IMG/VR virus record: IMGVR_UViG_3300049053_000087
Coordinates: 1-56,885 of that record
DNA length: 56,885 nt
Origin: a virus
Strand: one strand, 5' to 3'
Below are positions 1 to 56,885 of the stretch, piece by piece. Both the position numbers and the translations under genes were made by a program. Under the pieces are notes generated by a model, which had not been told where the DNA came from, did not search any database, and was given only the letters and a program-made list of their open reading frames with translations. Position 1 is the stretch's first letter. The number at the start of each line of letters is the position of its first letter.

Positions 1-1950
1 GATATCTACGGCGCCAATGCATCTGGTAAGTCTACAATAGCTGATTCCTGGTTCTGGTGTTGGTTTGGCAAAAACAGTCAGGACGAAAAGGATTTTGGTA
101 TTAAGAACTCCGTTCTGACAGACCTTAATGAAATGGACCACGAGGTTGAGGCTATATTGTTGATTGATGGCGAGGAAACAACCCTGCGCCATGTGTACAG
201 GGAAAAATGGCAAAAGAAGAAAGGTGCTAGTATAAAAAGCTACACCGGCAATGAGCATGAATATTATTGGAATGGTGTGCCATGCCTTCTTAAAGACTGG
301 AACGCGAAGATCGAAAAGATCCTGTCGGCCGAAACTTTTAAGATGATCACCCACCCGGGTTATTTCAACGTTACCATGGCGTGGCAGAAACGTCGTGAAA
401 CTTTGATCGAAATGGCCGGCGCTGTCAGTGATCGCGAAATTGTTGGCCATGATAAGCAGTTAAATGCCCTGCTGGATAGCATGGGTAAGGAAACGATCAA
501 AGAATACCGGTCTAAATTAAGCGCCCGTAAAAAGAAGCTGAAGGAAGACCTGGAGCATATTCCCGCCCGCATTGATGAAGCTAAGCGTAGCCTGCCTGAA
601 GAGACGCCCGATTTTGAAGCTCTGCAGGTACAGATCAATAAGGCCGCTGCCGATCTAAATGAGATTGACTTGCAGCTATCAAATAAAACTGCTGCTCAAA
701 AGCAGTTTCAGGATGAACAGTCTGCCATTCAGAAAGAGATTCACAGGCTTAGCCGTAGCTACACCGACGTTGAGTATAAATTGCGTGTTGTGTTGGAGAA
801 CCACGATCGAAACGCAATGGGCGATATCGATGAAGTGAAACTTCGGATTAAAAACTTAAACTCTTCTATCGCCCAACTGGGAAAAGACAAAGCTGATGCT
901 GAGGACCGCATTACAAGGTACAATGAGACCCTCACCAAGATGCGTGATGATTTTACAACAGTCAACATACGCAAGTTCGAATATCCAGAGTTTAAGTTCG
1001 ATGAATCAGAAAATACCTGCTCTCATTGTAAGCAGGCTTTGCCCGCAGGTGATATAGCGAAACGTAAGGCAGAGTTTAAAAAAAACTACGACATTGACAG
1101 GGAACAAAAGCTGGTTGCCTTCAATAACGGGAAGAGGCGTGAACTGGATGATATCAATTCTACTGGTCAGAAAACTAAAGCCAATAAAGAAGAGGTAGAA
1201 GGCTTTCTGCAACAAATTGCTGATAATCTGGCAAAGAAACAAGTCGAACTAGACGAGGCTACTGCTAAATTAAACACACTGCAATCGCAGTTTACTCAAC
1301 CTGAACCAATCGAGGTTCGCCTGGCTGAAGTCGTGAAACATAACAAAGAGGCGTTATCAATAAAGACCGCATTAGAAACTCAAAAAGCGCTGATAAAAGA
1401 AGAGCCTGCAGAAGATAATGCGGATGCCAAAAAGCGCAAATCCGAGCTTTCAACTCTGCTTACAGACCTTAACAAGCGCATGGGACAGAAGGATATTATT
1501 GCTGCTACCCATGACCGTATAAAAAAATTGGGGCAGGATGAAAGGGATCTTTCGCAGAAGCTTGCTGATGTTGAACAGGAAGAGGATCTTCTGTTGCAGT
1601 TCGAAAAACTTCGCATGGAAACGATCAACGATCGTGTGAATGGCCTCTTTAAATATGTGAAGTTCAAATTATTCCAAACGAACATTAACGGCGGTGAAGA
1701 GCCTTGCTGCGAGACCATGCTTGATGGTGTGCCCTATTCCGATCTGAATACTGCTGGCCGCATTAAAGCCGGTATTGATATCATCAACGCCCTTTCTACT
1801 CATTATAACGTGTACGCACCAATATTCCTCGATAACCGGGAGAGTGTAACTGATATTCCAGAAACGGAAAGCCAGGTGATAAACCTTATTGTATCACCGG
1901 CCGACAAGAAGTTGCGGATTGAAGCGGTTGAGATGCAGGAGGCAGTGTAA
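1..1950 (+). CDS. Rad50/SbcC-like AAA ATPase with zinc hook (5' partial)
   Basis: The reading frame is open from base 1, so the true start lies outside the window. A Walker A motif (GANASGKST) is read at 10-36, which an ATG at 133 would exclude. Long charged helical stretches typical of coiled coil flank a CSHC zinc-hook motif (codons 1018-1029). Near the C-terminus come a signature-like LNTAGRIKAG and a Walker B-like IFLDNRESV. Proteins of this family (SbcC, Rad50, T4 gp46) pair with an Mre11/SbcD nuclease to process DNA ends; no such partner is in the window, but it could lie just upstream. The next gene is a RecT-like annealing protein, which points to phage recombination and replication. 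Confidence 0.88.
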   Translation, partial: DIYGANASGKSTIADSWFWCWFGKNSQDEKDFGIKNSVLTDLNEMDHEVEAILLIDGEETTLRHVYREKWQKKKGASIKSYTGNEHEYYWNGVPCLLKDWNAKIEKILSAETFKMITHPGYFNVTMAWQKRRETLIEMAGAVSDREIVGHDKQLNALLDSMGKETIKEYRSKLSARKKKLKEDLEHIPARIDEAKRSLPEETPDFEALQVQINKAAADLNEIDLQLSNKTAAQKQFQDEQSAIQKEIHRLSRSYTDVEYKLRVVLENHDRNAMGDIDEVKLRIKNLNSSIAQLGKDKADAEDRITRYNETLTKMRDDFTTVNIRKFEYPEFKFDESENTCSHCKQALPAGDIAKRKAEFKKNYDIDREQKLVAFNNGKRRELDDINSTGQKTKANKEEVEGFLQQIADNLAKKQVELDEATAKLNTLQSQFTQPEPIEVRLAEVVKHNKEALSIKTALETQKALIKEEPAEDNADAKKRKSELSTLLTDLNKRMGQKDIIAATHDRIKKLGQDERDLSQKLADVEQEEDLLLQFEKLRMETINDRVNGLFKYVKFKLFQTNINGGEEPCCETMLDGVPYSDLNTAGRIKAGIDIINALSTHYNVYAPIFLDNRESVTDIPETESQVINLIVSPADKKLRIEAVEMQEAV

Positions 1951-1986
1951 GTAAAACCTCATTCTATCAATATTTAAAAAGTAAGT

Positions 1987-2853
1987 ATGTCAACAGAGTT
2001 AACAAAGGCGCCCAAGATTCAACAGTTCAATTATTTTGATCCTGAGCAGTTCGCCGTCATGCAACGTATATGTGCTGTGTTTGCGAGTAGTGAATTGGTA
2101 CCTGAACGTTATCGGATTACTGAAAAGAATCCAAAAGATAAGGCGATCGCAAACTGTATGATCGCTATTGAGACCGCCCAACGAATTGGTGCCAGCCCGT
2201 TGATGGTAATGCAGAACCTTGATATCATCCAGGGTAAACCTGGATGGTCGAGTAAATTTCTTATCGCTACGATCAATACCTGTGGCCGGTATGAAACCTT
2301 GCAATATAAAATGAATAACCTCGGTAAGGTCGGTAAGATAAAGATCGTTGAGTATAAATGGGAAAACAGGCAAAAGGTTGCCGTTGAAACCATCTTCGAT
2401 GGCTCGGAAATCGATAACTGGGAGTGTATTGCATATACTACCCCAAAAGGTAATGGTGAGGTATTGGAAAGTTCCGAGGTATCTGTAAAGCTCGCTATAC
2501 AGGAAGGTTGGTATCAAAAGGCGGGCTCAAAGTGGCCAACCATGACAAAGAAAATGCTCCGTTACCGTGCTGCATCCTTTTGGACAAATGAATTCGCGCC
2601 TGAGTTGAGTATCGGCTTCAAAACCAGCGATGAGATAAAGGATATCGAGGATATCGAGTATGAAGAAGTGACCGCGGAAAAGAAGGTGAAAGCCCAGGTC
2701 GATGCAAACGCCAACAAAGAAACAATCGGCTTTGATCAGAAGCCTGAAACAAAGCAGGAGGATAAGCCAGTTGCTGATCAGGCTCCCGAAAAGAAAGATG
2801 AAAAGCAACCTGAAACAGAAACAAAATCACAGGAAGAGGGGCCTAAGTTCTAA
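1987..2853 (+). CDS. recT: RecT-family single-strand annealing protein
   Basis: 288 aa. The N-terminal two thirds carry RecT-like features: a helical block ending in SPLMVMQNLDIIQGKPGW, then a GWYQKAGSKWPTMTKKMLRY stretch and AASFWTNEFAPELSIGFKT. The last ~80 residues are a low-complexity Lys/Glu/Gln tail, common in phage RecT proteins and likely disordered. RecT proteins anneal complementary strands during phage recombination. The gene follows the Rad50-like ATPase after 36 nt, and its stop codon shares an A with the next start. A nuclease partner is not obvious; the MBL-fold protein two genes on is a candidate. Confidence 0.8.
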   Translation: MSTELTKAPKIQQFNYFDPEQFAVMQRICAVFASSELVPERYRITEKNPKDKAIANCMIAIETAQRIGASPLMVMQNLDIIQGKPGWSSKFLIATINTCGRYETLQYKMNNLGKVGKIKIVEYKWENRQKVAVETIFDGSEIDNWECIAYTTPKGNGEVLESSEVSVKLAIQEGWYQKAGSKWPTMTKKMLRYRAASFWTNEFAPELSIGFKTSDEIKDIEDIEYEEVTAEKKVKAQVDANANKETIGFDQKPETKQEDKPVADQAPEKKDEKQPETETKSQEEGPKF

Positions 2854-3140
2854 TGAAAACAGTTGCATTAAAACGGAAGCCCCAGGCGCCTTATTATGTC
2901 ACTGATCAGGTGATAGTTGATGATATAGTAACAGGTTTAATAGCCAATAACTATTATGTGCCTGTGATTGATAATTCCAAACCGGGATTAGTTTTCATAA
3001 CTGTTTGTTTGTTGATTGAAAATTATTTATGGCCCATTAAGGAAAAGATACCACAGGCAAATTTGGAGAACTTTCTTCGCGGCCACAATCCTAACCTGGC
3101 ATTCACCATAGAGCATTATGAAGTTACAAATCATCAATAG
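2853..3140 (+). CDS. hypothetical protein
   Basis: 95 aa, not recognised. The start overlaps the RecT stop by one base and its own 3' end overlaps the MBL-fold gene by 23 nt, so it is translationally embedded in the recombination operon. The sequence has a basic N-terminus (KRKPQAPYYVTDQ), then mixed hydrophobic and charged residues with no membrane segment or metal-binding motif. It terminates with TAG, one of several genes here that use amber as an ordinary stop. Confidence 0.65.
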   Translation: MKTVALKRKPQAPYYVTDQVIVDDIVTGLIANNYYVPVIDNSKPGLVFITVCLLIENYLWPIKEKIPQANLENFLRGHNPNLAFTIEHYEVTNHQ

Positions 3141-3858
3141 CAACTCTGCCGGAAATAGTTACATAATGGAAGCGCAGGATGGCGAAGCCCTGCTGATAGA
3201 GTGTGGGCTTCGCTTCCAACTAATCCAGCAGGCGTTGAAGTATAAGATCAATCGTGTTGCCGGCTGCCTGGTCACTCACTCGCATGGTGATCATAGTAAG
3301 GCGATTCGTGATGTGCTTAAGGTTGGTATCCGGGTATATGCTACACAAGGGGAACACCGGGCAATGGGAACCGAACATCATCATAATTCCCGGTATAGCG
3401 TGATCATACCATTTATGGTTGGATCATTTGAGTGTTTGGCATTTAAGGTTATTCACGATACGCCTGAGCCTGTTGGTTACCTGATACGACATGAAGAATG
3501 TGGTACCGTTCTTTTCCTCACCGATACGGTTTACAGTCCATTCCGGTTTAATGGCCTCAATAATATTATCGTTGAAGCCAACTATTGCCAGAAGATCCTT
3601 GACAAGCGTGTGGAGAATGGCGAGAACCCAAAGTTTCTACGCGATCGTGTTATTGAAAGCCATATGAGCATTGCCAATTGTAAAGACTTGCTCATGGCTA
3701 ACGACCTCAGTCAGGTTAATAACATTGTGCTGATACACCTGTCGGATGGTAACAGTGACGCCGCCCGGTTCAAAAAAGAAGTGCAGGAAGTTACCGGTAA
3801 ATCGGTTCACGTAGCGGAAGCCGGCATGGAGATACCGTTTAACCGTACTCCTTTTTAA
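3118..3858 (+). CDS. MBL-fold metallo-hydrolase
   Basis: 246 aa. The metallo-beta-lactamase signature THSHGDHS (HxHxDH, residues 54-59) is followed by plausible later metal ligands (His in VIHDTPEP, Asp in FLTDTVYS, His in ESHMS and LIHLSDGNSD). The N-terminus (IINSNSAGNSYIM) resembles YycJ/PhnP-type MBL proteins. Substrates in this superfamily range from nucleic acids to small phosphodiesters. Genes of this type often sit beside recT in phages, so a nuclease role in end resection is an attractive inference but not shown by sequence alone. Confidence 0.85.
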   Translation: MKLQIINSNSAGNSYIMEAQDGEALLIECGLRFQLIQQALKYKINRVAGCLVTHSHGDHSKAIRDVLKVGIRVYATQGEHRAMGTEHHHNSRYSVIIPFMVGSFECLAFKVIHDTPEPVGYLIRHEECGTVLFLTDTVYSPFRFNGLNNIIVEANYCQKILDKRVENGENPKFLRDRVIESHMSIANCKDLLMANDLSQVNNIVLIHLSDGNSDAARFKKEVQEVTGKSVHVAEAGMEIPFNRTPF

Positions 3859-4125
3859 ATGGCAATTAATTGGACAAGATATAGACGAGAAGTTGTTGAG
3901 TTTTCAGCTGGTGAATTTGATTTTAAAGTAATGAGGATTCAGGATTGGCATTTACGATTGACAAACCATAAAGGCAAGCAGCTGGATTATTTTCCTAAAA
4001 GCGGTAAGGCAACATGGGTCGGTACTAACCAGTGGATTTATATAGCAGACATTGAAACATTCATTCAAAAAACTTTCTTAAATGAAAAAGCTTACGATAA
4101 ACAACCAGCCGGTAACGGTAGTTGA
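3859..4125 (+). CDS. hypothetical protein
   Basis: 88 aa, no family recognised. It starts on the base after the MBL gene stops and overlaps the following KTSC-like gene by 44 nt. Aromatic and basic residues are frequent (NWTRYRREVVEF, QDWHLRLTNHKGKQ), with short beta-like segments. The pattern resembles other small phage proteins of the early region; function unknown. Confidence 0.6.
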   Translation: MAINWTRYRREVVEFSAGEFDFKVMRIQDWHLRLTNHKGKQLDYFPKSGKATWVGTNQWIYIADIETFIQKTFLNEKAYDKQPAGNGS

Positions 4126-4381
4126 ATTGTTGAAGGATTTCGAAATCATTACCAAAGATTCCAGTAATGTGGATTATTACGGTACCGATGGGACTAACGT
4201 TTTCATCCAGTTTAAGAATGGTTCTTCCTATCTGTATTCGAATGTAACCCCTGCAGATATAGAGGCAATGAAGCAGGCTGAAAGCATTGGCAGGTTTATC
4301 CCTGTCCTTAAAAAGTATCCAACCACGAAATATGAGAACCGCCTGGTTGTGGTAGTGCAGGAAGAGGCTCTAAAAGGATGA
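4082..4381 (+). CDS. KTSC-domain-like protein
   Basis: 99 aa. The middle (about residues 25-60) reads SSNVDYYGTDGTNVFIQFKNGSSYLYSNV, that is SS-N-V-x-x-x-G-Y/T...L-x-V-x-F-K-N-G-x-x-Y-x-Y, which is the pattern of the KTSC domain. KTSC domains occur fused to lysyl-tRNA synthetases and as single-domain phage or bacterial proteins; their role is unknown, with nucleic-acid binding suggested. The start overlaps the previous gene by 44 nt and the stop (TGA) overlaps an ATG that opens a 16-codon mini-ORF. Confidence 0.65.
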   Translation: MKKLTINNQPVTVVELLKDFEIITKDSSNVDYYGTDGTNVFIQFKNGSSYLYSNVTPADIEAMKQAESIGRFIPVLKKYPTTKYENRLVVVVQEEALKG

Positions 4382-4428
4382 CAAGGGCAACTATAATCAA
4401 GGAAAATAAAACGTTCCAATTCACATGA
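4378..4428 (+). CDS. 16-codon mini-ORF bridging two genes
   Basis: An ATG at 4378 overlaps the TGA of the KTSC-like gene (ATGA), and this frame runs 16 codons (MTRATIIKENKTFQFT) to a TGA at 4426 that itself overlaps the ATG of the following methyltransferase. Both junctions are coupling-type overlaps. It may be a very short peptide, or only a ribosome relay that carries translation across the gap. Coding capacity is too small to judge by composition. Confidence 0.3.
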   Translation: MTRATIIKENKTFQFT

Positions 4429-5693
4429 CAGACGTAACATCAAGCCAGCCAGGCCTTTTTGACAAACCGAGGGCGGTTATCCGTGAAACCAGAATACTGG
4501 AATGCTGGTGCCCTAAGTGTCATCAGGGCCAAATTAAGACAATTCTTAGCGATAGCTTCCATAATGACCGTGCAATTATAGAAAGTGTTGGTAAAGAGTT
4601 TACATGCGTTAATTGTGGCATTGTATACGAGGTTGGCGACTTTCTATCTGTCATCCCTAACGCTTTTATGGTGGCGTCAAGGTCACAAGAAAGCAAAGTA
4701 AAATCAAATATGGAGGTCGAGGCTTGGCTGAATGAACCAGTAGTTAAAGATGAAGGTAATTACGATGGTGATGCAATTATGAAGGATCTGGAATTAGTTA
4801 ATCGGGCCTCAGAGGTAACTAATAAGTTCTTGGAAAACATGTTGGCGAAAATTAATAAACCGTCGAACCACGTGTCCCCGGAATTACCCGCTGAGGATAC
4901 TGAAGTTGAGCAGGAAGAAATGCCCGAAACAACCAATGAAGTACAGGCTGTTTTAAAACAATGCGCCGTACTTGGTAACGTAGTAAAACTTCCTGATGGA
5001 CAGCTCGATCGGAAGCTATATGCCGATGTGAAGAAGGCGTTAGAGTTGATCGGCGGCAATTGGAAAGGAGGCAAAACATACGGCTTTGTTTTTCAAACGG
5101 ACCCTACCGAATTGTTGGAGCAGATCGCTAACGGCGAAAAGCGCAACTTAAAAAAGGAGTACCAATTCTTTGAAACACCCGTTGAGCTTGCTGCGCGTAT
5201 GGTTGAGATGGCGGAACTGGGTGAAACCGATGGGCAGGGCTACGGCGACATACTGGAACCCTCAGCCGGTCAGGGCGCAATTGTAAAAGCTATACACGAA
5301 GCGACGGAAGGGGCTGCCACCGTGTACTGTTATGAATTGATGGATATAAACAGAGGTATACTTTCAGCAATGCCCGGCGTATCAATCATAGGTGACGACT
5401 TTTTGAAGGCTGCCAGTGTTGTCCAATACGATCGCATCATTGCGAATCCGCCGTTCACAAAGAATCAAGACATTGATCATATAAGGCATATGTATAACCT
5501 GCTGAAGCCTGGCGGGGTGATGGTTTCATTGGCTTCCCCAAGCTGGAAGTTTGGTTCTCAAAAGAAACAGGTCTCATTCAGAGAATGGTTAATTGGGATC
5601 GATGCGTATTTGCAGGAAATTCCGGAAGGCGCCTTTAAAGAATCAGGAACATCAATCAGGACCGTTTTGATTAAAATAGTAAAACCCGATTGA
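4425..5693 (+). CDS. N6-adenine DNA methyltransferase with N-terminal zinc ribbon
   Basis: 422 aa. The N-terminus has a two-knuckle Cys motif (CWCPKCHQG ... CVNCG, residues ~22-64) of zinc-ribbon type. The C-terminal half is a class I SAM methyltransferase: motif I as ILEPSAGQGAIV, an acidic end of strand 2 (CYELMDINR), and catalytic motif IV as IIANPPFTKN (NPPF), as in gamma-class N6 enzymes. It is the first of three DNA methyltransferase genes in tandem with no restriction endonuclease beside them, so protection of phage DNA or an epigenetic role is likely. An RNA or protein substrate is less likely given NPPF. Confidence 0.82.
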   Translation: MTDVTSSQPGLFDKPRAVIRETRILECWCPKCHQGQIKTILSDSFHNDRAIIESVGKEFTCVNCGIVYEVGDFLSVIPNAFMVASRSQESKVKSNMEVEAWLNEPVVKDEGNYDGDAIMKDLELVNRASEVTNKFLENMLAKINKPSNHVSPELPAEDTEVEQEEMPETTNEVQAVLKQCAVLGNVVKLPDGQLDRKLYADVKKALELIGGNWKGGKTYGFVFQTDPTELLEQIANGEKRNLKKEYQFFETPVELAARMVEMAELGETDGQGYGDILEPSAGQGAIVKAIHEATEGAATVYCYELMDINRGILSAMPGVSIIGDDFLKAASVVQYDRIIANPPFTKNQDIDHIRHMYNLLKPGGVMVSLASPSWKFGSQKKQVSFREWLIGIDAYLQEIPEGAFKESGTSIRTVLIKIVKPD

Positions 5694-5699
5694 AAGAGT

Positions 5700-6497
5700 A
5701 TGCATATCAGCAATCAAATAAAAACTTTTGATTACTTGGGAAGTAAGTTTTCAATTCTACCATGGTTGTTACCTCAATTACCAGCATGTAACCATTATAT
5801 AAGTGTCTTTGGTGGTGCGGCATCCGATCTCATCAACCGAGATCCTTCACCAATTGAAACCTACAATGATCTCAATGGTAACGTTGTGAACTTCTTTTCG
5901 GTGCTTCGGAATAAATCTAATGAGCTGATTGCTGCCCTTGAATTAACATTACATAGTAGACAAGAATATAGTAATGCTTGGTATTGTGAGACTGATACAG
6001 ATATTGAAAAGGCCAGAAAGTTCTTTATTCGAACGCAACAATCTATTTATGCTGCAGGAGCTCAAGATAAAGTTAAAGGATGGGCTGCTTCATTAACACA
6101 AAGCAGGGTTAGCATTTCAGAGAAAACACATAGATGGATTAGGGGCGTGAACGGCCTTTGGGAAGTTGCGGAACGATTAAAACATGTGCAAATCGAGTGC
6201 AAGGACTTTAAATTTATTCTGAAGCATTATAACGATAAAGGAACCTTGTTTTATTGCGATCCTCCTTACGATATGACCTTTCGCAGCTCAACAAAGTATG
6301 AATTTGATTTTACGAACCAAGACTTTTTGGATCTCCATTATTGGGCATCTAAAGTAAAGGGGAAAATAGCAATATCAGGATATGATACAGCTTTTATGAG
6401 GGAATTATTTACAGGCTTCAATTTTCACAAGGGGCCAATGCGGAAGAACAATAGATCAAATAAGGAGGCAAAGGAATGCCTTTGGACAAATTATTAA
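5700..6497 (+). CDS. Dam-type (D12 class) DNA adenine methyltransferase
   Basis: 265 aa, usual length for the D12/Dam family. The N-terminus carries the YLGSK motif followed by a FGGAASDLIN block equivalent to the SAM-binding F-x-G-G/A motif, and the C-terminal half has catalytic motif IV DPPY (YCDPPYDMTF, ~residue 185). Target specificity cannot be read from the sequence. It lies 6 nt after the NPPF methyltransferase and 3 nt before the C5 enzyme. Codon use here is more AT-rich than in the flanking genes, which suggests separate acquisition. Confidence 0.88.
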   Translation: MHISNQIKTFDYLGSKFSILPWLLPQLPACNHYISVFGGAASDLINRDPSPIETYNDLNGNVVNFFSVLRNKSNELIAALELTLHSRQEYSNAWYCETDTDIEKARKFFIRTQQSIYAAGAQDKVKGWAASLTQSRVSISEKTHRWIRGVNGLWEVAERLKHVQIECKDFKFILKHYNDKGTLFYCDPPYDMTFRSSTKYEFDFTNQDFLDLHYWASKVKGKIAISGYDTAFMRELFTGFNFHKGPMRKNNRSNKEAKECLWTNY

Positions 6498-6500
6498 ATC

Positions 6501-8339
6501 ATGACTGATCCCTTATTCATAATTGTAGATCTTTTTTGCGGCGCCGGCGGTGATACAACAGGGTTCGTTCAGGCGACACTGGAAGGGATGGGAATTGCCA
6601 AGGTTATCGCGGGTGTAAACCATGATCCTAAGGCTATTAAAAGCCACTGGCTAAATTACCCGGAAGTAAAGCACTTTGAAGAAGATATCAGAACGTTGGA
6701 TTTGACCGACCTGGTTGCCCTGGCTCAATATTATCGGATCAAATACCCGGATGCCTACCTGATTTTATGGGCATCGCTGGAATGTACCAACTTCAGCAAG
6801 GCAAAGGGTGGTCAGCCCCGCGATGCTGACTCTCGAACTTTGGCCGATCATCTTGATCGTTATGTAATAGCCCTGCAGCCTGATTTTATCCAGATAGAAA
6901 ATGTTGTAGAATTTATGAGCTGGGGGCCTATGCGTATTAAGGCAAAGAAGCAACATGCTGATCGAACTGACTTATTTACGATTCCGTGCAATGGAAGCTT
7001 TGTTTATGGATGGATTCCGGAAAGTAGCAAAAATGGGCAGGATTGGTTAAGGTGGCGAAAACAGATCTGCTCACATGGATACGTTGACGAATGGAAGGAA
7101 TTAAACAGCGCCAACTTCGGCGCCTATACTTCTCGTAACCGGTTGTTTGGCATCTTCGCTCGCCCTGGGTTGCCTATTTGTTGGCCTGAGCCCACTCATG
7201 CAAAAAAACCTTCTAAACAAAGTATGCACGGCGATTTAAAGAAGTGGATGCCTGTTAAAGACATGCTCGATTTTTCCGATGAAGGAAAAAGCATATTCAA
7301 TAGGAAAAAACCGCTCGTCGATAATACCTTAGAACGCATTTACGCCGGCCTTATCAAATTTGTTGCAAAAGGTGACAATTCATTTGTGAGCAAATATTAT
7401 AGCGGTAAGCCAGCTGGTAAAGTTGTTAGCATCAATCAGCCTTCCAGCACTGTTACTACTTTCGGTAACCAAGCGTTGGTCCAAGCCGTTGGGTTCACCG
7501 CCCAATCAGTAGATCAACCGGCCGGTACTGTAACGACGATCGATCATCATGCACTCGTGCAAACAAACTTCCTGGTTAAGTACAATTCAAAACAAAAGGA
7601 TGGCAGCTACAATGCTCCATCTGTCGAAGATCCTGCGCCGGTAATAACAACTCAAAACCGGTTATATCTGGCACAATTAAAATTCATTACAAATTATTAC
7701 AGTAATGGAGGCGAGCTTACATCTGTTGATGGTCCCGCACCAACGATTTCAACACACGATCGATCAGCTGTCGTTTCGGTCACAAACCATAACAATCAAT
7801 CTATCGATCAGCCAGCTGGTGTGATAATGACCAATGACAAGCACAGTGTTGTGAATTGTGAGCCGTTCATTATGCCGACCAATTATGATAACAAACCGGT
7901 ATCAACAGATCAACCGGCTCCTACCATAACAGCAAATCGAAAGCATCATTATTTAATTAATCCTGCATACGGGGGCAATCCTTTATCAACAGATAACCCC
8001 TGTCCTGTTATTGTTGCGAGACAGGATAAGGTTCCGCTGTACCTGGTGCAGGCTGAAGAAGGATTAGTTGCTGTACCGGTATATCCAGGTGACAGCAAGA
8101 TTATGATCAAGATAAAAGAGTTCATGGCCATCTTTAATATCGCGGATATAAAGATGCGCATGTTCAGAATTCATGAATTGTTACGCATACAAGGTTTTCC
8201 GTCAGGGTATAAACTTGAAGGAACTCAGGAGGACCAAAAGAAGTTCGTGGGTAACAGTGTGGTGCCGTTGGTTGTACAGAAGTGGACAGAGGCCCTTGGC
8301 TCCCGGTTGATCGAAACCTTTAATCAAAAAATTGCATAG
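6501..8339 (+). CDS. C5-cytosine DNA methyltransferase with repeat-bearing variable region
   Basis: 612 aa. Motif I is LFCGAGGDTTGF near residue 12; the catalytic-loop equivalent is ASLECTNFSKAKGG (Cys presumed catalytic, with EC replacing the usual PC) and motif VI is IENVVEFM. Motifs IX-X are at the C-terminus (RIHELLRIQGFP, VGNSVVPLV). Between them, residues ~307-517 hold seven degenerate units of the form S-x-D-x-P-x-x-T-I-T-T, replacing a normal-sized target recognition domain. Such insert repeats occur in phage-type C5 enzymes. It should methylate cytosine in phage DNA; no cognate nuclease is present. It ends with TAG. Confidence 0.87.
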   Translation: MTDPLFIIVDLFCGAGGDTTGFVQATLEGMGIAKVIAGVNHDPKAIKSHWLNYPEVKHFEEDIRTLDLTDLVALAQYYRIKYPDAYLILWASLECTNFSKAKGGQPRDADSRTLADHLDRYVIALQPDFIQIENVVEFMSWGPMRIKAKKQHADRTDLFTIPCNGSFVYGWIPESSKNGQDWLRWRKQICSHGYVDEWKELNSANFGAYTSRNRLFGIFARPGLPICWPEPTHAKKPSKQSMHGDLKKWMPVKDMLDFSDEGKSIFNRKKPLVDNTLERIYAGLIKFVAKGDNSFVSKYYSGKPAGKVVSINQPSSTVTTFGNQALVQAVGFTAQSVDQPAGTVTTIDHHALVQTNFLVKYNSKQKDGSYNAPSVEDPAPVITTQNRLYLAQLKFITNYYSNGGELTSVDGPAPTISTHDRSAVVSVTNHNNQSIDQPAGVIMTNDKHSVVNCEPFIMPTNYDNKPVSTDQPAPTITANRKHHYLINPAYGGNPLSTDNPCPVIVARQDKVPLYLVQAEEGLVAVPVYPGDSKIMIKIKEFMAIFNIADIKMRMFRIHELLRIQGFPSGYKLEGTQEDQKKFVGNSVVPLVVQKWTEALGSRLIETFNQKIA

Positions 8340-8341
8340 CC

Positions 8342-8818
8342 ATGGAACCTAAACTCACCATAGCGGAGATCACCTACATGAGGGCGCTGGCGGCATTCAA
8401 AACCGATGAAGAGCTGGCTAAGATGATGGACAAACCTGTTGAGCTTATAAAATTGCAGTTTTCCATTATGGCTGGCCTTCCAAAGCGACCGGAAGAAAAG
8501 CCTGAAGCCATTGCTCGATTACTTGCAACTGGTGATCCTTCTACCATTACTGATACTGAACCTGTAATCGATAAAAAGAAACCGGGTCGTAAAAAAAAGC
8601 CGGTAGAAGTGAAGCCGGCAAAGAAGCTGATTAGCGCACATGCGCAGGCGGAAGAACGCCTGAAGATCAGGAAGGATAAGAATAATAAAAGCATTTACAA
8701 AACAAAGAAGATTGATCTCACAGGTAAGGTCCCGGTAAAGTTAAATAGCAAAACCACTGTATATGTGAAGCCAGGCTATGATATAGATGAGCTAAAAAGA
8801 AAGTACAAAATCGCTTAA
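8342..8818 (+). CDS. basic protein with possible HTH, unknown function
   Basis: 158 aa. Residues ~8-45 look helix-turn-helix-like (FKTDEELAKMMDKPVELIKL). A strongly basic linker follows (KKKPGRKKKPVEVKP, AT-hook-like but lacking the exact GRP core), then a short conserved-looking C-terminus ending in ELKRKYKIA. DNA binding is therefore plausible. It starts 2 nt after the C5 methyltransferase and precedes another unknown by 25 nt. No closer family can be named. Confidence 0.6.
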   Translation: MEPKLTIAEITYMRALAAFKTDEELAKMMDKPVELIKLQFSIMAGLPKRPEEKPEAIARLLATGDPSTITDTEPVIDKKKPGRKKKPVEVKPAKKLISAHAQAEERLKIRKDKNNKSIYKTKKIDLTGKVPVKLNSKTTVYVKPGYDIDELKRKYKIA

Positions 8819-8843
8819 CAATAACCTTCAAATAAAATTCACT

Positions 8844-9560
8844 ATGGCTAAATCAAGAAGAGGCTCCAAGCAAAACCCAGTTACTGAAAAAGAAATGGAA
8901 GATGTTATCAATAATGAAATAAAGCGCCCGTATAAAATTACAGAGGCGATCATTGTTGATGACTTCTGTAATTACAAATATGAAATGACCCTGGGTAAGG
9001 GACCTTACGATAAGCATAAGGTTGATGGTAAAGGAATCATTGTGGATGATATGCGTGAAGTGTTTAGAAAGCTACGCGTTCATATGGCAGCCGTTTATGG
9101 GGTTTTCTCCCTCCAGGGGCGGGATATTGAAGATATTGATCAACATCACAACGAAGATATTACCGCTGAATTCCATGTGAATGGATTCAAAATAAAAGGT
9201 GGTGAGGATATGGAGTGTATCATTTTAATGGGTAGCAAGCATATTGCGTGCGTTGGAGGCCGTGCAGGATTCGATACGCCTTGGATCGATATCTCAACTT
9301 TATCCTCTTACAAATGGCACAATGAGCTTAAAGAACTGGCAGACAAGGCCCGTGAAGAAGTTGCATTGTATAAAGAGGGGAAGTATATAGTGCCAGATGT
9401 TGAAGACGAAGAAGAAGAGGTATCAAAAAAAGACGGGACGCGTCGGAAAAAGGCAAAGCAATTATCCATTGATACCTCGTCAGATGATAGTCCGGATATT
9501 GAAGATGAGGAACCTGTTGAAGAAACAGAAGTCGATAACGATTTTGGTTCACCACTATGA
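8844..9560 (+). CDS. hypothetical acidic-tailed protein
   Basis: 238 aa, not recognised. Residues 1-180 look folded, with conserved-seeming blocks (IIVDDFCNYKYEMTLG, VYGVFSLQGRDIEDID). The last ~55 residues are highly acidic (EDEEEE ... DIEDEEPVEETEVDND), like ssDNA-binding or replication partner proteins whose acidic tails recruit enzymes; that comparison is an inference. The stop overlaps the start of the helicase (ATGA), so the two are probably co-translated. Confidence 0.6.
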   Translation: MAKSRRGSKQNPVTEKEMEDVINNEIKRPYKITEAIIVDDFCNYKYEMTLGKGPYDKHKVDGKGIIVDDMREVFRKLRVHMAAVYGVFSLQGRDIEDIDQHHNEDITAEFHVNGFKIKGGEDMECIILMGSKHIACVGGRAGFDTPWIDISTLSSYKWHNELKELADKAREEVALYKEGKYIVPDVEDEEEEVSKKDGTRRKKAKQLSIDTSSDDSPDIEDEEPVEETEVDNDFGSPL

Positions 9561-10735
9561 GCTTCCAACCACGACCATACCAGCGGGAGGCTATTGATTC
9601 GGCAGTCGACTACTTCCATGACAAAAAGAAGAAGTATAACGCAATCGAAATCCTCCCGACTGGTTCGGGCAAATCGGTAGTGATCGCCAACATTGCTAAA
9701 GAGCTTACCGGAAAAACTTTAGTATTCCAGCCCTCGAAAGAAATACTAGAGCAGAACTTTAAAAAGTTTCTCAGTTACGGTTTTCGGGCTGGTATATACT
9801 CGGCATCCGGTGGAATGAAGTTCGTCGATGATATCACCTTTGTTACGATCGGCAGTGTGGCAAAAAAGATTCACCTGTTTGAAAAGTTCAAGAACATCAT
9901 TATTGATGAGTGTCACCTGGTTAACCCTGCTCAGGGAATGTATGAGAACTTTATCAACACCCTGTCACATACCAAAGTTCTCGGGTTAACAGCTACACCA
10001 TACCGGTTAGCAGCCGGGGCCGAAGGAGCAGAGCTACGGTTTATTACCCGGCAATCACCTCGCATATTTAATAAGGTGTTGTATTACGTTCAGAACGATG
10101 TGCTATTCAATGCCGGCCACCTGGCGCCGCTAAAATACTTTTCTTTCAATGTGATCGATCGCACAATGCTTTCCATGAACTCATCAGGTACCGATTTTAC
10201 CGATGCATCGATGAAGGCTTATTACCGGCAGATCAACATGCCGAAGATCACGATCGAGTACGGCAACCGCCTGTTAAAGAAACGTAACAACCTGCTCGTA
10301 TTCTGTGCACTGATCGAGGAAGCCATGCAGGTGGCTAGGGGTATTCCTGGTTCTGTAGTGATCACCGGTGAAACTGAAATGGGTTTGAGAACTAAAATTC
10401 TCAATCAATTCAAAGCAGGGAAAATTCGCTGTGTAATAAATGTTGGAGTGCTCACCACTGGTTTCGATTATCCCGAATTGGAGGCTGTGTTAATTGCCCG
10501 TTCAACGATGTCGCTGGCTCTTTATTACCAGATCGTGGGCCGGGTAATGCGGCCATATAAATATGAAGATGGTAGTATGAAGGAAGGATGGGTGATTGAC
10601 CTGGGTGGTAATATAAACCTGTTTGGTAAGATTGAAACGATGAAGATCACTACCGATGAGAAAGGCCTGTACATGATCGTCAATAATGGCCGGCAATTAA
10701 CTAATGTTCCATTCAATAGAGGTATTGCAGCATGA
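9557..10735 (+). CDS. SF2 DEAD/DEAH-like helicase
   Basis: 392 aa. Motifs in order: Q-like RPYQREAI near residue 7; motif I LPTGSGKS (33-40); motif II DECH (117-120); motif III TATPYR (145-150); and motif VI QIVGRVMRP in the second RecA domain. The domain order is that of a compact phage SF2 helicase (UvsW/RecG-like size class, without extra domains). It probably remodels replication or recombination intermediates. It overlaps both neighbours by 4 nt (ATGA), tying it to the acidic protein upstream and the PolX-like gene downstream. Confidence 0.88.
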   Translation: MSFQPRPYQREAIDSAVDYFHDKKKKYNAIEILPTGSGKSVVIANIAKELTGKTLVFQPSKEILEQNFKKFLSYGFRAGIYSASGGMKFVDDITFVTIGSVAKKIHLFEKFKNIIIDECHLVNPAQGMYENFINTLSHTKVLGLTATPYRLAAGAEGAELRFITRQSPRIFNKVLYYVQNDVLFNAGHLAPLKYFSFNVIDRTMLSMNSSGTDFTDASMKAYYRQINMPKITIEYGNRLLKKRNNLLVFCALIEEAMQVARGIPGSVVITGETEMGLRTKILNQFKAGKIRCVINVGVLTTGFDYPELEAVLIARSTMSLALYYQIVGRVMRPYKYEDGSMKEGWVIDLGGNINLFGKIETMKITTDEKGLYMIVNNGRQLTNVPFNRGIAA

Positions 10736-11325
10736 GACACAAACAAGCCTTAGAGATAGCGGTTGTGATCTGTGAGAGGTTGTACCCTTTCACTACTAAG
10801 CTGAACATCGCCGGTAGCATCCGCCGGAAAAAGCCCGAGGTGAAGGATATCGAGATCATTTGCCTTCCGAGGTATATCGACGGTGCACAAGGCGGATTGT
10901 TTTCGGAAGTTCTGCCAGTGCAGGTGATCAGCCCAAACTTTGTTGGAATGGTAAAGGCTTTGGGAACAGTAATCAAAGGAAAACCTGATGGGAGGTACAT
11001 GCAGATCGAATTGCCGCAGCGTATTACGCTCGATCTATTCATGCCGGACCCGGTTGATTATTTCCGACAGTATGCGATCCGGACCGGCAGTTCTGATTAT
11101 TCCCGTGAGACAATTGCAAAGGCCTGGAAGCGCAAAGGATGGTGTGGTAGTGATGTAGGGCTCCGGCTTATCTCCGATTGTGTAGAACACAAACAGCCGG
11201 ATGGTAAAAGTAAGTGGCAGTGTGTGAATCCAACTGCAGAGTTTCCCCCAGTATGGCACAGTGAGCAAGAGTTTTTCGATTGGTTAGGTGTACCATATAT
11301 AGATCCGAAGTTAAGAACGATATAG
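10732..11325 (+). CDS. stand-alone PolX/Pol-beta-type nucleotidyltransferase
   Basis: 197 aa. The palm motif of family X polymerases is clear: AGSIRRKKPEVKDIEII, giving GS (28-29), RR and the metal ligands D39 and E41, with the third carboxylate D101 in RITLDLFMP. There is no helix-hairpin-helix or thumb-sized extension and no PHP domain, so this is only the catalytic palm plus a short C-terminal part (YAIRTGSSDYS, typical of Pol beta palm). Such small proteins occur in phages and may fill gaps or add nucleotides; a full gap-filling polymerase is uncertain without the 8-kDa domain. Confidence 0.75.
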   Translation: MRHKQALEIAVVICERLYPFTTKLNIAGSIRRKKPEVKDIEIICLPRYIDGAQGGLFSEVLPVQVISPNFVGMVKALGTVIKGKPDGRYMQIELPQRITLDLFMPDPVDYFRQYAIRTGSSDYSRETIAKAWKRKGWCGSDVGLRLISDCVEHKQPDGKSKWQCVNPTAEFPPVWHSEQEFFDWLGVPYIDPKLRTI

Positions 11326-11359
11326 TTCCCAGTTATTCCAAACCTTTTAAAACTGTAAT

Positions 11360-11830
11360 ATGTCAAAGAGCGATTCCTACATTAATAAGCTGAAAGACCC
11401 ACGTTGGCAGAAACGAAGACTTGAAATAATGCAAAGAGATAATTTCTGTTGCCAGCAATGTTTTTTAGGTACCAAAACCCTGCATGTTCATCATAAATAC
11501 TATGACCATGGGAAAGAGCCCTGGGATTACCCTGATAAGGTTTTAGTTACACTGTGTGAAGATTGTCATACCTCAGAAGGGGCAGGGAAGCAAGAGGCTA
11601 TGCAGTCTATTTATAGAGCCTTTTGTGACAAAGGGTTCCTTAATTGGGAGATTACTTCTTTAGCGGGAATCATTGATGCCTATATACCAGTACAAAAAAT
11701 ATGGCCTGTTCAAGTTACGGAACTGATAGAACTTATTTTATGTAATAATGATTTTAGAGAAATGATACTTCAAAAATTTGGGGAGATCCGTACGGCCCAA
11801 CTTGAAGCAATGGAACCAATGCCTTATTAA
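11360..11830 (+). CDS. HNH-type nuclease domain protein
   Basis: 156 aa. The order CxxC (31-34), HVHHKYY (42-48), CEDCH (66-70) is the zinc-stabilised HNH fold, with His in the VHH strand as the likely general base. The remaining ~85 residues are helical and unassigned. HNH proteins in this position can be packaging-associated nucleases, homing enzymes or early nucleases; here it lies among replication genes 34 nt after the PolX-like gene and is not inserted in an obvious host gene. Sequence is a little more AT-rich than neighbours. Confidence 0.75.
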   Translation: MSKSDSYINKLKDPRWQKRRLEIMQRDNFCCQQCFLGTKTLHVHHKYYDHGKEPWDYPDKVLVTLCEDCHTSEGAGKQEAMQSIYRAFCDKGFLNWEITSLAGIIDAYIPVQKIWPVQVTELIELILCNNDFREMILQKFGEIRTAQLEAMEPMPY

Positions 11831-11848
11831 ACCTTTAAACCTTTACGA

Positions 11849-12697
11849 ATGGCTCGGCCTACTAGACAAGGCATTGACTATTTTCCTTATGATGTGGATC
11901 TCGACCTTGACGATAAACTCGGGATGATTGTAGCCGAATTTAAGATTAAAGGCGAAACGCTTTATATAAAACTTTGTGCATGGATTTATAAGACGAACGG
12001 ATATTATACTGAATGGAACGAAGATGTACAACTGAAGTTCCTGAGACGTTACGATTACTGTGGTTTCTCAGTGAGTTTCCTAAATGAGGTTGTGCCGAGG
12101 TTAATCAAGTGGGAGCTATTTGATAAAGCTGTCTTTGATTCGTCTCATGTTCTCACTTCAGCACGTATTCAGGCTACCTGGTTGGACGCAACACGTAAGA
12201 GGAAGGATTGCATAATAGATGAAAAGTTTCTCATTTCTGCGGTTTCTTCCGCCTTACCTCCGGAAGAAACTAAGTTAATTCCGGAAGAAACTCCACAAAG
12301 TAAAGTAAAGGAAATAAAAGAAAAGAAAGTTAGTAATGGCGAAAACGGCGCTGCCGTTTCGCCTCCTAAAAAAAGTTTGGATGATAAGCAAAAGGAAATG
12401 GTAATTCGGCAGCAGGAGTTTGGAAGCAGCTTAGTTGAATTTGTTCCGCAATATGGCAAAGATATGATTCGAGCTTTTTACGATTACTGGCGTGAGCCGA
12501 ATAAAAGCAGAACCAAGTTCAAAAAGGAAATGCAGGATACCTGGGATACAAGTCTTCGGTTAATTACTTGGGAAAAAAATCAGACCAAATTTAACAAGGG
12601 AAAAAAGGAAGACGTTCCTGTAAACACAGGTCCATCCGCCCGGGAATTGGAAGAGGCAGAAAACCGTAAAAAACTTGGCATCGATGGAAAGGACTAA
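11849..12697 (+). CDS. DUF4373 / Lin1244-like replication protein
   Basis: 282 aa. The N-terminus ARPTRQGIDYFPYDVDLD, the block IKGETLYIKLCAWIYKTNGYY and the C-terminal part of the domain (RIQATWLDATRKRK) match the DUF4373 (Lin1244/Lin1753 N-terminal) family found in Bacteroidota and Firmicutes phages next to dnaB. The family is thought to supply an initiator or helicase-loader function. A polar linker leads to a helical C-terminus (FYDYWREPNKSRTKFKKE) like DnaD-type domains. The end overlaps the DnaB gene by 14 nt, which supports the loader role. Confidence 0.78.
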   Translation: MARPTRQGIDYFPYDVDLDLDDKLGMIVAEFKIKGETLYIKLCAWIYKTNGYYTEWNEDVQLKFLRRYDYCGFSVSFLNEVVPRLIKWELFDKAVFDSSHVLTSARIQATWLDATRKRKDCIIDEKFLISAVSSALPPEETKLIPEETPQSKVKEIKEKKVSNGENGAAVSPPKKSLDDKQKEMVIRQQEFGSSLVEFVPQYGKDMIRAFYDYWREPNKSRTKFKKEMQDTWDTSLRLITWEKNQTKFNKGKKEDVPVNTGPSARELEEAENRKKLGIDGKD

Positions 12698-14213
12698 AAA
12701 CGATAACGATAAGAAGCAAAGGCGAAACCGGCATGTGGATGTTCAAAACATGGTTTACGGCAAAGTTCCTCCGCAGGCAAAAGATCTGGAAGAGCAGGTA
12801 TTGGGCACCATCATGATGGAACGTGGTTCTATTGATCGGGTGTTGGAATTCATTACCGAGGAATCATTTTATCTCGATGCTCACCAACGCATTTTTAGGT
12901 GCATGCTGTCTCTTCACCAAAAAGGCCAGCCCACCGATCTCGGTATGGTGGTGGAAGAACTCAGGCGCCATGAAAAATTGGAAGCTGTCGGCGGTCCCTA
13001 TTACGTTACCAAGTTGACGAAGCATGTTGTTTCATCTGCCAGTATTGAGCACCATGCGCAGATTATAGCGCAAAAGTTTTTAGCTAGGGAGTTGATACGA
13101 ATTGGGCAGGAAATAGTACGGGATGCATATGAGGATACAACCGATGTATTCCAGATGCTGGATGAGGCTGAGGAACAGTTGATGAGTATCGGTAGTAAAC
13201 ACATTCAGGGAGATGTGAAAGGTATCGATACCGTGCTTGTTAAAACGATCAATAAAATAGAAGAATGGCGGAAGCAGGATACTCACATTACCGGTGTTCC
13301 ATCGGGTTATGAACAACTCGATCGCGCTACACGCGGATGGCAGCCTGGTGATTTGATTATTCTTGCAGCACGGCCATCGGTCGGTAAAACATCCTTCGCC
13401 CTTCGGCTTGCTCGTAATGCGGCAATCAATCAGATCAAACCGGTACCTGTTGCAATATGGTCCTTGGAAATGGAAGATGTTCAACTGGGCCTTCGGATGC
13501 TGTCTTCTGAAACCGGTATGATGTTACATCGCATACAAACCGGCCGGCTGGAAGATGAAGATATGACAAGGCTCTACCGTGATGGAATTCAAACGTTGGC
13601 AGGTACAAAGATTTTCATTGATGATTCACCAGGCCTCAACCTGCTGAAGCTACGGGCTAAAGCACGCCGTCTGAAAAAGAAACATGATATCGGGCTTATT
13701 CTGGTTGACTATCTGCAGCTGATGAGCGGTGATGAAAATAGAGGGAACCGTGAGCAGGAAATATCAAAGATTTCCCGGGGCTTGAAGCTCCTTTCAAAAG
13801 AACTGAAGATCCCTATAATCGCCCTTTCTCAATTGAGCAGGGATGTTGAAAAGAGAACTGGTACAAAACGCCAGCCTCAGCTTAGCGACTTACGGGAATC
13901 AGGCGCCATTGAACAGGATGCGGATATGGTGGTATTTCTGTGGGGCCCCGATGACGATGAAATCGGCCAGGATGCTTCGCTTAAGAACCGACGCTATGCG
14001 CGAATAGCAAAGGCTCGTAACGGTATGCTACTTACTTTAAACTTTGAGCTGAACAAGGATACGCAAGAATGGGAAGAAACAGAACAGGATTTATTTTCAA
14101 AGCCAGTATCATCCACGCCACCCTCGCCCAACTTAAAACCGTTGGCTGAAGTGTTGAGAGAGAGCCCTAAGAGCTTTTATGATAATGAAAAAGACGAAGA
14201 GTTGCCTTTCTGA
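12684..14213 (+). CDS. dnaB: DnaB-type replicative helicase
   Basis: About 509 aa from the ATG at 12684; an in-frame TTG at 12675 gives three more residues but ATG is preferred. The DnaB N-terminal helical domain (PPQAKDLEEQVLGTIMME) is followed by the RecA-like SF4 core: Walker A AARPSVGKTSFAL, Walker B-like IGLILVDYLQLM, and the DnaB motif LSQLSRDVEKR ... LRESGAIEQDADMV. It unwinds the fork as a hexamer. No primase or replicative DNA polymerase is visible in the window, so the phage likely relies on the host for those or encodes them elsewhere. Confidence 0.96.
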   Translation: MERTKNDNDKKQRRNRHVDVQNMVYGKVPPQAKDLEEQVLGTIMMERGSIDRVLEFITEESFYLDAHQRIFRCMLSLHQKGQPTDLGMVVEELRRHEKLEAVGGPYYVTKLTKHVVSSASIEHHAQIIAQKFLARELIRIGQEIVRDAYEDTTDVFQMLDEAEEQLMSIGSKHIQGDVKGIDTVLVKTINKIEEWRKQDTHITGVPSGYEQLDRATRGWQPGDLIILAARPSVGKTSFALRLARNAAINQIKPVPVAIWSLEMEDVQLGLRMLSSETGMMLHRIQTGRLEDEDMTRLYRDGIQTLAGTKIFIDDSPGLNLLKLRAKARRLKKKHDIGLILVDYLQLMSGDENRGNREQEISKISRGLKLLSKELKIPIIALSQLSRDVEKRTGTKRQPQLSDLRESGAIEQDADMVVFLWGPDDDEIGQDASLKNRRYARIAKARNGMLLTLNFELNKDTQEWEETEQDLFSKPVSSTPPSPNLKPLAEVLRESPKSFYDNEKDEELPF

Positions 14214-14647
14214 TGAAATCAGGGATTACCATACAATACATCGAACAGCAGCTGGAAGCCGGCAAGATCCGCGCTTATAAAATCAATAACCCGAAACCAG
14301 TATTGCAGGTACCCGCGCAAGAAAAGCCAAAGAAGAAATCGAAATATGGTAATGAAAAGCATATGGTTGATGGAATTGAGTTTGATAGTAAGCTGGAAGC
14401 GGCCCGTTATGGTGTTTTAAAGTTAATGCTGAAAGCCGGCATCATTGGTTTACTCGAGTTGCAGGTGCCTTATGAACTAAACCCTGGTGGAACTCACTCC
14501 CTGAAGTATATCGCCGATTTTGTTTACATCATCCGGGCCACCGGCGAAAAAGTGGTAGAAGATGCGAAGGGCCATCGTACCCGGGAATACCTCAAGAAGC
14601 GGCGCCTGATGAAAAAAGTTCACGGAATTATAATCAAAGAAGTATGA
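14213..14647 (+). CDS. DUF1064 nuclease-like protein
   Basis: 144 aa. KSKYGNEKHMVDGIEFDSKL opens the DUF1064 pattern, with E-A-A-R-Y, a central LQVPYELNP, and YIADFVYI ... VVEDAKGHRT. The E...D...E-x-K-like arrangement (FDSKLEA; ADF; EDAKG) is that of a PD-(D/E)XK fold. Phage DUF1064 proteins are encoded in replication modules and are suspected to be structure-specific nucleases such as resolvases. The start overlaps the dnaB stop (TGATG). Confidence 0.8.
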   Translation: MKSGITIQYIEQQLEAGKIRAYKINNPKPVLQVPAQEKPKKKSKYGNEKHMVDGIEFDSKLEAARYGVLKLMLKAGIIGLLELQVPYELNPGGTHSLKYIADFVYIIRATGEKVVEDAKGHRTREYLKKRRLMKKVHGIIIKEV

Positions 14648-14907
14648 CAGGCAGGATCGAAATATATCATCACGGTAACCTTATTTACCAGGAGCGGTTT
14701 CGCCTATGGGAAGCTGAGAAACTAACCTGGGAGCGGAAGGCTCAATCGCGGGAGCTTCAGTACAATTTGAAAATAGCCCGCCTGATAAAGTCAATGTCAT
14801 TTTTTGATCCGGATCAAACGAAAATATTTGTCACGTTTAAATCAAAGATGAATGGAAAAGAATTACCCCATCTACCGGAAGTTTCACAATGGGAAGGAGT
14901 TCCATAA
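14644..14907 (+). CDS. hypothetical protein
   Basis: 87 aa, not recognised. It begins with TGRIEIYHHGNLIYQERF, a short beta-hairpin-like start, then a charged helix. The ATG overlaps the DUF1064 stop by 4 nt and the C-terminus overlaps the next gene by 56 nt. Small proteins of this kind fill phage early operons; no function can be inferred. Confidence 0.55.
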   Translation: MTGRIEIYHHGNLIYQERFRLWEAEKLTWERKAQSRELQYNLKIARLIKSMSFFDPDQTKIFVTFKSKMNGKELPHLPEVSQWEGVP

Positions 14908-15100
14908 AATAAATAGTGAGAATGAAGCTGTATCCATATTAGTGAATAAAAATTTCACCCGGATACTCCTTACAAAAAATGCCATGGTAATTGGTGATGC
15001 GATGGATGAAACTCTTTCAGCAGAAATCACAAGGGATGAATTTGAGAAAGTGTATGGCATGGCACAATACCAACTTTCAAAAGCAAACTGTGCACAATGA
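14852..15100 (+). CDS. hypothetical protein
   Basis: 82 aa, not recognised. The start chosen overlaps the preceding gene by 56 nt because the segment YRKFHNGKEFHKINSENEA upstream of any later ATG reads as genuine protein. The body is beta-rich and ends in an amphipathic helix (EFEKVYGMAQYQLSKA). Its stop overlaps the next start (ATGA). Confidence 0.55.
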   Translation: MEKNYPIYRKFHNGKEFHKINSENEAVSILVNKNFTRILLTKNAMVIGDAMDETLSAEITRDEFEKVYGMAQYQLSKANCAQ

Positions 15101-15633
15101 TCAAATTGATTCTTTCATACCTCCTTCACCACGCGAACCGCGAAACAAAGGCTGAGGATTTCTATAAAATAAAGGATCGGATACTTACCAAATATGGTAA
15201 AGTGATAGGGCATGATGTGCAACATATACCTGGCAAGATCTGTTTCGCATGCAATGGAACAGGTGAGCCTTTATGGATAAATGATCAGGATGATGAACAC
15301 TGTTCCCGGTGCTATGGAGACGGCTGGTATAAACAACCCAAATGGATATTATTGCAGCGGATCAAGTTTGGAAAGTACACTTTTCATAAGCCTATCTACA
15401 GAACTACACAAGAAAATAACTTACGTTATGAGTACAGTCAATTGCCACTTACGGTCCCAATCATTGAAGGTTACATAAGCCATACACCATCTAAGTATGG
15501 CAAAAAAGCCAGAACAATTCTTTTCCTTCTATACGATTTCCGGGGAAGCTGTAAACGCTCCTGGCTCGGTATCAAGAAACGAGTTCCAAAAGTATCTATA
15601 CGCTTCTCTCAACCTGACGATTTACCATTTTAA
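15097..15633 (+). CDS. hypothetical protein with DnaJ-like zinc motif
   Basis: 178 aa. Residues 49-75 contain two CxxCxGxG-type knuckles (CFACNGTGEP and CSRCYGDGWY), the pattern of DnaJ-type zinc-finger repeats, so one Zn(II) is probably bound. The rest has a basic beta-rich half (PKWILLQRIKFGKYTFHKP) and no J-domain. It may be an RNA- or protein-binding adaptor; similar orphan CxxCxGxG proteins occur in phage early regions. It is linked to its upstream neighbour by an ATGA overlap. Confidence 0.6.
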   Translation: MIKLILSYLLHHANRETKAEDFYKIKDRILTKYGKVIGHDVQHIPGKICFACNGTGEPLWINDQDDEHCSRCYGDGWYKQPKWILLQRIKFGKYTFHKPIYRTTQENNLRYEYSQLPLTVPIIEGYISHTPSKYGKKARTILFLLYDFRGSCKRSWLGIKKRVPKVSIRFSQPDDLPF

Positions 15634-15642
15634 AAAGTAACA

Positions 15643-16275
15643 ATGAAGGTTATTTCCATTCTTCAACCCTGGGCCAGCCTGACAGTAATTGGTGCAAAGC
15701 ATATTGAAACAAGGACATGGAATACCAAGTACCGGGGCCCGTTGTTGATTCACGCCAGTAAAAAATTCACCGGTGATCAGAAAGCATTAGGTATTGATTT
15801 TAATCACCGTTATGGTGTTGGCCTTGGTTTTCCTGAACACCTGCCGGTCGGCCAAATCATCGGCGCAGTGAATTTGATAGACACCTTCCCCACGGACCGA
15901 GTATTTGCAGGCGCTGGCGGCGGAATAGGTTATAAATCAAACTTACGTGTGGTTGATGGAGATGTGTTCAGAATGATGCAGATAACCAACAAGGAAAAAG
16001 CTTTTGGCGATTATTCACTTGGCCGTTACGGCTGGTTACTTTCCGATCCGGTTCAATTTCAACCCGGTATATCCATAAATGGAAAGCTCGGTTTTTGGAA
16101 TTACGATGGTGCAATATCAGCCATTCAGCATGGACCTATTACCATAAAACAGATAGTTAAAAATGTTTGGATTGCAACCTGTATGGTTATTGGGCCATTA
16201 AAATGCGAGGTTGAACAAAAGGGATTGACAGAGCAGGATGCCATCACTAAACTTAAAAAATTTCTCAACACATGA
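15643..16275 (+). CDS. ASCH-domain protein
   Basis: 210 aa. The N-terminus KVISILQPWASLTVIGAKHI, with ETRTWNTKYRGPLLIHASKK, is the classic ASCH (PUA-related) domain: a strand-W-x-x-x-I-x-x-G-x-K-x-x-E-x-R pattern with K and E/R in the putative RNA-binding or catalytic pocket. ASCH proteins bind RNA, and some hydrolyse N4-acetylcytidine. A ~50-aa C-terminal extension after GFWNYDG is not part of the domain and is unassigned. The stop overlaps the next start by 4 nt. Confidence 0.82.
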   Translation: MKVISILQPWASLTVIGAKHIETRTWNTKYRGPLLIHASKKFTGDQKALGIDFNHRYGVGLGFPEHLPVGQIIGAVNLIDTFPTDRVFAGAGGGIGYKSNLRVVDGDVFRMMQITNKEKAFGDYSLGRYGWLLSDPVQFQPGISINGKLGFWNYDGAISAIQHGPITIKQIVKNVWIATCMVIGPLKCEVEQKGLTEQDAITKLKKFLNT

Positions 16276-16910
16276 ATAAACGAATGTTTCAAATTCTGGA
16301 TGAAATGAACCAGAAGGATGAAGAAAATAATACTGCAGCGGTCGCTGTAAGTGGTGATTTCGTCGCAGCAAAAACCGCAAAAGGCGGTGGCCACGTAACT
16401 ATTGGCGTACCTGCTGAGGTAATTACCCAGCTATTTCTGAATGAACGAGTTGCTGTTCTGTTGATCATTGATAAAAAGGAATATGACCGGATTGATAAGG
16501 AATCCAAGAAAATAGAACCGTCAATCTATACCACTTCGCCTGAACCAATCAATTTATGGTTCGAACTCAGTCGTGCACAATACCTCACTGTTCCCCGCTC
16601 CGTTATGCAGGCTATGCCAGTTGATTGGCAGTTGAGGATGGCTGAATGTTTAGATCAGCTGGATGCCACTATAGACTGGCGACCAAAGGAAGGCCGGTAC
16701 TGGGTGAAGTTGAAGAACGACAACGGCCGGTATATTCATGATCCATTAATGAACTATCGACATCCGGATCCAGGCGTGATAAAGTTTAAAACCAAGGAGC
16801 GGTCCTGCAGGGTTTGTGGTTGCACGGAGAATGACTGCCGGCAGTGTGTTGAAAAAACCGGTAAGCCTTGCTGTTGGGTAGCAGAAGATCTCTGTAGTGC
16901 TTGTGTATAA
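16272..16910 (+). CDS. hypothetical protein with C-terminal Cys-rich zinc motif
   Basis: 212 aa. The N-terminal half is unassigned (GGGHVTIGVPAEVITQLFLN). The last ~35 residues are a dense Cys motif: CRVCGCTENDCRQCVEKTG followed by CCWVAEDLCSAC. The arrangement recurs at the C-termini of unrelated phage proteins and probably binds zinc. The 3' end meets the sigma factor gene. Role unknown; a DNA- or protein-contact module is plausible. Confidence 0.6.
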   Translation: MNKRMFQILDEMNQKDEENNTAAVAVSGDFVAAKTAKGGGHVTIGVPAEVITQLFLNERVAVLLIIDKKEYDRIDKESKKIEPSIYTTSPEPINLWFELSRAQYLTVPRSVMQAMPVDWQLRMAECLDQLDATIDWRPKEGRYWVKLKNDNGRYIHDPLMNYRHPDPGVIKFKTKERSCRVCGCTENDCRQCVEKTGKPCCWVAEDLCSACV

Positions 16911-16921
16911 TTACTTCTCCC

Positions 16922-17368
16922 ATGCTAAAGAAACTTTACGACAACGACTTTCCCCGTTTAAAACAACTGGCATACAGCATGGCCGGCAATGAATGTGAGG
17001 ATCTTGTTCAGGATGCCTTCATTAAAATGATTCCGTATCAGCATTTATGTTATAGTGAAGCGCAGGCCTTGATAACAACCATCGTTAAGAATAAATGCCG
17101 TGACTGGCTGAGGCATCAAAAAACGGTGCTCCGATATATGAAAGCAATGCCTGAGCCGGAAACCAGCTGTGAGATATCCTTACCATTTGTAGCGAAGGAA
17201 ATAAGGAACCAGGTTAAACAGCTACCGGCATATACCAGGGCAATTATTGAGCTGAGATACTTTGAAGAAATGACGCTCCGGGAAATTGGGAAGATCGTGG
17301 GGAAGGATCATGCTACAGTATACAGTCAGATAAAAAATGGATTGCAAAAACTAAAAATGTTCCAATAA
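16922..17368 (+). CDS. sigma-70 family (ECF-like) sigma factor
   Basis: 148 aa from the ATG at 16922; a TTG at 16901 would add seven residues and overlap the previous gene. Region 2 is seen in LKQLAYSMAGNECEDLVQDA and the following LITTIVKNKCRDWLRHQK; region 4 in LPAYTRAIIELRYFEEMTLR with its HTH (EIGKIVGKDHATVYSQIKNG). There is no region 1 or 3, as in ECF sigmas. A phage-coded sigma in the early operon could switch host RNA polymerase to later phage promoters. Its stop shares one base with the RNA ligase start. Confidence 0.87.
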   Translation: MLKKLYDNDFPRLKQLAYSMAGNECEDLVQDAFIKMIPYQHLCYSEAQALITTIVKNKCRDWLRHQKTVLRYMKAMPEPETSCEISLPFVAKEIRNQVKQLPAYTRAIIELRYFEEMTLREIGKIVGKDHATVYSQIKNGLQKLKMFQ

Positions 17369-17931
17369 TGCAAAAAATCATTTCTCTTTTCCAACGCAAT
17401 TATGACGGCGACAAGCTGGTGCGCAATGAAGTAACACCCGGCGCTGAATGGGTTATAAACGGGGAAGGTATTGCTACACGAAAGTAGGACGGCACATGCT
17501 GTATGATCAAAGGCGGCATTTTTTTCAAACGTTACGATTGCAAACAAGGCAAAATTCCACCGGTAGGATTTATAGAAGCACAGGCGCCTGACCCTGTTAC
17601 TGGTCACTGGCCGGGATGGATTGCGATCCTCAGCGATGATAATGCGCCAGAAAATAAATGGCACCGGGAAGCTTTTATGAACACTGCAACCGAAGATCTG
17701 GCAATAGGCGGCACGTATGAATTGGTAGGGCCGCGCATCAATGGCAATAAAGAAGGTTTCGAAAAACACTTCCTGATTCCGCATGGAAATGACATACTCG
17801 AAAGGGCGCCACGAACCTTCAATGAGTTAAAGGATTGGCTTGATCAACTCCGGATCGAAGGCATCGTCTGGCATCATCCTGACGGCCGCATGGTGAAAAT
17901 CAAGAAAAAAGATTTTGGATTAAAATGGTAA
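17368..17931 (+). pseudogene. RLIG1/DUF5565-like RNA ligase interrupted by in-frame TAG
   Basis: One frame, 187 codons, runs from ATG 17368 to TAA 17931 with a single TAG at 17485-17487. Before it: VINGEGIATRK; after it: DGTCCMIKGG, then GHWPGWIAIL, GTYELVGPRINGN, FLIPHGNDI, IEGIVWHHPDGRMVKIKKKD. This matches the nucleotidyltransferase RNA ligases of the RLIG1 (human C12orf29) family, where motif I is KxDG(T). The TAG sits exactly at x, right after the AMP-acceptor lysine (codon 39). Everything downstream is intact, so this is a fresh nonsense mutation, programmed readthrough, or a sequence error. Re-initiation at ATG 17503 would give a fragment without the lysine. Family known to seal 5'-phosphate/3'-OH RNA ends. 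Confidence 0.85.
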
Positions 17932-17934
17932 TGC

Positions 17935-18153
17935 ATGCCCGAAGAAATCCTGAACATCGAGCTCCACACGAAGATCCTTGTTATGAAGGCACTGGCCAGG
18001 AAGCCGAACCTTACGGCAGCTGCAGAGGCGCTCGGTGTATCGCTTCGCACCCTGCACCGGTATAAGGTGGCCTATAAAATAAGGCTGGTTGGTGAACAGT
18101 ATAAAATCATTGATCATAAAAATCAGAAAAATGGGAAATACAAAATTTCTTGA
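17935..18153 (+). CDS. small Fis/HTH-type DNA-binding protein
   Basis: 72 aa. The segment MKALARKPNLTAAAEALGVS followed by LRTLHRYK is a typical Fis-like (HTH_8) helix-turn-helix: helix, AAAEALGVS turn, recognition helix. The remainder is a basic tail (KNQKNGKYKIS). It starts 3 nt after the RNA ligase and is the clearest small DNA-binding protein in the early operon, so it is a candidate to act on the repeated operators found in the late region. It could be activator or repressor. Confidence 0.68.
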   Translation: MPEEILNIELHTKILVMKALARKPNLTAAAEALGVSLRTLHRYKVAYKIRLVGEQYKIIDHKNQKNGKYKIS

Positions 18154-18343
18154 ACAAGCTACAAAAAGTGCTATGGCGTACACAGATGAGCGTAGGACTT
18201 GCGAACATTGCAAATTTGTAGGTAAGGATCCCAATGACGATACTGGATTTACACCGGCATGTACTTACTCCAACCTTTGCACATTTGGTGTTGTGCATCA
18301 TGGAAGTTGCAAATTCTTTCAGCCTAAAACTCCAACCACATGA
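18131..18343 (+). CDS. Cys-rich hypothetical protein
   Basis: About 70 aa from the ATG at 18131 (MGNTKFLEQATKSAMAYTDE); an ATG at 18089 in the same frame would overlap the HTH gene much more and encodes an unlikely N-terminus. A Cys set (CEHCKFVGKD ... ACTYSNLCTF ... SCKFF) could bind one metal. The stop overlaps the next start by 4 nt. Not recognised. Confidence 0.55.
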   Translation: MGNTKFLEQATKSAMAYTDERRTCEHCKFVGKDPNDDTGFTPACTYSNLCTFGVVHHGSCKFFQPKTPTT

Positions 18344-18783
18344 AAAAGCTCTTTGCGCTCTGGTTTCTCTTCTACTCAATAGAAGCCTTCGCCCAATGCG
18401 AATCCAACACGTTTGTTTTCTCCCTCGCTCCAGGTGTTACTCAATCGGGTGTCTACTTCAGTATGGAAGCCGGCATCTGGCCGATAGAAGGAAGGTTTGG
18501 TGTAATGGCCGGGCCGCTCATGTACGATGAAAAGGTTGCCACCGATAAGGGAACAGAGAAGCTCACAGAGATTGATTTCGTTGGGCGGGTGATCTATAAG
18601 ATAACGCAGGTTGGTGATAATTGCCCTCAGCTTGTTACGATATTCGGAACAGTCCGCGGTCAAATGGGTATAAGCTACCGGGCGTATTGGTCAATCGGTG
18701 AAACGCAACTGTTAGGGGTTGAGCCAATGTATGTGAACCGGTTGGGGTTAGGCGTTAATTTGATTTTCACCGCAAGGTTATAA
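18340..18783 (+). CDS. exported protein of unknown function
   Basis: 147 aa. A clean Sec signal peptide (MKKLFALWFLFYSIEAFAQ, cleavage after FAQ or EAFA) precedes a ~128-aa mature part of alternating hydrophobic strands (GVYFSMEAGIWPIEGRFGVM, YKIT, GQMGISYRAYW, LGLGVNLIFTARL). The final aromatic/charged pair fits an outer-membrane beta-barrel or periplasmic beta protein. In a phage early operon it may alter the host envelope, for example in superinfection exclusion; that is inference. Overlaps the previous gene by 4 nt. Confidence 0.65.
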   Translation: MKKLFALWFLFYSIEAFAQCESNTFVFSLAPGVTQSGVYFSMEAGIWPIEGRFGVMAGPLMYDEKVATDKGTEKLTEIDFVGRVIYKITQVGDNCPQLVTIFGTVRGQMGISYRAYWSIGETQLLGVEPMYVNRLGLGVNLIFTARL

Positions 18784-18796
18784 AAAACGCAGCCGC

Positions 18797-18910
18797 ATGT
18801 ACCAGGTAATTGAATTTTTTAAGAATGCTTCTATCGGCCAATTCGTGACCGGAATAATAGTAGCCGCCTACATTATCAGTTTAATCATATCAATAGTCAA
18901 AAACAAATGA
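18797..18910 (+). CDS. 37-aa single-span membrane protein
   Basis: A short frame (MYQVIEFFKNASIGQFVTGI and onward to VKNK) with one hydrophobic segment of ~20 residues (TGIIVAAYIISLIISIV) and a basic C-terminus. The gap it fills is otherwise empty, and its TGA overlaps the ATG of the next gene (ATGA at 18907-18910), as between most genes in this operon. That spacing and the clear membrane segment support a real gene. Function unknown; tiny membrane proteins of phages often act on host envelope processes. Confidence 0.55.
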   Translation: MYQVIEFFKNASIGQFVTGIIVAAYIISLIISIVKNK

Positions 18911-19251
18911 ATTTAGGTCATGAAAAGGCACTCGCCGAAATGATGGAGTTAGATGAGATTGGAGTACGGATAGTGATCATGGAAATGCTTAGGGCTGGGA
19001 AATTGTCCTACACACGACTTACTGAACAGTATGTGCGATACTTAGAAGCTGGCAATACTGAAAAGGAGCACACTATTTCCACCCTTTCACTACATCTGGG
19101 GTTGGTGGCGGGCTCCGACAAGTCTCCGTTTGCCCAACACGGCCGGAAATATCTTTATGAAAAAGGTCTGTATACCGGTAAAGACGGTTCAATATTCGGG
19201 AAACAACTGGAGGAAGAATTTGGTAACAATGAAAACGAAACATCATTATGA
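18907..19251 (+). CDS. hypothetical protein
   Basis: 114 aa, largely helical and acidic, not recognised (ALAEMMELDEIGVRIVIMEM, then LSYTRLTEQYVRYLEAG). No metal or membrane motifs. Coupled by 4-nt overlaps to the 37-aa membrane protein upstream and the next small gene downstream. Confidence 0.58.
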   Translation: MNLGHEKALAEMMELDEIGVRIVIMEMLRAGKLSYTRLTEQYVRYLEAGNTEKEHTISTLSLHLGLVAGSDKSPFAQHGRKYLYEKGLYTGKDGSIFGKQLEEEFGNNENETSL

Positions 19252-19454
19252 AATCACCCGGCAAGCTGGTGTGCTACACCACAAAAGATAATACCGTTCA
19301 AAAAGGACGGACGTACAACAGTGATAACCTGATCAACGGTAAAGTAGTTGTACACCTGCTTACCGATGATCATAAGCATATCGAAGAGAACGGCCAACCG
19401 AAGAAGGTACTGGTGGATGGGAAGAAACTTACTATTAAAGGGTACATAGATTAA
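19248..19454 (+). CDS. small basic hypothetical protein
   Basis: 68 aa, beta-rich and basic (KSPGKLVCYTTKDNTVQKGR ... VVVHLLTDD ... KKLTIKGYID), suggesting a small SH3-like or OB-like barrel, but no family is recognised. ATGA overlap with the upstream gene. Comparable short barrel proteins are common in phage early operons. Confidence 0.55.
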   Translation: MKSPGKLVCYTTKDNTVQKGRTYNSDNLINGKVVVHLLTDDHKHIEENGQPKKVLVDGKKLTIKGYID

Positions 19455-19463
19455 TATAATATT

Positions 19464-20090
19464 ATGGGAATTACACATCACATAAAGGCATCAATTGAAG
19501 GCCTGTTGAAACTTTCCGATGATAAATTATCCGACATGTTCAATATGTCCGGTAAAGACGTGAGGGCGGATTTAAAAGACCAGCTGACCAAAGGACACAT
19601 CTACGTCGGTTCTGAAAACTGTGAAGGCTTTGATCCGATAAAGGGTTGCCCGGGGCATGAGGAAAAGCCGCAGGCCGCAGTGTGGGTGAAGGCGAGTGAA
19701 CGGTTGCCGGGCTGGGGCAGGTCTGTTAAATGGCGATTGGATGGAATAGAAAGAAAAAAGTGCGATGTGTTCTACATGGCAAACGGGGAATCTCCAGCAT
19801 ATATGCCTAACTATGAATGGTACGACGAATCAAGAACTGCCACAACCGATGACCGGCAAACTAATGATACCGCAACGGTAAACGCAAAATATCTGTGCAC
19901 CTTCGAAAACTTTGAAGAATGGGTAAGCAAGGCAAGGTCTTGGATTGGGGGGCACAGGAAGGGAACGCTTATCTGTATTGATAACGCGGGTAACCTTTGC
20001 CTCATTGGTGAAGACTTCATGGCAGTTCGGGATTTTAAGCTATTCCCTGTAAAAGCTTATAGAATGATAAAAACTATAGAAGCTGTCTAA
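19464..20090 (+). CDS. DUF551-like protein
   Basis: 208 aa. The centre (about residues 75-120) carries WVKASERLPGWGRSVKWRLD and, further on, YMPNYEWYDE: the W-x-x-x-S-E-x-L-P ... V ... W pattern of DUF551, a domain common in phages and often fused to unrelated N-termini. The N-terminal ~60 residues are helical; the C-terminus (KYLCTFENFEEWVSKARSW) is separate and unassigned. The 3' end overlaps the probable start of the next gene. Confidence 0.6.
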   Translation: MGITHHIKASIEGLLKLSDDKLSDMFNMSGKDVRADLKDQLTKGHIYVGSENCEGFDPIKGCPGHEEKPQAAVWVKASERLPGWGRSVKWRLDGIERKKCDVFYMANGESPAYMPNYEWYDESRTATTDDRQTNDTATVNAKYLCTFENFEEWVSKARSWIGGHRKGTLICIDNAGNLCLIGEDFMAVRDFKLFPVKAYRMIKTIEAV

Positions 20091-20835
20091 ACCATCTCCC
20101 ATATCCGAAAAGGACCTGCAACAGGCTGTCCGCCAGCTGTTCCACAACCATCAGTATATTTTGGTGAACTCCTATGTGTTCGATTGGGAGAGCGACCTGT
20201 TTTCCGTGACGAAATCCGGTAACGTGTATGAAGTGGAGATGAAGATCAGTAAGGCGGATTATCGGAAGGATTTTGAAAAAGAAAAGCACCAGCTGTTCAG
20301 GTCGAATGTACAGGGCAAAACGCACCATATCACCGGGCATCCTGCGCATCGATATTCTTGGGATGCAGCCAGGTTAATTGCGAAATTTATTTGTCCAAAT
20401 GTTGAATGGCAATATCCTGATGGATACTACTACGATTATCGGGCGCGAAAATATGTAACTGGGTACGGTGAATTATTTATAAGAAATCAGCAGGTGGAAA
20501 TTATGGCCCCTTGTACGACCATAAGCATTAAGGCTATTCAGGATATACTTTGTCCCAACCGGTTTTACTATGCATGCCCGTCGGGAATAATTTCCATTGA
20601 TAACCTTCCGCCATATGCAGGGCTTATCCATGTTGACAAGGACAAGGATGCTGTAATAGTGAAGCAGGCGCCTTTCATTCATAAGAGGCCACTACTGGGA
20701 GGTCGGATTACCAGCATCCTGCTCGATAAGTTCTGGTACCTGTCGCAAAACCAGCGGTATCACCTGCAAACGAATAATATTGAGTTTAAGGATATAAGCG
20801 AACAAAAACAAACCGGCCCGGAAGGGTTATTATAA
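20083..20835 (+). CDS. PD-(D/E)XK nuclease-like protein (MmcB-like), non-ATG start
   Basis: The conserved part reads FDWESDLFSVTKSGNVYEVE followed by MKISKADYRKDF, i.e. D...E-x-K of a PD-(D/E)XK fold similar to MmcB-type DNA repair proteins. Twenty-six codons of convincing protein (SEKDLQQAVRQLFHNHQY) lie upstream of the first TTG/GTG (20161/20164), and no ATG exists in that stretch; a stop (TAG) is at 20077. The best start is CTG at 20083, just where an M-S-K start would be expected, overlapping the previous stop by 8 nt. Either CTG is used or the ATG has mutated. Confidence 0.6.
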   Translation: MSKPSPISEKDLQQAVRQLFHNHQYILVNSYVFDWESDLFSVTKSGNVYEVEMKISKADYRKDFEKEKHQLFRSNVQGKTHHITGHPAHRYSWDAARLIAKFICPNVEWQYPDGYYYDYRARKYVTGYGELFIRNQQVEIMAPCTTISIKAIQDILCPNRFYYACPSGIISIDNLPPYAGLIHVDKDKDAVIVKQAPFIHKRPLLGGRITSILLDKFWYLSQNQRYHLQTNNIEFKDISEQKQTGPEGLL

Positions 20836-20836
20836 T

Positions 20837-21106
20837 ATGTGTGATCATTTAAATTTTCAAGCTTCTGTCAGCGTTTGCCGCCTTACGGCTGATACTGATC
20901 CCAATAATATTGTAGGTTATGCGGCAGATGTAAAGATCCATTGTGCAGATTGTGGCCTCCCTTTCGCGTTTACGGGACTACCTGCGGGTATATCAATGAC
21001 CAACAGCAGTCCAATGGTAAGTATCGATGGAAAGGAATTACGAGTTCCGCTTAAACCATCTAGTGATCCGGTTGACCAGGTTGTAAGCCTTATGAATAAG
21101 CAGTAA
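20837..21106 (+). CDS. hypothetical protein with Cys/His metal motif
   Basis: 89 aa. CDHLNFQASVSVCRLT and IHCADCGLPFAFTGLPAGIS form a C-x-H ... C-x-x-C set suited to one zinc. Small proteins with this two-part motif and a beta-rich core are frequent in phages of many hosts, but their role is not known. It follows the nuclease-like gene after one base. Confidence 0.6.
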   Translation: MCDHLNFQASVSVCRLTADTDPNNIVGYAADVKIHCADCGLPFAFTGLPAGISMTNSSPMVSIDGKELRVPLKPSSDPVDQVVSLMNKQ

Positions 21107-21116
21107 TTTTACGGCA

Positions 21117-21344
21117 ATGCGCAGAACGATAATCTTCATACCAAAAGGCGAAACAGAAACGGTAACTGTCACGATCGAACATAAGCCTGAACTCAACGGC
21201 GCCGAGTACGCCGGCATTTGGAATATCGATACAAACGAAGTATGGCTCAGTACGCAGCTATGGAACCAGTTCCCGGTTAATGATCAAAAGCAGCAAGGGA
21301 AGGTGTTTGCTGGGCTGCATAAGGTGAGTAGAGTGCTAATCTAA
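21117..21344 (+). CDS. hypothetical protein, last gene of the early operon
   Basis: 75 aa, beta-rich (RRTIIFIPKGETETVTVTIE ... ADG-free, then YAGIWNIDTNEVWLSTQLW). Not recognised. It is the last + strand gene before the 519-nt intergenic region, so it probably marks the 3' end of the early transcription unit. Confidence 0.5.
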   Translation: MRRTIIFIPKGETETVTVTIEHKPELNGAEYAGIWNIDTNEVWLSTQLWNQFPVNDQKQQGKVFAGLHKVSRVLI

Positions 21345-21349
21345 TGAAT

Positions 21350-21391
21350 TGCAAATGTTTAACTAATGCTTTGCAAAACAATATGTGCAAA
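21350..21391. repeat. three TGCAAA motifs
   Basis: TGCAAA occurs at 21350, 21372 and 21386 within 42 bp right after the last early gene. The spacing (22 and 14) is irregular, so this is a weak candidate for protein-binding sites; AT-rich sequence makes chance possible. Confidence 0.25.
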
Positions 21392-21439
21392 TTTAGTGGG
21401 AAAAGTTACAATAATGTGATATTGAATTAATTATGAAAT

Positions 21440-21472
21440 ATTTTCGAATCATTTTCAAAACATTTTGAAAAC
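21440..21472. promoter_or_regulatory. three tandem 11-bp repeats containing a 20-bp palindrome
   Basis: ATTTTCGAATC, ATTTTCAAAAC and ATTTTGAAAAC follow each other without gaps at an 11-bp pitch, about one helical turn. The second and third together make a perfect inverted repeat (TTTTCAAAA-CA-TTTTGAAAA, 21452-21471). They end 16 bp before the TTG of a promoter that drives the structured RNA described next, the usual place for an activator site or upstream repressor site. Confidence 0.5.
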
Positions 21473-21488
21473 ATAATTGAAACGGAAG

Positions 21489-21520
21489 TTGAAACTATTG
21501 GCGCCGTCGTACTATATTTG
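21489..21520 (+). promoter_or_regulatory. Bacteroidota-type promoter
   Basis: TTG at 21489-21491 and TATATTTG at 21513-21520, separated by 21 bp, match the Bacteroidota primary promoter form (TTG ... TAnnTTTG, spacing ~19-21). Transcription would begin near 21526-21528, immediately before the first hairpin of the RNA. Confidence 0.6.
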
Positions 21521-21526
21521 AAAAAG

Positions 21527-21666
21527 AAAGCCGACCCAAAAAGGCCGGCTCACCATGAACCTTCGGACATTATACAACCCACTGTCGCAACAGGGCAATA
21601 ATGTCGAAAGCAATTTTGAAGCATTCAAGTGCTTCCTTAATAGCCAGGATCCACCCTGGCTTTTTT
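21527..21666 (+). ncRNA. predicted ~140-nt structured RNA with four hairpins
   Basis: Hairpin 1 is 21529-21550 (AGCCG/CGGCT plus CC/GG around one mismatch). Hairpin 2 is 21562-21608: TTCG-ACATTAT pairs with ATAATGTCGAA with a single bulged G, and its loop holds a second stem CTGT/ACAG closed by CC/GG with tetraloop CGCA. Hairpin 3 is 21618-21635 (GAAGCA/TGCTTC). Hairpin 4 is an intrinsic terminator. A promoter lies directly upstream and no gene overlaps. It is not a tRNA or rRNA, and no known RNA family is recognised. Pairings were read by eye, not folded. Confidence 0.6.
21642..21666 (+). terminator. intrinsic terminator of the structured RNA
   Basis: AGCCAGG (21642-21648), loop ATCCAC, CCTGGCT (21655-21661), then a run of T (21661-21666). 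Seven perfect base pairs followed by U6. Confidence 0.8.
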
Positions 21667-21863
21667 GTTGGCTGCTTTGCCATATTTAAAATAGGGGCCG
21701 ATTAGACAACCCACACTCTTAATTCTTACGCAACTATCAAAAATAGGCAGTTGAGTAATGTATTTAGTATTGGAATATGCACAGCTGTGGAAAAATGATG
21801 TGAATCTTTCTGTAATGCAAGCTGGGTGTGAGTTACAGCATTCCAAATATTTATAACACCCGG
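21667..21863. other. intergenic remainder with no recognisable feature
   Basis: Between the RNA terminator and the convergent DUF3606 gene. Short frames exist on both strands but none reads like protein, and no clear terminator for the - strand operon was found. Confidence 0.5.
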
Positions 21864-22040
21864 TTACTTTCCCAGGTATTTCCTTACATCCTTCACCATT
21901 GGACCAACAGCAGCAACCGCCTCGCGTAGCTTTTCTTCCGTGACTTCAAACGTTTTTGTCCAATAAGTTACTTCATGTACCTGGTTAACATTGATTCGGA
22001 TATCATCCTGTTTACCGGTTTTACTTTTATCGTCAGGCAT
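21864..22040 (-). CDS. DUF3606 protein
   Basis: 58 aa from the ATG at 22040 (MPDDKSKTGKQDDIRINVNQ). The sequence then runs EVTYWTKTFEVTEEKLREAV, then AVGPMVKDVRKYLGK. DKS-K-T-G-x-Q-D, R-I-N-V, E-V-x-Y-W-T-K and the C-terminal helix are the DUF3606 signature; these small proteins are common in Bacteroidota and Proteobacteria, function unknown. A longer upstream start would add a hydrophobic stretch that does not belong to the family. It is the last gene of the - strand operon. Confidence 0.85.
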   Translation of the reverse strand: MPDDKSKTGKQDDIRINVNQVHEVTYWTKTFEVTEEKLREAVAAVGPMVKDVRKYLGK

Positions 22041-22107
22041 AAAAATTCGATTTAAAAGGTGAATGAATACATATAAGTTACTGAGAAGCTGGGTCAACGC
22101 CAAAAGC

Positions 22108-22746
22108 TTACCTTTTAAACGCCATACTTAGTATGTTCTGCAGGCCGTGCTTACTCTTCCGTACTATATCCTCATGACCGGATACCGCCACCTTTCGCCA
22201 GCCGTAGTCGGCCATCATTGCAGCCAGGGATATTTCATTGAAATGACGGATATGTTCGTCCGGCTTACGGTGAGGGTACATACCATCAAACCAAGATTTG
22301 CCCTCGGTAATAATATGGCAATAAGGGAGTGACAAGCAAATCGTTTCAGTGGGTAGATCTTTTACAAAATCAAGGCTGGGAAAATGCTCCAGCACATCCC
22401 AAAATGTGATCACGTCAGCCTTTATAATCTCTGGCATAACGTAGGCGCCATCCAGTGGAACACCAGTAACATCGTGGCCATACACATGTTTAATGTGCTG
22501 TTTGGCTGAATTGATGAAGGCGCCGTTACCGTAACCGACATCCATAATGGAATTGACCGGTTTGCCATGGACGCCATGAACAAAGCCGAGGCGCAACGCC
22601 TGCAGTAGTTCGGAGCCCCGTACATATTCAGGTGTATCGTATGTAGCCGAATAAGCGGGATCATAAACGAATGGCCGGTGATCGGTTTGAACAATCACAC
22701 CAAAGCGGTCTACTTCATATTGGCGGCCGTGGGAGGTAAATTTCAT
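22108..22746 (-). CDS. class I SAM-dependent methyltransferase
   Basis: 212 aa. Motif I is NSIMDVGYGNGAFINSAK, followed by VYGHDVTG (acidic end of strand 2) and DVITFWDVLEHFPSLDFV, the D-V-L-E-H motif of small-molecule and glycan methyltransferases (Methyltransf_11/23 type). A His-rich C-terminal part (PHRKPDEHIRHFN) is also usual there. No DNA-type NPPY motif, so glycan or lipid is the likelier substrate. Its start overlaps the upstream GT9-like gene by 4 nt within the glycan operon. Confidence 0.8.
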   Translation of the reverse strand: MKFTSHGRQYEVDRFGVIVQTDHRPFVYDPAYSATYDTPEYVRGSELLQALRLGFVHGVHGKPVNSIMDVGYGNGAFINSAKQHIKHVYGHDVTGVPLDGAYVMPEIIKADVITFWDVLEHFPSLDFVKDLPTETICLSLPYCHIITEGKSWFDGMYPHRKPDEHIRHFNEISLAAMMADYGWRKVAVSGHEDIVRKSKHGLQNILSMAFKR

Positions 22747-23450
22747 GTTAGAATGTTTTCATTACTTGTAAATAGTAAAGTGTTTGTTTTGTTTCGTTTA
22801 GGTTCCAGGTAATAGGTTTTGCCCAGGCCCTGGGCTAACGTAAGTGCTACTGACTGGTTGCAATACAGTGCATTACAATCCCGGATCAGTTGTGCCATCT
22901 CCAAAATGTTTTGGGTTGGCAGGTGCGGTAGGTTGCCATACAACCGGCAGAACTCAGCGTGTTCTTCCTCAAAGCCGATGAAGTAGACTGGTCCCGCGAT
23001 GTTTTTAAACACCCGCTCCCAATTCACCTGGCTGCCGTCCCGCCAGCGTGGAGTAAGGTGAATAAGACTGTATTCACCAGATGGCGCACCAGGTGCGACG
23101 CCAGTGATTGTTAACCAAGGTTTGTTCCATCCTGTGGTCGGAAGCCCAAAGCGGGCAAGCATGTTCACAATAATATGAATGCGCCCGCGGCCACGCATTA
23201 ACCTGAAGCTATCTATGTCATAGTCGAACTGCAGGCCCGGTTCATATACCATGGAGTCAAAGCCGCCGGCTGTACACAGCACATCAAAGCCCTGCATTCC
23301 CAGCAGGTCTTTCATTACCGAATAGAGATTATGGAACGGTGGTTTATACCAAGACTCTTTCACATAAACGCGGGTAACGCCCAGCTTTCGCATGACCGGA
23401 ATGGCATAGACGATATCGCCACAACCGCCAGAGGTAGCTGCTGTAATCAT
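22743..23450 (-). CDS. GT9-like glycosyltransferase
   Basis: About 235 aa from the ATG at 23450, chosen because it overlaps the upstream stop as ATGA and opens the family motif ITAATSGGCGDIVYAIPVMR. The C-terminal half has YSLIHLTPRWRD, VYFIGFEEEHAEF, and IRDCNALYCNQSVALTLAQG, the GT-B nucleotide-sugar site seen in ADP-heptose:LPS heptosyltransferases (LPS-type S/N-x-S/G...A-x-G). The length is short for GT9 (~300-350), so part of the acceptor domain is reduced. It probably transfers a sugar to a surface or virion glycan. Confidence 0.65.
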   Translation of the reverse strand: MITAATSGGCGDIVYAIPVMRKLGVTRVYVKESWYKPPFHNLYSVMKDLLGMQGFDVLCTAGGFDSMVYEPGLQFDYDIDSFRLMRGRGRIHIIVNMLARFGLPTTGWNKPWLTITGVAPGAPSGEYSLIHLTPRWRDGSQVNWERVFKNIAGPVYFIGFEEEHAEFCRLYGNLPHLPTQNILEMAQLIRDCNALYCNQSVALTLAQGLGKTYYLEPKRNKTNTLLFTSNENILT

Positions 23451-23995
23451 GGATAAACGATAAGAAGATTGCGAATAACCGGATTTGCGCAATAATGGAA
23501 ATTATAGGCCGGGTTAATACTCTTCAAGTCAGAATCTAATTCATCCTCACAATATTTCGTCAGTCGGGTGTCGGTCATATAAATAAGGTCATCAATAAGG
23601 ATAACATGATCAACGCGGCCCGTTTTTTCAATTTGCTTTAATTCCTGTTTTAAAGGAAATGGATTTTTGCCTGGGTTCGTACCATCCAGCATTTGCCAAT
23701 GGCTATCCAACCAGAAGGTAATCGGCTCATTAAAACATCCGAGAATTTCACTCAGGCATTCCGCACTGTCGCCATGATGGATATAAATCTTACCGCTTGG
23801 CTTGTTTTCTTGTAGGTCAAAACGGCTTATGCAAAATTCAATTGCTGTGGGATCATTATCAATGCTGATGATCTTTTCGTATCCTGCATCAAGCGCCAGC
23901 TGGATACCGTCGCCCCGGTAACTTCCGGTTTCGATGAATACCCGGTTATCGCCTTTGAATTCTGCAAACAGGTTGCGGGTGGGGTGCATACTCAT
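23447..23995 (-). CDS. SAM methyltransferase-fold protein (FkbM/cephalosporin hydroxylase-like)
   Basis: 182 aa. FIETGSYRGDGIQLALDAGY is motif I (E-T-G-x-x-x-G-x-G), followed by KIISIDNDPTAIEFC and HHGDSAECL; ITFWLDSHW and VILIDDLI resemble the metal/catalytic acidic motif of glycan-modifying methyltransferases. Closest group by motif is FkbM-like or class I methyltransferase acting on sugars; the exact substrate is unknown. Two neighbours are GT9-like proteins. Confidence 0.65.
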   Translation of the reverse strand: MSMHPTRNLFAEFKGDNRVFIETGSYRGDGIQLALDAGYEKIISIDNDPTAIEFCISRFDLQENKPSGKIYIHHGDSAECLSEILGCFNEPITFWLDSHWQMLDGTNPGKNPFPLKQELKQIEKTGRVDHVILIDDLIYMTDTRLTKYCEDELDSDLKSINPAYNFHYCANPVIRNLLIVYP

Positions 23996-23997
23996 AG

Positions 23998-24849
23998 TTA
24001 TATCTTTTTGTTTTCAACTGCCCAATTAAAGATTGCTTCCGGTTCGCAAAATTGGCAGCCTTTATATTGCCCGCTTTCAATATCGGCCGGTGCCGCCCAT
24101 GCGTTCATCATAAGGTTGAGGTGTTTCGGATAAAACATAGTGACAGGGCAAGAAACTGTCGGTGCCAGAATACCCAGGCCAGAAGGGAAGGAGAAGAAGT
24201 ACTTCAGTATTTTCATAATCTCAATTACCACACCGAGTGGTTGCCCGATAGTATTAACGTAAGGGATACCTTCTTTTTCAAGCAGCTTCACAAGATTCCC
24301 GCCGAGATCGAGATCCCACTCGGCACCTATAATTACGAACTTATAACCCGAGTTATGCCGGTATACCATTTGGGCAAGCTCGAGCCACTTATGTTCGTTC
24401 CAGAAACCCCATGCCCGGGAAGTGTTGTATGAACTGCCATACAGTCCTATAAACTCGCGACCTGAACAATCAAGGATTTTATTCATTGCCTGGAAGTTGA
24501 ATTGTTCAGTGTCCCAATTTATACGGAAAGATGTATCCAGGTCGGGGAAGAAAAATTCAATCCGCTTTCCAGCTTCCAGATGTTTATTGGCGCTTAAATA
24601 AAAGTTGTCAGATTTGATATCCCGGAAGCTTTTCTTCTTAAACTGAACATTGTTTTTTTCAACAAAGTCGGTTCGCATTTTAACGTACCTGGTTTCAGCG
24701 GCTACCGATGGTAACAGGTCGAAAATTTGTTTACCCCGTTGCGGCTTGCCATCCGGCATTTCGAAAATAAATTGCTCGTTTGCATTTACCAGCTTTTGCA
24801 ACAGCCATATATTATCCCCGATGCCCGGGCATACTTTAATCGTTCTCAT
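23998..24849 (-). CDS. GT9-like glycosyltransferase
   Basis: 283 aa. The N-terminus RTIKVCPGIGDNIWLLQKLV is the G-x-G-D-x-x-x-x-x-x-x-x-L start of the GT9 fold. The second domain begins near FIGLYGSSYNTSRAW, with YKFVIIGAEWDLDLGGNLVK, INTIGQPL-type and the donor-site region FFSFPSGLGILAPTVSCPVT, in which the S-G-x-G/A-x-x-x-x-x-x-x-C-P pattern of heptosyltransferases is clear. It is paralogous in plan to the other GT9-like gene but sequence identity is low. Expected role: adding a sugar to an envelope polysaccharide. Confidence 0.68.
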   Translation of the reverse strand: MRTIKVCPGIGDNIWLLQKLVNANEQFIFEMPDGKPQRGKQIFDLLPSVAAETRYVKMRTDFVEKNNVQFKKKSFRDIKSDNFYLSANKHLEAGKRIEFFFPDLDTSFRINWDTEQFNFQAMNKILDCSGREFIGLYGSSYNTSRAWGFWNEHKWLELAQMVYRHNSGYKFVIIGAEWDLDLGGNLVKLLEKEGIPYVNTIGQPLGVVIEIMKILKYFFSFPSGLGILAPTVSCPVTMFYPKHLNLMMNAWAAPADIESGQYKGCQFCEPEAIFNWAVENKKI

Positions 24850-25534
24850 AATTTGATTTGTTTGGGAATAAAAGATTAAGCACCAGCTCCATATCTTTAT
24901 TTAGGCCGCGATCATCCAACGAGAAGTATGTCCGACCTTTAATCATATCGCCGATTGTATTAAATGGCAACGCAATTTTAATTTTCAAATCAGGGTAATG
25001 GTCACCGGTAATACCATTGTAACTGCAATAGATGGATTTTATAGCATACCCCCAGGCAATGTTCCAGGGCAAACCGGCAATAGCCCGAACGAGCTTTTCC
25101 TTTTCGAATACCATCCCACCATGGCCATAGTTGAATCCGGTACCTCCTAACTTATGGTAAGTATTGACCAATGTATTACGGTAAGTCTGGTGAGGGCTGA
25201 ATATTTTAATTGATTCTTCCAGTGTGGCGCAGTAATTATAATTGACCTGATATGGTTGAAGAAGAAATTCGTCATCAGAAATCCATGCGAAGGAATCACT
25301 GACCCGCTTATCCTCGCAGGCGGCCAATATCGCATTACATATATTACGTTGCTTGTGGTGCCGTTCCGGAGACTCTGTGAATGTAATGTGGAATACGTTC
25401 CGAAGAAAGCGCGGGCAGTCTCCGATGATGAATATATTTTCCAACTCAGGGAAGAACATTTGAATTCCCCGCAACGCATAACGCAGCTCAATGCCGTCGT
25501 TAACGCTGTTTTTGTAAGGAATTACTATATCCAT
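24836..25534 (-). CDS. Stealth-like sugar-phosphotransferase / glycosyltransferase
   Basis: 232 aa. MDIVIPYKNSVNDGIELRYA and LRGIQMFFPELENIFIIGDC parallel conserved regions 1 and 2 of Stealth proteins (D-I-V-x-P-Y ... E-L-R-Y-S-L-R-S-I ... I-Y-I-V-T-D), and FAWISDDEFLLQ is the DD-x-F-L acidic motif. Stealth proteins are capsule hexose-1-phosphate transferases. The rest (GHGGMVFEKEKL, IYCSYNGITGDHYPD) fits a GT-A-like core with a His. It is the first gene of the - strand operon and starts beside the late-region operator pair. Confidence 0.68.
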   Translation of the reverse strand: MDIVIPYKNSVNDGIELRYALRGIQMFFPELENIFIIGDCPRFLRNVFHITFTESPERHHKQRNICNAILAACEDKRVSDSFAWISDDEFLLQPYQVNYNYCATLEESIKIFSPHQTYRNTLVNTYHKLGGTGFNYGHGGMVFEKEKLVRAIAGLPWNIAWGYAIKSIYCSYNGITGDHYPDLKIKIALPFNTIGDMIKGRTYFSLDDRGLNKDMELVLNLLFPNKSNYEND

Positions 25535-25546
25535 AACGTGATAATA

Positions 25547-25587
25547 GCTTTATTTAAGCGAAAATAGCTTGTTTTGAGCTAAATTTG
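25547..25587. promoter_or_regulatory. operator pair A plus -7 box (terminase / glycan operon divergent region)
   Basis: GCTTTATTTAAGC (25547-25559) and GCTTGTTTTGAGC (25567-25579) are two 13-bp dyads (GCTy-N5-rAGC) with a 20-bp pitch. TAAATTTG (25580-25587), matching the Bacteroidota -7 box, abuts the second dyad and lies 17 bp before the terminase small subunit ATG. The gap separates divergent transcription units, so one protein bound here could control both. Confidence 0.6.
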
Positions 25588-25604
25588 TGCATAATAACCT
25601 CAAT

Positions 25605-26108
25605 ATGCCAGCTCCAAAGGGCAATAAATATGCAATAGGTAATAAAGGCGGTCGCCCACCAGTGTTTAAAAACCCCAAACATCTTTCGAAAAAGGTTGAT
25701 GAATACTTCGATTACATACTGGGAGAATTTCATATCGTAGGTAAGAAAAAGGTTTTTGATCGAGAACCAGAGCCTGCAACAATAATGGGATTAGTGCTAT
25801 ATCTTGGATTCAATGGAAGGCAATCGTTGGATGATTACGCAGAAAAGAATGAAGAGTATTCAGACGTTATAAAAAGAGCCCGGGCGAGAGTGCAGTATGA
25901 GTACGAAAAGAGGCTCAGTGAGCCGAAGCCTACCGGGTCGATATTCGCCTTGAAAAATATGGGATGGTCCGATAACCGAGGTATAGAACTTACCGGAGAT
26001 CCTGATAAACCCGTTGAAGTGCGAACTCAAACGAATGTGGATTACAATAAGCTCTCAAATGAGGTCTTGGAAGCCATAGCAAAGGCACGAAAACCATCGA
26101 ATGAGTGA
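25605..26108 (+). CDS. terS: terminase small subunit
   Basis: 167 aa from ATG 25605; an upstream GTG (25587) in frame overlaps the -7 box and is rejected. The N-terminus PAPKGNKYAIGNKGGRPPVF is the hallmark of phage small terminase (DNA-packaging gp3-like) proteins, followed by a DNA-binding helical region and FALKNMGWSDNRGIELTG, the conserved K-N-x-x-G-W/Y block. It recognises packaging sites on phage DNA and hands them to the large subunit, whose gene overlaps by 8 nt. Confidence 0.85.
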   Translation: MPAPKGNKYAIGNKGGRPPVFKNPKHLSKKVDEYFDYILGEFHIVGKKKVFDREPEPATIMGLVLYLGFNGRQSLDDYAEKNEEYSDVIKRARARVQYEYEKRLSEPKPTGSIFALKNMGWSDNRGIELTGDPDKPVEVRTQTNVDYNKLSNEVLEAIAKARKPSNE

Positions 26109-27573
26109 TAATGATCCTATCATATTGGACGGTGACAAGGCTTCTGCTGTGCTATGTAAACGCAAATTTTCATGGTTCGTCCGGGAGTTCTGGGAAATAA
26201 TTATCGAAGAAGAATTGGAGTGGGCGCCACACATGGATGTGTTATGTGACGAAATTCAGGCCGTTTACGAACGTGTAATTGCCCGCCAGCCAAAGCTATA
26301 CGATATCATTATTAACATCCCACCAGGTACATCAAAGTCGACCATCGTTACGATAATGGCGCCAGTGTGGAGTTGGACGATAGACGATTCCTTACGCCAT
26401 ATTACCGCCAGTTATTCGATGGACCTATCGACTGAACATGCTGTGAAAAGCCGTGATATCATGCGTTCAGCAAAGTACAGGCGATATTTCCCGCATGTTA
26501 AAATCAAGCCAGACGAGGATAATAAAACCAATTACAAAACAACTAAGAACGGCCAGCGATTCGTTACATCAGTTACTGGTACCGTTACCGGCGTACATGC
26601 GCATATAATTACAGTAGATGATCCGCTAAATCCAAAACAGGCTGCCAGCGAAGCGGAGCTGGCAGAGGCTAACAGGTTCTTTGATCAGACTATTACAACC
26701 CGCAAAGTTGATAAGCGTGTTACCCCACTCATTCTGATCATGCAACGGCTGGCGCAGAAAGATCCATCCGGCCACCTGCTGGAAAAAAAGAAAACCGGCA
26801 TACGCCATATTTGTTTACCTGCTACGGTTGACGGAAAAGTATCACCTGAAGAATATAAAGCTATTTACCAGAACGGATACCTGGATTACAATCGCCTGGG
26901 GCCATCTATATGTGAGGAAATGAAGGTTGACTTGGGAGCCGCGGGGTATGCCGGGCAGTTTGATCAAACACCGGTACCAGCTGGTGGCCTTATCTGGAAA
27001 AAATGGTTCATTGAGGTGCCGGAAGAGGATTGGCCGGATAGGAGTAAAGGCACCGACTATGGAACGGACTGGGACCTTGCGTATACAAAAGATGATGAGA
27101 ATGCGGCTACCGCATATGTCGATTCCTTCAGGTTTAATAACCGCATATTCATTGATGACTTTGATTGGAAATGGCTGGAAATGCCGGAACTGATAAAGTG
27201 GATGAAGACTAAAAACCCGCCTTATTATATTGAGGCCAAAGCATCGGGAAAGAGTGCGAAGCAAATTTTATCTAAACAGGGAATAGTTGCGATAGAAGTC
27301 CCGGTAAAGGGCGGCTCCGATAAAGTAGCCCGGGCACGCATGGCCACGCCGATAGCTGAATCAGGGATTGTTTATATACGCAAAAGCATGGCGGACCGGC
27401 TGTATAACGATGCTAGGCAGGGCATTTTGTTTTTTCCAAAAGGACAGTTTAAAGACCTGGCCGATGCCCTGGCCCAATGTCTACAGCGCCACAGTGTTGT
27501 TGGCTTTAAATACCACTCGGAGGATCAGTATGAGAAGGAGGAAGAGGATATTTTGGGGCAGCTGGGGTATTAG
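26101..27573 (+). CDS. terL: terminase large subunit
   Basis: 490 aa, usual size. The ATPase half has a Walker A-like IINIPPGTSKSTIV, Walker B IITVDDPLN (DD) and coupling-motif region; the C-terminal half has nuclease acidic residues in GTDYGTDWDLAYTKDDENAA and the later DDFDW and D-A-L-A-Q-C segments. It pumps DNA into the prohead and cuts it. The gene ends in TAG, proof that amber is an ordinary stop here. Its last 68 nt overlap a - strand HicB-like gene. Confidence 0.95.
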   Translation: MSDNDPIILDGDKASAVLCKRKFSWFVREFWEIIIEEELEWAPHMDVLCDEIQAVYERVIARQPKLYDIIINIPPGTSKSTIVTIMAPVWSWTIDDSLRHITASYSMDLSTEHAVKSRDIMRSAKYRRYFPHVKIKPDEDNKTNYKTTKNGQRFVTSVTGTVTGVHAHIITVDDPLNPKQAASEAELAEANRFFDQTITTRKVDKRVTPLILIMQRLAQKDPSGHLLEKKKTGIRHICLPATVDGKVSPEEYKAIYQNGYLDYNRLGPSICEEMKVDLGAAGYAGQFDQTPVPAGGLIWKKWFIEVPEEDWPDRSKGTDYGTDWDLAYTKDDENAATAYVDSFRFNNRIFIDDFDWKWLEMPELIKWMKTKNPPYYIEAKASGKSAKQILSKQGIVAIEVPVKGGSDKVARARMATPIAESGIVYIRKSMADRLYNDARQGILFFPKGQFKDLADALAQCLQRHSVVGFKYHSEDQYEKEEEDILGQLGY

Positions 27574-27769
27574 GTTCCTTTCCTAATTGTTTACACGTTT
27601 CTATGTAATCATCAACCGCTTCCTGAAATGCTGCTTCCAGCTCTTTTTCGGATGTGCCCTCAAAGTTTACAAGGTCATTGATGCCGACGATCTTTCCATA
27701 GTACACCTCATCTACCGCGCTATATTCTATAGATGCAGTAAAGCCTTTGTAAATTAATTCTTTATTCAT
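27506..27769 (-). CDS. HicB-like antitoxin, C-terminally truncated
   Basis: 87 aa. The N-terminal ~63 residues fit HicB: YKGFTASIEYSAVDEVYYGK, INDLVNFEGTSEKELEAAFQ, EAVDDYIETCKQLGKEPN. After that the usual C-terminal RHH/HTH DNA-binding part is replaced by a proline-rich stretch (TPAAPKYPLPPSHTDPPSGI) that is read antisense to the terminase large subunit over 68 nt. No hicA toxin is adjacent. It is either an orphan regulator or anti-toxin relic cut off by recombination next to terL. Confidence 0.75.
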   Translation of the reverse strand: MNKELIYKGFTASIEYSAVDEVYYGKIVGINDLVNFEGTSEKELEAAFQEAVDDYIETCKQLGKEPNTPAAPKYPLPPSHTDPPSGI

Positions 27770-27775
27770 CTGGTC

Positions 27776-27988
27776 TTAAATTTTACCCGCAATTTTGCGC
27801 CATTCATCAAATGAGGGTGACTTTTTATAATTCATTATAACTACGCCATCAGTAATTGAGATATTAAAATACTCCGTCACATTTTCCCCCTTCAGGTTTA
27901 TAACTGATGCCCGGTCAACTCCATTATGATAAACCGTGAAAGGTGATTTACTACTAACAGGCTCTTCGCAGCCGTTCGTTCTTTCCAT
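27776..27988 (-). CDS. hypothetical protein
   Basis: 70 aa, not recognised (SPFTVYHNGVDRASVINLKG, then a beta segment and KSPSFDEWRKIAGKI helix). Lies 6 nt upstream of the HicB-like gene on the same strand and 2 nt from the next one, so the three probably share a transcript. Confidence 0.5.
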   Translation of the reverse strand: MERTNGCEEPVSSKSPFTVYHNGVDRASVINLKGENVTEYFNISITDGVVIMNYKKSPSFDEWRKIAGKI

Positions 27989-27990
27989 AA

Positions 27991-28266
27991 TTAATCAATT
28001 GTTATGGGTTCCGCCAATGACAGGGTATTAGCATCAACCGGTATTTCCAATCTCTTAACCACAGCCTTTATGTCTTCAATGCTGACATTATTATCGAGTA
28101 TTGTATGATAAATCATATGGACTTTACCTTGATCCGTAATGATACAATCGGGAAAACCATCCCCCTCATCCGAAATAAAACTAAGGCGCTTAGATACATT
28201 CTCTAAAGTGTCATCTTCAAAAAATTGTGGGCTATGGTACCGGTGATATATCCCATAAACAGGCAT
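27991..28266 (-). CDS. hypothetical protein
   Basis: 91 aa. An alpha/beta pattern (YGIYHRYHSPQFFEDDTLEN, DGFPDCIITDQGKVHMIYHT) ends with VDANTLSLAEPITID. No family recognised. First gene of the small - strand island; its own promoter would lie in the 94-nt gap that also holds the terminator of the next - strand gene. Confidence 0.5.
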   Translation of the reverse strand: MPVYGIYHRYHSPQFFEDDTLENVSKRLSFISDEGDGFPDCIITDQGKVHMIYHTILDNNVSIEDIKAVVKRLEIPVDANTLSLAEPITID

Positions 28267-28292
28267 GATAATATTATTTCACCTAAAGCTAC

Positions 28293-28319
28293 AAAAAAGC
28301 CCTGCATTTCTGCAAGGCT
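28293..28319 (-). terminator. intrinsic terminator on the - strand
   Basis: Read on the - strand: AGCCTTGCA, loop GAAA, TGCAGGGCT (one A-C mismatch), then six T. It ends the 28361-28663 gene before the other three - strand genes, so these form two separate units. Confidence 0.75.
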
Positions 28320-28360
28320 GGTAAACTCTATTCAAAACCGGTACTAAGAAAATAAGTTAA

Positions 28361-28663
28361 TTAACAGGTGACCGCTCGTATGCGGTTACTTTGATTTAGT
28401 AATTGCTCCAAGATAATAGGTGGTGCATTCGCAACGGCTTCCTTCGGCCGGCTGATTGCTTTAACATTTACTTCAGCGGTGATGTGGTTGACAGGCTGAA
28501 CAGCTGGTGGATCAACCTTAATTGGCTGGCTTACCTCAATGGCTACCAGATCATAAGATTTCTTTACCAGTTCTGTCTTTGCCTTGCCATCATCCGCGGC
28601 ATACGAAGCAAATGTCCCACACCCGAAAGCTGCAAAAAGCACTACTGCAATAAATCCTTTCAT
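28361..28663 (-). CDS. small exported protein of unknown function
   Basis: 100 aa with a Sec signal peptide (KGFIAVVLFAAFGCGTFASY, likely cut after SYA) and a Pro/Val-rich mature part (VDPPAVQPVNHITAEVNVKA). A Cys in the signal region does not fit a good lipobox. Not recognised. It carries its own terminator and faces operator pair B, which it shares with the + strand tail module. It could be a moron gene that modifies the host surface; this is inference. Confidence 0.55.
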   Translation of the reverse strand: MKGFIAVVLFAAFGCGTFASYAADDGKAKTELVKKSYDLVAIEVSQPIKVDPPAVQPVNHITAEVNVKAISRPKEAVANAPPIILEQLLNQSNRIRAVTC

Positions 28664-28703
28664 GATGTTGAGTTTCGTGAATAATAGTTAAAGAAGTGAA
28701 AGT

Positions 28704-28744
28704 TATCAAAAAAAGCTATAGAGACTTAAAAAAAGCTAATTTTA
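28704..28744. promoter_or_regulatory. operator pair B
   Basis: TATCAAAAAAAGC (28704-28716, degenerate left half) and ACTTAAAAAAAGC (28724-28736), pitch 20 bp, 7-bp linker. TAATTTTA, a poor -7 box, abuts the second dyad. Divergent gap between the secreted protein and the tail operon. Weaker than pairs A, C and D. Confidence 0.45.
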
Positions 28745-28762
28745 TAACTAAAATATTGACTT

Positions 28763-29518
28763 ATGTCACAACAGTATAAGGCAGTTGCCGAGATCCTTAA
28801 AGGTGCTATGGCATCAATAAACGTAATTCTCGTTGGTTCGGAAGATGAAATGCACCGGGTAAAGCTCACCCAAACACTTCAACGCGAAGCCGATTACATA
28901 TTGCTGGTAACCGGTGCTGGCGATATCACCGATAACGCTGGCCCAGTATTGGGGCCCGCAACCACCATCGGCGGTAAGCCTATCAGTAAGCTACCGCGTA
29001 TAACCGAGCGTGATCTTCGGCCTTCTGATGATGCTGTGTTGAGTTTGAAAGAGCAGGTGGAAGATGCATTACATTACTTTAGCCCTGGTGGTAGTTCCGC
29101 CGGCATCTTGGCAAACATGCCTGATCTGGTAGTTCGTGGTGTGGCAAAGAAAGCGGGGCTAAAAGTAACTAAGGATCAACCAAAGGAACTCACGGTTGAG
29201 TTTATCGATGAGATAAAGGCGGCATTGCTGGAGAAGGGATTAACAAAACATGCTGAGCCTGCTGGTCCTTTGACAGAAGAAGATATTTCATTGGTGGCTG
29301 AGAAGATAGAAGAAGCTACTGAAGAAGTTAACAAGAAAAAAGCGCAGACAGAAGAAGTTGCCACTGATGAGGAAGCGGCTGAATTTGGTAAGAATGCCGC
29401 GAAGGATCTATACGACATGATCAAAGATGTGAAACCAGGTCAGACAGATCAACCAAAGATTGAAGAACCCAAATCCGAAGAATCAAAACCCGACCCCAAA
29501 AAGAAAGCTGGCAAATAA
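28763..29518 (+). CDS. probable virion or tail-module protein
   Basis: 251 aa. A folded N-terminus (QYKAVAEILKGAMASINVIL), a Gly/Pro-rich middle (GPVLGPATTIGGKPISKLPR) and a Glu/Lys-rich coiled tail (ISLVAEKIEEATEEVNKKKA ... PKSEESKPDPKKKAGK). First gene of the tail transcription unit, one base upstream of the tail assembly chaperone. No family recognised; the low-complexity tail recalls structural or scaffold-associated proteins. Confidence 0.5.
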   Translation: MSQQYKAVAEILKGAMASINVILVGSEDEMHRVKLTQTLQREADYILLVTGAGDITDNAGPVLGPATTIGGKPISKLPRITERDLRPSDDAVLSLKEQVEDALHYFSPGGSSAGILANMPDLVVRGVAKKAGLKVTKDQPKELTVEFIDEIKAALLEKGLTKHAEPAGPLTEEDISLVAEKIEEATEEVNKKKAQTEEVATDEEAAEFGKNAAKDLYDMIKDVKPGQTDQPKIEEPKSEESKPDPKKKAGK

Positions 29519-30214
29519 ATGAAGATAAAGATCAACGGGCAAACATACGACCTACCGGCATCGCTGGCTGCCGTCACATTAAACCAGCGGATTGAATTTG
29601 ATAAGGTTCACGGCAAGACGCTGCGGGAGCTGTACAAAAAGATGGAGGAAGAAAAAGATGCGCTGCTTAAGGAAATGGCAGAAACCGATTACCATTTGTC
29701 ACTGGCCTGCCGGTCCCTAAGCTTCTTTGCCGGCATCCCGCTCGAAAGCGTGAACAACACGGCAATCGATGATGTGCTGGCTATCTACCATGTGACAATG
29801 AAAGGGTATGCGGAAGACTCCGACTTCACCAATAAGGAGTTTGTGTTGAAGGAAGAATTCGGATGGAAGGATGCGTTATGGACGATTGCACCACCAGAAC
29901 TGAAGAATGATAGCAAAATGACCTTTGGTGAGTTCATTACTTCAAAGCAGGTTGTTCAAAATATGATGGACCTGGGAGATGAGAAGTGGGGTGCGTTGTT
30001 ACCGTTATGCTGCATCTTCTTTCGGAAGAAGGATGAACCGTTCAATGAAGAATTCGTAACAGAAGGCAATGAGCGGCATGAGCTTATGAAATCACTGCCG
30101 TTGGAATTTGCGCTTCACGTCGCTTTTTTTTTGAACGCTTCACAAACTTTCTGGCTGAATACTTTCCAATATTCTGGGAAAGCCGGGGCCCAGCTGGTGG
30201 CCGATGGGTCATAA
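29519..30214 (+). CDS. tail assembly chaperone, frame 0 product (G-like)
   Basis: 231 aa. Starts KIKINGQTYDLPASLAAVTL, the beginning typical of a tail-assembly chaperone G-type product, with mainly helical sequence after that. Near the 3' end a run of nine T (30124-30132) reads as Phe-Phe-Leu; the alternative -1 frame is open from there for 93 codons past this stop. Chaperones of this type coat the tape measure during tail assembly; the tape measure gene lies about 8 kb downstream rather than adjacent. Confidence 0.7.
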   Translation: MKIKINGQTYDLPASLAAVTLNQRIEFDKVHGKTLRELYKKMEEEKDALLKEMAETDYHLSLACRSLSFFAGIPLESVNNTAIDDVLAIYHVTMKGYAEDSDFTNKEFVLKEEFGWKDALWTIAPPELKNDSKMTFGEFITSKQVVQNMMDLGDEKWGALLPLCCIFFRKKDEPFNEEFVTEGNERHELMKSLPLEFALHVAFFLNASQTFWLNTFQYSGKAGAQLVADGS

Positions 30215-30411
30215 GTCACATGGAACAGTGGGGATGGACCAATTTCCTTAAGGAGATCTCAAAGACCAAAGTATTCGATATGCCCGGTACCGGGATGAAC
30301 AGTATAGAATGTGCGAAGGCATCGAAAGCGTTTGATGTATTGATCTTCGCCAGTGAGGAAAAGCAGTTTAACGAGGCTCAGAATCTCGATTATGAAGCAA
30401 TGAAAAAGTAA
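29519..30411 (+). CDS. tail assembly chaperone, -1 frameshift fusion (GT-like)
   Basis: If ribosomes slip back one base on the T9 run, frame 0 residues up to ...HVAFF continue as FERFTNFLAEYFPIFWESR ... HMEQWGWTNFLKEISKTK to the TAA at 30411, giving ~297 aa. The frame is open without stops from the slip site, and the extension carries the WGW...L pattern common in GT-frame extensions. An ATG at 30220 lies in this frame, but the preceding codons read as protein, which favours frameshift over a separate start. Confidence 0.7.
30124..30132 (+). promoter_or_regulatory. probable -1 ribosomal slippery sequence (T9)
   Basis: Nine consecutive T. Frame 0 reads gct-ttt-ttt-ttg; slipping from T-TTT-TTT to -1 keeps Phe codons and opens the frame downstream. 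This is the expected place within the paired tail chaperone genes of siphoviruses. Confidence 0.7.
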
Positions 30412-30413
30412 AC

Positions 30414-30896
30414 ATGATACCATTTATTCAATCCAAAGTAGTAGTTAAAAACTCCAATGGTGATCAGGTTGTTAATGGGAATTGCTATCCAACGGCAATA
30501 GCCTGTATTTTGGGAATCCCACCTACCGATGTTCCAAATATTGAAACACTTTGGGACGTGGGTGTCAGCTTTGCTTATGAAGTAATGTTTAAATGGCTTC
30601 ATGAAAAAGGCTACAAGCTAAGAGATGTGGCCATGGAATACAGTGTGTTTCATGATGGTTCTGAAAAGATAAAGAACACCAATAATGAATATTATTTATC
30701 AAAGCTTTCCGTAGAACAAAAGGATGGGTTAAGAGCCGAATTAAAAGACAGGTTTTATTTGGTTTCTGGTAAAAGTCCTCGTGGAATATATCATGTATGC
30801 GTTTATCAAAACGGTATCATGGTCCATGATCCGCACCCCACTGGCGAAGGGATTGTTACCGAGGAAATTTTTGAAGTAATTGAAAAACTAAGTTAA
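30414..30896 (+). CDS. cysteine peptidase-like protein
   Basis: 160 aa. NGNCYPTAIACILGIPPTDV holds a Cys24 nucleophile followed by a helix; later IYHVCVYQNGIMVHDPHPTG supplies His (and Asp) in an order typical of papain-like/C39-type folds. The block GKSPRG-x-x-H-x-V...V-H-D-P-H-P is found in many phage-encoded proteins that lack a set function. It is not an obvious endolysin (no signal peptide, no cell-wall binding part) and sits in the tail module two bases after the chaperone. Confidence 0.6.
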   Translation: MIPFIQSKVVVKNSNGDQVVNGNCYPTAIACILGIPPTDVPNIETLWDVGVSFAYEVMFKWLHEKGYKLRDVAMEYSVFHDGSEKIKNTNNEYYLSKLSVEQKDGLRAELKDRFYLVSGKSPRGIYHVCVYQNGIMVHDPHPTGEGIVTEEIFEVIEKLS

Positions 30897-31504
30897 TGGA
30901 TGAACTACAGTTATACGGGAAAGATGGCCTATTCCACAACGTAGTGAATAAGTCTGCTGTTTTCGCCGGCCGTTACGGTGTATTGCCCAAAGGTGGCGGT
31001 GATCTCAATCAAAACAACATCCTGGCAGGTATAGAATTCCCGAAGGCGAAATATCCCGGTGTGTTCTGTTTGCCGCCTGTCTCTCAACTACCTGCAACCG
31101 TACAACAGGCACAATGGGAGTGTTTTACTTTCCGTTTGTTCTTCCTATGTACAACACATAATACCGGTGACAATCAAATAAAGTCACCTGATCCATCAAC
31201 GAACACATCGTTACATACTGTTCCCATGGATTGGAGCGATATGAAAACATTGGCGCTCAACTTTATGAATGCGCTGGAAAAGCTTCAAATGAAAATCATA
31301 AAGGAGTTCCGGCTGAAGCAGAATGAGCCATGGCGAATAGTTCGGTTGTCCAATGTACAAAACGATAACCTGTCCGGTGTAATGCTCCAGTTTCTGGGAG
31401 AGATCGCCACACCGTGTGAATTCAATGATATTCCCTATGACACTGAGACACTAAACGAAATTATTGCCGGCATGGCGCCGCCTCACCAAACACATTTTCA
31501 CTGA
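30896..31504 (+). CDS. hypothetical tail-module protein
   Basis: 202 aa. NAR-free; the C-terminal half has MDWSDMKTLALNFMNALEKL followed by IVRLSNVQNDNLSGVMLQFL, a pattern that occurs in uncharacterised proteins of Bacteroidota phage tail modules near tail terminators. Tail terminator or completion factor is possible but unproven. Starts overlap the peptidase-like stop by 1 nt. Confidence 0.5.
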   Translation: MDELQLYGKDGLFHNVVNKSAVFAGRYGVLPKGGGDLNQNNILAGIEFPKAKYPGVFCLPPVSQLPATVQQAQWECFTFRLFFLCTTHNTGDNQIKSPDPSTNTSLHTVPMDWSDMKTLALNFMNALEKLQMKIIKEFRLKQNEPWRIVRLSNVQNDNLSGVMLQFLGEIATPCEFNDIPYDTETLNEIIAGMAPPHQTHFH

Positions 31505-31758
31505 TGGAAAATAAATCATCATGCACTGTTGCTTTGCCAGAATATACCTATATCGGTTGCGATGGAAAACCGCTTCCTAAAGAATCTGTGAAAGGGACCG
31601 AAACAAACCCGCTCGAACTTTCAGAGTTATCCGATGATCTTAAGCAGAATATAGCTGAGAAGTTTAAAGAGTTAAAAAAGAAGTGGCCCCACATGACACG
31701 CGACCGGTTAATGAGAAAAGCTGGTGAGTTCTATAAGATAAAATTCATTATCGAATGA
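31504..31758 (+). CDS. hypothetical protein
   Basis: 84 aa. Helical C-terminus (LKQNIAEKFKELKKKWPHMT, RDRLMRKAGEFYKIKF). Not recognised. 1-nt and 4-nt overlaps with neighbours place it in the tail operon. Confidence 0.5.
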   Translation: MENKSSCTVALPEYTYIGCDGKPLPKESVKGTETNPLELSELSDDLKQNIAEKFKELKKKWPHMTRDRLMRKAGEFYKIKFIIE

Positions 31759-32024
31759 CAATGCCACAAATAGCCGCGGCTATCCCACATGAGATCCGGC
31801 AAATGATATTGTTGGAATGGTTACCGGTAGCAAAGGCTTCAATGGGCAATGACGCATTTAAGGCATTGTATGAGGCCTATTTCCTTTACATCGATCCGGA
31901 TGGTGTACGTAAAGATAACTGTCCTTATTGCCTGGAAAACGTGCTGAAGAACTGGAAGAGCATGCAGAAGTATCTGGTGGATGCGGAGCAGGAATATAAT
32001 GTACTTGAAAATTTAACGATATGA
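31755..32024 (+). CDS. hypothetical protein
   Basis: 89 aa. PHEIRQMILLEWLPVAKASM and NCPYCLENVLKNWKSMQKYL (CPYC pair). Similar small proteins with D-x-C-P-x-C occur in Bacteroidota phages; role unknown. ATGA overlaps on both sides. Confidence 0.52.
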   Translation: MTMPQIAAAIPHEIRQMILLEWLPVAKASMGNDAFKALYEAYFLYIDPDGVRKDNCPYCLENVLKNWKSMQKYLVDAEQEYNVLENLTI

Positions 32025-32224
32025 GTTACGATCAATGTCAATTCTGTGGCGATATCGCGTTTAAGACCAACGGTAAAGCCGAATCGATCTGCGAAAGCCG
32101 GGCTTATAGTGGCAAATGCAAAAAGGAAAAGCAGGCCGCTAAATCAGACAAGCCAAGCCGCAACCAACCGTGCCAATGTGGTAGCGGGAAAAAGTATAAA
32201 CATTGCTGTGGTAAAAACAAATGA
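32021..32224 (+). CDS. SEC-C motif zinc protein
   Basis: 67 aa. An N-terminal C-x-x-C (QCQFCGD) and a C-terminal SEC-C motif: PSRNQPCQCGSGKKYKHCCG. SEC-C binds zinc and in SecA contacts SecB and ribosomes; as an isolated motif it appears in many small proteins. In the tail operon its job is unknown. Overlaps both neighbours by 4 nt. Confidence 0.7.
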   Translation: MSYDQCQFCGDIAFKTNGKAESICESRAYSGKCKKEKQAAKSDKPSRNQPCQCGSGKKYKHCCGKNK

Positions 32225-32712
32225 TCGGCGACACTACCATAAAACAAATTGACATTCACCTTCAGCTCGACCTGAAGAAAGAGCTCCGTGACCAGGGCCA
32301 CTACCTCACCGGTACCCTGGAACGTTCAATACAATCAAAGCAAACCACATCGGGTGGTAAGACTGTGATCGAAATAGAAGCGCTGGATTATGCCGACGAT
32401 TTGTTTGAAGGAAAGCCACCCGAACATATTGATCAATCTGATATTGCTGGTCTTACAGTTTATGCTCAAAAGCGTTTTGGCCTTTCCGGAAAGTCAGCAA
32501 TCAAGGCCGCGGTTGCCATCGCTCGTAAGCACCGTGAAGAGGGCATGCCGACTCAGAATTCATATCAGTTCAGTTCTACCGGTGAGCGGCTATTTGCCAA
32601 CGTTGAAGCTTATAATAAGAATGAGGCAGAGTATAACCAGTTCCTTGAAACTGGTGTGAGCAGTGAGATGGATGCATTCATCAATAAAATATTCGATCAA
32701 ACATATTTCTAA
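32221..32712 (+). CDS. HK97 gp10-like / tail completion protein
   Basis: 163 aa. LKKELRDQGHYLTGTLERSI is the K-x-x-L-x-x-x-G-x-L-T-G-x-L-x-x-S-I pattern of gp10-like head-tail joining proteins, with IEIEALDYADDLFEGKPPEH as the beta part. It probably sits at the head-tail interface. It overlaps the SEC-C gene by 4 nt and the next structural gene by 1 nt. Confidence 0.55.
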   Translation: MIGDTTIKQIDIHLQLDLKKELRDQGHYLTGTLERSIQSKQTTSGGKTVIEIEALDYADDLFEGKPPEHIDQSDIAGLTVYAQKRFGLSGKSAIKAAVAIARKHREEGMPTQNSYQFSSTGERLFANVEAYNKNEAEYNQFLETGVSSEMDAFINKIFDQTYF

Positions 32713-34637
32713 TGCCAGTTACCCTTATAACATACCAACCTGCTACCGGCCAATTGATAGCGGCTTATCGGCCAATTGTATTCAAAGTGCAGGCCACGGC
32801 CACCGGTGGTGGAGTAACGCCGCCCTACGTTGTTTGTGACATTTACCTGGCAGATGTTTATTACAAATCGCTAATCCGTACCGCGGCCGAAAGCATTGAA
32901 AGTACATACAGTATATTTCAATTTAATATCTCAGATGCCCTTCAGGAAACCCTGCAGGCGGATCTCGCCACGATCAATAACAATAACCTACTGCAAGCGC
33001 CACACACCAGTGCGAAAGTATTTTGTCGGTTTCGTTCCAGTGATGTTGATGGGGATGGGTTTACTGTAGAGGAACCAACTGCACCGATACAGGGGACAAA
33101 GTTCGATGCACCAGTGGCAGGTACCGGAACACAATCAAATTCCTTCTTTGCGATTAACAGCGCTTTGCAGCATGAGGATAACCAGAACCTTGCCTTGCAT
33201 CTGGCTTCATTCAAACAGGGTGTCTGGGCTGCTAATGCATTTCCTTTAACTCACCGTAACCGCTACTTTTTCTGCGATGATGATAGTGATCATTTCCCGC
33301 TGATCTATACCGGCGATTGCGTTTCTGCTGATATTCTTTTGCATTACCGGTTGAAGGGCCAAACCAACTTTACCCTGGCTACCGCTCAGGATATCAATAC
33401 CTGTGCTGGTATTGGGTTTGCCACAAACATAACCGGCAACCAGGTTGGTGTTGATCTGGATTCTGCAGTACCTGCCGGCCAGAGCGTGCTGGTGCAGTAT
33501 AAAAAACAGGCCGATGCCGTGTGGATAGATGCCGGCACATACGCCACACAGAACTTTTCCTTTTACGTGAATGGGGATGATATCGCCGGTGACTATGATA
33601 TCCGGGTTGTTACCTTCTGTACGCCCTGCCTGTCTTCCGATCCTGAAACCGGAACATTTACATTGAGCGGTACGGTTATCAACGTAGCATGGCGTGGCAT
33701 AGATCCTTTCTGTGTCGTGCAAACTTTCGGGACACCTATATATGTTGAGTTGGAGGTTCGGGATATAACCTCAGATACAGTCGATCTTCCTGATAATATC
33801 AATCCTTTAGAAAGAACGACTACCTATTCGGGTAACCTTTATGCAATGTTCTTCAGTGATTACAACCGGTTAAATCCGGTAACAGTTACGCAGGACGGAT
33901 TGAAAGTCTTTGTTTTCAAAGATCAGCATATCACCTTCGTTGGTGCATTCTCATTCGAAAATTGGCAACAAACTGTTGACACCTATATCGTAGACGTAAA
34001 TGACACTGAGGTACTATTAGGCGTGGTAAACACTCAGATCGAGCATTACACGTATAATCCTTATCCGGCTGTAGACGGAACAACCAATACTGCCATCCAA
34101 TATTTGCCATATCCAACAAGGCTACTGGTTAGTGGTAATACGGGGGAGAAAGGTTTCAATACCCTGCAACAATATAATACGAGTACAGGGAATGCAACTG
34201 GCACCACAAAACCAAACGACATTGGCGATCCTGATTATATAGCACCAGGTCCGGATACAACCACATGCCCTAACGGTCCCGATATAACCACTGTAACTTT
34301 TGGAAGCTCGTTGTCAATTTACAATGTCAGGATGGCCACCGTGTTTAACACGTTCGCGAACCCTTTAATTGAATACAATACCGGTATTTATGATAACACT
34401 TATGGTGGAGGCTTCTCATTGGTTTATCCACTGGTGAAAAGTAGAATTTGGGGTGTAAGTGTAATTGCAAGAACGTTGGACGGTGGCAATACAAGTGGTG
34501 TTCTTAAATGCAGAATTACATATGTAGATGGTGGTGGCAATGTACAGGTTGCAACATTTGATGTGACGGATAACATCTATACGCCAATCCCGCAGAACTT
34601 CAACAACATTGTTAACATCGATATAAGCAATTATTAA
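32712..34637 (+). CDS. large tail structural protein
   Basis: 641 aa, beta-rich with many Ile/Val/Thr strands and few charges. The N-terminus VTLITYQPATGQLIAAYRPI begins a domain seen in Bacteroidota phage tail proteins; a mid-protein Cys cluster (VVTFCTPCLSSDPETG) and repeated immunoglobulin-like strands suggest a fibre or distal tail role. The last ~110 residues (YNVRMATVFNTFANPLIEYN and on) form another beta domain. Separated from the next tail gene by an inserted HNH endonuclease gene. Function by position only. Confidence 0.55.
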   Translation: MPVTLITYQPATGQLIAAYRPIVFKVQATATGGGVTPPYVVCDIYLADVYYKSLIRTAAESIESTYSIFQFNISDALQETLQADLATINNNNLLQAPHTSAKVFCRFRSSDVDGDGFTVEEPTAPIQGTKFDAPVAGTGTQSNSFFAINSALQHEDNQNLALHLASFKQGVWAANAFPLTHRNRYFFCDDDSDHFPLIYTGDCVSADILLHYRLKGQTNFTLATAQDINTCAGIGFATNITGNQVGVDLDSAVPAGQSVLVQYKKQADAVWIDAGTYATQNFSFYVNGDDIAGDYDIRVVTFCTPCLSSDPETGTFTLSGTVINVAWRGIDPFCVVQTFGTPIYVELEVRDITSDTVDLPDNINPLERTTTYSGNLYAMFFSDYNRLNPVTVTQDGLKVFVFKDQHITFVGAFSFENWQQTVDTYIVDVNDTEVLLGVVNTQIEHYTYNPYPAVDGTTNTAIQYLPYPTRLLVSGNTGEKGFNTLQQYNTSTGNATGTTKPNDIGDPDYIAPGPDTTTCPNGPDITTVTFGSSLSIYNVRMATVFNTFANPLIEYNTGIYDNTYGGGFSLVYPLVKSRIWGVSVIARTLDGGNTSGVLKCRITYVDGGGNVQVATFDVTDNIYTPIPQNFNNIVNIDISNY

Positions 34638-34646
34638 ACTGATTAT

Positions 34647-35336
34647 ATGCCTTATAAAAATAAAGAAGAAAAAAACGCAAATGCCAGGGCGAATTATGAG
34701 ATGAACAAAGAGGCAAAAAGGGCAAAGAACAGGGCATATTATCAGGCAAATAAGGAGAAAGAATCAGCAAGAAAAAAGAAATTTCATAAAATCAATTATC
34801 AAAATAATAAGGAAAAGCTGTGTAAGAAGGGGCGCGTTTACTATGCGAAAAATAAAAAAGTCCTTGTTCAGAAAGCTATAACGCGACAAAAGTCAAATCC
34901 TGAGAAATATTCAGAAATTAATAAGCGAACTATTAAAAAGAACTATTCGAAGAGAATGATAAGAAGGGCTGAGTATAGGAGTGCATGCAAGAATTATCGG
35001 CTCTCTGAGATATTAGGTGATAAACTTCGTGCAGCCATTCGTTCCAATTCAAATAAGTCAGGTAAAATAACTGAGCTTATAGGGATTCCAATATTGGATT
35101 TTAAAGATTATATACAAAAGTTATTTAAAGATGGAATGACTTGGGAAAATTGGGGTGAATGGGAGATAGATCATATTAAACCATGTGCTTCGTTTAATCT
35201 TTCAAATTCAGTTGAACAAAAGGAGTGCTTTCATTATACAAACTTTCAGCCCCTATGGAAGCGCGAAAATCAAAACAAGTACAGTTACCATAAAGGAATA
35301 AAGCATTCACACAAATCAAAAAGTGTATGGCAGTAA
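34647..35336 (+). CDS. HNH homing endonuclease
   Basis: 229 aa, very Lys-rich and AT-rich. The N-terminal half repeats a Lys/Asn/Tyr motif (YYQANKEKESARKKKFHKIN ... YYAKNKKVL), a DNA-contacting helical array. The catalytic HNH is WEIDHIKPCASFNL ... FHYTNFQPLWKRENQNK (D-H, N, N). This is the phage-type free-standing homing endonuclease; it lies between two tail genes and its 3' end reaches 10 nt into the next gene, as expected of an insertion. It makes a double-strand break in alleles lacking it, favouring its own spread. Confidence 0.88.
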   Translation: MPYKNKEEKNANARANYEMNKEAKRAKNRAYYQANKEKESARKKKFHKINYQNNKEKLCKKGRVYYAKNKKVLVQKAITRQKSNPEKYSEINKRTIKKNYSKRMIRRAEYRSACKNYRLSEILGDKLRAAIRSNSNKSGKITELIGIPILDFKDYIQKLFKDGMTWENWGEWEIDHIKPCASFNLSNSVEQKECFHYTNFQPLWKRENQNKYSYHKGIKHSHKSKSVWQ

Positions 35337-35902
35337 CATTCTTATTACCCTCAGGCCCAAAGAATTTACAGAGCCTTTTCCCTGACGTTGAATTCAGCCA
35401 GGTGGAGGAATACTACCTGCAGATACAGGACCAGAACAGTCTTGAAGTACTGGCGACAACCAACCGGTTCAACAGGGCCTGTTGTTGCAATGAGGACACA
35501 TTCAGGCTGTTCTTCGTGAATTACCTGGGTGGCATCGATGCGCTCAACTTCCGGCAGATGACTGAAGATACGGAGGTTACCAGCACCAGCTGGAAGAAGC
35601 CAAATCAATATCCATTAGCCAAATGGGACGGCGGAAAGCAACGATATAATGTTACAAGTAACGAAAGCTGGGTTGCATTCAATAAATGCTTTCAAGAAGA
35701 GGATCAGGCATGGTTGAAAGAATTCATGGCCACTCCAAATGCCTGGATACAATGGTTCGGAACGCAGGGGCAGGATGATGATTATATACCAGTGTTGCTG
35801 AAGGATGGAAAATTCACCACACGAAAGTTTGAAGGCAGGTATGAATATGGTCTTCAGGTGGAAATTGAAATGGCAAACGATAATATTATTCTTCGTAACT
35901 AA
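35327..35902 (+). CDS. tail protein
   Basis: 191 aa. A central CCCNEDTFRLFFVNYLGGID followed by YPLAKWDGGKQRYNV and PVLLKDGKFTTRKFEGRYEY, a pattern conserved in Bacteroidota phage tail modules upstream of baseplate-hub proteins. Three consecutive Cys are unusual. Start overlaps the HNH gene; start ATG is followed by AVTFLLPSG. Structural by context. Confidence 0.55.
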   Translation: MAVTFLLPSGPKNLQSLFPDVEFSQVEEYYLQIQDQNSLEVLATTNRFNRACCCNEDTFRLFFVNYLGGIDALNFRQMTEDTEVTSTSWKKPNQYPLAKWDGGKQRYNVTSNESWVAFNKCFQEEDQAWLKEFMATPNAWIQWFGTQGQDDDYIPVLLKDGKFTTRKFEGRYEYGLQVEIEMANDNIILRN

Positions 35903-38244
35903 TGAGCCGTAACAACTATATAGAACTATACATCGATGATATTAAGGCCGACATTGATCCGCAGGGTCAGGTGCCTACTATCAATTACCAGCTGGAAGAT
36001 GCGGATGACTTTGAAAAAAAGAAGTCAGCCGATATGTTGGATATGGAGTTACCTGCTACTGTAGTAAATGATCAGATTCATAATACACTGCATAATCCGG
36101 GCATTATCGATGGTACGGCTGATCAGTCTTATGACAACTTCCGGCCAATGCGATATATCGGAAATGGTCAGGAATTGTTTATAGGCAAGTACCTGGTGCA
36201 GTCTAGTCCGAAAATAAATGGGCGTGTTGAAAAGTATAAGGGCAAAGCTTATGGCCTTAACGGCGATTGGATGATCGATTTAAAAGAAAAGACACTTTCC
36301 GACTTTATAAATCCTCGCTCACATACATTCGATGCCAATACTATAATTGGCAGCTGGGGCTATGATGGCCGCAATGAGGCAACTGATTTCGTTTATGCAC
36401 CAGTAAGGTATCGAAAACCTTTTGGTGAATATCCTGCTGCCACAGAAGACGATCCGAACCCGCAACCACTCGATGATAACGTACTGATTAACGATATGAA
36501 AATGTCGATCAGCATATATTGGATCTTATGGCGGGGTTTTAAAAGCATAGGGTATCGGCTGGTTAGCGAGTTCATGGATACTGACCTCTACCGCAAATCA
36601 CTGTTACCATGGACATTTGGCGGGTTTGACTTTCTCGACGATACCAGGTGGGAGCCACTCAAGTTTTTGGCAGGGCAGGCAGAAAGCCAGCGGTTCGAAG
36701 GAGATCACGATGATGAATTCCCGGACCTTGATATTAAGGCTGATGAAAGCATTCCCGGTACGTTCGATAACAATGGTCTGTTTACATATACGGATGGTGC
36801 CAGTACTATTCCCTTTATGATGATGTGGCAATATCCCACAGCGCCTGCTAATTTAAACCTCGGGAAAATTCGGGTTAACTTTTCTGTTTCACTATCGTAT
36901 AGTTATAAAGTGCAAGATGATGGCGATGCCAGCTTGTTCGTTTTTTGGTATATGAATGGTGTGCAACAAGAAATGGCCGAGGTTTATTCAATAAATGGCC
37001 CTACCATAGGAATACGACAAGGTTCAGGATTCATTGAAAAGGTGTTCGAGGTAGATATGATACCAGGTGATTGGGTAGGGGCAAGGCCACGGATTCATCT
37101 TGACGAAGCTTCCGACCAGCCATTTAGCTTTGCCCGACAAGATTTAAAAATTGAAAGCTTCACTATAAACTTCATAAAGCTCACAGATGGTTCTACCATC
37201 GATTTAAAAAACAACTATCCCAAATTCAAGAATTATAAATGGCTTGATCTGTTACGCGGTGAGATCGATTTATTTGACCTTTCTATTAACACGGACCCAA
37301 TCAGAAAGGAAGTATATATAGAGCCGACGCATGGCTATGATATCAACGGTACGCCTTATCCCGGTTACTTTAACCGAAAACAAATCGACTGGTCGCAAAA
37401 AGAAGATATAAGTAAAAGAAGCGAATTATTTCTCTTCAGTGAATATGAGCGGGAACTGGTATTCAAATTTAAAGATGATGGTAACGACGGCGGACTGAAA
37501 AAGGTGCAGGACCGCAACCAGGCAACAATTGGCCAATCAAAATATGTGTTACCCGAACGGTATAAGACAGAGAAGAAAGAGCATGAGAACCGATTCTACA
37601 GCCCCGTAATGCATTACGAGCATAAGAAATTTCAGTTTGTTACCGGTGTTTCGCCTCAGTTCATAGCCATCATCCCGGAAAACATCAGCAATACCAGTAG
37701 TAGTGAAAGTGAGAACATTTATAATCCGAAACGTGTGTGGTATAAAGGCAATGTAACCGGCTACGGTGGATGGAAATTCAATGGTGTCAATTACACAACG
37801 TTGCCTTTCATGTTTGCGGTAAACTATAAACCGGGCGGAGAGAACGATCCTGTGTTAACTTATTCTGATCAGAAAATTGGTGGTGTTATTGCCAAAGGCC
37901 TGATGAAAAAGTTCTACCTGCAGCGGATGGCCATCCTGCGCAATGGGCGCCGGTATTCTCCGATACATTTTAAATTGAACAATTACGATGTTGGCAATTT
38001 CCTGCATAGGGAAAGCATTATTGTGGATAATCTGGAATACCTGCTTACATCTATCCAAAACTATAACCCGATGGAGCCAGATGAAAGCACGGCCTGCAAC
38101 ATGTGGATGTTCATGCCGGTGTCTACCAGAGATGCAGATAACAGTTATCCATCGATTCAAAGTATACAGAACAGCGGTGTGACGAACAGTTTTGATGTGA
38201 AATATTGGCCGCATCTTCTTTTAACCAGCGATATACCTACCTAA
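35902..38244 (+). CDS. large tail protein (baseplate hub / distal tail-like)
   Basis: 780 aa. Starts SRNNYIELYIDDIKADIDPQ, typical of Bacteroidota phage proteins encoded just upstream of the tape measure. Alternates beta-rich segments with loops; the C-terminal part has FYLQRMAILRNGRRYSPIHF and NYDVGNFLHRESIIVDNLEY, an L-x-x-F...V-x-x-L-E-Y hub-like element. It starts 1 nt before the previous stop and ends 1 nt before the tape measure ATG. A role in the tail tip is likely, by position. Confidence 0.55.
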   Translation: MSRNNYIELYIDDIKADIDPQGQVPTINYQLEDADDFEKKKSADMLDMELPATVVNDQIHNTLHNPGIIDGTADQSYDNFRPMRYIGNGQELFIGKYLVQSSPKINGRVEKYKGKAYGLNGDWMIDLKEKTLSDFINPRSHTFDANTIIGSWGYDGRNEATDFVYAPVRYRKPFGEYPAATEDDPNPQPLDDNVLINDMKMSISIYWILWRGFKSIGYRLVSEFMDTDLYRKSLLPWTFGGFDFLDDTRWEPLKFLAGQAESQRFEGDHDDEFPDLDIKADESIPGTFDNNGLFTYTDGASTIPFMMMWQYPTAPANLNLGKIRVNFSVSLSYSYKVQDDGDASLFVFWYMNGVQQEMAEVYSINGPTIGIRQGSGFIEKVFEVDMIPGDWVGARPRIHLDEASDQPFSFARQDLKIESFTINFIKLTDGSTIDLKNNYPKFKNYKWLDLLRGEIDLFDLSINTDPIRKEVYIEPTHGYDINGTPYPGYFNRKQIDWSQKEDISKRSELFLFSEYERELVFKFKDDGNDGGLKKVQDRNQATIGQSKYVLPERYKTEKKEHENRFYSPVMHYEHKKFQFVTGVSPQFIAIIPENISNTSSSESENIYNPKRVWYKGNVTGYGGWKFNGVNYTTLPFMFAVNYKPGGENDPVLTYSDQKIGGVIAKGLMKKFYLQRMAILRNGRRYSPIHFKLNNYDVGNFLHRESIIVDNLEYLLTSIQNYNPMEPDESTACNMWMFMPVSTRDADNSYPSIQSIQNSGVTNSFDVKYWPHLLLTSDIPT

Positions 38245-38245
38245 T

Positions 38246-41200
38246 ATGATTACAAAAGTATTCCGCATAGAGCTTGCCGGTGGTAAGGATGTTGAAAAGG
38301 ATTTCATATCCATCAGCAAGGCCACCGTTGCCATGGGTAAGGCAATCGCCAAAGCGAAAGGTGAACTGGCTACGTTGGTTTCAACTAAAGCGGATCCTGG
38401 TGCCATTTCCAGCCTAACTGCTAAGATATCAGAGCTCGAAGCGAAGTACAAATCTCTCGCCCAGGAACGGAAGAAAGCAGAAGCTGATGCAAAAACGCTG
38501 GCCCAAACGGAAAAGCTTTTGGCAGAAGCCAAATTAAAGAGTGCTCAGGCCACGCAAGTAGAGATTGACACGATGATCGCGCAGGATAAGGAGCTTGACC
38601 GGCAGATTGATCGGGAGAAGAAGGAAACGGAAGCCATAAGGAAAAAGAAGAAAGAACTGGAGGGCTTACCTGGTTCGTACAATACTATTAAAAAAGCAGC
38701 GCAGGAGCTATATGCTGAATTAAAAAAAGGGAACAATACTTCAACTGTTACAACGGCCAGTGGCAAATCATTTAAATTCGATGAAGCTATTTCAGAATAT
38801 AAACGCCTGTCCTCGGCGGAGCAGGATTTCCGCCGGCAGTTTTCGAAAGATGGTACGTTGGTCGGCGAATATGCATCTGGTATTGTTGATGCGTTCAAGC
38901 GCCTGAACATTGATGATATTATTAAGAACGACGTTAATAATGCAAAGAAATCATTAGGTGAACTGGAATCGAAAACAAAGGAAATGGTTGTTGCTTACCG
39001 GCAGGCTCAGCAACAAAATATAAGTTCCACAGAAGCATTAAAGACTGAAATAAACCAGCTGACGGTCGCCTATGACCAGGCAAAGGTTAAGGGAGTCGCT
39101 GACCTTGCTGCCTTGGAAACAAAAATGAAGGAACTGCAGGTCGCATATCATCAGGCTCAACAGTCCGGTGGCCAGGATCTCGATAAACTGCAAAAAGAAA
39201 TACATGATAATGTTGTTGAGACTGAAAATTTAAAAAAGGCCGTGTCTCAGGCTGAGGTACAATTAAAAGGTATTGGTGGAGTAGGTGAGCAAATTACCGG
39301 CAGCATCAATAAAGGATTTAAAGAACTTAGGAATTCCATCGGGCAATTCGCTCTTACGTATTTGGGATTTCAGGCGATCTTCTCCGGCTTACAAACTGGT
39401 GTAGATAATGCGAAACAGTTCTCTGATCAAACCACTGAACTGGAAATCCAACTAAATAAAGCAAAAGGCGGTGCTGATGGTTTGGTTGATAGTCTATCAC
39501 AATTGAATACCCGTACAAAGCTCACTACACTGGAAGATATCGCCAACATTGCACTAAAGGCCGGGGCAACTGAACAGAACCTTTTGGGAGTAACCAAGGC
39601 CATAGATACTGTAAAGACCGCTTTTGGAAAGGATTTCGGCGATATCGAAACCGGTACCGAAACTTTTGTGAAGCTGATCAACATCTTTTACGATGATGGT
39701 CAGGTGACTGAAGATCGCATATTGAAAATCGGTAACTCCGTTCGTACTTTGGCAAACGAAACCGTGGCCAGTGTACCTTTTATCAACGACTTTGCCGGTA
39801 GAATGGCCGGTGTGCGCCAAGTAGCAAACGTTACCTTACCCCAGATCGTGGGCCTCGGTGCTGGTTTTGAAGAATTCAAACAGAGCGCGGAGGTTTCTTC
39901 TACCGTATTGGTAAAGGTTATTCCCCAACTGGCCCGTGACATTGATACTTTCGCGAATATAGCCGGTACAACTCGCGAAGAATTCAAAAAACTACTACAG
40001 GAAAACCCGATTGAAGCTCTTTTGCAGGTATCACAAGGCCTGGTAAAAGGCAAAGGCGATATAGAAGTATTTTCCAACACATTACAGGAAGCCGGGATCG
40101 ATGCCGGCCGTGCGGTATCCATTATTTCAACCCTGGGCGGGAAAGCAGAGATCTTTCGCGATCGTATTTCTCGAGCTGGCGTTGCAATTCAATCTACTGA
40201 TGCCATAACCGACGCCTTCACCCGAAAGAATGAGAATTTAGCTGCAACATTGGACAAGATCGGGAAGAAGTTTGCCGATGCTGCCAGTGGAAAGGCCTTT
40301 CAAACAACCCTGATCGTTATTGGAACGGCAATAACCTTTCTTTTAGCTAACATTCCAGCATTATTAATCCTTGGCGGACTGTTGGTTGCTAATTGGGCTG
40401 CGCAAAATGCTCAATTGCTATTATTGCGTGCTCAGGTGCTGGGTTATAATATTGTTATAGGTGCCAGCTATGTTGCCATGGGCGCCCTTACGATCGCACA
40501 AACGGCATACAATGCTATTACCTTCATTACGTCTACCGCGCTTGCCCTCGCAACACGTGCACTTGCTTTCTTTGGAATTACTGTACGGGCCACAGCGGGT
40601 CCGCTCGGTATTATTTTAACAATTGCTACCCTATTGACAGCTGCTTTTGTTGCGTTTGGGCGAAAGCTTGAAGCAGCACAGGGTAGTTTGAGTGAGTTTG
40701 TGAGGTTGCAGAAAATAAATGCAGAAATAAGCAGAGAGGCCAGTAAGGCGACATCGGAACAGATTTCTACTTTAGATGGTTGGATTGCCGTTATAAAGAG
40801 CGCTGCTACTTCCGCCGATACAAAGCGGAAAGCAATGGATAAGCTAATTGAGATTAACCCTGCCTTCCGTGATGCACTAAAAGGGCAAACAATTGATCTT
40901 AATGAACTCGATAAAGCATATGGGAAAGTTGTACAGGGAATTCAGGCAAAGGCTCGTGCAGAAGCTGCAGCTACGTTATCCGCCGGCAAGCAAAAAAAGG
41001 TTACTGAAATTTCTGGTTTACGGCAAGATCTGGAAATTCAGGTTGCTCAAAAAAGCAAACCCAATCAGAGTGAGATAAAAGTGGAATTGTCTGAAGATCA
41101 GAAAGAGATTTTGAAAAAAGGAGATTTCCTTAACTCTGGTGCTGTGATATATTTTTCCGACGAAGGTGCTGTTTTACTTAAGCATAGATTTGATCAGATT

Positions 41201-43480
41201 AAAACATTCCTTGATAAAAAAGAAAAGGAGGCTATAGGTGTTTATCAAGATTATCTTAAGGCTCAAGCCTTAGCAGAAGAAAATTTGACAAAGGTTGAAG
41301 AGCAGGTCCAAAAAAAATCAGCGATCGATACATCCGAAACTGTATTTCAGATATTCGAGCGCCTTTTTAACAATAACGGTACCGGTGCTGACTTCAAAGC
41401 CCTCCTGAAAAAGATACAGGAGCAAAAAAAATCAACTGATGTATTGTCGAAGGAATATAAGGACCTGCTCGCCCTGGAAGCAAAGGTTAAGGACCTACTC
41501 AAACCGAAAGCTGGTTCCTCCGGTGGTGGTAACCGTTCTCCGGAGAAACAAAAACTGGATGATAGATTAAAAGAAATTGAAGCAGGCATTATAGAGCGTA
41601 AAAACGCTTTGGATTCGCAACTGGCTGAAGGGTTGATATCTGAAAGGGATTATTATGCACAGGTTAGAGATAATACAACCAATGGCGAACAGGATAAAAT
41701 AAATATCATCCTTGAATTTCAACAGCGTTATAAAAAAGCCCTCGCCCGTTTTCATGGTGACCTGGCGAAAGATGTTTCTGAAGCTGAAAGAAAACAATTG
41801 GCTGCGAAACGTGATGCCAACCAAAAACTTTTCGATCTGGATAACAAGCAGCTGGAAATTAACCTACGCAATGAGCAGAGTGCAACCGGTCGCGATCGTG
41901 ATGCTACTTTATTAAACCCGAACCTCTCCAATGAAGAACGCCTGCAGGCTACCATCGATTATTATGATCGCTTGTTGGTTGCACAGGTAGTATTCAATCA
42001 AAAACAAATTGAGGCAGAAAAGAAGTATGGTGTAAAGTCAGTTGAAAATGCTCAGAAGCGTAAGGAAGAAATTGAAAGGATCAGGAAAGAGCTGGAACAG
42101 TCAGAAGCTGATAGGCCTGAAGCCCGTCAGAGGGATATACAGGCGGCTGCCGATCGCCAGCTTGCAGAGATCAGGCGCCGTGTGGCGCAACAGACTGTTG
42201 CCATCCTGGAATCCAATTCATCATATACAAAGAAGGCCCGGGAACTGGCTAAGTTAGAAGTACAGGCAACGAAAGATCAATTGGCTGAGGAAGCCGCCGC
42301 AGCAAAACTTGCCTTTGAGCAAGCGGAAAAGGATCGGGAGAAAGGATTGATCAGCGAAAAGGAATACCTGGATAAACTGGAAGAGTATAAAACCAAAGAG
42401 GCAGCTCTTTATAAATATACCACCGATGAACAGGTGTCGGCTACCCAGCGGTTTGTAAAGGCACTGAAGGAACTGAAAGATACTTTCCTCGAAACAATCC
42501 TCGGTATAAAAACATATACTAAGGATGCCGCCGGTGAGCAGGAACGTATTCAGGATGCTATCAAGGGAACGGCAGAAACTATAAAAAGTACTATTAACGA
42601 AGCATACCAAGCCTATTTCCAGAACCAGGAACAGCGCATTGAATCTGATAAGCAGGATCAAATTGAAACGCTCGATCGGGAAAAGCAACGTGTATTGGCC
42701 CGGGCAACCGGTGAAGCTGAAAAAGAAACCATCGAACGCCAGTTTGCGCAAAAGCAAAAAGCTGTTGAAAAGAAAGCTGCAGAGGAAAAAAGGCAGCTGG
42801 CATTAAAACAGGCTACAATCGATTTCGCCGTTGCGGTAATGAAAACGTTCGCGCAATTTGGGTTCCCTCTCGGGTTGATCCCTGTTGCTGCACTTACGGC
42901 CGCTTACTTTTTACAACGCGCTCAGATCAGCAAACAGCAATTCGCTTTTGGTGGTGCACTGAAGAAAAAGGAATACGGACTCGGTGGAAAAGCTGGCGAA
43001 GTACCGGTAAACGGTGGTGTGTTTGGTGGCAAAACTCATGGCCAGGGAGGTACCGACTTTGAATTCGGTGGGCAGGCATACAATGCTGAAGTGGATGAAA
43101 TGAATATCATCCGTACCCGCAATGCACCAAAGACCGGAACATATTCAATTACCGGCTCACATAAACAAATTGCATCGGCTCTTAATGCGATCGGTGGTGG
43201 TATTTCCTTTGCCACAGGCGCCTCTGTGAAAAAATTTACTACCGGTGGATACCTTGGAAGTAAATTAAAGGCTCCTTATTTTAGCGCTGGTGCTTATTTG
43301 AATGGCGGTAGCGTAAGCGGTAAAGTAAATGACGATCGCATTGAGCGGCTGGAAGCAATGACCGAGCAGGTATTGGCAGCAGTTTACTCCACTGACGCCA
43401 AACCGGTAACACTGGTTGCTCAGAATGTTACCAGTGCCCAACGAAAAAAAGAAAAAGACGTAAGTACCGGAACATTATGA
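38246..43480 (+). CDS. tape measure protein
   Basis: 1744 aa. Order: N-terminal coiled coil (DVEKDFISISKATVAMGKAI and on to ~350); a TMP core with FADAASGKAFQTTLIVIGTA and hydrophobic segments (ITFLLANIPALLILGGLLVA; MGALTIAQTAYNAITFITST; LGIILTIATLLTAAFVAFG), suited to membrane insertion during ejection; a long charged coiled coil (residues ~1100-1560); another hydrophobic helix (QATIDFAVAVMKTFAQFGFP); then a Gly-rich C-terminus (EYGLGGKAGEVPVNGGVFGG, THGQGGTDFEFGGQAYNAEV) typical of Bacteroidota phage TMPs. At ~0.15 nm per residue it implies a tail near 260 nm. Confidence 0.92.
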   Translation: MITKVFRIELAGGKDVEKDFISISKATVAMGKAIAKAKGELATLVSTKADPGAISSLTAKISELEAKYKSLAQERKKAEADAKTLAQTEKLLAEAKLKSAQATQVEIDTMIAQDKELDRQIDREKKETEAIRKKKKELEGLPGSYNTIKKAAQELYAELKKGNNTSTVTTASGKSFKFDEAISEYKRLSSAEQDFRRQFSKDGTLVGEYASGIVDAFKRLNIDDIIKNDVNNAKKSLGELESKTKEMVVAYRQAQQQNISSTEALKTEINQLTVAYDQAKVKGVADLAALETKMKELQVAYHQAQQSGGQDLDKLQKEIHDNVVETENLKKAVSQAEVQLKGIGGVGEQITGSINKGFKELRNSIGQFALTYLGFQAIFSGLQTGVDNAKQFSDQTTELEIQLNKAKGGADGLVDSLSQLNTRTKLTTLEDIANIALKAGATEQNLLGVTKAIDTVKTAFGKDFGDIETGTETFVKLINIFYDDGQVTEDRILKIGNSVRTLANETVASVPFINDFAGRMAGVRQVANVTLPQIVGLGAGFEEFKQSAEVSSTVLVKVIPQLARDIDTFANIAGTTREEFKKLLQENPIEALLQVSQGLVKGKGDIEVFSNTLQEAGIDAGRAVSIISTLGGKAEIFRDRISRAGVAIQSTDAITDAFTRKNENLAATLDKIGKKFADAASGKAFQTTLIVIGTAITFLLANIPALLILGGLLVANWAAQNAQLLLLRAQVLGYNIVIGASYVAMGALTIAQTAYNAITFITSTALALATRALAFFGITVRATAGPLGIILTIATLLTAAFVAFGRKLEAAQGSLSEFVRLQKINAEISREASKATSEQISTLDGWIAVIKSAATSADTKRKAMDKLIEINPAFRDALKGQTIDLNELDKAYGKVVQGIQAKARAEAAATLSAGKQKKVTEISGLRQDLEIQVAQKSKPNQSEIKVELSEDQKEILKKGDFLNSGAVIYFSDEGAVLLKHRFDQIKTFLDKKEKEAIGVYQDYLKAQALAEENLTKVEEQVQKKSAIDTSETVFQIFERLFNNNGTGADFKALLKKIQEQKKSTDVLSKEYKDLLALEAKVKDLLKPKAGSSGGGNRSPEKQKLDDRLKEIEAGIIERKNALDSQLAEGLISERDYYAQVRDNTTNGEQDKINIILEFQQRYKKALARFHGDLAKDVSEAERKQLAAKRDANQKLFDLDNKQLEINLRNEQSATGRDRDATLLNPNLSNEERLQATIDYYDRLLVAQVVFNQKQIEAEKKYGVKSVENAQKRKEEIERIRKELEQSEADRPEARQRDIQAAADRQLAEIRRRVAQQTVAILESNSSYTKKARELAKLEVQATKDQLAEEAAAAKLAFEQAEKDREKGLISEKEYLDKLEEYKTKEAALYKYTTDEQVSATQRFVKALKELKDTFLETILGIKTYTKDAAGEQERIQDAIKGTAETIKSTINEAYQAYFQNQEQRIESDKQDQIETLDREKQRVLARATGEAEKETIERQFAQKQKAVEKKAAEEKRQLALKQATIDFAVAVMKTFAQFGFPLGLIPVAALTAAYFLQRAQISKQQFAFGGALKKKEYGLGGKAGEVPVNGGVFGGKTHGQGGTDFEFGGQAYNAEVDEMNIIRTRNAPKTGTYSITGSHKQIASALNAIGGGISFATGASVKKFTTGGYLGSKLKAPYFSAGAYLNGGSVSGKVNDDRIERLEAMTEQVLAAVYSTDAKPVTLVAQNVTSAQRKKEKDVSTGTL

Positions 43481-43728
43481 GTGAAGCCCAACTTTTAAAG
43501 CAACAATGTCTTACTATGGCCGCGGCCGAGCTCGAACAGTTATTGTTAATAATTGGTGAGCTCGGCTATGTAGGTTATAAAATATCCCTCTGTAAAATAA
43601 AAGGCCTGTCATACACACAATGCAGTAGAAAGTTTAATATTTCCAAATCACTCGCTCAGTTTTATTGGGAGAAATGCCAAACCAAAGGCTACGATATTAA
43701 ATTAAAAAACATTTTCAAGCTGCCATAA
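43477..43728 (+). CDS. small HTH-like protein
   Basis: 83 aa. LGYVGYKISLCKIKGLSYTQ, CSRKFNISKSLAQFYWEKC read as a helix-turn-helix (GLSYTQCSRKFNISKSLAQF). It begins in the last codons of the tape measure (ATGA overlap) and precedes a large palindrome and operator pair C. A DNA-binding regulator of the head genes is a reasonable inference. Confidence 0.5.
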   Translation: MSEAQLLKQQCLTMAAAELEQLLLIIGELGYVGYKISLCKIKGLSYTQCSRKFNISKSLAQFYWEKCQTKGYDIKLKNIFKLP

Positions 43729-43748
43729 TTTCCATTCTGAATTTATTA

Positions 43749-43773
43749 TTCCGTATAGTATTACTATACGGAA
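43749..43773. promoter_or_regulatory. 25-nt perfect palindrome
   Basis: TTCCGTATAGTA - T - TACTATACGGAA: 12-bp arms with one central base. No T run follows, so it is more likely a protein-binding site (or a cruciform/hairpin) than an intrinsic terminator. It ends 2 bp before operator pair C. Confidence 0.5.
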
Positions 43774-43775
43774 AT

Positions 43776-43818
43776 GCTCTATTTAAGCTATTATAACTCA
43801 AATAAAGCTGAAACTTTG
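43776..43818. promoter_or_regulatory. operator pair C with possible -7 box (head genes)
   Basis: GCTCTATTTAAGC (43776-43788) and ACTCAAATAAAGC (43796-43808), 20-bp pitch, linker TATTATA. GAAACTTTG follows (43810-43818), one mismatch from TAnnTTTG, 5 bp before the head protease ATG at 43824. Confidence 0.55.
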
Positions 43819-43823
43819 TCCCG

Positions 43824-44972
43824 ATGCCAAAGAGCAAATCATACATCGGGATAAAGAATGAAGCTGAAACCTCCACGTTAGAGCTTCACTTTACTGATTT
43901 TATCTATGATGGCTGGAACTGGGATACCTGGGAAAGTGAAAACCTGGTGCAATCCACCATTGATAAAATCAAAGCGGCTAATCCTTCCAAAATTAAGGTC
44001 GTTATCAATTCCCTGGGTGGTGATGTAATGATAGGCCTCGCACTTTACAACTATATCAAAGGATATAATGCAGAAAAGGAAGTTGATATTCCTGGTTTTG
44101 CTGCATCGATCGCATCTATAATGGCTATGGTTGCTGATCCCGGCAAACTCCGCATGGGCAAAAGCACATTCATGATTATTCATGCTGCTTCATCCGGTTC
44201 TTATGGTAACGCAAGTGAAATGCGCAAGCAGGCTGATATTCTCGATAAAGTAACTAACGAGCTTGCTGCTATCTATGCTCAACGCAGTGGCAAGGATGTG
44301 AAATACTTCACTGACCTGTGGGCTGACGGTGATTATTGGATGACTGCGGAAGAAGCCAAAGAAATTGGCCTCGCCGACGAGATCTATAATTCCGAACCGA
44401 TTAATGCCAAAGTTGATTTCTCCAATTACAATTTCAGGAATGTACCAGCTGCTCTGCTTAATTCAGCGGAAGCCCAACCTGATGAACAGAACCCGATTTT
44501 TAAATTTTTCAATAAGCAGTATATGAAACTTACGGACATGCTCAATAACATCGTCAACAATGCAAAGACGGATAAGAAATTCGAGAAAGTAGAAAACCGT
44601 GATGCGGTTCTCGATATGGTTGCTGAGGTTTTCAAGCCTTTTGCAGAAGCTGCTGATGCCGAGTCCGAAGAAGCTGCTGAGGCAACTACAACTGAAGCTA
44701 AACCAGCTGAAACAAAACCTGCTACAACCGAAACAAAACCTGCTGAGACAAAGCCGGCCACTGAAACTAAACCTGTGGAGGAAAAGCCTGCTGAAACTAA
44801 ACCAGCAGAAAGTGACGATCTAAAAAACGTCCTGGCACGGATGGAAAAGATAGAAAAAGAGAACAAGGATCTCCGTGATGCGCTGGCGGCTCATGAAACA
44901 AAGCCTGAAAACCAAAAAGGCAAAACCGGCAATAGCGGATTCGCTAAAGCAAAGATCGAATACGCTGAGTAA
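43824..44972 (+). CDS. ClpP-type head maturation protease fused to scaffold-like tail
   Basis: 382 aa. Residues ~15-200 are a ClpP/SppA-like fold: INSLGGDVMIGLALYN, nucleophile Ser95 in GFAASIASIM, His120 in MIIHAASSG, and YWMTAEEAKEIGLADEI. After ~residue 230 the protein becomes helical, then has a KPAETKP-type repeat tract (44692-44814), then a coiled coil (ARMEKIEKENKDLRDALAAH) and a disordered basic end. A protease with a C-terminal scaffold is an economical arrangement seen in other phages: the scaffold is digested during capsid maturation. Confidence 0.85.
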   Translation: MPKSKSYIGIKNEAETSTLELHFTDFIYDGWNWDTWESENLVQSTIDKIKAANPSKIKVVINSLGGDVMIGLALYNYIKGYNAEKEVDIPGFAASIASIMAMVADPGKLRMGKSTFMIIHAASSGSYGNASEMRKQADILDKVTNELAAIYAQRSGKDVKYFTDLWADGDYWMTAEEAKEIGLADEIYNSEPINAKVDFSNYNFRNVPAALLNSAEAQPDEQNPIFKFFNKQYMKLTDMLNNIVNNAKTDKKFEKVENRDAVLDMVAEVFKPFAEAADAESEEAAEATTTEAKPAETKPATTETKPAETKPATETKPVEEKPAETKPAESDDLKNVLARMEKIEKENKDLRDALAAHETKPENQKGKTGNSGFAKAKIEYAE

Positions 44973-45024
44973 TTATTCAGCCCCATAAGTAAACAAAAGT
45001 TTTTTCACAGATAAATCTATAGCA

Positions 45025-45450
45025 ATGCCTCCTGTATTTGATAACAGCAATTTGGTAAATGGCCTCTGCGGTGGTTGCGAATGCACTGGCTTCGTTCCTG
45101 CAGTAACATTCGTGTATGATGCGAATGCCGGTACCATTACGGTAACCGAAGCCTCTACATATGCGGCTGGTGACGCACGTAAGATCTGTAACATACGTGT
45201 AACCGACAAAGCCGGCAATAAGGTGGATGGCAATATATCAGCCGCTGATGGTGATGATGCTGTTACTATCGATGTATCTGATCTGGATCTATCTGAAGGT
45301 TACCGCATCGATGCAACTGTTCTCGCAAATTCTGGCTGTATCAGTGATGGTCATGCTGGTAGAATTGGAATGCTGATCACTGAAGGTAATATAGGCAGCT
45401 GGGATAAAGACAGCACAACAATAGAGATCGGTGAAGATGATGAATCATAA
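45025..45450 (+). CDS. probable head decoration protein
   Basis: 141 aa. An N-terminal Cys cluster (NGLCGGCECTGF) and a beta-sandwich-like body (AVTFVYDANAGTITVTEAST). It ends in the acidic EIGEDDES, nearly repeated at the end of the tail-tube candidate. Lies between the protease and the major capsid protein, the usual place of decoration or capsid-associated proteins. No family assignment. Confidence 0.5.
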   Translation: MPPVFDNSNLVNGLCGGCECTGFVPAVTFVYDANAGTITVTEASTYAAGDARKICNIRVTDKAGNKVDGNISAADGDDAVTIDVSDLDLSEGYRIDATVLANSGCISDGHAGRIGMLITEGNIGSWDKDSTTIEIGEDDES

Positions 45451-45510
45451 CCGGACTTAAACCTTATCGACCCTATTACAACTTTCTAACCTCCTTTAAA
45501 TTTTTATAAG

Positions 45511-46533
45511 ATGGCAAAGCCTTTCAGAAGAATAACGATCAATGGCCCTCAATTTTTCGAGGAAATCCTACTCCCTTCCTTCGGTGATTTGATTGCCGAT
45601 CGGGATGTACGCAATGGTTACTTCGGTGAATTCATGGTCATGGATGATGTTCCTTATGAAAGGAAGATCATCGATATCCGCAGGTTTAAAAACGTTTTAA
45701 AACGCCGTGATGCGGATTGCTCTATGGTTTATGAACCATTGGCACGTGCCGGCCTCCGGATGATTCGCACCACAGAGCTCGGCGCCGCCGTTAAGTTCTG
45801 TCGCGAGGAATTTTACCAAGGCTGCCTGAAAGACTGGAGAGCTGGTGATCCTGTTTTCTACGATCGTATTACCGGGTTCTTTAAGAATGCCATCGGAACG
45901 GATTTGACTTCACTGATGTATTTCGGTGATGTAAGCCGTGCAAACGATTCCAGCGAAGAGGCTTTCAACGTAAACCAATTCGACGGTATCTACACTCAAT
46001 ACGGGAAGTATGTTACCAGCGGAAGAATACCTGCTGGTCAGACTTTCAATGTACCCAATGCGGTTATCTCCGCATCAAATGCAAACGTATACCTGCAGAG
46101 CCTGTACGATCGCATGGATCCGCTGATGAAGTTGATGCCACGTGGCGACCTGGCATTCTACATTGATCGCGACTGGGCAGATGCATATGAGAAATACCTG
46201 GTAGCTACCGGTCAAACATCGAGCGAGGCTGTAAACTTTGTTCAGGACGGTATTAAAGTGCGTGCGTTCATGGGTATTCCAATCTTCGTGAATCCTTTCT
46301 TCAATCCAATTCTTACGCAAATAGTTGCTGCAAACGCTCACTTCGGTGTGTTGACAATCCGGGGAAATTTCGTATTCGCAACTGATAAATCATACGGTAC
46401 GGGTCCCGATGGTGATCAGGCGCTGGTGATCTGGTACGATTGGGATGAAGATACATGGAAGTGGAGAACAGCATTGAAAGCCGGTACGCAAATCGCGCTG
46501 CCTGAGCACTCAACGCTGGCGTTGCCATCATAA
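45511..46533 (+). CDS. major capsid protein
   Basis: 340 aa, usual for HK97-like capsid proteins. Features: N-arm-like start (AKPFRRITINGPQFFEEILL), ITGFFKNAIGTDLTSLMYFG, the A-domain with MDPLMKLMPRGDLAFYIDRD, and the C-terminal VRAFMGIPIFVNPFFNPILT, then ANAHFGVLTIRGNFVFATDK and YDWDEDTWKWRTALKAGTQI. The last motif (W-K-x-R-x-x-x-K-x-G-x-Q-I-A) is typical of Bacteroidota phage capsids. It follows the protease and decoration candidate and precedes a weak terminator, consistent with high expression. Confidence 0.85.
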   Translation: MAKPFRRITINGPQFFEEILLPSFGDLIADRDVRNGYFGEFMVMDDVPYERKIIDIRRFKNVLKRRDADCSMVYEPLARAGLRMIRTTELGAAVKFCREEFYQGCLKDWRAGDPVFYDRITGFFKNAIGTDLTSLMYFGDVSRANDSSEEAFNVNQFDGIYTQYGKYVTSGRIPAGQTFNVPNAVISASNANVYLQSLYDRMDPLMKLMPRGDLAFYIDRDWADAYEKYLVATGQTSSEAVNFVQDGIKVRAFMGIPIFVNPFFNPILTQIVAANAHFGVLTIRGNFVFATDKSYGTGPDGDQALVIWYDWDEDTWKWRTALKAGTQIALPEHSTLALPS

Positions 46534-46553
46534 TCCAAAATACTCTTTGGATT
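46532..46553 (+). terminator. weak hairpin after the capsid gene
   Basis: AATCCAAA (46532-46539), loop ATACTC, TTTGGATT (46546-46553), then TCTCTTTC. Eight AU-rich base pairs overlapping the capsid stop. It could dampen read-through or stabilise capsid mRNA. Confidence 0.4.
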
Positions 46554-46592
46554 TCTCTTTCATCAATATTCGAACATTTAAACTCTTTATAA

Positions 46593-47195
46593 ATGATCTG
46601 CGTTAAACTCAAAAAGTACGATGTCGCCTGCGCCCCAACTACAGGTGGTATTTCGCGCCTTTGGATATTTGACCGCGATGACTTCGACTTTACTCAAGGG
46701 GCTGCTGATGCCGATGGCAATAAACCGGTATACACGGCAATTGCCAGGCGTGCAGGTGCTACTGCCGATGGTGGTGGTAACCTTTTCCCGGTACTGTTTC
46801 AGTACAAAGAAGGGTCATACTCCTACACACAGTCGCTCAATAATGGTACTTCTGTTAAGTATGAGCACAACCTGGAGTTTCTTCTCGCTGATGTCAGTCA
46901 CTTTATCACTCAGTGGAATGAAGCAGTTGACAGAGCAAGCTCATGTTGCGGTATTGGTGTGATTGTGGAATTGAATTCCGGCAAAGTCCTGGTCCTCGCT
47001 GAGAAATATGTTAACGGCGCCAGCATTCGCGAATGGCGTATGCAACAGAATGGTTCAACCGGTACAACTGGTAAGCTGTTCGAAGATGCGAACGGCCAAA
47101 CAACTAAACTTGTTGGCGACTTCAACCGTGGAGCATATGAATTCACAGGTGGAACAGCCGCCCTTGAAGCATTGGAGGGTGATGACGAAAGCTAA
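46593..47195 (+). CDS. probable major tail (tube) protein
   Basis: 200 aa. GISRLWIFDRDDFDFTQG, FQYKEGSYSYTQSLNNGTSV and VIVELNSGKVLVLAEKYVNG followed by WRMQQNGSTGTTGKLFEDAN give a beta-rich single domain with the layout of Bacteroidota phage tail tube proteins. It ends in GDDES, like the decoration candidate. It lies in the head module, between capsid and portal, away from the tail genes, so the tail tube call is by sequence layout rather than context. Confidence 0.5.
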   Translation: MICVKLKKYDVACAPTTGGISRLWIFDRDDFDFTQGAADADGNKPVYTAIARRAGATADGGGNLFPVLFQYKEGSYSYTQSLNNGTSVKYEHNLEFLLADVSHFITQWNEAVDRASSCCGIGVIVELNSGKVLVLAEKYVNGASIREWRMQQNGSTGTTGKLFEDANGQTTKLVGDFNRGAYEFTGGTAALEALEGDDES

Positions 47196-47198
47196 ATT

Positions 47199-47447
47199 AT
47201 GACAGCCCGTTCCGATTCCGATATCGATATATCTATTAATCCAGCCTATTTCAACACCGTTATTGCCTTCAACAATAGCGGTGTTGTTCTTAAGAACCGT
47301 TCCTGTTCCGATCTCATTGACCTGGGAATAATGGCCAGAGAATCAGGGAACCCTAATCTGATAAAACTCTTTGAAAAACTACCGGAACTACCTGCGCTTA
47401 AGTTGATGAAAATGCGAATTATAGTACAGAAAATATTTAATAAGTAA
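47199..47447 (+). CDS. hypothetical protein
   Basis: 82 aa, no recognised family. Helical C-terminus (LIKLFEKLPELPALKLMKMR). It follows the tail-tube candidate after 3 nt and overlaps the portal start by one base; could be a small connector or chaperone. Confidence 0.5.
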   Translation: MTARSDSDIDISINPAYFNTVIAFNNSGVVLKNRSCSDLIDLGIMARESGNPNLIKLFEKLPELPALKLMKMRIIVQKIFNK

Positions 47448-48874
47448 TGCCGCCACGCACCACCAAGAAAGATAATATCGAAAGCAAGGCCGAAGGCAAA
47501 GCTGGTGTGAAGTATCACAACTCAGTGAGTATCGATGCGGAAAATCCTTTGCCCGTTGATTTTGGCGGTACAGCGTTTACCTCAGTAGGCGGTGGCAGTT
47601 ATTATCCCTTCTTTGCACCCGATGACAACTTGTTCAGAACACTTTTAGAACTCCGGTTACTTTCTCCTACTCAATCTAATTGCATCAATGATAAGACCTT
47701 CTACACCGTAGGCGATGGCCTGCAGGTGCAGGATCAGGAGTTTCCTAAAGATTTCGATCGTAAAATTAACGGGAAGGGTCAGACCATCGACGATATACTG
47801 AAGGCTGTCGCTGAAAGCTACTGGCAGGATGGCAATAAATTTATTGAGGTTGTACGGACTGTTGTTGCCGGGCATACTTATATACACGTGTACCCGCACA
47901 ATAATTTGGATTGCCGGTTTAAAGAGCGTGAAGATGGCGATGATCCTACACATGTTATCCGTTCCCGAGAATTTCGGAAGAACGGCATTACCCGATTCGG
48001 AAAAAAGGATAATCCAATCACTATCCCTATTTGGACCGATAACCCATTATACAAAGAAGATGTTTGGTTGAAGGATCCCACCAAAAAGGGAACATTCCGC
48101 ACAATGCTTGTAATTAAGAATGAGGTGCAGGGTGTTGACTATTATGGATTGCCATCCAACTTTGCCGGTATAGCGCCTGCATTATTGGAGTATAACGTAA
48201 TCCGGTTTAATCTGGATGAATTCGAGAATAACCTTTTCATTTCCGGTGTATTATCCATTATGGGTCAACTTTCACCAGAAGAAGGGAAAAAGTTATTGGC
48301 AGATATAAAGAAAGGCCATATTGGTAAGGGTAAACAACGGCGTGTGTTCGTTGTAAGTAGTGAGAATGGGATAAATGACACAAAGTTCACTCCTTTCACT
48401 GAAAAGCATGAAGGCCATTTCGTAGAATTAGATAGGCATTACGAAGGAAAAATTGTTAGTGCCAACGGCTGGAGCCGCGAGCTTTTGGATATGAACGATA
48501 AAGCCGGTCTGGGTAAAGGCGGCGACTTCCTTGCTCAGTTGTTCAAAAGGAAATTTAAAACAATTATCAGCCCGGCACAACAAACGATTGTCAATAACTT
48601 CATATTTCCTTTGATGAAGATCATTGACGAGTTTAAGAATACTAAATATTATGATCTGCCATGGATGATCACACCGGTGATCCCTGTTTCTCTTGAAGGT
48701 ATACTCGATATCAATTCATTGCTCACAGTAGATGAAGGTCGTGAGGAAATTGGCAAGGGGCCGACAGAAAATGGTAAGGGTAAAATGATGATCAGTGAGG
48801 TGAAGGGGGTGCCAGCACTACTGATAATAAAGAAGATAACCAAACTGAAGGAGGTGCAGAATGATAGGTGTTAA
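47447..48874 (+). CDS. portal protein
   Basis: 475 aa. The N-terminus is disordered, then FFAPDDNLFRTLLELRLLSP, QSNCINDKTFYTVGDGLQV, AVAESYWQDGNKFIEVVRTV, and PHNNLDCRFKEREDGDDPTH; the C-terminal part has LLDMNDKAGLGKGGDFLAQL, an R-E-L-x-G-x-x-x-x...L-x-x-x-F pattern of portal stems. It forms the dodecameric ring through which DNA passes. Its 3' end overlaps the next gene by 14 nt. Placed after the capsid genes, not beside the terminase. Confidence 0.78.
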   Translation: MPPRTTKKDNIESKAEGKAGVKYHNSVSIDAENPLPVDFGGTAFTSVGGGSYYPFFAPDDNLFRTLLELRLLSPTQSNCINDKTFYTVGDGLQVQDQEFPKDFDRKINGKGQTIDDILKAVAESYWQDGNKFIEVVRTVVAGHTYIHVYPHNNLDCRFKEREDGDDPTHVIRSREFRKNGITRFGKKDNPITIPIWTDNPLYKEDVWLKDPTKKGTFRTMLVIKNEVQGVDYYGLPSNFAGIAPALLEYNVIRFNLDEFENNLFISGVLSIMGQLSPEEGKKLLADIKKGHIGKGKQRRVFVVSSENGINDTKFTPFTEKHEGHFVELDRHYEGKIVSANGWSRELLDMNDKAGLGKGGDFLAQLFKRKFKTIISPAQQTIVNNFIFPLMKIIDEFKNTKYYDLPWMITPVIPVSLEGILDINSLLTVDEGREEIGKGPTENGKGKMMISEVKGVPALLIIKKITKLKEVQNDRC

Positions 48875-49799
48875 TATATTACGTACGAAAGTATTGATTA
48901 CCACTGATGAGGTGATTTTCCATGCTCCAATGGACAACACCGTTGATGTGCGTAACGTACTCAGTAATATTATTATCGCCGAACGTCGGTTTATTAAACC
49001 AATGCTCGGATATATCGTTTACAACAACCTGATCGATAATAAGAATCTACTGGTAACATCATCGAATAAAGCCACCCTCCAGACGATCGTTAACGCGGAC
49101 CGGCCTGATGATCGTGAACAAATCGTTCTTAACGTAGGTGATTTCGTAAACTCAGATACTTACTTAAACGAGCAACAGCAGGAACTTTGGTTTAATTACC
49201 TACATAAAATCGTTGCAGAATGCGTGTGGTTCTGTGCATTACCGGTGAATAGGTCCCGATTTACGTCGAAGGGTGTAATAAAAAACTATCCTGAAAATAT
49301 TGCACAGAATCAGGAATCTGTTACTATTGACTTAAAGGACCTGAAACATCTGCTGGATAAAGGGCTACAAGAGAGGATCACACCGCTGATTGATGATCTT
49401 CATGAGTATATGTGCTCTGTCGGTTACCCGGGCTACACTCGCGATTGCGAATGTGGTAAAACGCAAACTAGCAAAATGAGCGGTGTTCTTTTCGGCCTAT
49501 ACGATGACGATAAAAAGAAATGCTGCGAGGAAAAGACTTATGTCAGTCAAACGACCGCTGTTTCCTACGGTCCAAACGAAACAATTCCATTTGAAAATGT
49601 TGATGAGGTGTTAATACCCTGGAATACAAATAGGAAAACCAGGTTTGGCGCCGGTGCTTCTTTTACAGTAGAGATTTGGACAGGAATAAATTATCAGACT
49701 GTTGAAGTTGTTGTAAGCCCTGATGATATCAACAATACAACCTATTACCTGATTGATTTGGGTGGCATGGTAGAACGTGGAAGAGTAATTATATCATAA
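48861..49799 (+). CDS. connector-like protein with a C-terminal add-on domain
   Basis: 312 aa. The N-terminal ~190 residues (NVLSNIIIAERRFIKPMLGY, NEQQQELWFNYLHKIVAECV) resemble head-tail connector proteins; a Cys-rich hinge (CECGKTQ ... CCEEKTY) leads to a domain PFENVDEVLIPWNTNRKTRF, GASFTVEIW, TTYYLIDLGGMVERGRVIIS. This last domain is repeated as a separate gene at 50766-51071. Start overlaps the portal. Confidence 0.55.
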   Translation: MIGVNILRTKVLITTDEVIFHAPMDNTVDVRNVLSNIIIAERRFIKPMLGYIVYNNLIDNKNLLVTSSNKATLQTIVNADRPDDREQIVLNVGDFVNSDTYLNEQQQELWFNYLHKIVAECVWFCALPVNRSRFTSKGVIKNYPENIAQNQESVTIDLKDLKHLLDKGLQERITPLIDDLHEYMCSVGYPGYTRDCECGKTQTSKMSGVLFGLYDDDKKKCCEEKTYVSQTTAVSYGPNETIPFENVDEVLIPWNTNRKTRFGAGASFTVEIWTGINYQTVEVVVSPDDINNTTYYLIDLGGMVERGRVIIS

Positions 49800-50062
49800 T
49801 GAATTTGAAACACATTTTTGAAGGATGGAGTAAGTCACTGGGTCTGGTTGAAGCCAGCGAAGAAGACAAGCAACTGGCAAAGCAGCGGGTTGCTATCTGT
49901 GTTGAATGCCCGCATTCAAAAGAAATGTGGCTGAAAAAGTTTATTGATGGTGCACTGAGGAATGATAAAGTTGGTAGCGGGATTGGTTGTGGAAAATGTG
50001 GATGTCCTGTAAATGAGAAGGCACTTGTAGTCGAAGAAACCTGTCCCGACAATCGCTGGTAA
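49799..50062 (+). CDS. Cys-rich small protein
   Basis: 87 aa. KQRVAICVECPHSKEMW and GCGKCGCPVNEKALVVEETC give a C-x-x-C ... C-x-x-C-x-C ... C set, likely one or two zinc ions. Common among phages downstream of portal or neck genes; function unknown. One-base overlap upstream; operator pair D lies 20 nt downstream. Confidence 0.6.
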   Translation: MNLKHIFEGWSKSLGLVEASEEDKQLAKQRVAICVECPHSKEMWLKKFIDGALRNDKVGSGIGCGKCGCPVNEKALVVEETCPDNRW

Positions 50063-50081
50063 TTTTTTTTGTATAACTTTA

Positions 50082-50114
50082 GCTTAAATAGAGCTAAAAA
50101 CGCTTAAATAAAGC
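50082..50114. promoter_or_regulatory. operator pair D
   Basis: GCTTAAATAGAGC (50082-50094) and GCTTAAATAAAGC (50102-50114), 20-bp pitch, linker TAAAAAC; the best-matching pair of the four. The second dyad ends 2 bp before the GIY-YIG ATG; TAACTTTA lies just upstream. On the reverse strand the order GCTTTATTTAAGC ... GCTCTATTTAAGC is nearly the same as pair A. Confidence 0.55.
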
Positions 50115-50116
50115 CA

Positions 50117-50764
50117 ATGTTAATATACCTGACCACCAATCTTATTAACCATAAAGTTTATGTAGGACAGAAAACAGAAGGTAGAGATTATTATATCGGT
50201 GGCGGTGTTAAAATAAGATCAGCATTGAAATCCCTTGGAAGAGAAAATTTTAATCACGAAGTTCTTGTTGAATGTGGCGATGATCTTGGAATTGCCAATG
50301 CATGGGAGAAATTCTATATAAAATTGTTCAATGCTCAGGACAAAGAGTGCGGATATAATATAGAGGGTGGCGGCAGAAGTTTTGGCAGACATACTGAGGA
50401 AATGAAGGCGCATATGAGTAAAGTGATGAAGGGAAATACGAATATGAAAAAAGGCACAAAGAGGTCGCCTTTGAATATACAGAGATGCGCTGAGGCTAAA
50501 AAGAGAATGCGGGGATTTAAACAGGAAGCAATAGTAATAGAGAAGAGAATCGCTTCTCGAAAAAAGAACGGAAAAGGTAGTGAGGCAAAACGGTGTTTGA
50601 GTAGAGATGATTTTGAAAAAATGATAATTGAATTTAAAGCTGGGGTGAGGATTTGTGAGCTGGTAAAACATTATCCTATTAAGCAATATCAATTGAGTAG
50701 AATAATTAATAATCCGGGTTTGTATTCAAATTGGAAGAAGCCTTTTGAACCTATAAAAAATTAA
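50117..50764 (+). CDS. GIY-YIG homing endonuclease
   Basis: 215 aa. The GIY-YIG core is read as LIYLTTNLINHKVYVGQKTE, with WEKFYIKLFNAQDKECGYNI including catalytic Glu, then N-x-x-x-G-G-x-x-x. A NUMOD3-like basic repeat (GRHTEEMKAHMSKVMKGNTN) follows and a C-terminal HTH-like end (IKQYQLSRIINNPGL). AT-rich relative to its neighbours. Inserted between the Cys-rich gene and a duplicated structural domain; typical mobile intron-less endonuclease. Confidence 0.88.
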   Translation: MLIYLTTNLINHKVYVGQKTEGRDYYIGGGVKIRSALKSLGRENFNHEVLVECGDDLGIANAWEKFYIKLFNAQDKECGYNIEGGGRSFGRHTEEMKAHMSKVMKGNTNMKKGTKRSPLNIQRCAEAKKRMRGFKQEAIVIEKRIASRKKNGKGSEAKRCLSRDDFEKMIIEFKAGVRICELVKHYPIKQYQLSRIINNPGLYSNWKKPFEPIKN

Positions 50765-50765
50765 T

Positions 50766-51071
50766 ATGGCTCCTTACCTTATAGGGCAATGTTGCCTCGA
50801 TCAAATTATCACTCCTGATCCGGTTAACCCGGATGCATCAGGCAAGAATGAGCCTATCCCGTTCGAGAATGTGGCTACCCTTACGCTGCCTTGGAACGCA
50901 ACCAGGATAAATCGATTTGGAACGCATGCATCGCTGCAGGTATATATGGTTGGCGGAGATGGAGTATTGAGAGAAACGACTTGTGAGATAAAACCAGATA
51001 ATCTTATTGCACCAACATCGTATTTTTTTGACTTCGGTGGCGTATCCACTGGGGTTATCATCATTACATAA
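50766..51071 (+). CDS. paralogue of the connector C-terminal domain
   Basis: 101 aa. PIPFENVATLTLPWNATRIN, RFGTHASLQVYMVGGDG and TSYFFDFGGVSTGVIIIT repeat the pattern of residues ~238-312 of the 48861-49799 product (P-F-E-N-V ... P-W-N-x-x-R ... R-F-G-x-x-A-S ... D-x-G-G ... G-x-V-I-I). A virion-surface beta domain, possibly carbohydrate or decoration related, is likely by context. Starts one base after the endonuclease stop. Confidence 0.55.
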   Translation: MAPYLIGQCCLDQIITPDPVNPDASGKNEPIPFENVATLTLPWNATRINRFGTHASLQVYMVGGDGVLRETTCEIKPDNLIAPTSYFFDFGGVSTGVIIIT

Positions 51072-51076
51072 GAGCT

Positions 51077-51889
51077 ATGAAAAGTCTTATTTTTTTACTG
51101 GCCTTCCTTTTTGTGTCGATTTACGGATTCGCACAAAGCCGATATTACATTAAAGCCGATTCCATATACATGGAAAAAACCGGTGGGAACAGTGAGCTTA
51201 TCATCTTAAATGCTGGTCGCGTTACACAGAAAGGCGGAGTACTGTACAACACAGGTGGAGGTCGTACAGCATTTAAAAAGACTGTTGCTATTAATGATTC
51301 CGCTTTTATAGTAGGTGATGATACTGTTACCATTAGGGGAACGGGCGCCGGCGGTACAACTCTTACAAACGCATCAGGTTCTGGTGATACATTGTTGATT
51401 GGTTCTACAATAAAACGATTGGAGGCCGGCTACGGCATAGACCGAACAGTTTCTGGAACAAATATATTAGACAAGGTTGATACCGCCAGCGCAAACGGGG
51501 TAACTACTCGTAGCGAACTAAAAGATACTACTTCATCCCTTCGGCGAAAGATCAGCGACTCGCTGATATACGCCCTTAAATCGATCCTCATTCCTTCACG
51601 CATCGAATTTATTGCATCGGCAGATACGGCAAGCTATCAGGACGATGCGCTTATCGGCGCTCAAATTATGATGTTGTCAATTGAGAGCTACCAGGTAGGG
51701 TTCACGGTCAGATCGACTTCGGTGTATATGTCATTTGATAGTTCCACCGGCACGATCACTTTGACAAATGGAGAGTTCGCTGATGATGATCAGGTGATAA
51801 TCATATACAGGACGGCGCCGGTCTTTTTGTTGGATGGATTGGGTAACCCTATTCGTGATGGTAGTGGAAACTTTATAATCTTAAACTAG
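51077..51889 (+). CDS. fibre-like protein with N-terminal signal peptide
   Basis: 270 aa. A Sec-type signal peptide (KSLIFLLAFLFVSIYGFAQS, cut after FAQ) precedes a Gly/Thr/Asn-rich beta part (YYIKADSIYMEKTGGNSELI, GRTAFKKTVAINDSAFIVGD) with fibre-like character and no enzyme motif. The C-terminus has FLLDGLGNPIRDGSGNFIIL. Its place in the tail fibre region argues for a virion or envelope-exported protein. Ends with TAG. Confidence 0.6.
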   Translation: MKSLIFLLAFLFVSIYGFAQSRYYIKADSIYMEKTGGNSELIILNAGRVTQKGGVLYNTGGGRTAFKKTVAINDSAFIVGDDTVTIRGTGAGGTTLTNASGSGDTLLIGSTIKRLEAGYGIDRTVSGTNILDKVDTASANGVTTRSELKDTTSSLRRKISDSLIYALKSILIPSRIEFIASADTASYQDDALIGAQIMMLSIESYQVGFTVRSTSVYMSFDSSTGTITLTNGEFADDDQVIIIYRTAPVFLLDGLGNPIRDGSGNFIILN

Positions 51890-51890
51890 T

Positions 51891-53423
51891 ATGCTAAAGA
51901 ATTTAAATACATACCCCGCAGCCGGTTCGATTGATGATGCTGATAAGGTTATCATTGACGGATCAGAATACACCGCACTGCAATTGCAGGAATACATCGG
52001 AGGCGATGAATCAGTGTTCGACGGTACAGAAGAAATCCTGATGGCGAATAAGAACACCGGCAGGGGAACGCTGATCACCTTAGCGCAGTTGAAAGCATTT
52101 GTGGCGGGCAGTGAATCACCGGTTACGGAAAACGATATTTTCGCTCTGGTTGTGAGTGGGGCATACAAGAAGGTAACATCTTCCGTTGTCCTGACTTACA
52201 TGGATACATTCGATCTGCCCAGTATTGCAGGCCTGCAGGTCTGGTTCGACGCTACAGACAACAGCACCATAAGCAACACCGGTATCGAAGTAACGCAGTT
52301 GCGCGACAAATCGGGTAACGCAAATCACAGCAACCCGTCGGGCGGCGGTAAACCCGAGATTACAACCGATGGCGTGACGGGAAAGCAGTGCTTTTACATG
52401 GGTAATTCCAGTTCCGGTTTGACCCTTACCACGGGCTTGGTAAATTCAACCTTTACTTTGTTTCTCGTATATAAAAGGCCTTTGGTTTTGAACAATGCGC
52501 TAATTGCAGGGGCCTCACCGAACAACAACTTTGTAACGCCTAACGGTTCTATCGTAGGTGTAGGCGGGGCGGGTACCCAATCATTTTTACACGATGATTC
52601 GATGCACGAAATGGTTGTAATGACCATACGACAAAATTCGGGCGTTGCACAATACTGGGAATATAACGGAAGGCAACGGCTTCGTGTAGTTGGCTCTGTT
52701 CCGTCGAATCCATTCTACTTTAATTGCATCGGGGCGCTGAATAACGCAAGTTGGTGCGATGGGCACTTCGGCGGCCTTGCATATTATAACAGCTTCCTAA
52801 GCGATGAAGATGCTTTGCGCGTTGTGAAGAAACTAGCACAAACGCACAACGTAAATCCAGGCCCTTACTACAAAATAGTGGCCTTCGGCGACTCTTATAC
52901 CGTCGGGATCGGAGCAAGCACAGATAACGGATGGGCGTATCAGGTAGCCGATGCGCTGGGAAAGAAGCTTGCAAACGAAGGTATCAGCGGATCACGATTC
53001 GAGGATCTGGGAGGCGACACAATTAGCGGTTACAACAGGTATGTACGTAACCTTATTGAATATCCAGCTAACGATCGTCTTTATATTTTATACGGATTCA
53101 ATGATATCGAACAGATGGGTGCTTCTGTATCCGCATACCAAACCCAGTTAGATGCCATGGTTGCCGATCTTATTGTTAAAGGATACGATCCAGGTAATAT
53201 TTACATCGGCACCGTTCCTCGCATGTTTGGAGACGCTAACAGCGCCGAAGTTCAAGAGTATGGCGATGCAGTTCGGGCGGTTTGCCTAGATCATGGTTGC
53301 CATTGCGCTGAGGTATACGCGGCACAGGTGGCTGGTGGTGGGGACTCTCTTTTTGACGTGGATGAGCTGCACCCAAACGACGCGGGGCATACGGTAATAG
53401 CAACCGCATTTCTTGACGCTTAA
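51891..53423 (+). CDS. tail fibre/lectin with C-terminal SGNH hydrolase
   Basis: 510 aa. Middle: IAGLQVWFDATDNSTISNTG, QLRDKSGNANHSNPSGG and KQCFYMGNS, a concanavalin/LamG-like carbohydrate-binding fold. C-terminus: SGNH/GDSL hydrolase with block I FGDSYTVGIG (Ser nucleophile), block II G in ANEGISGS, block III LYGFNDIE (Asn) and block V VDELHPNDAGH (Asp/His). It probably deacylates a host polysaccharide (depolymerase-like). Phage-tail SGNH proteins of this design are known. No signal peptide, in contrast to both neighbours. Confidence 0.82.
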   Translation: MLKNLNTYPAAGSIDDADKVIIDGSEYTALQLQEYIGGDESVFDGTEEILMANKNTGRGTLITLAQLKAFVAGSESPVTENDIFALVVSGAYKKVTSSVVLTYMDTFDLPSIAGLQVWFDATDNSTISNTGIEVTQLRDKSGNANHSNPSGGGKPEITTDGVTGKQCFYMGNSSSGLTLTTGLVNSTFTLFLVYKRPLVLNNALIAGASPNNNFVTPNGSIVGVGGAGTQSFLHDDSMHEMVVMTIRQNSGVAQYWEYNGRQRLRVVGSVPSNPFYFNCIGALNNASWCDGHFGGLAYYNSFLSDEDALRVVKKLAQTHNVNPGPYYKIVAFGDSYTVGIGASTDNGWAYQVADALGKKLANEGISGSRFEDLGGDTISGYNRYVRNLIEYPANDRLYILYGFNDIEQMGASVSAYQTQLDAMVADLIVKGYDPGNIYIGTVPRMFGDANSAEVQEYGDAVRAVCLDHGCHCAEVYAAQVAGGGDSLFDVDELHPNDAGHTVIATAFLDA

Positions 53424-53432
53424 AAAATCATA

Positions 53433-54374
53433 ATGAAAAAGATACTGTTTATATTATTGTTTCTTCCTGTGTTTCTTTCCGCGCAAAATCTTCGACGTTT
53501 GGGAGGAACAGGCGTTACCAGTATAATGCACGGCAACTGGCTCTATAATGCACATCCTGCGTATTCGTTAGCCGACTCATTGAAGCTCGTTGATTTCAGA
53601 TTACTAAAAGATACCGCAGCGGCACTTCGAACTGCAATTGGCATTGGAACTAATTTCGCAAATACTGATCTCACCTTTACTGGCGATCGTTCACACGATG
53701 CTGATGGGAATGACTTTGGTATTGATAATATAAAGACTACAAACCTTATAGGCAGAGGTTTAAACTTCCAGGGGAAAAAGCGATACACACAGCTTTACAT
53801 GGATGCCACGAACTCGCAAGACATCAACGACTTTATGTACCTGCGTCACGTATGGCGAACAGCAGACGACGCATCCGACAGCGCAATGCAGCATGTAGTC
53901 TTTAACGGAAATACAGGATTGAAGATAGAGAATATCAATAATGTGTTAGGTGCATCTGCAAAAGTCATTTTAGCTCCTGGCGTTACAACCGTTACTGGCA
54001 CTACTGAAGTACGTTTGCGCGGAGTACCGGCGGCCACTGCTGATTCTATATGGGGAGTCGGTACGTTCAATGCCGCTACTCAAGCAAACGCAATGCTAAA
54101 AGTGCCGTACCAAGTCCATCTCAAAGGTACAACCAACTGGACGCCTGGAGTTGTTGCGGCTGGAAGTAGCACATCAACAACAATAACAGTAACGGGCGCG
54201 GCTGTTGGTGACCCGGTCACTGTGAGTAAAAAATCGGGTCAAAGTAACGGCGAGATATATGATGGACAGGTTACCGCACCAAACACCGTGACACTAAGAG
54301 TGCACAACGTCAGCACGGGATCGGCGAACTATTCGTCGTCGGCTGATTACAATGTTATAGTACTAAAGTATTAA
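53433..54374 (+). CDS. fibre-like protein with N-terminal signal peptide
   Basis: 313 aa. Signal peptide KKILFILLFLPVFLSAQNLR (cut after SAQ), then a helical start (ADSLKLVDFRLLKDTAAALR) and a beta-rich body rich in Thr/Gly (GNTGLKIENINNVLGASAKV, VTGTTEVRLRGVPAA) ending in a domain TITVTGAAVGDPVTVSKKSG, LRVHNVSTGSANYSSSADYN. Fibre-like repetitive strands; no enzyme motif. Paired in layout with the 51077-51889 protein. Confidence 0.6.
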   Translation: MKKILFILLFLPVFLSAQNLRRLGGTGVTSIMHGNWLYNAHPAYSLADSLKLVDFRLLKDTAAALRTAIGIGTNFANTDLTFTGDRSHDADGNDFGIDNIKTTNLIGRGLNFQGKKRYTQLYMDATNSQDINDFMYLRHVWRTADDASDSAMQHVVFNGNTGLKIENINNVLGASAKVILAPGVTTVTGTTEVRLRGVPAATADSIWGVGTFNAATQANAMLKVPYQVHLKGTTNWTPGVVAAGSSTSTTITVTGAAVGDPVTVSKKSGQSNGEIYDGQVTAPNTVTLRVHNVSTGSANYSSSADYNVIVLKY

Positions 54375-54425
54375 CCCGTTCCTGTCTTACCATATGATTT
54401 ATTAAACCCTGCCATCAACTACTGA

Positions 54426-54674
54426 ATGAAAGCAGAGACAAACATAAAAGCCGTTGCGTTCGACTGGATCAAAAATGCTCTTATAGCCTTGCTATGTTTT
54501 TTTGTGAAGGATATGCATTATGATATTAAACAGTTGATACAGTCGGTTCCGGCCCTTCGCGCTGAAGTGGATATGTTAAAAGATCAACGGCTTGTTGATA
54601 AGTTCAGAGTACTGCAGGTTATGCCCGCGAAGCCGGAGGAAGAGATTACGTATGATACCCTTAATAAAAGATAA
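54426..54674 (+). CDS. small membrane protein, lysis region
   Basis: 82 aa with one hydrophobic segment near the N-terminus (WIKNALIALLCFFV) followed by a charged helix (ELIQSVPALRAEVDMLKDQR). It starts the lysis end of the genome, 51 nt after the fibre gene. Could be a holin partner or chaperone; unassigned. Confidence 0.5.
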   Translation: MKAETNIKAVAFDWIKNALIALLCFFVKDMHYDIKQLIQSVPALRAEVDMLKDQRLVDKFRVLQVMPAKPEEEITYDTLNKR

Positions 54675-54679
54675 TCCCC

Positions 54680-55087
54680 ATGAAACAATTTTGGTATAAG
54701 AATAAAGTATTCATCCTTGGCCTTCTCGGCAGTATAGCGCTTGCCATTGAGCCATTTGCCGCTAATACATCAGATGATGTGAAATGGAAAGTGGTTGGTT
54801 TTGCTGCGTTGGTGGCAGTACTTTCTTACTTCGCTAAGGAATGGCGAGGACAGGGTTTGTCTATAGTAGGGATCCTCGGCAACGTATCAGCGGTATTCGT
54901 GACCGTATGGAATACTGGTAACTTCTCCTGGAACCAGTTTATCCTTCAGCTCATATTGGCCATTATAACCGCTGCGGGTGCAGATCCTAAAAGCCGTGGA
55001 TATGAAAATGCTGAGGTTATTAAAGAGGCAAAGAAGGAGGGTGAGGTAATTAACCCGGCACAACTTACGAGTAAACCAAAAACATAA
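54680..55087 (+). CDS. holin candidate
   Basis: 135 aa. Three to four hydrophobic segments (FILGLLGSIALAIEPF; VVGFAALVAVLSYFA; LSIVGILGNVSAVFVTV; FILQLILAIITAAGA) and a short charged C-terminus (KEAKKEGEVINPAQL). The size and topology fit a class I holin. Encoded between other small membrane proteins and the spanin candidate. Not assigned to a family. Confidence 0.6.
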   Translation: MKQFWYKNKVFILGLLGSIALAIEPFAANTSDDVKWKVVGFAALVAVLSYFAKEWRGQGLSIVGILGNVSAVFVTVWNTGNFSWNQFILQLILAIITAAGADPKSRGYENAEVIKEAKKEGEVINPAQLTSKPKT

Positions 55088-55089
55088 TT

Positions 55090-55401
55090 ATGGAGATACA
55101 CATCCACGTTCACCATCATAATCATGGTGACGAAAATGTTTTATCAGAAATAAAATCTATTAATCAAAAATTAAAAATCATGGGAGAGAAATTAGACGCC
55201 ATCAAGGCGGAGTTATCAGCAATCAATGAATCAACAAACAACATTGCTGCTGATTTGGACAGGCTGGCCGGTATAATCTCAGGAGGTTTAACAGCTGAGG
55301 AAGCCGATAGCGTTGTTGCAGATTTGAAAACCACTTCAGATAAATTGAAAGCAATTGCTGCTATCAATCCTGAAGCAGAGCCTCCAGCACCCACAGTTTA
55401 A
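55090..55401 (+). CDS. His-rich coiled-coil protein
   Basis: 103 aa. Begins EIHIHVHHHNHGDENVLSE, a natural His cluster able to bind metal, followed by a coiled coil (IKSINQKLKIMGEKLDAIKA, LSAINESTNNIAADLDRLAG) and a Pro-rich end. Not recognised. Two nt after the holin candidate and before a hairpin. Confidence 0.55.
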   Translation: MEIHIHVHHHNHGDENVLSEIKSINQKLKIMGEKLDAIKAELSAINESTNNIAADLDRLAGIISGGLTAEEADSVVADLKTTSDKLKAIAAINPEAEPPAPTV

Positions 55402-55409
55402 ATTCACTG

Positions 55410-55437
55410 ATCAACCCTGGTTCGCGCTGGGGTTGAT
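55410..55437 (+). terminator. hairpin between coiled-coil protein and spanin genes
   Basis: ATCAACCC (55410-55417), loop of 12, GGGTTGAT (55430-55437), then TTATT. A possible terminator or attenuator; loop is long and the T tract short. Confidence 0.4.
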
Positions 55438-55451
55438 TTATTCCCTATACC

Positions 55452-56033
55452 ATGAACAAAAATATTTGGATAATCAGTGTTGTAATTCTGCTTTCTTCCT
55501 GTGTAACAGAAAGTAAGGTGAACCGGTGGTTGAATGATCACCCCATTAAAGCAGCCGGTTATTGCGCTGATAAATTCCCGCCTGATACCACAACCATTGT
55601 AATAGCAGATTCGGTTGATACAAAAGCTTACGATTCTGCCTATGCGGGACTGTCATCTTATGCCGACAGCCTATTCATGCAACTTAAAAAGCAGAGGGAA
55701 GAATATAAACCAACATCAGATAAACCATGCCCTCCGGCAGTGAATCTGGATTCATTGCGCAAGGCTGTAGATATTGAAATAAGAAAGCGGCTTAAGCCCT
55801 GTAAGGATAGTATTCAAAAGGTTTTATATAAAGTTGTTGATAAAGCAAAGGAAAAACAACTACAGGGAAAGCTCGATGAAAAGGATGCAATTATAAGTGC
55901 GCGGGACAAACGTATTACAGAACTGGAAGGCAAGGTGTCGCGGTTGAAAAAATGGCCGTGGCTCTTTTGGGGACTGGTTGTATTGACTGGAATATACGCT
56001 CTTTTAAAATTGAGGTTCAAATTACCGATATAA
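55452..56033 (+). CDS. candidate unimolecular spanin
   Basis: 193 aa. N-terminal lipoprotein signal (NKNIWIISVVILLSSC; lipobox L-S-S-C at 14-17), a periplasm-sized middle with coiled coil (KVLYKVVDKAKEKQLQGKLD, ISARDKRITELEGKVSRLK), and a C-terminal transmembrane helix (WPWLFWGLVVLTGIYALLKL) with basic end. An outer-membrane lipid anchor plus inner-membrane helix in one chain is the definition of a u-spanin, which fuses the two membranes at lysis. Position next to a holin candidate agrees. Confidence 0.72.
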   Translation: MNKNIWIISVVILLSSCVTESKVNRWLNDHPIKAAGYCADKFPPDTTTIVIADSVDTKAYDSAYAGLSSYADSLFMQLKKQREEYKPTSDKPCPPAVNLDSLRKAVDIEIRKRLKPCKDSIQKVLYKVVDKAKEKQLQGKLDEKDAIISARDKRITELEGKVSRLKKWPWLFWGLVVLTGIYALLKLRFKLPI

Positions 56034-56038
56034 AAAAA

Positions 56039-56057
56039 GCCCGGTAGCGAACCGGGC
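56039..56057. terminator. strong GC hairpin after the spanin
   Basis: GCCCGGT (56039-56045), loop AGCGA, ACCGGGC (56051-56057); preceded by A7, so the T run is on the - strand. It may end + strand transcripts or act in both directions; no - strand gene is seen to the right. Confidence 0.5.
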
Positions 56058-56129
56058 AATTATGATAAAATAGGTAAACAAACCTTGCAGATGTAATGAC
56101 TTTTCAAAGTTAACAAAAAAACAGTTTAT

Positions 56130-56324
56130 ATGCCTGATAACAAATTTCCAAGACGCTCATGTGTATACTTATTAATGCCTGCTGAAAAGGCTGTTTATGA
56201 TGCCGTGCAAGCGGTTGAAAATGTTGGGGCTGATGTTCGATTAACTGATGCTGTGGTGTTGCTTCAGCTAGCAAGGGAGAAACTTGCTGATTACTTTGAT
56301 GAACAACTGGGTAATACTCTTTGA
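56130..56324 (+). CDS. hypothetical protein
   Basis: 64 aa, mostly helical (PAEKAVYDAVQAVENVGADV, LTDAVVLLQLAREKLADYFD). Not recognised. It has a 96-nt upstream gap containing the strong hairpin, so it may belong to a new transcript. Confidence 0.5.
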   Translation: MPDNKFPRRSCVYLLMPAEKAVYDAVQAVENVGADVRLTDAVVLLQLAREKLADYFDEQLGNTL

Positions 56325-56404
56325 AATAAAAAAGCCCACCGTTGGCGCGATGAGCTGAAATATTCTGGACGCTTAAGAACTCAAATTTAATCAAATTATT
56401 TTTT

Positions 56405-56710
56405 ATGTCAAACGAGAAATCTGAAAAATTGGTTGTTGGGATCTTGGTAGCTGCATGCACTATTGCAATATTAATCTTTCACTTCGCATGGGCAAAGTAC
56501 CTGTTTATGAACTATAGCAACCTGCTGTTTGCCATCATTGACATTGTATTGGTACTGGTGTACGCATGGGCTTCATTAAGGGCTTACAAAACTGCAAAAA
56601 CTGGCGACAATGGCCCGCGCTGGCTGGTGGCTTTATTGGCTGCTATTTCCTGTATATGGGCAGCTGCGTGGTCAACCGGTTTGATGAATAATATTCAGCA
56701 GGGGATATGA
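56405..56710 (+). CDS. hypothetical membrane protein
   Basis: 101 aa with three hydrophobic segments (VVGILVAACTIAILIFHFAW; LLFAIIDIVLVLVYAWAS; LVALLAAISCIWAAAWS). Unassigned; holin or superinfection-type roles are possible. Stop overlaps the next start (ATGA). Confidence 0.55.
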   Translation: MSNEKSEKLVVGILVAACTIAILIFHFAWAKYLFMNYSNLLFAIIDIVLVLVYAWASLRAYKTAKTGDNGPRWLVALLAAISCIWAAAWSTGLMNNIQQGI

Positions 56711-56885
56711 TCACTTACATGATCAACCAGGCTGCCCTTTCTGGCTTCAACTTTATCAATAGTCGGGTTGACGCTTATCGAATTACAAAGCACAAGACCA
56801 TTGCGCACGGTATAAACCTCGGGGCGTATGCAGTGTTCGCTTTGATCTTATATTACTTCACGATCAAGCCGGTGATGTCGTGGGG
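56707..56885 (+). CDS. hypothetical membrane-associated protein (3' partial)
   Basis: Starts ATG 56707 overlapping the previous TGA and is open to the window end (60 codons visible: MITYMINQAALSGFNFINSR ... then a hydrophobic GAYAVFALILYYFTI segment). Cannot be assigned from this part. Confidence 0.6.
   Translation, partial: MITYMINQAALSGFNFINSRVDAYRITKHKTIAHGINLGAYAVFALILYYFTIKPVMSW

Follow-up and report, generated by a model that had tools for sequence, protein, structure and literature searches.

An in-frame TAG in the catalytic motif of a phage RLIG1-family RNA ligase gene is most likely a loss-of-function allele or a base error of assembly

Why would an otherwise intact phage gene carry a stop codon inside the catalytic motif of the enzyme that it encodes? 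The question arises in the 56,885-base virus record analyzed here (the window), where a gene resembling RLIG1-type RNA ligases contains TAG within the KxDG motif. An earlier note, made from the sequence alone, had offered four readings: regulated readthrough, an amber-suppressing host, a new null allele, or a base error. Our analysis favors the last two and gives no support to the first two; most likely, the stop either arose by a mutation that abolishes ligase function or is a base error in the assembly, and it does not mark a new reading of the genetic code.

The interrupted gene encodes an RLIG1-family RNA ligase

The gene and the codons of interest within it are as follows.
17368 to 17931, plus strand: RLIG1-family RNA ligase gene, 187 codons with one TAG inside (PF17720 match, alignment of relatives, and fold model)
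17482 to 17484, plus strand: AAG, motif I lysine K39, invariant in 64/64 aligned homologues
17485 to 17487, plus strand: in-frame TAG, codon 40, position x of the motif I KxDG (direct reading)
17503 to 17505, plus strand: first in-frame ATG after the stop, 6 codons downstream; it opens an ORF (17503 to 17931) of 142 aa without K39

The ligase ATG overlaps the stop codon of the preceding sigma-70-like gene (TAATG), and the frame closes with TAA, with the next gene directly after it. Translated through the TAG, the gene matched the RLIG1 profile PF17720 (E = 2.4e-14; 53.4 bits against a curated cutoff of 25), as did the segment downstream of the TAG by itself (E = 6.3e-13). The read-through protein aligned over its full length (187 residues) to stop-free relatives, with identity of up to 71%, and its only sequence relatives in the PDB were the Yasminevirus RLIG1 chains 9c6l and 9c6m. 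An AlphaFold2 model, in which the TAG was taken as Trp for modeling only, had a pLDDT of 93.4, and its best Foldseek match was 9c6l (E = 4.2e-12, TM 0.82); the read-through product is predicted to adopt the RLIG1 nucleotidyltransferase fold. The profile match and the relatives bear out the family named in the earlier note, and we conclude that the frame is an RLIG1-family (PF17720) RNA ligase. Given the family match, the full-length alignment, the relatives that read through the stop, and the rarity of mid-gene stops described below, it is no chance ORF artifact. In motifs I to V, fold, and family score it is like the 5′-3′ RNA ligases of the RLIG1/C12orf29 family (human, Yasminevirus 9c6l/9c6m, and mycobacteriophage), although it has 187 residues against 277 in the Yasminevirus RLIG1 chain. 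It differs from that family in having a stop at codon 40, so that no full-length product would be made under the standard code.

Residues K39, D41, G42, R55, E118, H139, E164, and K177, assigned to motifs I (KxDG), Ia, III, IIIa, IV, and V after PMC11494293, are all present, in columns that are invariant or nearly so. Direct reading confirmed that the TAG immediately follows the motif I lysine (...IATRK-*-DGTCC...), with GAC GGC (D41 and G42) directly after it. K39 is the equivalent of K57 in human RLIG1 and K73 in the Yasminevirus enzyme. Adenylation of human K57 was shown by mass spectrometry, and the K57M mutant took up no label (PMC11494293). Because the frame, uninterrupted in RLIG1, is broken here just after the equivalent of the catalytic lysine, the product as written would be unable to form the active site.

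The remainder of the gene is intact

The earlier note had described the rest of the gene as intact, and the alignment agrees: the window ligase deviated at none of the 33 columns conserved at 95% or above. No second lesion was found in the ligase gene, and its conserved sites showed no relaxed constraint. Between the window and its relative L002, dN was 0.21 and dS was saturated. Depending on the outgroup, 14 to 19 amino acid changes were unique to the window and 9 to 11 to L002, an excess too small to build on. This lack of decay implies that the lesion is recent, that the base is an error, or that the gene is still read, and sequence conservation alone would not separate the three. To that extent it counts against a null allele, as the same pattern is expected if the protein is made or the base is wrong.

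Translation of the TAG as sense is improbable

To find stops that relatives read through, 11,386 relative ORFs were mapped on the window. Codon 40 was the only gene-strand stop with many read-through relatives (72 alignments); no other gene-strand TAG was consistently read through, and the remaining plus-strand stop matches in the window were gene ends or single wrong-frame matches. TAG ends 5 of the 68 window genes, most of them with the next gene close behind, consistent with the earlier note's statement that amber is not globally recoded. The virus record contained no tRNA genes and hence no suppressor tRNA with a CUA anticodon. With a single in-frame TAG, TAG in use as a terminator, and no tRNA, amber recoding of the phage was rejected. 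Code 15 phages, such as crAss-like phages, read TAG as Gln and have suppressor tRNAs. The window resembles them in having an in-frame TAG within a phage gene but differs in its one such codon, its TAG terminators, its lack of tRNAs, and a position x at which homologues never carry Gln.

Mid-gene stops were rare in general. None was in frame within 81 DnaB-like loci, where the few flagged stops lay at alignment ends, and internal stops were present in 2 of 112 distinct ligase sequences, the window counted in. Apparent stops in DnaB and methyltransferase genes at other loci were rejected, as all lay at the ends of alignments.

Some full-length ligase would still be produced, perhaps under regulation, if near-cognate decoding or an amber suppressor in the host allowed ribosomes past the TAG. 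The fully conserved downstream part is what this would predict, and Belinky et al. (PMC7918605) argue that prokaryotes often read through a lone in-frame stop when the gene shows no other decay; with its one stop and intact downstream sequence, the window ligase is like the conserved in-frame stops suspected of readthrough in that study. The criterion used there, however, is that two or more orthologues share the stop (PMC7918605), and none of the 111 other distinct homologues that covered the site, drawn from viral and genomic collections, had a stop at position x. A stimulating stem-loop after the stop was also rejected: folding of the 119 nt from the motif was weaker than the shuffle mean (z = +1.31), with 187 of 200 shuffles folding at least as well. 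Some readthrough sites do without a stimulating RNA structure. With no homologue sharing the stop, no tRNA on the record, no stable RNA structure 3′ of the stop, and TGG in the nearest relatives (see below), the earlier suggestions of regulated readthrough and a suppressor host found no backing, and we consider readthrough of any kind quite improbable. Suppression, if shown, would make this an unusual example of an RNA ligase controlled by a stop in its catalytic motif.

Codon 40 may derive from a tryptophan codon

Alignment of homologues at position x, a check proposed in the earlier note, revealed sense residues in 111/111 other distinct sequences: Trp (41), Tyr (32), Phe (17), Leu (13), His (3), Val (2), Ile (2), and Met (1). 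The note had given TGG, TAT, TAC, and CAG as examples of sense codons that a base error might hide; Gln was never found at this position. In a ligase tree built with the stop site left out, the window adjoins L002 and lies close to L004, L005, L011, and L073, and all five carry TGG. TGG is converted to TAG by a single G-to-A transition, and one such transition from a Trp codon would be the simplest history of codon 40. Position 40 counts among eight Trp codons open to that change, so no special cause has to be invoked for a stop falling within the catalytic motif. The allele is like ordinary nonsense alleles of phage accessory genes in its one stop, its intact remainder, and the absence of the gene from relatives, and is distinctive only by its catalytic-motif position.

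Recurrence of TAG at position x in other viruses was rejected: a DNA scan of the whole of IMG/VR for TRK-TAG-DGT returned eight places, all nonhomologous and none in a ligase. Across 396 genomes of the family that includes Chitinophaga tropicalis, a ligase relative was present in eight, none with an internal stop. We found no sibling contig that was nearly identical but differed at this codon, and window positions 5001 to 30000 gave no megablast match to a GenBank phage.

The TAG might instead be a consensus or assembly error, or the base of a minority strain, in which case codon 40 is really a sense codon and the gene encodes a normal ligase. The window is a metagenomic contig, and the TAG is the one lesion of a gene whose conservation is otherwise perfect, one base removed from the codon of its nearest relatives. 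The site has no homopolymer, however, and no other lesion backed by relatives was detected window-wide, which argues that the contig is not generally error-prone. We regard this explanation as unlikely but a serious contender.

Ligase genes are broken at other sites in other genomes

A profile-driven search recovered a ligase (L228) with TAG at codon 12 and a frame otherwise open. This codon-12 allele (FQRN-*-DGD) was present at L263:1804-2340 and L262:1808-2317 (source records IMGVR_UViG_3300005680_000461 and IMGVR_UViG_3300005689_000302), two assemblies with 2,313 identical bases. Unless the assemblies share data, the same allele in both indicates that the codon-12 TAG is no random base error; a comparable ligase stop assembled identically twice suggests that such alleles are real, which weighs against an error in the window. 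The phage with the codon-12 TAG (G417) is unrelated to the window phage; TAG terminates 24 of its 76 ORFs, and no CUA tRNA was found within the 80 kb read. The use of TAG as a terminator in both stop-bearing phages speaks against readthrough.

The stops of the two phage ligases lie in the same 9-mer, TAGGACGGC (TAG GAC GGC), at different codons, a point in favor of readthrough. The common 9-mer results from both stops replacing the residue ahead of an Asp-Gly pair. The coincidence is uncommon, as this form is shared by about 2 of 57 exposed codons, though it came to notice post hoc and involves two cases. Phage RLIG1 ligases may sometimes carry UAG-GAC-GGC as a means of tuning a potentially costly ligase by low-level readthrough, the window and G417 being independent cases; we give this idea very little weight.

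In a Chitinophaga-family bacterial chromosome (G205), only the C-terminal 73 ligase residues are present (L180:6754-6972, minus strand), and this gene is a truncated remnant. Together with the codon-12 TAG, it indicates that the ligase gene has been lost repeatedly, at unrelated sites. Another Chitinophaga-family genome carries an intact, lone RLIG1-like ligase just downstream of tRNA-Ile(TAT) (L179:7658-8320, minus strand), with no other window genes nearby.

Because G205 too retains only a C-terminal part, and because the ORF that opens 6 codons past the stop still matches PF17720, a restart product with a role of its own might be proposed, such as RNA or nucleotide binding without adenylation. 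Met at the 17503 position is ordinary in intact relatives (44/64), however, and is thus no new start; characterized RLIG1 requires the motif I lysine for adenylation (PMC11494293); and no intact homologue with such an arrangement was found. This is the least probable of the readings considered here.

The ligase is variable accessory cargo

The ligase is the last gene of an insert.
16272 to 17931, plus strand: three genes, encoding an unknown protein, a sigma-70-like protein, and the ligase; absent from relative L082

The three extra genes of the window fall between 15643-16275 and 17935-18153, whose homologues lie side by side in L082. Of 16 related records searched, 13 were without the ligase; these were picked for DnaB or TerL similarity, and some are fragments. 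They include L081 to L083, whose DnaB is 76 to 80% identical to that of the window. Genome G194, from the family of Chitinophaga tropicalis, contains a prophage that matches the window via tail, terminase, and replication genes and had no ligase across the 40 kb read. The absence of the gene from relatives, the L082 locus without the exact insert, and the ligase-free prophage indicate that the ligase is variable cargo. Judging from the TerL and prophage matches, the host may be of the Chitinophagaceae type (Bacteroidota).

Taken together, these results lead us to favor, with some confidence but short of certainty, a recent null allele of a dispensable accessory ligase. In this scenario, an ancestral RLIG1-type ligase, most likely with Trp (TGG) at position x, would have acquired TAG at codon 40 by one substitution. 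Translation would stop after residue 39, keeping the lysine nucleophile and losing the remaining nucleotidyltransferase domain, and a restart at the ATG 6 codons on would yield a 142-aa protein without the lysine. As both possible products are incomplete, no active ligase is predicted. The lesion could persist, the ligase being optional cargo that occupies a variable slot of a Chitinophagaceae-type phage, and the lack of further decay suggests that the lesion is young. As a null allele, the stop would show only that this RNA-repair ligase is cargo that the phage can do without.

Two functional associations of the ligase were rejected: a role in a defense system, for which there was no PADLOC match, and a gene association with ASCH, which occurred in 2 of 70 ligase loci and 5 of 80 loci of a DnaB control set.

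Other genes in the window

The gene at 16901-17368, whose stop overlaps the ligase start, encodes a small protein with sigma-70-like regions 2 and 4; it had no relatives in the loci retrieved. Between the early genes and the terminase, five minus-strand genes (22108-25534), including a methyltransferase (PF13489) and a weak Stealth CR2 match, are possibly a surface-sugar cargo cassette. The C5-cytosine methyltransferase encoded at 6501-8339 (612 aa) matches Pfam in separate stretches, the first at 8-139, implying a large insertion; its PHROG match ends near 604. Long versions of this methyltransferase are also present in relatives L083 and L092.
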